DNA of 36,538 nucleotides. Source: Nocardia sp. BSTN01 (GTDB taxonomy: Bacteria; Actinomycetota; Actinomycetes; Mycobacteriales; Mycobacteriaceae). Shown piece after piece: positions 1 to 36,538 of the stretch. Position 1 is the first letter of the stretch. Each line of letters begins with the position of its first letter. Both the position numbers and the translations under genes were made by a program. The notes beneath the pieces are model-generated. The model ran no database searches. It was not told the origin of the DNA and was given only the letters and a program-made list of their open reading frames with translations. Where the stretch lies: positions 1 through 36,538 of the forward strand of contig NZ_JADKYP010000063.1 of assembly GCF_015354405.1 (NCBI RefSeq), written 5' to 3'.

Positions 1-76
1 GCGGAGAACGGAACGTCAAATCGCCACGTCGGCTCGCGTTTGCGCTGGTCAGCGAGCCCCGGATGCGCGGGTGGCC

Positions 77-106
77 GACCTGAATCACACGGATGTGACT
101 CAGGTC
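77..106 (-). terminator. tyrS terminator hairpin
   Basis: A stem-loop lies 9 bases beyond the tyrS stop codon. The arms GACCTGA/TCAGGTC (7 bp) and TCACA/TGTGA (5 bp) are separated by one mismatch and close on a CGGA loop. There is no U-tract, which is common for actinobacterial terminators. Bases 1-76 hold no gene that I can support. Confidence 0.55.
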
Positions 107-115
107 ATGGCCAGA

Positions 116-1399
116 TCAGCTCCCGGCTCGGCGCGCGCCGGCGAAGTTCTTCTTGCCACGCCGCAGAACCAACCAGCGTCCGTGCAGGTAGTCGGTATCG
201 GCGGGCACCCACTCCGGATCAGAGATGCGCGCGTTGTTCACCGACGCGCCACCGTCGGCCACCGCGCGGCGAGCCGCGCCGCGACTGTCGGACAGTCCGG
301 AGGCGACCAGCAGATCCACGATCGTCGTTTCGGGACCGGCCTCCGCCACGGTGCCGTCACCGGCGGCTTCGGCCAGCGCGGAACCGAGCGTCGCCTCGTC
401 CAGATCGTGCAGATCGCCGCGGCCGAACAGCGCCTGGCTGGCCAGCTGCACCGCGCGGGTGTGCGCTTCCCCGTGCACGAGGGTGGTCATCTCGGCGGCG
501 AGGCGTCGCTGCGCTTCCCGGGCATGCGGACGCTCGGCGGTCGCGGTCTCGAGTTCGGCCAGTTCTTCGCGGTCGAGGAAGGTGAACCAGCGCAGGTAGC
601 GGATCACGTCGGCGTCGCCGGTGTTCACGAAGTACTGGTACCAGGCGTACGGGCTGGTCATCTCGGGGTCGAGCCAGAGGCTGCCGCCGCCGGTCGACTT
701 GCCGAATTTCTTGCCGTCGGCGGAGGTGACCAGCGGGGTGGTGAGGGCGTGGACCTGTTCGCCGTCGAGACGCCGGTTGAGTTCGACGCCGGCGATGATG
801 TTGCCCCACTGATCGGAGCCGCCGACCTGCAGCCGGCAGCCGTGGGCGCGGCGCAACTGCACGAAGTCGTTGGCCTGCAACAGCATGTAGCTGAATTCGG
901 TGTAGGAGATACCGTCGCTGTCGAGGCGGCGCTTGACCGTCTCGCGCGCGAGCATCACGTTCACCGAGAAGTGCTTGCCGATATCGCGGAGGAAGTCGAC
1001 GGCGCTGAGGTCGCCCGTCCAGTCCATATTGTTGGCGATGATCGCGCCGGTCGGCGATTCGTCGAAGTCGACGAAGCGTTGCAGCTGGCCGCGGATCCGG
1101 TCGGCCCACTCGGCGACGGTGTCGGTCGAGTTCATCACCCGCTCCCCCACGTCGCGGGGGTCACCGATCAGGCCGGTGGCGCCGCCGGCCAGGACGATCG
1201 GGCGATGTCCGGCCTGCTGGAACCGCTTGAGCGTGAGCAGGGGGACGAGGTGACCGGCATGCAGACTCGCCGCCGTGGGGTCGAAACCCGCATACAGCGT
1301 GATCGGGCCCTTCGCCGTATCGGCCCGCAGGGCGTCCAGATCCGTGGACTGTGCGATCAGTCCACGCCAGGTCAGTTCGTCGATGATGTCGGCGCTCAC
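116..1399 (-). CDS. tyrS: tyrosyl-tRNA synthetase
   Basis: Charges tRNA-Tyr with tyrosine in the cytoplasm (class I aminoacyl-tRNA synthetase). The HIGH-type motif reads LHAGHL near residue 46 and the KMSKS-type loop reads KFGKS near residue 230. A C-terminal S4-like RNA-binding part ends in [12 protein letters not shown], as in mycobacterial TyrS. The GTG at 1399 is chosen because family members begin at this point (S-A-D-I-I-D-E-L-x-W-R-G) and GGGAGG lies just upstream, although the spacing is tight. An ATG at 1426 would add nine residues. About 427 residues is the normal length. mpg lies 5 kb away on the same strand, whereas the two are adjacent in M. tuberculosis. Identity is secure; only the start is uncertain. 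Confidence 0.96.
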
Positions 1400-1566
1400 G
1401 CCCTCCCATCTTTCCGCACCGGGCACGATCGGCTGCGCTGGGTCGCCTTGTCCGGATGGGCGTGCTGTCCGGTGTCGGGGCCCCGCCGGCCCGGCGTGGA
1501 CGCGCGCGTATGTGTGCGAGCGTCCGGACCATGGCCGGTGGGCTCCGCTCCCGATGTACTCGAAGC

Positions 1567-2502
1567 ATGACCGAAAACAACATCAGCCAGAACGAAACCA
1601 CCGGCACCGCAACAATTTTCGATACCGCCGAATCCGATCAGCAGGCCGTGGCGGCTACCGCTTCCCGCGGCCTCGACCACACCGATGCGGGCCCTGTCGT
1701 CGTCTTGGGTGGCGCCGGGAAGACCGGTCGGCGGGTCGTGGCGCGTCTGGTCGAGCGCGGGATCGAGGTGCGACCGGCCTCCCGCTCGACGGCGATCGCC
1801 TTCGACTGGGCCGACCGGACGACCTGGGACGCCGCCCTGCACGGCGCCCGATCCGTCTACCTCGCGTACCAGCCGGATCTCGCCGCCCCGGGCGCCGACG
1901 AGGCGATCAGCGCACTGACCGAGGCGGCGCGGCGGGCCGGGGTGCGGCGACTGGTTCTGCTGTCCGGCCGGGGCGAGCCCGAAGCGCAGCGGTGTGAGGA
2001 GATCGCCCTGCGCAGTGGGCCGGCCACGACCGTCGTCCGGTGCAGTTGGTTCGCCCAGAATTTCAGCGAGGATTTTCTGGCCGAGGAGATCGCGGCGGGA
2101 CAGGTGACACTGCCGGCCGACGCGGTCGCCGAGCCGTTCGTCGACGCCGAGGACATCGCCGATGTGGCCGTCGCGGCACTCACCGAGGACGGGCATGCCG
2201 GTGAGATATACGAGCTGACCGGGCCGCGGGCGCTGACCTTCGCCGAGGCCGTCGCCACGATCGCCGCCGCCACCGGTCGCGACATCGAGTATCAGCCGGT
2301 GAGCCTGGACGAGTACGCCGCCGCGATGTCGGAGATGGGACTGCCTCGCGAGGCGTCGACTCGCTGGTCTATGTGTTCGGCACCGTTCTCGACGGTCGCA
2401 ATACGGCCGTCGCCGACGGGGTCGAGCGCGCGCTGGGGCGGGCGCCGCGATCGTTCACCGACTATGCCCGGCGGACCGCGGCCGAGGGCGGTTGGCCGGT
2501 AG
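1567..2502 (+). CDS. NmrA-family NAD(P)-binding protein with frameshifted C-terminus
   Basis: Atypical short-chain dehydrogenase/NmrA family, which binds NAD(P) and often acts as a redox sensor or quinone reductase. The dinucleotide motif GGAGKTGRR lies near residue 47, after a polar N-terminal extension. The family-like sequence holds through [12 protein letters not shown] and then turns into arginine/serine-rich nonsense up to the stop at 2502. The expected family ending ([17 protein letters not shown], then [15 protein letters not shown]) is present in the +3 frame from about 2352 to a TGA at 2535-2537. A single base therefore appears to be lost near 2350-2352, by real mutation or sequencing error. 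No good ribosome binding site precedes the ATG at 1567. An AraC regulator follows on the same strand. Confidence 0.75.
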
Positions 2503-2505
2503 CGG

Positions 2506-2529
2506 GCGGCGCATCGTCCGATGCGCCGC
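2506..2529 (+). terminator. 24-bp perfect palindrome at the end of the NmrA gene
   Basis: An 11-bp perfect inverted repeat (GCGGCGCATCG and its complement) has a 2-base centre. It starts 3 bases after the in-frame stop and lies inside the alternative-frame ending of the NmrA gene. There is no T-run. It probably terminates the NmrA transcript before the AraC gene. Confidence 0.5.
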
Positions 2530-2639
2530 GGGAGTGATCGGCCGTGCCGGTGATCATGCGCGATTTCCCGGGACGGCGCCGCCCCACCGGGGCTGGGAAC
2601 CCGGTTGCCGTGCCGGCCGCCATGCGCGATCGTCGTGGG

Positions 2640-3608
2640 ATGGATGCCCTCGCCGACCTGCTCGACGGCCCGCGCGCTCGCGGTGCGTTCGTGATGCGCT
2701 CACTGCTGGACCCGCCGTGGTCGCTGCGGATCCAGGACCGGGCGCCGCTCACGGTGGTGGTGGTGACCCGCGGATATGCCTATCTGGTGCCCGACGGCGA
2801 CGATCCGATCCGGCTCGATGAGGGCTCGGTCGCGATTCTGCGCGGTCCCGACCCGTACACGGTGGCCGACGAGCCCTCGACCCCGCCGCAGGCGATCGTT
2901 CACCCCGGGCAGACCACGACCACTCCGGATGGTGAACTGCTCTGTGAGACATGGGATCTCGGGGTGCGCAGCTGGGGGACGAATGCGGCCGGGACGACCG
3001 CACTGCTGACCGGAACCTACGAGGTGGCCGGCACGGTGAGCGACCGCCTGTTGCGCGCCCTGCCGCCGCGGGCCGTACTCGACGGTCACGAGGTGGACGA
3101 ACGTCTGCTCGGACTGTTGGTCGACGAGTCCGGCCGCGATGTGCCCGGGCAGGCATCGGTTCTCGACCGGCTGCTGGATCTGCTGACCATCGCAGCACTA
3201 CGCACGTGGTTCGCCCGGGCCGAGGCGCCGCAGTGGTACAGCGCCTACGCCGATCCCGTTGTGGGACAGGCGTTGCGGCTGCTCGAGCATAATCCCGCCC
3301 ACGATTGGACGGTCGCCGAACTGGCGGCGACCGTCGGGGCGTCCCGGGCGGCGCTGGCCCGCCGGTTCACCGAACTCGTGGGGGATCCGCCGATCGCCTA
3401 CCTCACCGAATGGCGGCTGGCGCGGGCGGCGGACCTGCTGCGCGGCACCGATGCGACCATCGAATCGATCGCGCGGCAGGTTGGTTACGGGACGGCGTTC
3501 AGTCTGAGTGCCGCGTTCAAACGGCGTTACGGGGTGAGCCCGGGTATGCATCGGCGCACCGAAACCCTTGCGGCGGAACCGGAACGCGACGCCGGTGCCG
3601 GCGGCTGA
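2640..3608 (+). CDS. AraC-family transcriptional regulator (cupin_6 type)
   Basis: Predicted DNA-binding regulator. The N-terminal ~200 residues look like the AraC cupin_6 sensor domain (DALADLLDGPRARGAF at the start, then a short beta-barrel). The C-terminal ~100 residues carry two AraC helix-turn-helix units (WTVAELAATVGASRAALARRF and the IARQVGYGTAFSLSAAFKRRYG region). The ATG at 2640 is chosen because family proteins begin with M-D-x-L-A-D-L-L; an in-frame ATG at 2544 would add 32 residues unlike the family. This type of regulator often sits beside SDR/NmrA oxidoreductases and may control the preceding gene, but that is inference from position. The inducer is unknown. Confidence 0.88.
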   Translation: MDALADLLDGPRARGAFVMRSLLDPPWSLRIQDRAPLTVVVVTRGYAYLVPDGDDPIRLDEGSVAILRGPDPYTVADEPSTPPQAIVHPGQTTTTPDGELLCETWDLGVRSWGTNAAGTTALLTGTYEVAGTVSDRLLRALPPRAVLDGHEVDERLLGLLVDESGRDVPGQASVLDRLLDLLTIAALRTWFARAEAPQWYSAYADPVVGQALRLLEHNPAHDWTVAELAATVGASRAALARRFTELVGDPPIAYLTEWRLARAADLLRGTDATIESIARQVGYGTAFSLSAAFKRRYGVSPGMHRRTETLAAEPERDAGAGG

Positions 3609-3702
3609 CACTGCGGTCATGATTCGGTGTCCTTCCGGATGCTCGATGTCTGTTCGAGCGCGCTCACCACAGAAGACGGGGCACTCCGGAGGAATTCATC
3701 AG

Positions 3703-4371
3703 TCAGGAGAAAGCGGATTTCAAGGCGCTCAGGTGCACCCGGCTGGCCGTGGCCGCGGTGTCGGCCGATTGATCGCGGATCGCGTCGAACAACACCTCGT
3801 GGGCGTGATGGTCTGCGGCGGGATCGGCCATCGGCCGCATTCGCAGCATCTCGGTCATCGCGCGGTGCACGCGCGGGACGAAGGCGTCGAACAACTGCAT
3901 CAGCACCTCGTTGTGCGCCGCGACGATCACGGTGCGGTGAAAGGCGGTGTCGGCGTCGACGAGATGTTCGACCGAATCGTCGGATCCGGCGCGCACCGAC
4001 AGCGCCTTCCGCATCATCCGCAGGTCGGCAGGCGTGCGCCGCTGTGCGGCCAGCGCCGCGGCCTCGGCCTCGATGGCGATGCGGGCCTCGATGACGGCGG
4101 CGATGTCGGCCCGGCGCAACACCTCGTCCCAGTCCTCGGCCACCTCCAGCGCGGTGACGAAAACGCCTGCCCCCTGGCGGCTTTCGAGCACGCCCTGACC
4201 GGACAGTTCCCGGATCGCCTCGCGCAGCGTGGAACGTCCGACACCCAGCTGGGCCGCGAGGGTCGTCTCGCCCGGCAGTTTGTGTCCGAGTTGCCATTCA
4301 CCCGCGCGGATCCGGTCGAGCAGGAGCCGGGCGGCCTGGGCCGCGAGCGGTTGCCTCTGCACGGTCGCCAT
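3703..4371 (-). CDS. GntR/FadR-family transcriptional regulator
   Basis: A 222-residue regulator. The winged helix-turn-helix spans about residues 5-70 (KLPGETTLAAQLGVGRSTLREAIREL, then QGVLESRQGAGVFV). An all-alpha FCD ligand domain follows, with the expected Asp/His metal or ligand-binding positions (DTAFHRTV, VPRVHRAM, HHAHEVLFDAI). FCD regulators usually sense organic acids. It is divergent from the LeuA-like synthase at 4541, separated by 169 bases, so that gene is its likely target. The intergenic region has two TTGTC copies with a 12-base period (4390-4394 and 4402-4406). Confidence 0.9.
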   Translation of the reverse strand: MATVQRQPLAAQAARLLLDRIRAGEWQLGHKLPGETTLAAQLGVGRSTLREAIRELSGQGVLESRQGAGVFVTALEVAEDWDEVLRRADIAAVIEARIAIEAEAAALAAQRRTPADLRMMRKALSVRAGSDDSVEHLVDADTAFHRTVIVAAHNEVLMQLFDAFVPRVHRAMTEMLRMRPMADPAADHHAHEVLFDAIRDQSADTAATASRVHLSALKSAFS

Positions 4372-4389
4372 CGGCCCTCACCTCTCTAC

Positions 4390-4406
4390 TTGTCTGAGGA
4401 GTTGTC
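4390..4406. promoter_or_regulatory. possible GntR operator (TTGTC direct repeat)
   Basis: TTGTC occurs twice with a 12-base period in the divergent gap between the GntR gene and the LeuA-like gene. The match is short and the assignment rests mostly on position. Confidence 0.2.
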
Positions 4407-4540
4407 ACTCGCTATGGTAGCCGACATGGGACAGGGACTGCTTCTCCTCGGCCGCCGCGGCGGGGTCTGAACGACCGGCACCCTGCCCGCGGGTTGCTGG
4501 GCTGCGCCGGTCGACATCTCCGACGCAGAAAGCCGATACC

Positions 4541-6283
4541 GTGCCCGCCCATACTTCCCGCTGGAATCGCCAGCGCCCCTCCGTCATGCCCTCGCATCGC
4601 TATCACGATGTGTACCACCGGGTTTCGGTGCCACTGACCGAGCGCAGCTGGCCCTCGAAACGCCTGGAATCCGCCCCGCTGTGGGTGCCGGTCGACCTGC
4701 GCGACGGCAATCAGGCCCTGGCCGAACCGATGGATCCGCAGCGCAAGCGCCGATTCTTCGAGATGCTGGTCGCGATCGGCTACAAGGAGATCGAGGTCGG
4801 CTATCCGAGCGCCTCGCAGACCGATTTCGACTTCGTCCGCCTCATCCGCGACGCCGAGCTGGCGCCCGCGGACGTCACCCTCGTCGTATTCACCCCGGCG
4901 CGTGCCGATCTCATCGCCCGGACCCTGGAATCGGTGGAGGGGATCACCAACGACGTGGTGATCCACATGTACACCGCGACCGCGCCGCTGTGGCGCGAGG
5001 TGGTGCTGGGCCGTTCCCGGGCCGACGTGGCGGAGATGATCGCCGCGGGTGGACGCGAGATCGCGCGACTGGCCGGTGACCGGCCGAATCTGCGATTCCA
5101 ATTCTCCCCCGAGGTTTTCATGCTCACCGAACCGGACTTCGTACTGGAGGTGTGCGATGCGATGACAGAGCTGTGGGACGCCTGCGCCCAGCGCCCGGTC
5201 GTGCTGAATCTGCCGGCGACGGTGGAGGTCGCCACGCCCAATGTCTACGCCGACCAGATCGAATACATGGACCGCAATCTGAGCCGCCGCGACGGGGTGA
5301 TCCTGTCGGTCCATCCGCACAACGACCGCGGCACCGGCATCGCCTGTGCGGAACTGGCGATGCTGGCCGGAGCCCAGCGCGTGGAGGGCTGTGTCTTCGG
5401 CAACGGTGAGCGCACCGGCAACGTCGACATCGCGACGCTCGCTTTGAATCTGCATGCCCAGGGCGTGGATCCGATGATCGACTTCTCCGATATCGACGGG
5501 ATCCGCCGCACCGTCGAGTACTGCACCCGGATGCCGGTGCCCGAACGACACCCCTACGTCGGGGATCTGGTCTACACCGCGTTCTCCGGAACACACCAGG
5601 ACGCGATCAGGAAGGGCTTCGCCGACCATCGCCGGCTGGCCGAACTCGCCGGGGTGCCGGAATCCGAGATCGAATGGCAGGTGCCGTATCTGCCCATCGA
5701 TCCGGCGGATGTCGGACGCAGCTACGAGGCGGTGATCCGGGTGAATTCACAGTCCGGCAAGGGCGGTATCGCCTATCTGCTGCAGAGCGGCTACGGGCTG
5801 GACCTGCCGCGACGATGGCAGATCGACTTCGCCCGGCACGTGCAGCGCCATACCGACGACAGCGGCGCCGAGGTGACCGCGCGGTGGCTGTGGGATCTGC
5901 TGCGGCAGGTGTACGGCCCGGCCGGCGACGGTATCGACTGTGCCGCGGGCCGGATTCGATGGCGGCACAACGAATCCGGCGAGGTCGCGTTCACCGCGCC
6001 GAGTGCCGACGGGGAGGTCTGGACCACCTCGGCGCCCGCCGATGCCGCGCGCACATTCATCGAGATACTCGCCGCGCACGACATCTCGATCGAGTCGCTG
6101 CACTCGACCGGCCATCGGCTGCCCGCCGGCGCGGATGCGGAATTCGTGGTCTACGGCGAGTTCCGGATCGGCGGCGACACTCGCTGGGCACTCGGCATCG
6201 CCGATACCGTCGCGGCGGCCGAACTGGCGGCGACGGCCGCGGCGGCGCAGCGCGTACGGGTCCCGGCCGATGTGACGAGCTGA
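4541..6283 (+). CDS. 2-isopropylmalate synthase family protein (LeuA type 2)
   Basis: Condenses acetyl-CoA with a 2-oxo acid, normally 2-oxoisovalerate at the first committed step of leucine synthesis. The catalytic TIM barrel has DLRDGNQAL near residue 52, the metal-binding [11 protein letters not shown] near 265, [13 protein letters not shown] near 283, and [10 protein letters not shown], all typical of type 2 LeuA. The GTG at 4541 is supported because W-N-x-Q-R before the M-P-x-x-R-Y segment is also found in mycobacterial LeuA. At 580 residues the C-terminal regulatory part is shorter and less conserved than the mycobacterial form, so leucine feedback cannot be assumed. Control by a divergent FCD-type GntR gene is unusual for housekeeping leuA. 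This could be a paralogue acting on another 2-oxo acid. Confidence 0.88.
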
Positions 6284-6287
6284 GCGC

Positions 6288-6911
6288 TCAGGCCGACCGC
6301 CCGACCTCGGGGGCGCGTGGACTGCGGCGGTAGGCCGAGACCGCCGGGGAGTCGCGCAACCACAGTCGCCACGGGCGGTCGGCGGCCAGGCTCACGCCGA
6401 CCCGGGGGCCCACGCCGATCGCGGCGGAGTCGGTGATCTCGGGCCCCAACTCCAATCGGATCGGCGCCGCCGGATCGAACAGCGCGGTGCCGTAGTCGGA
6501 GAGGGTGATTGCGAGGGCACTGCCGAAGTTCCCGGGCCCGCGCGCCAGATCGGCTTCGGTGCGGGCCGCGGGACGCCGTGAGCGCGCGACCTCGTGTCCC
6601 TCGATCACCTCACCGGCCCGCAGCAGCACGGCGCTGGCGACGCCGTCGGGGCCGCTGGTGACGTTCACGCAGGTGTGCATGCCGTAACTGAAGTAGACAT
6701 AGAGCATGCCGGGCGGGCCGAACATGACGGCATTGCGCGGGGTGCGGCCCCGGCCGGAGTGGGCCGCCGGGTCGTACCAGGGACCGGCCGGGTCACCGCC
6801 GTACGCCTCGACCTCCACGATGCGTACGGCGACCGGGCCGGACCGCATCGTCGCGCCCAGCACGCGGCGGGCGGAGGCCAGCGGTTCCACGGCGAGTTCC
6901 TCGGCAGACAC
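6288..6911 (-). CDS. mpg: 3-methyladenine DNA glycosylase, AAG/MPG type
   Basis: Excises alkylated purines from DNA to start base-excision repair. The protein matches the AAG/MPG fold: the active-site segment VEVEAYGG near residue 32 with its catalytic Glu, then AHSGRGRTPRNAVMFGPPG and the YVYFSYGMHTCVNV strand, and LARGPGNF near residue 123. At 207 residues it is a normal bacterial length. The start is the GTG at 6911. It converges on the LeuA-like gene with four bases between the stops; both stop codons lie inside the palindrome TGAGCGCTCA (6281-6290). In M. tuberculosis mpg lies directly next to tyrS; here about 4.9 kb with regulators and the LeuA-like gene separates them. Confidence 0.93.
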   Translation of the reverse strand: MSAEELAVEPLASARRVLGATMRSGPVAVRIVEVEAYGGDPAGPWYDPAAHSGRGRTPRNAVMFGPPGMLYVYFSYGMHTCVNVTSGPDGVASAVLLRAGEVIEGHEVARSRRPAARTEADLARGPGNFGSALAITLSDYGTALFDPAAPIRLELGPEITDSAAIGVGPRVGVSLAADRPWRLWLRDSPAVSAYRRSPRAPEVGRSA

Positions 6912-6979
6912 GGGTTCTCATTCTTACTCGAGCACCCGTGGTGACCGGCGCCACGCCCGCCGCGGACCGTCCGGCTCGG

Positions 6980-7300
6980 TCAGAGCCAGCGCTCGACGCC
7001 GCCGTGATGCGAGCAGGTGCCGCTGCGGTGGCGGCTGTAGCTGTAGGTGCCGTCGCCGCACTGTGCGGTCGCGCCGTCGGGATCCGATCCGGGACGCGGG
7101 ACGCAGGCGTGGTCGACGTTCTCGTAATCGCCCGCGGGGCAGGAGACGAAGGCCGGGGCGGCGGTCGCGGTGGTGGCGGCGGTGGGGGCGAAGACGGCGG
7201 CGAAGCCGACACCGGCGGCGAGCAGCCAGCCGGTCAGGGTGGTTCGACGGGCCGGAATCCTGGCGCCGGATCGACGGGTGCGGCTCGCTACGCTGTGCAC
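6980..7300 (-). CDS. small secreted DUF3761-type protein
   Basis: Function unknown. A basic N-terminus followed by a hydrophobic stretch (LTGWLLAAGVGFAAVFA) and an alanine-rich end forms a likely Sec signal peptide. The mature part is short and has five cysteines. It ends in CGDGTYSYSRHRSGTCSHHGGVERWL, shown here in shorter form as CGDGTYSYS...GTCSHHGGV, the hallmark of DUF3761 proteins. The GTG at 7300 is chosen because AGGAG lies eight bases upstream; an ATG at 7318 precedes that site and is less likely. About 106 residues. It probably acts outside the membrane. Confidence 0.72.
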   Translation of the reverse strand: MHSVASRTRRSGARIPARRTTLTGWLLAAGVGFAAVFAPTAATTATAAPAFVSCPAGDYENVDHACVPRPGSDPDGATAQCGDGTYSYSRHRSGTCSHHGGVERWL

Positions 7301-7395
7301 TTGTGAAACTCCTACCATTCTGATCTCGGCCGGAACTGTCCCGGCGGATGACAAAAATAGCGCATCCCGCAGCCGCACCGGACATTTCGGTCGAA

Positions 7396-8334
7396 TCAGA
7401 GGTACCGGGTCTCCTGCGGCGAGCGCAGGCCGGCGAGTTTGTCGGGGTTCACCTGGAAGCGCAGATTCTGCACGCGGCCGTCGAGAATGTCGAAGGTGAG
7501 CGCGCCGACGGGGAATCCGCCGATCTCGCCGACCACGCTCAGCTCACCGTTCACCACCGCGGCCCGCATCCGGATGCCGGTCAAAATGGGCTTGGCCAGC
7601 ACGCCGAGCAGCCAGCGGGCGACGTGGTCGGGGCCGTGCAGCGGGCGCCGGGCCGCGGTGACCTTGCCGCCGCCGTCGTTCCAGAGGGTGACGTCGGGAG
7701 CGAGCAGTTGCATCAGCGCGTTGACGTCGCCCCCGTTGGCGGCCGCCAGGAACTGCTCGGTGATCTCCTGCCGCGCAACGGGATCGGTGTCGTAGCGAGG
7801 CCGGCGCGCCTGCACGTGATTACGGGCGCGATGCGAGATCTGCCGGACGGTCGGCTCGGGCCGATCGAGGAAGCCGGCGATCTCGGCGGGCGAGAAGCCG
7901 AAGACGTCGCGCAGGACGAACACCGCACGTTCGACCGGGCCCAGCGTCTCCAGCACGACCAGCATCGCCGTGGACACCGTGTCGACGATCTCGACGCGCT
8001 CGGTGGCATCGGGTTCGCTCAGCAGCGGTTCGGGCAGCCACGGACCGACATAGGTTTCGCGCACCGCGCGGGCGCTGGTCAGCCGGTTCAGCGACAGGTT
8101 CGTCACCGTCCGCACCAGATACGCCTTGGGGTGGCGGACCCGGTCCCGGTCGGCCTCGTGCCATTTCAACCAGGCGTCCTGCAGCACGTCCTCGGCGTCG
8201 GCCACACTGCCGAGCAGTTGATACGCGGTGGCGAACAGCAGCCGGCGATGCGTGTCGAACGCATCCCCGGGGTTCGCCGGCGGGACCGTGGGCCGCGCGG
8301 TCATCGCACCGGCGTCCTCGGCATCACCGTTCAT
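7396..8334 (-). CDS. ECF sigma factor, ECF41 group, with SnoaL-like extension
   Basis: Extracytoplasmic-function sigma factor. Regions 2 and 4 span about residues 20-180 (LLFATAYQLLGSVADAEDVL, then LRDVFGFSPAEIAGFLDRP). A SnoaL-like C-terminal domain of ~110 residues follows and carries the two ECF41 signatures, DGGGK near residue 220 and NPDKL near 297. In ECF41 proteins this fused domain tunes sigma activity and no separate anti-sigma is needed. The ATG at 8334 has a purine-rich site (GGGAGAGG) upstream. It begins 45 bases after the FAD oxidoreductase stop on the same strand, so the two probably form an operon. ECF41 genes typically lie next to a carboxymuconolactone decarboxylase, oxidoreductase or epimerase. 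Confidence 0.92.
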   Translation of the reverse strand: MNGDAEDAGAMTARPTVPPANPGDAFDTHRRLLFATAYQLLGSVADAEDVLQDAWLKWHEADRDRVRHPKAYLVRTVTNLSLNRLTSARAVRETYVGPWLPEPLLSEPDATERVEIVDTVSTAMLVVLETLGPVERAVFVLRDVFGFSPAEIAGFLDRPEPTVRQISHRARNHVQARRPRYDTDPVARQEITEQFLAAANGGDVNALMQLLAPDVTLWNDGGGKVTAARRPLHGPDHVARWLLGVLAKPILTGIRMRAAVVNGELSVVGEIGGFPVGALTFDILDGRVQNLRFQVNPDKLAGLRSPQETRYL

Positions 8335-8379
8335 GCGCTCATCCTCTCCCGCTCGGTCGAGCAGTCGCAATATCGCGTC

Positions 8380-9633
8380 TCAGGCCCCGGTGCGGCCGGC
8401 CGCGCGCGTCGCGCGTCCACCGCGCGACAGGGTGACCGAGACACTCGCGCGCCGGCTCAGCCGGAACGTCGGGACCGGGCTGCTGCTGACGAACTCCTTG
8501 TACCGCACCGCGGCCCGGCCCGTCAGATATCCGCGCCGAGGGCTGTCGTCGGCGTGGGTGAATCCGATGACGGCGTCGCGGCGGCCGAGGCTGACCGGCT
8601 GATGGAAGTAGCCGAATCGGAACGGGCGCACCGGCTTTCCGCGCAGTCGCCGCGCGATGGTGTCGGCGGCGTAGGCCGCGGTCGGCATCCCGCTCTGGCA
8701 GGTGCCGTGCATGCGGCCCCACGGCTGGGTGATCGCGGCGGCGTCGCCGATCGCGTAGACGTCCGGATGCGACACCGACCGCAACGTCGCGTCGGTGACG
8801 ATGGCCCCCGCCGCGTCCGTGGTGATGCCGGCGTCGGCGGCCAGGGCGGGCACGCGCACTCCGGCGGTCCACAGCGTGAGCCCGGCCGGCACCATCACGC
8901 CACTGTCGAGGCGTACCGCGTCCGGCAGCACCTTGGTCACGCGAGTTCCGCTGCGGCGCACGATGTTCAGGCGATCCATGGCACGTTCGACGTACGCGCG
9001 CGGGCGCTCCCCCAGCATGGCGGCGGGTTCGCCGGTGCTGATCAGGGTGACGGTGAGGCCGGGATGGGATTCGGCGATTTCGGTGGCGGCTTCGACGCCG
9101 GTGAGACCGCCACCGCAGACCGCGACCGTTCCCCCGCTCGCCTCGAGTTCGGCCAGGCGCTGCGACATCCGATGCGCCGCGCGCGGATCGTCGAGGGTCC
9201 GGGCATGCTCGGCCACACCCGGCACGGTGGTGGTGTCGGCACGGCTGCCGAGGGCGTAGACCAGGGTGTCGTAGCCGAGTTCGGCGCTATCGTCGCAGAG
9301 CACGCGGTGCGCGACCGGATCGATCGCCGTGGCGGCGGCGCGATGGAAGGTCACGCCGGTGCCGGCCAGCAGGTCCGGGATGCGATGGTCGGCGAGTTCG
9401 GCACCGGCCGCGACCTGATGCATGCGCAGCCGCTCGGTGAACCGCTCCGACGGGTTGACCAGCGTGATGCGCACCGGCTGCTTGCGGGTGCGGCGCGCGA
9501 GCCGGATGGCCGCCAGCATTCCGGTGTAACCGGCACCGAGAACGACGATGTCGTGCGGCCGCCCGACGTCCGGCTCACGCTCGGTCCCTTCGTTGCGCTG
9601 GATCTCTCGGTTGCTGCGCTGGGTGTCGCTCAT
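8380..9633 (-). CDS. FAD-dependent NAD(P)H oxidoreductase (NDH-2-like)
   Basis: Pyridine nucleotide-disulphide oxidoreductase fold related to type II NADH dehydrogenases. The FAD motif VVLGAGYTGMLAA lies near residue 32, the second Rossmann motif CGGGLTGVEAATEIA near 165, and the second FAD contact VYAIGDAA near 290. The C-terminus is rich in Arg and Ser and may be membrane-associated, but no transmembrane helix is visible. The start is the ATG at 9633, preceded by AAAGGACAGGACC; an in-frame extension upstream reads through the promoter region. About 417 residues. It is the probable first gene of an operon with the ECF41 sigma factor and is likely that sigma's target. The electron acceptor is unknown. 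Confidence 0.88.
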   Translation of the reverse strand: MSDTQRSNREIQRNEGTEREPDVGRPHDIVVLGAGYTGMLAAIRLARRTRKQPVRITLVNPSERFTERLRMHQVAAGAELADHRIPDLLAGTGVTFHRAAATAIDPVAHRVLCDDSAELGYDTLVYALGSRADTTTVPGVAEHARTLDDPRAAHRMSQRLAELEASGGTVAVCGGGLTGVEAATEIAESHPGLTVTLISTGEPAAMLGERPRAYVERAMDRLNIVRRSGTRVTKVLPDAVRLDSGVMVPAGLTLWTAGVRVPALAADAGITTDAAGAIVTDATLRSVSHPDVYAIGDAAAITQPWGRMHGTCQSGMPTAAYAADTIARRLRGKPVRPFRFGYFHQPVSLGRRDAVIGFTHADDSPRRGYLTGRAAVRYKEFVSSSPVPTFRLSRRASVSVTLSRGGRATRAAGRTGA

Positions 9634-9678
9634 GGTCCTGTCCTTTCGCGGCGGGTCGACTGTGTGATTCGGTGATGG

Positions 9679-9705
9679 GACAAGTCGGCCGCCGCATTCG
9701 TGACA
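9679..9705 (-). promoter_or_regulatory. candidate ECF41-dependent promoter
   Basis: Read on the minus strand, TGTCACG (9705-9699) is followed by 16 bases and TGTC (9682-9679). The reported ECF41 promoter has TGTCACA at -35 and CGTC at -10, so one base differs in each element. It would give a 5' leader of roughly 40 bases before the oxidoreductase ATG and implies autoregulation of the operon. Confidence 0.5.
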
Positions 9706-9734
9706 CCCTCCGATGTGATGCCAGTCACACGTCA

Positions 9735-9760
9735 GGAACAGGCCGGGCAGGCGCTCGGTT
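9735..9760 (+). promoter_or_regulatory. candidate SigH/SigR-type promoter of the FrnE-like gene
   Basis: GGAAC (9735-9739), 18 bases, then GTT (9758-9760) fits the thiol-oxidative-stress sigma consensus GGAAT/C-N18-GTT of mycobacterial SigH and streptomycete SigR. The predicted start site lies about 33 bases before the ATG. A thiol oxidoreductase is a fitting target. Confidence 0.42.
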
Positions 9761-9799
9761 GACATGTCAGGATTTTCCGAAGACGCGAATGAGGTGACC

Positions 9800-10528
9800 A
9801 TGGCCGTGCAGGTCGAGATCTGGACCGATATCAACTGCCCGTTCTGCTATCTGGGCAAGCGGCGCTTCGAGCAGGCGCTGGCCGGCTTCGAGCACCGCGA
9901 CCAGGTGCGGGTCGTGCACCGGTCCTTCGAACTGGATCCGACGCTGCCGGCCGGGCACAGCGGTCCGGTGGTCGCCCATATCGCCGAGAAGTATGGCATC
10001 AGCGAGGCCCAGGCCGCCGCCAACGAGCGCGGCATCGCCGCCCAGGCGCAGGCCGCCGGCCTGCCGTATCGCACCGAGGGACGCGACTTCGGCAACAGCT
10101 TCGATATGCACCGGCTGCTGCACTTCGCGCTGGATCGGGGACGGCAGGACGAAGTGCTCGACGCGCTGTACGAGGGCAATTTCGCCGACGAGCGGCCGGT
10201 GTTCGGCGATCGGGAACGGTTGATCGAACTGGCGGCGCGAGCGGGACTGGACCCGGTCGAGGTGCGCTCGACCCTCGACGATCCGCAGGCCTACGCCGAC
10301 GCGGTGCGCGCCGACGAGAACACCGCCGCGCAACTCGGCGCACGAGGCGTGCCCTTCTTCGTCTTCGACCGCACCTACGGCGTCTCCGGCGCCCAGCCTC
10401 CCGAGGTGTTCAGCCAGGCCTTGGAACGCGCGTGGGCCGATCACGCTCCCGCGCTGCAGGTCCTCGGCGACGGCGACGCCTGCGGTCCGGACGGTTGTGC
10501 CGTCCCCGCCGCGGACGACCGAGGCTGA
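9800..10528 (+). CDS. DsbA-family thiol oxidoreductase, FrnE-like
   Basis: Cytoplasmic member of the DsbA/2-hydroxychromene-2-carboxylate isomerase fold. The thioredoxin-like first strand leads into the redox motif CPFC near residue 12 (DINCPFCYLGKRRFE). The helical insert and the cis-Pro region GARGVPFFVFDRTYGVSGAQP near residue 180 are intact. The ATG at 9800 is preceded by GAGGTG with good spacing. About 242 residues, normal for FrnE-type proteins. It has no signal peptide, so it is likely to act on intracellular disulphides or small molecules. It is divergent from the FAD oxidoreductase. Its 3' end overlaps the convergent NB-ARC gene by 88 bases. Confidence 0.9.
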   Translation: MAVQVEIWTDINCPFCYLGKRRFEQALAGFEHRDQVRVVHRSFELDPTLPAGHSGPVVAHIAEKYGISEAQAAANERGIAAQAQAAGLPYRTEGRDFGNSFDMHRLLHFALDRGRQDEVLDALYEGNFADERPVFGDRERLIELAARAGLDPVEVRSTLDDPQAYADAVRADENTAAQLGARGVPFFVFDRTYGVSGAQPPEVFSQALERAWADHAPALQVLGDGDACGPDGCAVPAADDRG

Positions 10529-11241
10529 TCGCGGTCCGGCGACGCCAGGGTGGTGACGATCGACGCCAGCCCGATGACCACCGGGCCGACCCGCGCGACC
10601 TCGGCGGCGGCCAGCTCCAGCGCCAACGGAACACCGTCGAGGTCCCGCACGATCTCGTCGAGCACCAGGCGATCGGCCAGGGAGTGCATCCGCCGGTAGT
10701 GGCTGTCGATACTCGCCGGCAGCAAACGCGAGCCCGGCGAGGATCCCGGATCGTAGTTCAGCAGACCGGTATCGACCGCCAGCGGCCGCACCAGGACCCC
10801 GTACTCCTGCGGCAGGCGCAGCGCCTCGCGGCTGGTCACCACGATCCGCACCTGCGGACATCGCTCGAGCAACTGTCCGACGTGGGGCGCCAGTTCCCGG
10901 GCGAGGGGATCGCAATTGTCCAGCAGGACGATTCGCGCCTCGGCGCCGATCACCGCCGCGAGCTCGGAGAACGCGGACGCCACCTGCCGCGGCTCGACCG
11001 TCACGGTACCGGGCGCGGCGTCCAGGAAGCCGATCAGCCGGCCGCGAAACTCGCTGTACCACAGCACTTCTCGCGCCAATCGTGACTTTCCGACGCCGGC
11101 GCGGCCGATCAGGGTCAGCAATCGGATCGATTGCCCACCGAGGAGCCTGCGGAGGGTGTCGACATCGTCGCCGCGCCCGACGAAGGCGGGGCCGGACGGT
11201 GCGGCAGAGCCGGGTGGAGAAAGCGGATGTTCGTGCCTCAT
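10441..11241 (-). CDS. truncated NB-ARC/AAA-type ATPase (regulator remnant)
   Basis: Contains the nucleotide-binding core of STAND-type regulators (AfsR/LuxR-like). The N-terminus reads FVGRGDDVDTLRRLL, the Walker A motif GRAGVGKS lies near residue 47, Walker B IVLLDNCD near 105, the sensor TSREALRL near 138, and GVPLALELAAAEV near 210. Full-length relatives continue for several hundred residues with TPR or LuxR output domains; here the protein stops soon after the winged-helix region. Its last ~29 residues are Ser/Pro/Gln-rich and simply read antisense through the end of the FrnE-like gene. It probably represents a gene cut by deletion, although the 266-residue ORF could still be expressed. 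No DNA-binding domain remains. Confidence 0.65.
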   Translation of the reverse strand: MRHEHPLSPPGSAAPSGPAFVGRGDDVDTLRRLLGGQSIRLLTLIGRAGVGKSRLAREVLWYSEFRGRLIGFLDAAPGTVTVEPRQVASAFSELAAVIGAEARIVLLDNCDPLARELAPHVGQLLERCPQVRIVVTSREALRLPQEYGVLVRPLAVDTGLLNYDPGSSPGSRLLPASIDSHYRRMHSLADRLVLDEIVRDLDGVPLALELAAAEVARVGPVVIGLASIVTTLASPDRDQPRSSAAGTAQPSGPQASPSPRTCSAGA

Positions 11242-11486
11242 GCGCCAATCACTGTCACACCGCGCCCCGATGGCGACCGAGAGAACCGATCAGGCCGTGC
11301 CGCGCTGCACCATTCGTCGCGCGAATCCAACTCCCCGAATGTCGACGAATACGCCGTGATCCCGGATAACGGGACCAACCCGAGCCCGCTCAGGAGCGGT
11401 ATCGAAGCGGTCACGATCATCTGCCCCGACCGTGATCGACATATCCGGTTCGCCGCGAGGCTTGCGCCGCGACCGCACCCGGGGCA

Positions 11487-11511
11487 GAATTCAACACACA
11501 ATGAATTCAAC
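11487..11511. repeat. direct repeat of GAATTCAAC upstream of ABC operon
   Basis: GAATTCAAC occurs at 11487-11495 and 11503-11511 with a 16-base period, 46 bases before the ABC ATPase start. An imperfect ATTCA...TGAAT inverted pair overlaps the second copy. It may be the operator of the TetR regulator encoded at the end of this operon. The rest of the 315-base gap 11242-11556 shows no gene. Confidence 0.35.
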
Positions 11512-11556
11512 GCTCGGTGAATAATCTCGCCGGTCGTGCGAGCTGAGAGGTGGACC

Positions 11557-12288
11557 GTGGCGAACTCCGATTCGTCCCCGGCGATCACCGTCGAGCACCT
11601 GCGGGTGCGGCGCGGGGGACATGAAGTGCTGCACGATATTTCGCTGACCGTTCCGACGGGCAGCATTACCGGCCTGCTCGGCCCCTCCGGCTGCGGTAAG
11701 ACCACACTGATGCGCAGCATCGTCGGCACTCAGCTGATCCAGGCCGGCAGTGTGCGGGTGCTCGGCGAGGAGGCCGGCAGCCGCGGTTTGCGGTCCCGTA
11801 TCGGGTACGTCACGCAGGCGCCGAGCATCTACGACGACCTCAGCGTGGTGGAGAACGTCTCCTATTTCGCGGCGCTCTACGGCCGCGACACGAAGGCGGT
11901 GCACGCGGCGATCGACCAGGTCGGCATGACCCCGCACGACCGGCATCGGGGCAATCAGCTCTCCGGCGGACAGCGGACCCGGGTGTCGCTGGCGTGTGCG
12001 CTGGTCGCCGATCCGGAACTGCTGGTCCTCGACGAGCCGACCGTGGGGCTGGATCCGGTGCTGCGGGCCGAACTGTGGAAGCAGTTCCACGAACTCGCCG
12101 GTCAGGGCCGCACCCTCGTGGTGTCGAGTCATGTCATGGACGAGGCCGAGCATTGCGACCAGCTGCTGCTCATGCGCGACGGCCACCTCCTGGCCCAGCT
12201 CACCCCCGACAAACTGCGCGCCGACACCGGCGAAACCAGTTTGGAGAACGCATTTCTCGCCCTGATCACGATGGGACAGCCGCGATGA
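11557..12288 (+). CDS. ABC transporter ATP-binding protein
   Basis: Energises an ABC-2 type exporter. Walker A GPSGCGKTT lies near residue 42, the signature LSGGQ near 137, Walker B LLVLDEP near 156, and the H-loop in VVSSHVMDEAEHC near 192. The GTG at 11557 is preferred because GAGGTGG lies just upstream; an upstream GTG at 11536 would add seven residues. The stop overlaps the permease start (ATGA), so the two are translationally coupled. The homologue in M. tuberculosis appears to be Rv1687c by gene order. The substrate is not evident; drug or lipid export is usual for the family. Confidence 0.93.
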   Translation: MANSDSSPAITVEHLRVRRGGHEVLHDISLTVPTGSITGLLGPSGCGKTTLMRSIVGTQLIQAGSVRVLGEEAGSRGLRSRIGYVTQAPSIYDDLSVVENVSYFAALYGRDTKAVHAAIDQVGMTPHDRHRGNQLSGGQRTRVSLACALVADPELLVLDEPTVGLDPVLRAELWKQFHELAGQGRTLVVSSHVMDEAEHCDQLLLMRDGHLLAQLTPDKLRADTGETSLENAFLALITMGQPR

Positions 12289-13070
12289 CAACGACATTCG
12301 CACCGCCGTCACACCGGCCGCTGCGCTGCTACACCGCGACCTCGGCGCGCATCCTGCGTCAGTTGCGCGCGGACCGGCGTACCGTCGCCATGCTGCTGCT
12401 GGTGCCGACCCTGCTCATGGCACTGCTGTATTTCGTCTATCACGAGACGCCGACGATGCCCGGCGTGCCGTCGCTGTTCGACCGCGTCGGGATCAGCATG
12501 CTGGGCATCCTGCCCTTCATCGTGATGTTCCTGATCACCGCGATCGCCATGCAGCGCGAGCGGACCTCGGGCACGCTGGAGCGGCTGATGACCACACCGC
12601 TGTCGAAGCTGGATCTGCTGGGCGGATACGGCACCGCGTTCTCCGTCGCCGCGGCGGCGCAGGCGGGCCTGGCGTGTCTGGTCTCGTTCTGGTTGCTGGG
12701 ATTACAGGCCGCGGGCAGCGCCTGGCTGGTGCTGCTGATCGCCGTGGTCGACGCGGTGCTGGGTGTGGCGCTGGGCCTGTTGGCCAGTGCCTTCGCGCGC
12801 ACCGAATTCCAGGCCGTGCAGTTCATGCCGCTGGTGGTGGGCCCGCAGTTCTTCCTCTGCGGCCTGCTGGTCCCGCGCGATCAACTGCCGCGCTGGCTGG
12901 AGATCATCAGCGACGTGCTGCCGCTCAGCTATGCGGTCGACGCGCTGCAGGAGGTCTCCCGGCACCCGGGCGCGACCGCCGCGATGTGGCGAGATCTGGG
13001 CATCGTCGCCGCATTCGCCGCTGTCGCACTGGCTTTGGGCGCCGCCACCCTCCGCCGGCGTACGGCATGA
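12285..13070 (+). CDS. ABC-2 type transporter permease
   Basis: Membrane subunit of the exporter. About six hydrophobic segments are visible: VAMLLLVPTLLMALLYFVY near residue 33, then LGILPFIVMFLITAIAM, a central pair around LACLVSFWLLGLQ and WLVLLIAVVDAVLGVALG, the VGPQFFLCGLLVP segment, and the final AAFAAVALALGA helix. The RTSGTLERLMTTPLSKLDLLGGY loop and the LPRWLEIISDVLPLSYAVDAL motif are characteristic of ABC-2 permeases. The ATG overlaps the ATPase stop and the stop overlaps the TetR start. Comparable by order to Rv1686c. Confidence 0.92.
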   Translation: MTTTFAPPSHRPLRCYTATSARILRQLRADRRTVAMLLLVPTLLMALLYFVYHETPTMPGVPSLFDRVGISMLGILPFIVMFLITAIAMQRERTSGTLERLMTTPLSKLDLLGGYGTAFSVAAAAQAGLACLVSFWLLGLQAAGSAWLVLLIAVVDAVLGVALGLLASAFARTEFQAVQFMPLVVGPQFFLCGLLVPRDQLPRWLEIISDVLPLSYAVDALQEVSRHPGATAAMWRDLGIVAAFAAVALALGAATLRRRTA

Positions 13071-13711
13071 GCGATCAGGCGCACGACGTGAGCGACGTGA
13101 CCGAGCGGGTGAGCGGGCGCAGCGGGCGGCGGGCCGGTGAATCGGGTACGCGGGAGGCGATTCTGGACGCGGCGCGCACCCGCTTCGCCGAGGTCGGATT
13201 CGACAAGGCGTCGATCCGCTCGATCGCGGGCGCGGCGGGAGTCGATCCCGCGCTGGTGCATCACTACTTCGGCACCAAACAGCAATTGTTTTCCGCCACA
13301 CTGAATCTGCCGATAGATCCGGAGATGATCCGCGCGCCGATCCGCGCCGCCGAACTCGACCGGCTGGGCGAGACCGTGGTCCGGACCGTGGTCGGCGCGT
13401 GGGATTCCTCGGTGGGAGAGCACGCGGTCGCGGCCTTCCGGGGCATCCTCGCGGGCGGGGATGCCGCGCTCGCGCGCAGCTTCCTGCTGGAGGTCGCGCT
13501 GAAAGATGTTCGGGAGAAAGTGGATTCGCCGCCGGGCACCGGCACCACGCGAGTGGTCCTCGCCGTGTCGCAGATGGTCGGACTACTGGTCGCGCGCATG
13601 ATTCTGCAGGTCGAGCCCGTGGCGTCGATGCCGCTGGACGAGCTGGCCGCGACGGTCGGGCCGACGATCCAGCGGTATCTGACCGGCGAATTGCCCGTCA
13701 CCGGCGGCTAG
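13067..13711 (+). CDS. TetR-family transcriptional regulator of the exporter operon
   Basis: A 214-residue repressor-type protein. The N-terminal helix-turn-helix (REAILDAARTRFAEVGFDKASIRSIAGAAGVDPALVHHYFGTKQQLF) is canonical, cited here for its FGTKQQLF end, and is followed by a helical ligand domain. The start codon overlaps the permease stop (ATGA), so it is co-transcribed with the exporter it most likely controls, probably through sites before 11557. Comparable by order to Rv1685c. The ligand is unknown and may be the exported substrate. Confidence 0.92.
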   Translation: MSDQAHDVSDVTERVSGRSGRRAGESGTREAILDAARTRFAEVGFDKASIRSIAGAAGVDPALVHHYFGTKQQLFSATLNLPIDPEMIRAPIRAAELDRLGETVVRTVVGAWDSSVGEHAVAAFRGILAGGDAALARSFLLEVALKDVREKVDSPPGTGTTRVVLAVSQMVGLLVARMILQVEPVASMPLDELAATVGPTIQRYLTGELPVTGG

Positions 13712-13719
13712 CCTGCGCA

Positions 13720-13733
13720 CCGCCGGCCGGCGG
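13720..13733. terminator. bidirectional terminator between convergent genes
   Basis: The perfect 14-bp palindrome CCGCCGGCCGGCGG fills most of the 24-base gap between the TetR stop and the Trm112-like stop. It is suited to ending both transcripts. There is no T-run. Confidence 0.4.
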
Positions 13734-13735
13734 AC

Positions 13736-13957
13736 TCAGCCCTGGGCGGTGAAGGACTCGTGCTCGGCGTCGCCGACCGCACGGGCCTCGTCCACCAGCA
13801 GCACCGGGATGCCGTTGTCTACCGGGTAGGCGCGGCGCAGGCGCGGGTTGTAGAGCACGCTGTTGCCGTCCGCGGCGCGGACCAGCGACAACGGCCCCTT
13901 GTCCTCCGGACAGGCCAGCAGGCTCAACAACGTCGGGTCCAGGGTTTGCTCCGCCAT
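13736..13957 (-). CDS. Trm112-family small protein
   Basis: A 73-residue protein of the Trm112/YcaR (UPF0434) family. Relatives are small zinc-ribbon-like partners of methyltransferases, but the bacterial role is not settled. The core LLSLLACPEDKGPL and the closing PVDNGIPVLLVDEA are typical. Only one cysteine is present in the CPxCKGPL-type motif (CPEDKGPL), so a complete zinc site is unlikely. The ATG at 13957 is chosen because the segment before it does not fit the family. It follows the GtrA gene by ten bases and may be last in that operon. It corresponds by order to Rv1684. Confidence 0.82.
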   Translation of the reverse strand: MAEQTLDPTLLSLLACPEDKGPLSLVRAADGNSVLYNPRLRRAYPVDNGIPVLLVDEARAVGDAEHESFTAQG

Positions 13958-13967
13958 ATCCGACAAC

Positions 13968-14459
13968 CTACCCGCCCACCTCATCCGCCGGCCGGGCCGC
14001 CCGCCGGAACGAGATGTGCCGATGCCCGAAGAAGCTGAGCACCGCCACCAGCCCCATCACCACGACCGTCGCGGGAGTTTCCGGCAGGTCGAACACCCCG
14101 ACCGCCAGTTGCACACCCGCCATGTTCAGTATCAGCCCGCCCGAGTTGACGGCGACGAAGCGCACGAAGTCGGCGAGCAGGTGACCACGCACCCGGAAGA
14201 CCAGGGTGCGATGGGCGAAGAAGGCGAACACGATGCTGATCGAGTAGGCCAGCGCCACCGCCACCGCGGGCGGCCAGCCGCCGGGCAGCAGTTTCAGCCA
14301 CATCACCGTCAGCACCATGCCCAGCAGCGTGTTGGCCGCGCCGACCGCGGCGAAGGCGATCTCCTGACGGCGGATCAGTCGCAGCAGCAGACCCGGCGGC
14401 GGGGTGTCCGGCTCCCCCGCCACCCGCGCCGCGGCCGCTCCGTCCGCACCGAGGCTCAC
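13968..14459 (-). CDS. GtrA-family membrane protein (lipid-linked sugar flippase-like)
   Basis: Small four-helix membrane protein of about 163 residues. GtrA proteins are thought to help move polyprenyl-phosphate-linked sugars across the membrane. Hydrophobic segments are visible at IAFAAVGAANTLLGMVLTVM, VAVALAYSISIVFAFFAH, FVAVNSGGLILNMAGVQLAV and TVVVMGLVAVLSFFGH. The RTLVFRVR and FRFVAVN-like signatures and the SFFGHRHISFR end are typical of the family. The GTG at 14459 overlaps the TGA of the YfhO-like gene (GTGA), so they are coupled. It forms a likely functional set with the GT-C, GT2 and aminotransferase genes nearby. Confidence 0.9.
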   Translation of the reverse strand: MSLGADGAAAARVAGEPDTPPPGLLLRLIRRQEIAFAAVGAANTLLGMVLTVMWLKLLPGGWPPAVAVALAYSISIVFAFFAHRTLVFRVRGHLLADFVRFVAVNSGGLILNMAGVQLAVGVFDLPETPATVVVMGLVAVLSFFGHRHISFRRAARPADEVGG

Positions 14460-16810
14460 GACACCACGTCCGCGGCTTTCCGTGTCACCGGTTCGCCGGA
14501 TTCGCCGGGACGCCGCCGGGAACGCAGGTACAGCCACTGCATCACCGCCAGCAGCACCAGGCCGCCGGCCGCGGCGGCGACACCGATGCGCCACCCCGGC
14601 GGCTCCCAGGAGACCTCCAGCGTGGCATCGCGTGTTCCGGCCGGAATATCCACGGCGACAATGGATTTCGCGACTTCACGGATCGGCAGCTCGTGCCCGT
14701 TCAGGGTGGCGCGATAGCCGGGCCAGTTCAGCCGCGCGAGGACCACACGGCCGCCGTCGGGTGAGCTCACGCGTACCCGGCTGGTGCGGTCGGATTCCGA
14801 CAGCGAGCTCGCCTGCACGTCGTGTGCGTCGGCGATGCGGCCGTTCTGGGTGGAAACCAGGCCCTGCTCACGCTCGAGCACCCAGATGTAGCGTTCGTGG
14901 CCCGGATGGTCGACCCACTTCCAGCCGGGCGGGGCGGGCTGGTTGCCCAGCTCCGGGTACATGGCACGCTGCAGCACGACCCGGTCGAGTTTCATCAGGT
15001 CCACCGGGGCGACCCCGGTAGCAGGCTCGGGGGTGAACAGCCGCCGGAACGAGTCCGGACAGACGCTGGAATCCCAGCGCATGCACAGCATCTCGCCGAA
15101 CCAGTAGTGCCCGTTGGGTGTGTAACCGTTGACGTAGTTGCGATGCACGTCCTTGGCGAAGTTGCCGAACACCAGCGATCCGTAGGCGCCCTGCAGGCTC
15201 TTGTCCTGCGGCTGCAGCAGCCCGCGGTCGCCGAGCTGGATGGTGACACCGTCGAAGGCCGGGAACGCCGCCTCCGCCTCGGAGCGATGCACGGGCAGAT
15301 TCCAGCCCATCGGCGTCGGCTGCACCAGATACACCTGCAGGTAGGCGATCGGGAGCATGGCGACGACGGTCGCCAGCGCGGCCGCCCCGCTTCCACGCTT
15401 CGCCCACAACCACACCACGCCGGCGCCCACCGCCGCGACCGCGAGCGCGGAGAGCACATGCCACCAGATGTGGTGCGGGTCGGCGGAAAACGTTCGCACC
15501 CAGAGCAATCCGATCAGCACCGCCGCCGCCACCGCGCGCGGGCGCCAGTCGCGCACCGTGCCGAACCGGCCCAGCAGTACGCAGACCAGGATCAGCAGGC
15601 CGACCGCCACCATCGGCAGCACCCGCGCCGGCCAGCGCAGCGGGCCGACCGTGCCCGGTCCCGCCGTCCACATCAGGAACATGATCGCGAACAGCGCCAC
15701 CGAGATCAGTTCCCGCCAGACCCGGCGCGCGCCGTTCCAGTCGATGAATGCCAGCGCCGGAATGAGGAACCACGCGATATAGGTGACCGGCAGCGGCTGC
15801 ACATATCCCCACCACGAGGTGAACGCAGGCATCGCCGACGGCAGGCTGGCGTTCAGCGATTCCGACCACGGCACCGTCAGGAACCGGTCGTTGTTGATCT
15901 GGGAATTGCCCCGCCAGCTCACCGTCGCCGACAGCATGCTCGGCAGATACGTCATCAAACCGGCCATACCGGCCGCGGCGGCGACCACCGCCACCCGCAG
16001 CACCGGCCGCCAGGCGCGTTGGACGACAAGCTCTCCCACCGCGATGGCCACCAGCATCAGCGCCGCCTCGACGGCCGGAAAGACGTATTCGACCGAAATC
16101 GCCAGATACAGGAAGACGAACAACGGAATCGGCCCGTAACCGCGGGTGCCGCCGTAGCGCGACCGATCACCGGCCGGGCCACGGGCATAGCGCACGGCAC
16201 TGGCCCAGGCGTGCAGCATCCAGGCGGTCCCGGTCAACGAGGTGACCCAGCTGGCCTCGTCGAAGAACAGGAACCAGCCCGAGAGCGGAAACGCGATGCC
16301 CGCCACGGCCGCCCACGACGCGCGACTGCCGTAGACCAGGCAGACCCGGTACACGCCGAGTGCGGCGATGATCGAGAAGATCAGTTTGACGACCGTCGCC
16401 AGCAGCGCGAGATTGTCCACCGAGGGCGCGATCAGATCGATCAGCAACTGCGGCGGATTGAACAGGCCCGCCTCTTCCATGGTGTAGTTCCCGGTCATCC
16501 ACTGTTCGGGCACCATCAGCGGCAGATGGCCCTCGCGCAGATGCCGGCCGAGCATCACCCACAGCGGGGCGTACTGGGATTCGGTGTCGTCGGTGTAGAA
16601 GTGCCGCGCATTGGCGAGCAGCACCGCGATATATCCGGCGATTACCCCGAGTGCGGTGATCGCTCCCCATCGGAACACGATCCGCCGCGGACGCCCCGCG
16701 CCACTCTGCTCGGGCCGGGGAGCGGCAGACCGCCCATCATCGACGGCGACATCGCGCCGATCCTCCCCGGGCTCCGCGAGCGCCGTCGTCGACACTGCAC
16801 TTTCCACCAC
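14456..16810 (-). CDS. YfhO-like polytopic membrane protein, putative GT-C glycosyltransferase
   Basis: A 784-residue membrane protein. After a ~45-residue cytoplasmic tail come about a dozen hydrophobic helices. The first large loop has YTDDTESQYAPLW near residue 73, an acidic motif position typical of GT-C enzymes that use polyprenyl-phosphate sugars, followed by LFNPPQLL. A soluble C-terminal domain (~residues 500-740, with GVTIQLGDRG, RRLFTPEPATG and RLNWPGYRATLNG) leads to a final helix and basic tail, as in the YfhO family. It presumably transfers a sugar to an extracytoplasmic acceptor. The start is the GTG at 16810; the following GTG codon is an equal alternative. It is coupled to GtrA and divergent from the GT2 gene. 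The acceptor is unknown. Confidence 0.85.
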   Translation of the reverse strand: MVESAVSTTALAEPGEDRRDVAVDDGRSAAPRPEQSGAGRPRRIVFRWGAITALGVIAGYIAVLLANARHFYTDDTESQYAPLWVMLGRHLREGHLPLMVPEQWMTGNYTMEEAGLFNPPQLLIDLIAPSVDNLALLATVVKLIFSIIAALGVYRVCLVYGSRASWAAVAGIAFPLSGWFLFFDEASWVTSLTGTAWMLHAWASAVRYARGPAGDRSRYGGTRGYGPIPLFVFLYLAISVEYVFPAVEAALMLVAIAVGELVVQRAWRPVLRVAVVAAAAGMAGLMTYLPSMLSATVSWRGNSQINNDRFLTVPWSESLNASLPSAMPAFTSWWGYVQPLPVTYIAWFLIPALAFIDWNGARRVWRELISVALFAIMFLMWTAGPGTVGPLRWPARVLPMVAVGLLILVCVLLGRFGTVRDWRPRAVAAAVLIGLLWVRTFSADPHHIWWHVLSALAVAAVGAGVVWLWAKRGSGAAALATVVAMLPIAYLQVYLVQPTPMGWNLPVHRSEAEAAFPAFDGVTIQLGDRGLLQPQDKSLQGAYGSLVFGNFAKDVHRNYVNGYTPNGHYWFGEMLCMRWDSSVCPDSFRRLFTPEPATGVAPVDLMKLDRVVLQRAMYPELGNQPAPPGWKWVDHPGHERYIWVLEREQGLVSTQNGRIADAHDVQASSLSESDRTSRVRVSSPDGGRVVLARLNWPGYRATLNGHELPIREVAKSIVAVDIPAGTRDATLEVSWEPPGWRIGVAAAAGGLVLLAVMQWLYLRSRRRPGESGEPVTRKAADVVS

Positions 16811-16949
16811 GATTGACAGACCCTACCCGCCCGCGCGCTCGCGGGCACCGCCCCCGGAACCGCCGCCCGCTCACGGAGCCGAAGCCGGTGACCAGCAGCG
16901 TGTTAGAGTTCACCCCGATTCGGGCTCTGGATACAGGCGAGGAGTTCCG

Positions 16950-16982
16950 GTGCGCACCGTCATCGAAAGTCGAACCAGCTGA
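16950..16982 (+). CDS. putative 10-residue leader peptide before GT2
   Basis: A very short frame begins with GTG at 16950 after a strong ribosome binding site (GAGGAG, five bases spacing), encodes MRTVIESRTS, and stops at a TGA that overlaps the GT2 start codon (TGATG). The GT2 ATG itself has no good ribosome binding site, so translation probably depends on coupling through this leader. Its sequence shows no repeated codon that would suggest classical attenuation. Confidence 0.4.
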   Translation: MRTVIESRTS

Positions 16983-18097
16983 TGCCGATTCCGTCCGCAA
17001 CCGCACATTCCCCTGCCGCCGGGCAGGCTCCGACACCGGATGTTCACCTACCGGTCACCGGCGGCGGCCAGCGGGTGCATGCGGTCTCGGTGGTGATCCC
17101 GGTGTATCGCGGGGAGCAGACCATCGCCGGCTTGGTCGCCGAACTGCACGAATTGTCGCAGTCCTCGGTGACGCCGGACGGCAACCGTTTCGCGGTCGAG
17201 GAGATCGTGCTGGTCCACGACCACGGCCCCGACCGTTCCGACGTCGTGCTGCAGCGACTGGCCGCCGAATACCCGCAGGTCCGGGCCATCTGGCTGAGCC
17301 GCAACTTCGGTCAGGACGCGGCCACCATCGCCGGAATGGCCGCCGCCCGCGGCGAGTGGATCGTCACGATGGACGAAGACGGACAACACGATCCGGGATT
17401 CATCGGCGCCTTCCTCGACACCGCGCTCGCCCAGCGCGCGGATCTGGTCTATTCGAAGCCGACCAACACCCGCCCGCACGGCCTGCTGCGCAACCTCACC
17501 TCGCGCGGCGCCAAGGTGGTCTTGGCGACGGTCTTCGCCTTCCCCGATTCCACCCGCTTCGAAAGCTACCGGCTGATCCGCGGCGACATCGGCCGGCAGC
17601 TGGCCGAGGTCGCCTCCAACGGGGTGTATCTGGACGTGGCGCTGACCTGGGTGGTGGACAATACCGCGCAGGCGCCGGTGGTGCTGCGCGCGGAGGGCCG
17701 CGAAGAGTCCGGTTACAACTACCGCCGGCTGTTCTCGCTGTTCTGGAAGATGGTGCTGTGCAGCGGAACTCGCGGCCTGCGCCTGGTGAGCATGCTGGGC
17801 GTGACCCTGGCCGCCGGTGGTGCCGTGATGGCCGCGGTGGTGATCGGGAACGCCCTGTTCGGCAGCGGTCACGACCCCGAGGGCTGGGCCTCGATCATCG
17901 TGGTGCTGCTGCTGGTCTCGGGCGCGATCCTGTTCTCGCTCGGCCTGATCGCGGAGTATCTGGGTGTGGCGTTGCACGTGCTGGTGGGCAAACCGCTGTA
18001 TCTGACGGTAGATTCCCCGACACCGCGTCCGCACGCCGAGGCGCGGGTTCCGACCACGGCCGCAGCAATCGGGGGACACGATCCGGGTGAGCACTGA
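16982..18097 (+). CDS. GT2 polyprenyl-phosphate glycosyltransferase (ArnC/GtrB-like)
   Basis: Transfers a nucleotide-activated sugar to polyprenyl phosphate at the inner membrane face. The GT-A domain has VSVVIPVYRGEQT near residue 36, LSRNFGQDAATIAG near 106, and the metal-binding DEDGQHDP at 131-138 in place of the DxD motif. Two C-terminal hydrophobic helices (near residues 270-300 and 305-335, SMLGVTLAAGGAVMAAVVIG and IIVVLLLVSGAILFSLGL) are typical of GtrB/ArnC proteins. The start overlaps a short leader. The stop overlaps the DegT gene start by 11 bases. It is part of a presumed sugar-decoration pathway with DegT, GtrA and the YfhO-like protein; the sugar is inferred to be an amino sugar. 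Confidence 0.9.
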   Translation: MPIPSATAHSPAAGQAPTPDVHLPVTGGGQRVHAVSVVIPVYRGEQTIAGLVAELHELSQSSVTPDGNRFAVEEIVLVHDHGPDRSDVVLQRLAAEYPQVRAIWLSRNFGQDAATIAGMAAARGEWIVTMDEDGQHDPGFIGAFLDTALAQRADLVYSKPTNTRPHGLLRNLTSRGAKVVLATVFAFPDSTRFESYRLIRGDIGRQLAEVASNGVYLDVALTWVVDNTAQAPVVLRAEGREESGYNYRRLFSLFWKMVLCSGTRGLRLVSMLGVTLAAGGAVMAAVVIGNALFGSGHDPEGWASIIVVLLLVSGAILFSLGLIAEYLGVALHVLVGKPLYLTVDSPTPRPHAEARVPTTAAAIGGHDPGEH

Positions 18098-19223
18098 CCG
18101 CATCCTCTTCAGCCGTCCCTACCGCGCCCAGGCCGAGCTGACGAATCTGGCCGCCGTCCTGGCCTCCGACCACAGTCACGGCGACGGGCCGTTCACCGCG
18201 GCGGCGACGGCGAAACTGCGCGCCATCACCGGCGCTCCGCACGCCCTGCTGACCACCTCGTGCACCCACGCGCTGGAGATGGCCGGGCTGCTGCTCGAAC
18301 TGGGTCCCGACGACGAGGTGATCGTCCCCAGTTTCGCCTTCACCTCCACCGCCACCGCGGTCGCGATGCGCGGGGCCACCTGCGTCTTCGCCGATATCGA
18401 CGAGCGCGGCAACCTCGACCCGGAGTCGGTGGCCGCGGCGGTCACCGAACGCACCAAGGCGATCGTGGTCATCCACTACGGCGGCGTCGGTGCCGATATG
18501 GACCGGCTGCTCGAGATCTCCGAGGCGCACGGCCTGGCCATCGTCGAGGACACCGCGCACGGCCTCGGCGGCCGGTGGCGCGGGCGGCCGCTGGGCACGA
18601 TCGGCACCGTGGGAGCACTCAGCTTCCACGACACCAAGAACGTGCACTGCGGTGAGGGCGGGGCCATCCTGCTCACCGACGAGATCCTCATGGGGCGCGC
18701 CGAGATCATCCGCGAGAAGGGCACCGACCGGGCGCGGTTCCTGCGCGGGGCGGTCGACAAGTACTCCTGGCAGGACATCGGATCGAGTTATCTTCCCAGT
18801 GAGTTGAATGCCGCGGTGCTCGATGCGCAGCTGGCCGAATTCGACCGGATCCAGGCCGGGCGCATGCGGGTGTGGAACGCCTACGCCGCCGCGCTGCCGG
18901 AGTGGGCCGCGCGCAACGACGTGCGGTTGATGCAGGTCCCGGACGATCGCGAGCACACCGCACATCTGTACTTCCTGCGCACCCCGACCGAGGACGCCCG
19001 CGACGAGTTGATCGGATACCTTCGCGAACAAGGCATTTCGGCCCCGTTCCACTACGTGCCGCTGCACTCCAGCCCGGCCGGGCAGAAACTCGGCCGCACC
19101 ACGGTCCCCTGCCCGCGCACCGACGAATTCTCGGCGACCCTGCTCCGCCTGCCGCTGTGGCCGGATCTCAGCGATCAGCAGGTCGCGCGCGTGATCGAGA
19201 CGGTCACGGCCTTCACCGTGTGA
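18087..19223 (+). CDS. DegT/DnrJ/EryC1 sugar aminotransferase (WecE/RffA-like)
   Basis: PLP-dependent aminotransferase acting on nucleotide-4-keto-6-deoxy sugars. PSFAFTSTATAV near residue 81, the PLP-contact Asp155 in VEDTAHG, and the Schiff-base Lys184 in SFHDTKN are all present. The SFHxTKN form resembles dTDP-4-amino-4,6-dideoxygalactose transaminase (WecE/RffA) most closely, so the product may be a 4-amino-4,6-dideoxyhexose; that is family inference. 378 residues is the usual length. The GTG at 18087 overlaps the end of GT2, supporting coupled production of the sugar donor and its transferase. No 4,6-dehydratase gene lies in the window. Confidence 0.92.
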   Translation: MSTDRILFSRPYRAQAELTNLAAVLASDHSHGDGPFTAAATAKLRAITGAPHALLTTSCTHALEMAGLLLELGPDDEVIVPSFAFTSTATAVAMRGATCVFADIDERGNLDPESVAAAVTERTKAIVVIHYGGVGADMDRLLEISEAHGLAIVEDTAHGLGGRWRGRPLGTIGTVGALSFHDTKNVHCGEGGAILLTDEILMGRAEIIREKGTDRARFLRGAVDKYSWQDIGSSYLPSELNAAVLDAQLAEFDRIQAGRMRVWNAYAAALPEWAARNDVRLMQVPDDREHTAHLYFLRTPTEDARDELIGYLREQGISAPFHYVPLHSSPAGQKLGRTTVPCPRTDEFSATLLRLPLWPDLSDQQVARVIETVTAFTV

Positions 19224-19276
19224 GCGGGCGGAGACCACACCCGCGACAACGGTGCCGGACCGGCAGTAGACGGGCC

Positions 19277-19303
19277 GAAACGGGCGCCGCATACGCCCGG
19301 TTC
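19277..19303. terminator. terminator between DegT and hydrolase/ligase genes
   Basis: CGGGCG (19281-19286) pairs with CGCCCG (19294-19299) around a seven-base loop. Beyond one mismatch the stem extends by GAA/TTC. It lies in the 99-base gap between convergent genes and could serve both. Confidence 0.4.
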
Positions 19304-19322
19304 CGCCGCAACCTCCTGGCCG

Positions 19323-22268
19323 CTACCCCAGCAGAGCGGCCGCGACCTCGGGCGTGAGCAACTCGTAGCCTTCCGCCTCGCGGTTGTAGTACCAGGTGTT
19401 CTCGTTCGGTTCGAGGCGAAGTGCCGACCGCACCGCGTGGGTGGCGGGGCGGAAGCTGGAGCTGCGCGGAATCTCGTCAACCACCTGCACGACATCGGGT
19501 CGCTGGGCGTGGTCGAGGGCGCGCAGGCCCTCGGTGACGTCGGCGGGTTCCAGGCGGTGGCCCGCGCGCACGCTCACCACGGCCACCGCGAGCGTGGTGC
19601 TCGGGGTGCGGCGGCCGAACGCGACCTCCATGTCGACGGCCGCGATGTCGTTGAGCGCGTCCACGATCGGCTGGGTGTAGACCGGCCCGCGCGCGGTGGC
19701 GATGACGGTGTCGCGGCGGTCCATCAGCCAGTAGTCGCCGTCGCTGTCGCGGCGGAACAGATTCTCCGTCGGCATCCAGGCGTCACCGGCGCTGAAGACC
19801 CCGCGCAGGCCGCCGCGGGAGATGTCGACGGTGTCGGCGGCCCGCCCGATCAGCAGGCCCACCTCGTTGTCGGCGGCGCGGCGAGCGAAACCTCTTGTGT
19901 CGGTGACGATCTGCTCGGCGATCGGATCGTAGGAGATCAGTTCCACCTTCGCCGTGCCCGGCACCGGGCGGCCCTTGCAGCCGATCTTCACGCCCGCCAC
20001 GTTCGCGAGCACCACATCTCCCTCGATGGAGGCGTAGAACTCCAACACCCGCGCGGGGGCGAACCGTTCCGTGGTGCGCCGCCACAACCCGGCCGGTATA
20101 CCGGAGCCGATGAACAGCCGGATCGGATGCGAATGGCCGGCGGGGAAGGTGTCGGCGTCGAGGATGTCGCGCAGCATGGTCCAGGTGTAGGTGACCACGG
20201 TGACCCCGTAGCGGTGCACCTCCGCGGCGAAGCTGGGCGGATCCAGCGACCGGGCCAGCGCGATCCGGCTGCCACCGGCCACCGCGCCACCCAGACTCAC
20301 CAGCAGTCCCGACGAATGATGCAGCGGCGCAAGGCAATACACCGTATCGCGGCGGTCGAGATCGGCCGCCGATGCGGTGCCGAAGGCCGACAGCGCCCAC
20401 CGGTGGTTGGTGATGTATTTCAGGTCGAGTTTGTCGCCGGTGCCGGTGACCAGGATGAACGCCAGCTCGCGCGCCACCCCCGGATCGGGGCGGAACCAGC
20501 CCGGCAGCGCCACCGCCGCCGGGTCGACCTGCTCCAGGTCGACCACATCGGCGCCGTCCGGAATGTCGAGTGTGCGGGCATTGCCGCCCCCGAGCACCAG
20601 GACCCGGGTTCCGGCGGCGGCCGCGGTCCGCAGATTCTCCGGATCGGCCACGATCACCGTGGTTCCGGTCGATTCGACCGCCCGCGCGGTATCGCCGCCG
20701 GGCGCCAGCAACACCGCGACCGCCCCGATCCGCGAGAGCGCCGCGACCGAGGCCAGCGCACTCGGGCGGGTTTCCATCAGCACCCCGACGCGGGTGCCGG
20801 GGCGTACGCCCGCCGAGATCAGCCCGCGCACCACATTGTCGATGCGGGCGCCGACCGCGGCGTGGGTGTGTACCCGGTCGTCGAAGAGGAACAACTCCCG
20901 CATCGGCGCGCTGCGCTGTTGTTCGGCGAGCAAGCGGCCCAGCGAGATCCGGGTGTGCGACTGGATCATGCCGAGCCGGGTCAGCCGGGGCAGCGCCCGG
21001 GCCGCCTCCCCCGTCAGCTCCTTCGATCCGCGCAGCGCGTTTCCGGCCAGGCTGCCGAACGCCGCGCCGATTCCCGCGCCGGCCTCGGCCAGGGTGGCCG
21101 CGGTGTGCACGACCCGGGTGGCGGCGGTGGCCTGGCGGTCGGCGGCCACGTGCTCGTGCATGGGCGCGATCTGTTCGGGCAGTTCGGCGTGCCCGCCCAG
21201 CCAGTTCACCCAGTCGCGCACCAGCGGCCAGGTCTGGTTGGTGGCGGTACTGCCCGCCACCAGGCCGAAATGCCCCGCCACCAGTGTGGCCTCGTAGACC
21301 TCGGCATTGGGCGCCGCGCGCACGATACCGCGCACCGCCGCCGGCTGGCCGATGTCGTCGACCTCGCCGACGAAGGCGAGGATGGGGCATTTGACCTCGG
21401 CCAGCGAGATCGGCTGATCACGAATGACGAAGCCGCCGGACATCATCCGGTTGTGCGCGACGAACTGCTTGAGCAGATCGGCGGCCGCCGGTCCGGAATA
21501 GCCCACCCAGCCGTCATGTTCGAGGAAGCGGCGCTGACGTTCCTTGGGCAGCAACGCCTCCCGGTCGTGCAACTGGCGCAGGAAGTCGATCCGGGCCTTC
21601 GCCGTCTTCACCGGGTCGAGCAACTGGAAGCCGACGCGCACCATGGCATCGGTGATCGGCAGCCGGGTCAGGACGTGGTCGGCGACGAAATCGGCGACCT
21701 CCGACACCAGTCCGTAGGGCAGCCCGAACGGCAGGCCCGCCACGATGTCGACCGGGCTGCCGAAGGTGACGATGCTCTGCACGCCCTTGCCGTAGCGGAA
21801 CGCGGTGGCCTGGTAGGCGAACATGCCGCCCTGCGAGTACCCCATCAGGTGGACCCCGCGGCCGGTCAGTTCGTTGACCGTGTCGATCGCGCTCGACAGG
21901 GCGAGGACGTGGTCGGCCAGATCGCGCTGCCAGCCGCCTTCCTCGGTGGCCGGCGAGCCGAAATCCAATACCCAGCAATCGATTCCGGCGCGATGGAGGA
22001 TACCGACCGCGCCGCCCTCGGCATTGACGTCGTAGATGTCGGCGTTGACCATCAGCGGCGGCACCAGCAGCGCGACGGGCCGGTCCGCGGCCGGATCGTC
22101 GGGGAAGTAGTGGCGCAGCCGGTACATCCGCTTGCGCTCGGTGACCTCGAAGGGCGAGGACTCCACGTCGTGGGCGAGGCCGCCGAAACGGATGACCTCG
22201 AGACCGTTCTGCGCGGTCGCCATCAACCGTCGCGCCGGCCCCGTCAGGGTTCTCGTATCGAACTTCAC
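19323..22268 (-). CDS. bifunctional alpha/beta hydrolase (PhaC-like) and acyl-CoA synthetase-like protein
   Basis: A ~981-residue two-domain protein comparable to M. tuberculosis Rv1683. Residues ~1-370 are a PhaC-like alpha/beta hydrolase with nucleophile motif GYSQGG near 145, acid FVGEVDDIG near 300 and VAGHFGLVAGS carrying the His near 333. The nucleophile is Ser, not the Cys of polyhydroxyalkanoate synthases, which favours hydrolase or lipase activity. Residues ~430-980 are an AMP-binding fold (EFYASIEGDVV near 720, DYWLMDRRDT near 845). The canonical STGTTGxPK-type loop is replaced by ILVTGTGDKLDLKYITN, so ligase activity needs testing. The start is the GTG at 22268, with GGGAG five bases upstream; a GTG at 22274 is possible. 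A role in acylglycerol turnover is likely. Confidence 0.85.
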   Translation of the reverse strand: MKFDTRTLTGPARRLMATAQNGLEVIRFGGLAHDVESSPFEVTERKRMYRLRHYFPDDPAADRPVALLVPPLMVNADIYDVNAEGGAVGILHRAGIDCWVLDFGSPATEEGGWQRDLADHVLALSSAIDTVNELTGRGVHLMGYSQGGMFAYQATAFRYGKGVQSIVTFGSPVDIVAGLPFGLPYGLVSEVADFVADHVLTRLPITDAMVRVGFQLLDPVKTAKARIDFLRQLHDREALLPKERQRRFLEHDGWVGYSGPAAADLLKQFVAHNRMMSGGFVIRDQPISLAEVKCPILAFVGEVDDIGQPAAVRGIVRAAPNAEVYEATLVAGHFGLVAGSTATNQTWPLVRDWVNWLGGHAELPEQIAPMHEHVAADRQATAATRVVHTAATLAEAGAGIGAAFGSLAGNALRGSKELTGEAARALPRLTRLGMIQSHTRISLGRLLAEQQRSAPMRELFLFDDRVHTHAAVGARIDNVVRGLISAGVRPGTRVGVLMETRPSALASVAALSRIGAVAVLLAPGGDTARAVESTGTTVIVADPENLRTAAAAGTRVLVLGGGNARTLDIPDGADVVDLEQVDPAAVALPGWFRPDPGVARELAFILVTGTGDKLDLKYITNHRWALSAFGTASAADLDRRDTVYCLAPLHHSSGLLVSLGGAVAGGSRIALARSLDPPSFAAEVHRYGVTVVTYTWTMLRDILDADTFPAGHSHPIRLFIGSGIPAGLWRRTTERFAPARVLEFYASIEGDVVLANVAGVKIGCKGRPVPGTAKVELISYDPIAEQIVTDTRGFARRAADNEVGLLIGRAADTVDISRGGLRGVFSAGDAWMPTENLFRRDSDGDYWLMDRRDTVIATARGPVYTQPIVDALNDIAAVDMEVAFGRRTPSTTLAVAVVSVRAGHRLEPADVTEGLRALDHAQRPDVVQVVDEIPRSSSFRPATHAVRSALRLEPNENTWYYNREAEGYELLTPEVAAALLG

Positions 22269-22361
22269 AACCACTCCCAGCCCTTGTGCCCTGCGCTCAC
22301 ACCTTCACGCCCCCTGCGTGCGGGTCGAGCCTGCCACATCGACAGCCTACTGCGGCCCCGT

Positions 22362-22387
22362 TGTGATCGGTCCCATCCGCGATCACA
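22362..22387. promoter_or_regulatory. CRP-like 26-bp inverted repeat
   Basis: TGTGATCG (22362-22369) and its exact complement CGATCACA (22380-22387) flank a ten-base centre. The outer TGTGA/TCACA resembles Crp-type half-sites, but the spacing is wider than the TGTGA-N6-TCACA consensus. It lies about 90 bases before the hydrolase/ligase gene. The 22275-22664 gap contains this, the repeat at 22563-22584 and no gene that I can support. Confidence 0.4.
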
Positions 22388-22562
22388 GGTTGCGCACGGA
22401 CGGGGTGCGGGCGCGGCCGCCGGCACAGAGTTTTCGCGAATACGGTCGCGCGGCACCGGCTGTGCCCTACGATGGATCACGGAAGCCGTTGTAGCGCATG
22501 ACTATTCGATCAGATGTCTAGTTCGCCAGGCCAGTCCCGACTCCCATTCTCCGCAGGTGGCA

Positions 22563-22584
22563 GAAACCGATTCCGGTCGGTTTC
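22563..22584. promoter_or_regulatory. 22-bp inverted repeat upstream of encapsulin remnant
   Basis: GAAACCGA and TCGGTTTC form a perfect 8-bp inverted repeat with a six-base centre, 80 bases before the encapsulin remnant's ATG. It may be the surviving operator or promoter-proximal site of the lost operon. Confidence 0.35.
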
Positions 22585-22664
22585 GTGTCCGCGTGTTCGC
22601 GTGCCGACGACAGTGTTCGGCGCTGTCCGCATCCATCGCCAACCCCCCGAGGTGAGGACCGCAG

Positions 22665-22811
22665 ATGACCCTCGAACTTCCCGACCGGACCGACAATCAC
22701 GACCGCAAATCCCTGTCCACCGCCGCCGCCCATCAATTGGCCCACACCACCAAATCCGAACCCCAGATGCACGATATCGGCCCGTCACCGGTGGCCGGTC
22801 GGCCGCGGTGA
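22665..22811 (+). pseudogene. N-terminal remnant of a family 2B encapsulin shell protein
   Basis: The ATG at 22665 has a strong ribosome binding site (AGGTGAGGA). The frame runs 48 codons. Its segment SLSTAAAHQLAHTTKSEPQM followed by HDIGP matches the start of family 2B (cyclic-nucleotide-domain) encapsulins, which read SLxTAAAxxLATTTKxxPQMxxI and continue with xRWLLRxLPWV. Here that continuation is missing after DIGP, and the frame ends at a TGA overlapping the methyltransferase remnant. A full protein is about 450-480 residues, so over 90% is lost. The match is from family knowledge and was not searched. Confidence 0.72.
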
Positions 22812-23050
22812 GCTGGATCGACGCCCACTACGGGTGCATGATCCATCCGCGCGGCGAGTATTTCCGGGCGATGACGGCCCACGGCCTGGTCCCTATCGCG
22901 GTCACCGACCTGACCTCCGCGACCATCCCGTACTGGGAACTTCGTACGCGGTGCGAGCTGGCGACCGGGGTGGAGGAACCGTTTCTCACGTCCTATCGCG
23001 AGGGCAGTTTCCAGTACCTGGTCATAGCCGCCGATAAGGTAGGACGGTGA
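22808..23050 (+). pseudogene. C-terminal remnant of geranyl-diphosphate 2-C-methyltransferase
   Basis: Eighty codons from a GTG at 22808 (overlapping the encapsulin remnant's TGA) encode VSWIDAHYGC, then PRGEYFRAM, VTDLT, IPYWELRT, LATGVEE and SFQYLVIAADKV. This follows, without gaps, the last ~80 residues of the streptomycete enzyme that C-methylates geranyl diphosphate for 2-methylisoborneol (VSxINAH..., PYWELRA, LVTGIE, SFQYVLIAADRV). The first ~210 residues, including the SAM-binding site, are missing, so no activity is expected. Family-like residues may begin slightly upstream (GRSAAV), placing the junction at about 22780-22800. Its stop overlaps the idi start. Confidence 0.75.
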
Positions 23051-23610
23051 CCGGCACCCACACCACCTCCACCGACAGCACGGTCGACCGCGAGTCCCTG
23101 CCCGTCGAACTGGTCGACGAGCAGGGCCGCGCGACCGGAATCTGCCCGGTGTCCGACGCCCACACCGCGCCCGGACGGCTGCACCGCGCGTTCTCGGTGC
23201 TGCTGTTCGGGCCGGACGGGCGGGTGCTGCTGCAGCAGCGGGCCGCGGTCAAGACCCGGTTCCCGCTGCGCTGGTCCAACACCTGCTGCGGACACCCGGG
23301 GCCGGGCCAGTCCCTCGCCGAGGCCGCCGCTGTCCGGCTGGGCGAGGAACTGCGGATCGGCGCGGAACTGCGTGAGGTCGGGGTCTATCGCTACCGGGCC
23401 GACGATCCCGCGACCGGGCGGGTCGAGGACGAATGGGATCACGTACTGATCGGCGAGTTCACCGGCGTGCCCGAACATCCCGACCCGGCGGAAGTAGCCG
23501 CGCTGCGCTGGGCGGATCCCGATCGGCTCGACGCCGATATCGCTTGCGCCCCAGCGGATTTCACGCCGTGGCTGCACGGTGTGCTGGCCACGGCGCGCAC
23601 CGGCCGCTGA
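23047..23610 (+). CDS. idi: isopentenyl-diphosphate delta-isomerase, type 1
   Basis: Interconverts isopentenyl and dimethylallyl diphosphate, supplying the starter for isoprenoid chains. The Nudix-like fold shows RLHRAFSVLLF near residue 44, the catalytic Cys81 in NTCCGHP, and the EDEWDHVL segment with the acidic residue near 136. At 187 residues it is the usual length. The GTG start overlaps the methyltransferase remnant's TGA (GTGA) and has AGGTAGGA upstream. It therefore sits as the last gene of the decayed terpene operon, where it would have provided dimethylallyl diphosphate for geranyl diphosphate synthesis. It appears intact and may be kept because it serves general isoprenoid synthesis. 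It converges on hmp with six bases between the stops. Confidence 0.94.
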   Translation: MTGTHTTSTDSTVDRESLPVELVDEQGRATGICPVSDAHTAPGRLHRAFSVLLFGPDGRVLLQQRAAVKTRFPLRWSNTCCGHPGPGQSLAEAAAVRLGEELRIGAELREVGVYRYRADDPATGRVEDEWDHVLIGEFTGVPEHPDPAEVAALRWADPDRLDADIACAPADFTPWLHGVLATARTGR

Positions 23611-23616
23611 ACCGGC

Positions 23617-24852
23617 TCACAGATCCAGCAACCAGTCGTTGGGGGCGAACAGTTCGAAGTGGACCCGCTCGTCGGCCACACCGGCGGCTTTCAGCTGCGC
23701 CCGTGCCGCCTGCAGGAAGCCGGTGCCACCGCACAGGTAGATCTCGGCGTCCGCGGGCAGCTCGATGCCGGTCAGCGACAGCAGGCCCGCGTGCGTGCCG
23801 GCACTGAGCTCCTCGTACCAGACGTGCAGCTCGGCCTCGGGCAGACCGGCGACCAGATCGGCCTGGGTACCGCGCAGCGGATGCGTGGCCTCGGCCCGGT
23901 CCGCGTGCAACGCCAGCACCCGGCGCGGCGATCCGGTGGCCGCGAGATATTCCAGGATTCCGACCATCGGGGTGACGCCGATGCCGGCCGAGATGAGCAC
24001 CAGCGGTGTCCGCGCGGCGGTGTCGATGGTCAGATCGCCGAACGGCAGGGTGATCTGCAGCCGGTCGCCCACCTCGACATCGGTGTGCAGCCATGACGAG
24101 ACCTCGCCCTCGGGCCGGTCGCCGACGGCGGTGACACGACGCACCGCGAAGGCCAGCCGGCCCGCGCCGGGCGCGTTGACGAGGCTGTACTGGCGCAGCT
24201 GGCGGGCGCCGTCGGGCAGGTCTGCGCCGACCGAAACATATTGTCCGGGAACGAATTCGGGAAGCGGCGCCGCCGTGTCGGCGGATTCCACGACGAAGGT
24301 GACGGTGTCGGCGGAATCCTCGATGCGCCGCACCACCCGGACCTCACGGAAGACCGCGCCCGGTTCGACTCCCGCGCCGGAGTACAGCTCGTTCTCGAAT
24401 CCCATCAGGGTGTCGGCCATCAGCCAGTAGACCCGGTCCCACGCGGCCGCCACCTCGGCGGTGACGGCCTCGCCCAGCACGTGCGCGATCGCCGCGAACA
24501 GATGCTCGTGCACGACCGGATACTGGTCGGGCACCACCCCGAGCGAGGCGTGCTTGTGGCCGATGCGGGCCAGCAGTTGGCGCGGATGCGGCAGGGCCGG
24601 ATCGACGAGGTGGGTGGCGAATGTGGCGATCGAGGCGGCCAGCGCGCGCTGCTGCTCCCCCTGGGCCTGATTGCCGCGATTGAACACGTTGCGCAGCAGA
24701 TCGGGGTGTGCGGCGAAGAGGCGGCGATAGAACTCGGCGGTGATGTCGTCGATCCGCGCCCCGATCACCGGCAGGGTCGCCCGCACGATCTCGGCGTGGT
24801 GTGGTTCCAGTTCGGCGATGGTGTCCAGGGCCGATGTCGACGCGGTCGTCAT
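23617..24852 (-). CDS. hmp: flavohaemoprotein (nitric oxide dioxygenase)
   Basis: Detoxifies NO to nitrate using O2 and NAD(P)H. The globin domain spans about residues 1-140 with the proximal His in RIGHKHASLGV near 85. The FAD-binding barrel carries RQYSLVNAPG near 205, and the NAD domain has SAGIGVTPMVG near 270 and the YLCGGTGFL motif near 372. The ATG at 24852 is preceded by AGAGGAG at good spacing. 411 residues is typical. nsrR lies 216 bases upstream on the same strand, and a 15-bp palindrome lies 28-42 bases before the ATG. Induction by NO through NsrR is the natural reading. Confidence 0.95.
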   Translation of the reverse strand: MTTASTSALDTIAELEPHHAEIVRATLPVIGARIDDITAEFYRRLFAAHPDLLRNVFNRGNQAQGEQQRALAASIATFATHLVDPALPHPRQLLARIGHKHASLGVVPDQYPVVHEHLFAAIAHVLGEAVTAEVAAAWDRVYWLMADTLMGFENELYSGAGVEPGAVFREVRVVRRIEDSADTVTFVVESADTAAPLPEFVPGQYVSVGADLPDGARQLRQYSLVNAPGAGRLAFAVRRVTAVGDRPEGEVSSWLHTDVEVGDRLQITLPFGDLTIDTAARTPLVLISAGIGVTPMVGILEYLAATGSPRRVLALHADRAEATHPLRGTQADLVAGLPEAELHVWYEELSAGTHAGLLSLTGIELPADAEIYLCGGTGFLQAARAQLKAAGVADERVHFELFAPNDWLLDL

Positions 24853-24879
24853 GATGAAACTCCTCTTCGAGCAACAATT

Positions 24880-24894
24880 CCGGTGAATCACCGG
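24880..24894. promoter_or_regulatory. palindrome in the hmp upstream region, possible operator
   Basis: CCGGTGA-A-TCACCGG is a perfect 7-bp inverted repeat about one helical turn upstream of the hmp ribosome binding site. Its position fits a repressor site, but it does not match the AT-rich NsrR consensus I know from proteobacteria. It could equally be a leader hairpin. Confidence 0.35.
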
Positions 24895-25013
24895 ACGAAT
24901 TCCACGGTAACCATTTCCGGGGTTTCGAATCCAATTCCGAGGCCGTGTGTTCAATTACGGCACGGAATGCGGATTATGTTGTCCACGCCACATTTTCGTC
25001 CCGATACAGAGAT

Positions 25014-25051
25014 ATGCGCTGTGACGCCGAAGATGTTGGTGCACAGCGCAT
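25014..25051. terminator. 10-bp inverted repeat downstream of nsrR
   Basis: ATGCGCTGTG (25014-25023) and CACAGCGCAT (25042-25051) are exact complements around an 18-base loop, 18 bases past the nsrR stop. It may be a terminator for nsrR or a control site between nsrR and hmp. The loop is large for an intrinsic terminator. Confidence 0.35.
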
Positions 25052-25068
25052 TACGAAGAGGCAAGAAG

Positions 25069-25551
25069 TCAGGACACGGCGGGGACATCGACCGCGAAAC
25101 CGCCGAACGGCAATGCCGGCGAGGCCGAAAGATGCAGTAATTGCTGCGTCCGCCGATCGACCAGATCACTGAGGGTATAGCGGTCGAGTTCGCGATAGAA
25201 CGACTCCTGCGCCTCGGCCAGGATCCGCCGCAGGCGACACGCCCCGGCCATCGGGCAGGGATGGTCGCCCACGCAGTCGACCACCTCGGCCGCGCCTTCG
25301 AGGCCGCGCACGATCTGCCCGACGGTGGCGGTGCGACCGGCGTCGGTGAGGAAGATGCCGCCGGCGCGACCCCGCTGCGATGCCACCAGCCCCAGTTCGG
25401 ACAGTTTGGTGACGGCCTTGGCGACGTAGTGTTCGGAGGCGTTGACCTGCCGGGCGATCAGCTTCGCGGTCACGCGCTCCTCGGCGCCGCTGCTCACCGC
25501 GAGCCGCATCATCGCCCGCAGCCCCAGATCGGTGAATCGCGACAACTGCAT
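25069..25551 (-). CDS. nsrR: Rrf2-family NO-sensing repressor
   Basis: A 160-residue Rrf2 regulator. The N-terminal winged helix (MQLSRFTDLGLRAMMRLA, then TAKLIARQVNASEHYVAKAV) is followed by the wing RGRAGGIFL. Three cysteines, C93, C99 and C105 (DCVGDHPCPMAGAC), match the iron-sulphur cluster ligands of NsrR. NO damages the cluster and releases DNA. It lies directly upstream of hmp on the same strand, the standard NsrR target. It is called NsrR rather than IscR because of the hmp context and because the sequence around the cysteines resembles NsrR. Confidence 0.9.
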   Translation of the reverse strand: MQLSRFTDLGLRAMMRLAVSSGAEERVTAKLIARQVNASEHYVAKAVTKLSELGLVASQRGRAGGIFLTDAGRTATVGQIVRGLEGAAEVVDCVGDHPCPMAGACRLRRILAEAQESFYRELDRYTLSDLVDRRTQQLLHLSASPALPFGGFAVDVPAVS

Positions 25552-25658
25552 TCCGCCAGGCTACTTAATTCCGCCTTTGAAAAGCGCATTCAGCGCTGTG
25601 GGTTCAATTACCCCGCCTCGTGCCGATTTTGCGGTCCGGCTCACATTCGCCGCGCGCG

Positions 25659-25979
25659 TCAGTGCGCGCCGCCCAATTCCAGCGCCAGCACTCCCGCGAT
25701 CAGCAGCGCGATGCCGCCGATCTGCACCGCCGAGAGCGGTTCGTCGAGAAACAGCACGCCGATCGTGGCGACCAGCGCCACCCCGATCGCCGACCACACG
25801 CCGTAGGCGACACCGACCGACATCCCCCGCTTCAAGGCCTGCGACAGGAAGAGGAACGCCGCCACATACCCGACCACCACGACGATCGAGGGCACCAGTT
25901 TGGTGAAGCCCTCGGACAGCTTCAGCGACACCGTCGCCGACACCTCGGTCACGATGGCCAATCCGAGAAACAGGAACAT
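25659..25979 (-). CDS. small multidrug resistance (SMR) efflux protein
   Basis: A 106-residue four-helix inner-membrane antiporter exchanging protons for cationic compounds. The essential glutamate lies in helix 1 at residue 12 (LGLAIVTEVSATVSLKLSEG). The GFTKLVPS loop, the ALKRGMSVGVAYGVWSAIG helix and the FLDEPLS turn are typical of the EmrE/Qac branch. The ATG at 25979 gives the standard SMR N-terminus, but there is no ribosome binding site. An ATG at 26006 in frame adds nine basic residues. Both lie inside the palindrome 25977-26010, which may control expression. A GCGCGC inverted repeat overlaps the stop codon. It lies between nsrR and argH as a separate unit. Confidence 0.88.
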   Translation of the reverse strand: MFLFLGLAIVTEVSATVSLKLSEGFTKLVPSIVVVVGYVAAFLFLSQALKRGMSVGVAYGVWSAIGVALVATIGVLFLDEPLSAVQIGGIALLIAGVLALELGGAH

Positions 25980-26010
25980 CATGCGCGCACGATATCGGGC
26001 GCGCATGATG
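25977..26010. promoter_or_regulatory. 34-bp near-perfect palindrome over the SMR start codon
   Basis: CATCATGCGCGC (25977-25988) and its exact complement (25999-26010) flank a centre that includes the palindrome CGATATCG (25990-25997). Only the 25989/25998 pair is mismatched, so 16 of 17 pairs match. In RNA it would hide the start codon; in DNA it would be a large symmetric operator. Confidence 0.6.
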
Positions 26011-26167
26011 CCCGAACCACCCGCACGGGCCGGACGGCCGGCGGCAGACACCCAGCCGTGAGGGCGGCACCCACTCGACGCAAGCAGCCACTCGATCAGC
26101 CCGACAGACGCCACACGGGTGGCCGAACCGGCCCGCCCGCGTCGACAGGCAGGTCGCGGCCGCCGGC

Positions 26168-28512
<2,345 letters not shown>

Positions 28513-28949
28513 GGACATCTCCTCCCGTTCGGGCTGCGTCGCCTTCTACACGATGCGCACCCTGCGGTCGTGCGGTTTCACCCGGTGGCAGGCTACTCCG
28601 CGCCTGGTGCGGCGCCGGACTCCGCATCACGGATGTACACGCTCGACGAGAAGTGGGTGCGGCCGGATCACGGCGACTCCCCGCCGGAGGCGATCCGGCA
28701 GCACGGCGACGATTGTCAACCGCAACGGCATTCGGTGTACCACCGCGAGTCTTCGCGATCCGGGGGCAGGCGCTGTGCGTCGGCGCCTCCGACCGGATAC
28801 TCATGAACCTCTCGCGCCCGAGCGTCACGCTCGCGACAGCCGCGGCCCCACGGGGCGATCGCAGCGCACCTGCGGCTCGACACACGCGCCGACCCGGACA
28901 CCCTGCTCGGCGGCGACGACCGGCTACCACTGCTCCCGACCGGCCGCCC

Positions 28950-28975
28950 GGCTCGGCCGATCGTGCGGCCGAGCC
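28950..28975 (-). terminator. argG terminator hairpin
   Basis: GGCTCGGCC (28950-28958) and GGCCGAGCC (28967-28975) form a perfect 9-bp stem with an eight-base loop, ten bases past the argG stop. It suggests argG and argH are separate transcripts. The rest of 28513-28985 has only a weak 58-codon plus-strand frame at 28633-28806 without a ribosome binding site. Confidence 0.55.
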
Positions 28976-28985
28976 CGCCGGCTTG

Positions 28986-30188
28986 CTACTTCTTGGACAG
29001 GTCCCGGCGCGCGGCGACCTTGGAGGACAGGCCGTGGATCTGGACGAAGCCCTTGGCCAGCGACTGGTCGAAGCTGTCGCCCTCGTCGTAGGTGGCCAGG
29101 TTGAAGTCGTAGAGCGACTCCTCGCTGCGGCGGCCGTTGACGACGACGTTGCCGCCGTGCAGCACCATGCGCACCTCACCGGAGACGTGCTGCTGGGTGT
29201 CGCGCACGAAGGCGTCCAGGGCCCGCTTGAGCGGGGAGAACCACAGGCCGTCGTAGACCAGCTCGCCCCAGCGCTGCTCGACCTGGCGCTTGTAGCGGCC
29301 GAGTTCGCGCTCGACGGTGACGGCCTCGAGTTCCTGGTGCGCGGTGATCAGCGCGATCGCGCCCGGGGCCTCGTAGATCTCGCGGCTCTTGATGCCGACG
29401 AGGCGGTCCTCGACCATGTCCAGCCGGCCCACGCCCTGACGACCGGCGCGCTTGTTGAGTTCGCTGATGGCCTCGAGCACGCTGACCGGGCGGCCGTCGA
29501 TGGCGATCGGCACACCCTTGTCGAAGGTGACGATCAGTTCGTCGGGCGCCTCGAAGTTGACGGTCGGGTCGACGGTGTAGTCGTAGACGTCCTTGGTCGG
29601 CGCGTTCCACAGATCCTCGAGGAAGCCGGTCTCGACCGCGCGGCCCCACAGATTCTGATCGATCGAGAACGGCGACTTCTTGCTCACCGTGATCGGCAGC
29701 GCGTTCTCCTCAGCGAAGGCGATGGCCTTCTCGCGGGTCCACGCGTAGTCGCGCACGGGGGCGATGACGTTCAGATCCGGCGCGAGCGCGCCGATGCCGA
29801 CCTCGAAGCGGACCTGGTCGTTGCCCTTACCGGTGCAGCCGTGGGCGACGGTGGTGGCGCCGTGGTATTCGGCGGCCTCGACCAGGTGCTTGACGATCAG
29901 CGGGCGGCTGATCGCGGACACCAGCGGGTAGCGGCCCATGTAGAGGGCGTTGGCCTGCACGGTCGGCAGGCAGTACTCGTCGGCGAATTCGTCACGAGCG
30001 TCGACCACGATGGCCTCGACCGCGCCGCAGTCCAGTGCGCGCTGGCGCACCACGTTCATGTCCTCGCCGCCCTGGCCCAGATCGATCGCGACGGCGACCA
30101 CCTCGGCCCCGGTCTCCTTGCCGATCCAGCTGATGGCAACGGAGGTGTCCAACCCGCCGGAATAGGCGAGTACGACGCGATCGGCCAT
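28986..30188 (-). CDS. argG: argininosuccinate synthase
   Basis: Joins citrulline and aspartate using ATP. The PP-loop AYSGGLDTS at residues 8-16, the citrulline/aspartate-binding [18 protein letters not shown] region near 72 and [14 protein letters not shown] near 116 are all typical, as is the [13 protein letters not shown] and [11 protein letters not shown] end. The 400-residue length is normal. The start is the ATG at 30188; GAGGAGC lies just before it (reverse of GCTCCTC at 30194-30200). An ArgR box is about 100-125 bases upstream, so arginine repression is expected. It is separated from argR by about 5.4 kb. Confidence 0.97.
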
Positions 30189-30286
30189 ATCTGATGCTCC
30201 TCAGGTTCGTGCGTATGCGTAGGGGGTGCGCGATGTCACCGGTGCGATGCGCCGCCGCTACCCGCCCTCGGACGGCTCACATCAAC

Positions 30287-30313
30287 TGCAAATGATTATG
30301 CATGATGATGCAA
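30287..30313. promoter_or_regulatory. ArgR operator (ARG box) upstream of argG
   Basis: On the argG strand this 27-bp AT-rich stretch contains TTGCAT, ATGCAT and TTTGCA in close succession. These are the half-sites of the actinobacterial ARG box (ATGCAT...TTGCAT in Streptomyces arginine genes). TGCA motifs lie at 30287-30290, 30299-30302 and 30309-30312. It stands out from the GC-rich surroundings and lies in the argG promoter region. Confidence 0.7.
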
Positions 30314-30508
30314 TCCCATTCATAACCGGGGGTGGGCATACCACCGCCCGAGCGCCCCGGCGCCTCCGCCGGCCCGCCTGACGGATCGGGCAACTCCGGA
30401 CATTCACCCCGAAACCTCTGCGCGTCAATGAGATTGCCGCAACCGGGTATCACCGATATGTCACCCTGATAGCGAACGGCCTCAGCTGCCCCGGGAAAGG
30501 CGGACCCT

Positions 30509-30676
30509 ATGCTCTCCACGTTTGCGGGTTATTTCGGCACGATCGGCTCCGATGTGCTGGCGATCGGCCAGTCGGTGATCACCCTCATCTCCGACCTGAT
30601 CGGCGCGGGCGGCGCGGGCACGCCGGGCGGCGGCCTCGGCGGAAGCTACCCGCCCGGACAGTACCCACTGGCCTGA
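30509..30676 (+). CDS. 55-residue hydrophobic protein, possible small porin
   Basis: Not recognised with certainty. The ATG at 30509 has AAAGGCGG upstream. The product is MLSTFAGYFG, then TIGSDVLAIGQSVITLISDLIG, an amphipathic stretch, followed by a Gly/Pro-rich tail (GGLGGSYPPG). It has no signal peptide. Size and layout resemble the 45-57 residue PorA/PorH channel peptides of corynebacterial outer membranes, which also lack signal peptides, but there is no direct sequence match that I can claim. A possible promoter is TTGCCG-17-TATGTC at 30434-30462. It is divergent from argG. Confidence 0.5.
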   Translation: MLSTFAGYFGTIGSDVLAIGQSVITLISDLIGAGGAGTPGGGLGGSYPPGQYPLA

Positions 30677-30727
30677 GCCGCAGGACGTGCTGCCGGGCTC
30701 GCGTTCCGAGTCGTGCGAGCCCGGCTC

Positions 30728-31525
30728 TCATCCGAAGCTGACCCGGTCGAGCCAGAAGTCGAACAGTCCGCGGTCGCCCAGAATCTCGATCTCGGCGTCC
30801 TCGACCGCCCGGCGACGGTAGATCACCAGCAGAAGTTCGGTGAGAGGTCCGCGAACCGCGACCGCGGCGCGCTCGTGAGCCCGCCGCCAGCCGATGGTGT
30901 CGCCGGTGAGATCCACGATCCATTCGGCATGGAGGTCCTCGGCGGTGTCGGTCGCATGGAAGTGCAGAGTGCGGCCGGGGCCCAGCAGTGCCCTGGATTC
31001 CGGTTTGTAGTCGAACATGACCGGCAGCGAGGCCAGTTCCAGCCATTCGTCGATGGCGTCCGCGGCGACATCCGGCGCGGCGCGATAGTCGGCACCCAGG
31101 GCGAGCGTGGCGTCCGCCCGATGGATCAGCGTTTCGTGGGTGAAGCGGCGGGCGTAGAAGTCTGTGGTCGGCACGACCGGCACCGGCGTCCAGAGCTCGA
31201 GTCCGGGCCCGGCCCGGCGCAGTTCGGCGGACAGATCCGCGGCGCCCTCGGCGAGCCAGCCGCGGAGTTCTTCGGGGTCCTCGTCCAGATATCCGGACAG
31301 ATCCCGGAACGCGAAGTCGTCCTCCGGCAACGGTTCTCGCACCCGGCCGGCGACCGCCGCCCGCGCCCACCGCTGCGCGCCGCCGAGGTGACGCCCCAGC
31401 TGGCCCACGGTCCAGCCGGGGCAGCTCGGCACGGGAACCGCGGTGTCTGCGTGCACGAGCGCGGCACGCAGCAACTCGGTTTGGGCCACGATCTCATCGC
31501 AATACCGCTCGAAGGTCAGCGCCAT
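30728..31525 (-). CDS. maleylpyruvate isomerase-family mycothiol-dependent protein
   Basis: DinB-like four-helix domain of the MDMPI family. Members bind a metal and often use mycothiol as cofactor or substrate. The N-terminal VPSCPGWTVGQLGRHLGG near residue 32 and the metal-site RFTHETLIHRADA near 135 supply the expected His residues; a C-terminal MDMPI domain follows (VDLTGDTIGWRRAHERAAVAVRGPLTELLLVIY). The ATG at 31525 is chosen; a GTG at 31531 would add two residues. About 265 residues. The substrate is unknown. The nearest same-strand gene upstream is the TetR at 31573, after 47 bases, so they may be co-transcribed. Confidence 0.85.
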   Translation of the reverse strand: MALTFERYCDEIVAQTELLRAALVHADTAVPVPSCPGWTVGQLGRHLGGAQRWARAAVAGRVREPLPEDDFAFRDLSGYLDEDPEELRGWLAEGAADLSAELRRAGPGLELWTPVPVVPTTDFYARRFTHETLIHRADATLALGADYRAAPDVAADAIDEWLELASLPVMFDYKPESRALLGPGRTLHFHATDTAEDLHAEWIVDLTGDTIGWRRAHERAAVAVRGPLTELLLVIYRRRAVEDAEIEILGDRGLFDFWLDRVSFG

Positions 31526-31572
31526 GCGCACACCCTAAGGACGGGCACCGACAGATTCGCGGACTCGACGCG

Positions 31573-32187
31573 TCAGGCGTCCCCGAGCACTCCGGTGACG
31601 ATCCGGCGAATCCGCTCGTGGTCCGGATCGGTCGCGGCCGGTTGCCGTTCGGGCCATTCGTCCGGCGCTTCCTCGATGCCGAACAGCACCGCCGTGAAGC
31701 GCGGATGGATTGCGAAAGAAAAGATTTCGTCCACCGCCGCGAGCGCCTCGGAGTCGGGCAACCGCCACTTCGCCGCCACGAATGCGGTGAGATTGCGCCG
31801 CGTGGTCGCGAAGATGGCGTCGTAGAAATCGGCGGCGGCCGCCGGCACCCGCTCCGCCTCGGCGATCACCAGCCGGCAGGTCCGCACCGACTGGATCCAC
31901 ACCACCGACCACAGGAATCCGACGCAGTATCCGGTCACCGCGTCCAGTCGGTCGTCACCGTAGTCCTCGGGAGTCCCCAGCCGGTTCAGATGCAGGCCGC
32001 GCACGAAGTCGACGACGGCGAGGAACAGCGCGTCCTTGTTCTCGAAATGCGCGTACAGGGTTCGCTTCGAGGTTTCGGCGCGCGCGGCCAGTACATCCAT
32101 CGACGTCCGCTCGAACCCCACCTCGAGGAAGACGTCCTTGGCCGTCCACAGGATGTGTTCGCGCAGTCGATCACCACGCCTCGCCAT
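31573..32187 (-). CDS. TetR-family transcriptional regulator
   Basis: A 204-residue regulator. The N-terminal helix-turn-helix (REHILWTAKDVFLEVGFERTSM, then LAARAETSKRTLYAHFENKDALF) is canonical. The C-terminal part resembles TetR_C with the AEAERVP and IFATTRRNL segments seen in AcrR-like regulators. The ATG at 32187 is the only start compatible with the domain. It is divergent from an NmrA-like gene, and the 72-base gap holds an AAGTAAAC/GTTTACTT inverted repeat, the likely operator for both genes. Confidence 0.92.
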   Translation of the reverse strand: MARRGDRLREHILWTAKDVFLEVGFERTSMDVLAARAETSKRTLYAHFENKDALFLAVVDFVRGLHLNRLGTPEDYGDDRLDAVTGYCVGFLWSVVWIQSVRTCRLVIAEAERVPAAAADFYDAIFATTRRNLTAFVAAKWRLPDSEALAAVDEIFSFAIHPRFTAVLFGIEEAPDEWPERQPAATDPDHERIRRIVTGVLGDA

Positions 32188-32206
32188 GCGGTCTTCCCTT
32201 CCGTCA

Positions 32207-32233
32207 AAGTAAACGGTACGGTGTAGTTTACTT
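32207..32233. promoter_or_regulatory. TetR operator between TetR and NmrA-like genes
   Basis: AAGTAAAC (32207-32214) and its exact complement GTTTACTT (32226-32233) flank 11 bases. It occupies the centre of the divergent gap and is AT-rich against the background, as expected of an operator overlapping both promoters. Confidence 0.6.
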
Positions 32234-32259
32234 ACGTCGTACTCGTTCAGGAGTAGTTC

Positions 32260-33129
32260 ATGATCGTCGTATCCACACCCACTGGCAGTATCGGGCACCA
32301 GGTCCTGGATCTCGTCGCCGACAGCGACGAGCCGATCCGGGTGATCGCTCGCGATCCGGCGCGCCTGGCCCCGCACATCCGCGAGCGGGTCGAGGTGGTC
32401 CAGGGATCGACCTCCGATCGCGAGGTCGTCGCCGCCGCGGTGAAGGGCGCCGACACCGTGTTCTGGCTGGTTCCGCCGAATCCGGCGGCGACCAGCGTCC
32501 CCGGGCACGTCCTGGAATTCGTGACGCCGCTGTGTGAGGCGCTCGACAGCATCGGCCGCGTCGTCGCCGTCTCGAGCCTCGGCCGCGCAGGCGGCCGTAA
32601 GGCGGGCCAGATTTCGGCGATCTTCGCCATGGACGCGCTCATCGAGAGCAGCGGGGTGCATTATCGGTCCCTGTGCCCGCCCGGATTCATGGAGAATATG
32701 CTCCGGCAGGTCGATCCGATCCGGAACCTGGGTACCTTCTTCGGCACCGTCTCCGGCGATCTCCGCGCACCCAGCTGCGCCACCCGGGATATCGCGGCCG
32801 TCGCGGCGCGACTGCTGCTCGACGAGTCCTGGACCGGACAGGACAGCGTGGAGATCCGCGGCCCGGAAGATCTGTCGCACAACGAGATGGCGCGCATCAT
32901 GTCCGAGGTGCTCGGCCGCTCGATCGGCTACCAGCAGATCCCGGCGGCCGACTACGCGGCGTCGCTGACGGCACACGGGATGAGCGTGGCCTGGGCGCAG
33001 GGCCTGGTGGATATGTCGGCCGCGGTCGAGGACGGCCTCTACGACGCGCCACGCACACCGGAGTCCCACTCCCCCACCGGTTTCCGGCAATGGTGCGAGG
33101 AGGTGCTCGCCCCGGCGGTCGCCGGCTGA
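32260..33129 (+). CDS. NmrA-like NAD(P)-binding oxidoreductase
   Basis: A 289-residue atypical SDR. The N-terminus IVVSTPTGSIGHQVLDLV is a variant dinucleotide-binding motif (TPTGSIG in place of GATGxxG). DTVFWLVPPNP near residue 67, the VSSLGR segment near 105 and CPPGFMENML near 143 fit the family. The ATG at 32260 has AGGAG six to seven bases upstream. It probably reduces a quinone-like or other carbonyl substrate. It is divergent from a TetR gene with a shared operator and so is likely induced by that regulator's ligand. Confidence 0.88.
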   Translation: MIVVSTPTGSIGHQVLDLVADSDEPIRVIARDPARLAPHIRERVEVVQGSTSDREVVAAAVKGADTVFWLVPPNPAATSVPGHVLEFVTPLCEALDSIGRVVAVSSLGRAGGRKAGQISAIFAMDALIESSGVHYRSLCPPGFMENMLRQVDPIRNLGTFFGTVSGDLRAPSCATRDIAAVAARLLLDESWTGQDSVEIRGPEDLSHNEMARIMSEVLGRSIGYQQIPAADYAASLTAHGMSVAWAQGLVDMSAAVEDGLYDAPRTPESHSPTGFRQWCEEVLAPAVAG

Positions 33130-33291
33130 TCCGTCCGATTCGGGCCGCGGGTCCGGAATGTCGGCGAACTGCCGCGGCCGGATCCGCCAATCCCATTGAT
33201 CGCCAACATGTTCGGTGGCCGGGAATCCGTGCACGAGCGCTTGGTTTCGAATATCATCCGACCGAGACGATCCCGTGCCGACAGGACTGTG

Positions 33292-34098
33292 ATGACCGCA
33301 TCCGACAGCAGTGTGACCTCCGATGCCGAGGTGCCCAGCAGTGCCCGCATCTACGACTACGCATTGGGCGGCAAGGACAACTACGAAGTCGACCGCCGCG
33401 CCCTCGAGCAGGTCATGGAGGGCTTCCCGACGGTGCGGATCGCGGCCCGGCACAACCGGCAGTTCATGCATCGCGCGGTCGACGCCCTCGCCGACGCGGG
33501 GGTGAAACAGTTCCTCGACATCGGCACCGGCATCCCGACCGAACCCAATCTGCATCAGGTGGCGCAGGAACGGGCGCCGGAGGCCCGCGTGGTGTACGTC
33601 GACAACGACCCGGTGGTGCTGGCGCACGCGCGCGCCCTGCTCGCGGGATCGCCCGAGGGCCGCACCGCCTACATTCAGGCCGACCTCACCGATCCCGAGG
33701 CGATCCTGGCCGCGCCGGAATTGCGCGAGACCCTCGATCTGGCCAGTCCGGTGGCGTTGAGCCTGGTCGCGGTGCTGCATTTCCTGTCCGCCGACCAGAA
33801 TCCGGCCGGCGTACTGAAGACCCTGCTCGACAATCTCGCGCCCGGCTCGTTCGTGATCGCGTCCCACATCACCGCCGATCTGGACCCGGAGGGGATGGAC
33901 CGGGCCCTCGACATGTACCGCCGCAGCGCCGTCTACGCGCAGGCTCGCACCCGCGACGAATTCGCCGCCTTCTTCGACGGCCTCGAACTACTGGATCCGG
34001 GCGTGGTCGCGGTCAACCGCTGGCGCCCCGGCATCGAACCCCCGTCCTGGCTCGACAAGCAGGTCAACTGCTGGGGCGCGGTCGCCCGAAAGCCGTAG
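33292..34098 (+). CDS. SAM-dependent methyltransferase, DUF574 (Methyltransf_19)
   Basis: A 268-residue class I methyltransferase of the DUF574 family, abundant in actinobacteria and of unknown substrate. The family opening SSARIYDYALGGKDNYEVDR lies near residue 16, RHNRQFMHRAV near 52, the SAM motif FLDIGTGIPTEPNLH near 74 and VVYVDNDPVVLAHARALL near 98; LVAVLHFLSAD and ARTRDEFAAFFDGLELLDPG close the fold. The ATG at 33292 is preferred because AGGAC lies upstream and because the family begins there; an in-frame start at 33196 adds 32 unrelated residues. It converges on the next gene with ten bases between the stops. Confidence 0.9.
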   Translation: MTASDSSVTSDAEVPSSARIYDYALGGKDNYEVDRRALEQVMEGFPTVRIAARHNRQFMHRAVDALADAGVKQFLDIGTGIPTEPNLHQVAQERAPEARVVYVDNDPVVLAHARALLAGSPEGRTAYIQADLTDPEAILAAPELRETLDLASPVALSLVAVLHFLSADQNPAGVLKTLLDNLAPGSFVIASHITADLDPEGMDRALDMYRRSAVYAQARTRDEFAAFFDGLELLDPGVVAVNRWRPGIEPPSWLDKQVNCWGAVARKP

Positions 34099-34108
34099 CG
34101 CCGCACGC

Positions 34109-34663
34109 TCACCCGCGCCAGTCCGGATCGCGGCCGAGGAGGGCGACGATTCGGTCCAGTGGCGGGCGGGATTCGTCCTCGGCCAGCCGGGGGCCATAGG
34201 CGCCGCCCGGGCCGTTGAGCGGACTGCCGGGCGCGGTGCTCGAGCGCGCGACGGGCAGGGCCGCGGTCAGCAATCGCGCAGGCACCGGGCAGGGACGGCG
34301 CAGGGCCCGGGAAAGGTCCCAGCGGTGGGTGAGCATGTCCACCAGATGGACGCCGAGCACCTGTTCGATGGGCAGCGGACCGGACCGCGGCAAGACCACC
34401 ACCTCGCCCGAACGCTCCATCGCGGCGATCCAGCGGGCGGTGATCTGCGCGAACACCTCGCGCGGATCGTCCACGCCGTCGACCGAGGTCCCGAGCACGG
34501 AAGAGTTGACCGCCTCGTGCCGCTCGTTCATATGGGTGATCAGGTCGGCGACATTCCATCCCGCGCACGGCGTCGGCGCGGTGAGATCCGCGTCCTCGAG
34601 TGTGACCACATCGTGGCCGATCAGGGCCAGAGCCATCGCGTCCAACCGCAAAAGTTCGCTCAT
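34109..34663 (-). CDS. TIGR03086-type metal-binding DinB/MDMPI-like protein
   Basis: A 184-residue DinB-fold protein. The motifs PTPCAGWNVADLITHMNERH near residue 30 and VHLVDMLTHRWDLSRAL near 108 provide the usual three-His metal site. Members are thiol-S-transferase-like or unknown. The ATG at 34663 has AAAGG upstream with suitable spacing; an ATG at 34678 would add five residues. It is divergent from a TetR gene, and the 77-base gap holds a nested inverted repeat, so the TetR protein likely represses it. The substrate is unknown. Confidence 0.82.
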   Translation of the reverse strand: MSELLRLDAMALALIGHDVVTLEDADLTAPTPCAGWNVADLITHMNERHEAVNSSVLGTSVDGVDDPREVFAQITARWIAAMERSGEVVVLPRSGPLPIEQVLGVHLVDMLTHRWDLSRALRRPCPVPARLLTAALPVARSSTAPGSPLNGPGGAYGPRLAEDESRPPLDRIVALLGRDPDWRG

Positions 34664-34683
34664 GACAACACCTTTCATTGTTT

Positions 34684-34734
34684 AGCATACGCTCGTTCGC
34701 CAAATGACTATAGCGAACGATCGGACGCTATGCT
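34684..34734. promoter_or_regulatory. nested inverted repeat, probable TetR operator
   Basis: TCGTTCGC (34693-34700) is mirrored by GCGAACGA (34713-34720) across 12 bases. An outer pair AGCATA (34684-34689) / TATGCT (34729-34734) is nearly symmetric around it. The site lies between the TIGR03086-type gene and the TetR gene and would cover both promoters. Confidence 0.55.
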
Positions 34735-34740
34735 GGGCTC

Positions 34741-35403
34741 ATGTCACCTCGCCGATCCACCGCGGACGCCGCGCACACCCGGGAGCGCATCATCTCGGCC
34801 GCGGTCGAACAGGCCTCGCTGATCGGCGTGGAGGGGGTGACCATCGGATCGCTCGCCGAGAGCCTGGATATGAGCAAGGCCGGGGTCGTGGGGCCCTTCG
34901 GATCGCGGGAACAATTGCAGCTGAGCGCATTGGAGCAGGCCGGGAAAATCTTTCGAGCGGCGGTGATCGTCCCGCTGGACGGGTTACCGCCTGGCACCGA
35001 ACGGTTGACGCGTCTGGTCGACAACTGGATCGACTATCTGGCCGAATGCCCGTTTCCGGGAGGCTGTTTCGTCACCGCGGCCTCGACCGAACTCGACGGC
35101 CGGCCGGGGGCGCTCCGCGACCGTCTGCGCGCGTACGTGGAAAGCGCACGCGCAGCGCTGGAGTCCGAAATCCTTGCCTACCAAGCGGAATCGGAGGCCC
35201 CCCATCGCCCGGTGGACGAACTGGTCACCACTGTCATCGGCATCACGATGGCGGTCAACCAGGAAATACAACTACTCGACGATCCCCGTGCCGCCGAACG
35301 CGGGAGGGCGGCACTTCGAGCGGCCCTTGGACTGACCGGGCCGACGAGGGCGTCATCGTCGAGTCGCTCTGCGGGCCGGACGGAACGTCGGCCCGGAACC
35401 TAA
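34741..35403 (+). CDS. TetR-family transcriptional regulator
   Basis: A 220-residue regulator. The helix-turn-helix covers about residues 13-60 (RERIISAAVEQASLIGVEGV, then SLAESLDMSKAGVVGPFGSREQLQ); VVGPFGS replaces the usual LYYHFxS. The ligand domain has PFPGGCFVTAAS near residue 102, typical of TetR_C_6-like proteins. The ATG at 34741 has only a weak TGGG upstream. The last ~20 residues are Ser/Arg-rich and may be unstructured. It is divergent from the TIGR03086-type gene and probably autoregulated through the repeat at 34684-34734. The 135-base gap to argR shows no gene. Confidence 0.9.
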   Translation: MSPRRSTADAAHTRERIISAAVEQASLIGVEGVTIGSLAESLDMSKAGVVGPFGSREQLQLSALEQAGKIFRAAVIVPLDGLPPGTERLTRLVDNWIDYLAECPFPGGCFVTAASTELDGRPGALRDRLRAYVESARAALESEILAYQAESEAPHRPVDELVTTVIGITMAVNQEIQLLDDPRAAERGRAALRAALGLTGPTRASSSSRSAGRTERRPGT

Positions 35404-35538
35404 CCCGCACACCTCAGCCGGGACATACCCGACCGGGAGCGGGCTCCGCCTGGATGATCGCCGGCGCCGTAGAATACGACGATCGCACGCTCGGGGTCGA
35501 CCTCGAGCGGGTCTGCGGAACGTGCGGAATCGGACCGG

Positions 35539-36538
<1,000 letters not shown>

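Follow-up and report, generated by a model that had tools for sequence, protein, structure and literature searches.

Remnant of an encapsulin and 2-methylisoborneol operon before an intact idi gene in Nocardia sp. BSTN01, with a predicted idi promoter inside the lost methyltransferase gene

In Nocardia sp. BSTN01, an intact idi gene, coding for a type I isopentenyl-diphosphate (IPP) isomerase, follows two short open reading frames that each resemble one end of a longer gene. This arrangement raises the question of what once stood before idi and how idi has outlasted it. The window refers here to the whole stretch of DNA analyzed (36,538 nucleotides), and its features around idi are listed below.

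19326..22274, minus strand: left flank gene, divergent, coding for a 983-aa AMP-binding/hydrolase-type protein (PF00501, E 3.1e-27)
22468..22473, plus strand: TACGAT, candidate -10 box of the old operon promoter (prediction, TANNNT scan of the leader)
22649..22657, plus strand: Shine-Dalgarno-like GAGGTGAGG of the encapsulin gene (read in the sequence)
22665..22771, plus strand: 5' remnant of a family 2B encapsulin gene, first ~36 codons (NF041163, E 6.3e-5; alignment to the intact gene)
22772..22782, plus strand: junction filler of 11 bases, matching neither deletion partner
22783..23050, plus strand: 3' remnant of gppmt (geranyl-diphosphate 2-C-methyltransferase), ~88 codons (NF041943, E 1.5e-36)
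23035..23040, plus strand: TAAGGT, predicted -10 box of an idi promoter, within gppmt codons Asp-Lys-Val (conservation, codon control)
23041..23046, plus strand: 6-nt spacer from the -10 box to the start codon; the predicted +1 is the first base of idi
23047..23610, plus strand: idi, type I IPP isomerase, 187 aa, intact (NF002995, E 1.5e-53)
23620..24954, minus strand: right flank gene, flavohaemoglobin-like, convergent with idi (Pfam globin, E 6.8e-13; NAD_binding_1, E 4.6e-5)

The operon remnant in the window

The frame that opens at the encapsulin start codon has 48 residues (22665-22811) and runs to the TGA at 22809-22811. Its residues 16-40 match positions 1-25 of the family 2B encapsulin profile NF041163, and the intact N. 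kruczakiae encapsulin begins with a stretch 89% identical to residues 1-38. The first-pass annotation had read this frame as an encapsulin start behind a strong ribosome binding site, and both readings agree with these matches and with the Shine-Dalgarno-like motif. It had also assigned the next frame, of 80 residues, to the C-terminus of gppmt. The family was right and the extent was too short by about 10 residues: the frame itself matches the last 77 positions of NF041943 as well as the solved enzymes 4f84 (E 2.2e-26) and 3vc1 (E 3.6e-25), and protein-level homology covers residues 201-290 of the N. kruczakiae enzyme with 97% identity. At the base level, identity to encapsulin ends at 22771 and identity to gppmt begins at 22783. 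The stop codon of the gppmt remnant (TGA, 23048-23050) overlaps idi, and the two short frames and idi are chained by GTGA overlaps. As annotated at first, idi is intact; it scored 181.2 bits against NF002995 (cut-off 127) and 107.8 against TIGR02150 (cut-off 105.8), which places it in type I. A second TANNNT was found in the leader, at 22441.

A 2-methylisoborneol (2-MIB)-type terpene cyclase is absent between the encapsulin and gppmt remnants, and none was matched in the genome at E <= 1e-30. Encapsulin likewise had no other match in the genome at that threshold, and the gppmt end had none elsewhere at E <= 1e-3. The locus is thus the remnant of a family 2B encapsulin-2-MIB operon and not a working member of this group, with only ~36 and ~88 codons of the two genes left. 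The left flank gene marks the site, being on the same side in 141 of 146 Nocardia rows (it was not found in L033, L075, L078, L094, and L115). On the right, a gene for an Rrf2-family regulator adjoins the flavohaemoglobin-like gene (23620-25551, minus strand), and we take these two genes to be a likely nitric-oxide response pair. A plasmid search with a piece of the window gave no match.

Of 80 named loci retained as matches to the gppmt remnant, 76 were from Nocardia, the nearest being N. kruczakiae, N. africana, and N. cerradoensis. Related Nocardia carry an intact operon at the same site, in the order encapsulin, MIB synthase, gppmt, idi, and we propose that this four-gene operon would be ancestral in the genus. 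The four genes of N. kruczakiae (L031/L112) all scored above cut-off (encapsulin, NF041163, 732.6 bits; 2-MIB-type cyclase, NF041167, 535.5 bits; gppmt, NF041943, 479.5 bits; idi, NF002995, 181.6 bits). By comparison with this operon, a single deletion of ~3.28 kb took most of the three-gene core in the window: the 3,279 bp from -3543 to -265 of N. kruczakiae, counted relative to idi, have given way to 11 bp. The first-pass annotation had proposed one in-operon deletion with idi as its survivor, had expected relatives with the intact operon, and had given encapsulin-MIB synthase-gppmt as the gene order in Streptomyces; the deletion and the relatives were found as described, idi is also kept in other scars, and S. 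noursei (L105) has that order. It had also suggested short repeats at the junction near 22780-22800, where we saw no shared repeat and found the 11-base filler instead. Over 86 codons, the gppmt remnant differs from the N. kruczakiae gene by 8 synonymous changes and 1 non-synonymous change, so the scar looks young. The gppmt remnant of N. aobensis, with 11.5 synonymous and 13.5 non-synonymous changes, appears to be decaying.

A predicted promoter for idi within the end of gppmt

We consider it very likely that the operon core went in one deletion and that idi survived because it could be expressed alone, through its own leaderless promoter inside gppmt. Judging from conservation and geometry, TAAGGT in the last gppmt codons would be the -10 box of this promoter, and transcription would begin on the idi GTG, give or take a base, and yield a leaderless mRNA. 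As described in the available portions of two studies, leaderless actinobacterial genes have TANNNT ~12 nt before the start codon, often after CGN (Cortes 2013, PMC3898074; Zheng 2011, PMC3160421). The window shares this distance and the preceding CGN (CGATAAGGT). It differs from the leaderless promoters described in those portions in that the predicted idi box lies within the coding end of the upstream gene and outlasts the repeated deletion of that gene.

The loci compared consisted of the operon-less ones and a set of operon-bearing ones, and represent part of the 144 idi-bearing Nocardia genomes; L081 was left out as a duplicate of L114. Of 124 distinct loci, 121 had a TANNNT that ended 6-7 nt ahead of the idi start codon; the loci are related by descent, so these do not amount to 121 independent trials. 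At the same distance, the background in these loci was 74 of 51,861 ATG/GTG (0.14%, idi starts left out). In 33 of the 124 rows there was a choice of start codons (up to five), and the one preceded by the box was used; the core-less rows that offered no such choice all had the box (26/26). All 50 rows with a lost or truncated core carried TANNNT, including 42 without a tblastn match to gppmt (L034, with a truncated gppmt, was counted among the operon-bearing rows). The fourth base was G in 50/50 and the third and fifth varied; the first, second and sixth bases (T, A, T) are set by the search pattern, which leaves only the third to fifth free. Each scar examined still has, right before idi, bases that can be read as the gppmt end or its -10 box. 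The predicted box therefore has the geometry of a leaderless gene, that is, a conserved TANNNT with 6-7 nt to the start codon, and idi probably has its own promoter inside gppmt. Such a promoter would make the upstream genes disposable, and gppmt and idi are probably not strictly one regulatory unit in Nocardia. The notion that the useful gene survives would also become testable, as the survivor would own a promoter hidden in the codons of its neighbor.

The box was missing at 6-7 nt in L069, L142, and L220, and in L069 it was not located at all. By eye, L142 and L220 retain the box and a start codon 6 nt downstream, with a short insert that parts both from idi. In all three loci the insert before idi is short and repeat-like. 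By eye, that of L142 and L220 creates a very small reading frame, opening 6 nt past the -10 box and extending as far as the idi start. Among ten other idi genes of the family, two (L171, L176) had TANNNT 6-7 nt before a possible start, suggesting that the promoter may predate the operon.

A codon control was available in gppmt itself, as the box in intact operons corresponds to the codons Asp-Lys-Val. The Asp codon was GAT in 73/73 distinct gppmt genes with idi (86/86 rows, drawn from two sets that overlap in part), and GAT made up 311 of 1,471 of the other Asp codons of these genes. L034 and L122, in which gppmt is truncated, were left out of this count. In Nocardia with the operon core and without an idi match at the site, the codon was GAC in 4/4 distinct genes (6 rows, largely from one clade). 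GAC was also found in three further Nocardia gppmt copies (L104, L106, L107) and, outside the genus, in 32/32 rows ending in Ala-Asp or Val-Asp, with 7 more rows ending otherwise (by eye). The box was missing in 2/2 paralogous Nocardia gppmt-idi loci and in 6/6 gppmt-idi loci outside Nocardia, namely Micromonospora sp. ATCC 39149 (L110) and five g292 genomes. N. mexicana and a N. wallacei strain (L104, L107) have a second gppmt-idi pair, without the -10 box and without encapsulin or MIB synthase in the stretch examined.

We regard it as unlikely that idi depends instead on the remaining operon promoter, the Shine-Dalgarno sequence and translational coupling through the two overlapping short frames. 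Such coupling would fit the retention of the Shine-Dalgarno sequence and start codon in the window, with frames linked to idi by GTGA. It would also fit L129, L130, L131, L193, and L144, where a start left from the operon reads in frame into the gppmt tail and the fused frame stops at the idi GTGA, and L206, where reading from the encapsulin start likewise meets no stop before that GTGA. These fused-frame loci nevertheless fall into only two clades (L131, L144, L193, L206 and L129, L130). Moreover, L113, L120, and L123 have no operon start in the frame that overlaps idi, and the alignable leader of these three loci and L124 stops before the encapsulin start, yet idi is kept in all of them, and with its box in the first three; what the scars examined all share is the -10 box. 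The join between the two short frames, GTGA, is native to gppmt and present in 12 of 13 distinct intact genes, these 13 being the ones in which the motif was located (it was sought in a narrow gppmt stretch and not located in other intact genes). The first-pass annotation had seen this join correctly, but a deletion as its origin was rejected on these grounds. Its further suggestion that the short frames deliver ribosomes to idi stands as far as the GTGA chain is concerned. As the main reason for the survival of idi, delivery was set aside and kept as a rival, since scars without the operon start keep idi, which would not need it given its own conserved leaderless-type -10 box.

The GTGA overlap and the fused short frames of some scars leave translational coupling possible there, and the fused frames may be a kept leader cistron, or nothing. 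With a promoter inside gppmt, the old operon promoter, Shine-Dalgarno sequence and short frames of the window would be leftovers, which may add some read-through transcription. A word of caution is that such scars can pass for short new genes.

The box before idi could also be a Shine-Dalgarno sequence (AAGG) or mere conserved gppmt coding sequence, which we find quite improbable. The operon-bearing loci would allow it, reading TAAGGT (68/71 boxed rows) or TAAAGT (3/71) and encoding conserved residues. Loci with a lost or truncated core also read TAGGGT, TATGGT, TAGGCT, TACGCT, or TAAGCT (32/50 rows), which breaks AAGG in 31 of these 32 rows, and the exception, TAAGCT, breaks AAGGT. The Shine-Dalgarno reading was rejected on these operon-less variants, and the Asp codon, fixed as GAT against codon usage and GAC where idi is absent, also speaks against plain coding conservation.

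More tentatively, an idi promoter in the coding end of gppmt might govern the last codons of this gene, namely the GAT of Asp and perhaps the Lys, where gppmt elsewhere mostly has Arg. It might also insulate idi, turning the shell-and-odour core into a removable cassette that was discarded at least a dozen times, with some scars keeping the operon start as a short translated leader that ends at the idi start.

Recurrent loss of the operon core in Nocardia

The window is one of many such scars. Within 151 Nocardia genomes, the gppmt end was matched in 104 (E <= 1e-3, remnants counted), encapsulin in 109 and MIB synthase in 98 (both at E <= 1e-30, paralogues counted). We built a tree of the left flank gene for 123 loci, of which 72 have full encapsulin and gppmt genes. 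On this tree, the operon state requires at least 12 changes by computation, and 17 operon-less or truncated clades were counted by eye. Rooted with a single, long-branched outgroup row, the tree has its root among the operon-bearing loci, which makes the losses look derived. For the 12 nearest rows alone, parsimony needs only 2 changes if regain is as easy as loss. The breakpoints of close kin differ, which argues against such easy regain: -3729 and -279 in N. aobensis (L114), -3877 and -20 in L113, -3544 and -264 in the window, -909 and -486 in N. africana (L119), -912 and -406 in N. veterana (L122), and several pieces in L116-L118. Taken together, these comparisons indicate that the encapsulin/odour-terpene core has been lost repeatedly in Nocardia. 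They provide a natural series of operon losses, from intact to erased, in one genus, at one site and with a shared survivor. In the L206 scar, the encapsulin sequence appears by eye to reach right to TAAGGT. L132 and L134-L141 keep encapsulin, gppmt, and idi, with MIB synthase alone missing at the site, which leaves a shell and a methyltransferase without a cyclase there.

We consider the reverse history very improbable, namely that the ancestral state lacked the operon, that the core entered in front of a leaderless idi already resident at the site, and that recombination brought back empty alleles. Related idi genes outside Nocardia can indeed stand without the operon, two of the ten with the box as noted above, and N. 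aobensis and the intact N. kruczakiae have nearly identical left flank genes, though the N. aobensis gppmt remnant has decayed. Encapsulin or gppmt remnants in the window and several of its kin refute this history for the window, the root position speaks against it, and many of the more distant operon-less loci read, by eye, like a gppmt end (Ala-Asp-x-Val/Leu) before idi. Finally, the draft state of the assembly (206 contigs) might suggest that the junction is an assembly error, but this is hardly credible, as the junction lies inside a contig and consists of an 11-base filler rather than a repeat, the missing genes have no second copy elsewhere in the genome at the thresholds given above, and similar scars occur in other genomes.

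The need for idi and its place in related operons

Under the preferred reading of a core deletion survived through an internal promoter, selection would keep idi and its predicted -10 box, the probable reason being that the cell often has no other IPP isomerase. An idi match was found in 144 of 151 Nocardia genomes (E <= 1e-20). The genome of the window has one type I match at this threshold and no type II isomerase match over cut-off, making idi the only isomerase recognized. Type II isomerase was found in 6 of the 7 genomes without type I idi vs. 45 of the 144 with it (Fisher p 0.006, kinship ignored; four of the six look like one clade), and the seventh genome (G037) had neither type over thresholds. 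Between N. kruczakiae and twelve other loci (180 codons), the dN/dS of idi was 0.15-0.27, with 0.16 for the window. A type II isomerase takes the place of idi in the idi-less genomes G033, G043, G065, and G097. A Nocardia clade (L096, L098, L100, L101, two of which are repeated as L213 and L214) keeps the operon core with no idi at the site.

The first-pass annotation had also hinted that idi can be part of such operons in mycolata. The intact four-gene operon of Nocardia agrees with this, as does the available text of a survey of family 2B encapsulin/2-MIB operons, in which IPP isomerases and C-methyltransferases are enriched in terpene-cyclase encapsulin operons (Andreas and Giessen, 2021, PMC8346489). 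The operons described there have the same genes, the core of which is deleted in the window, and we saw nothing in that available text on recurrent loss in Nocardia or on an idi promoter inside gppmt. Our literature search, with subscription papers mostly outside its scope, found no report of either. No idi match was found in the stretches examined of S. noursei (L105) and the rows of genus code g34. Outside Nocardia, Micromonospora sp. ATCC 39149 and the five g292 genomes (L229-L233) have idi after gppmt. The idi genes of these operons belong to two separate parts of the idi tree, which hints at two recruitments, so idi may have joined such operons more than once rather than always stemming from one ancient four-gene operon.
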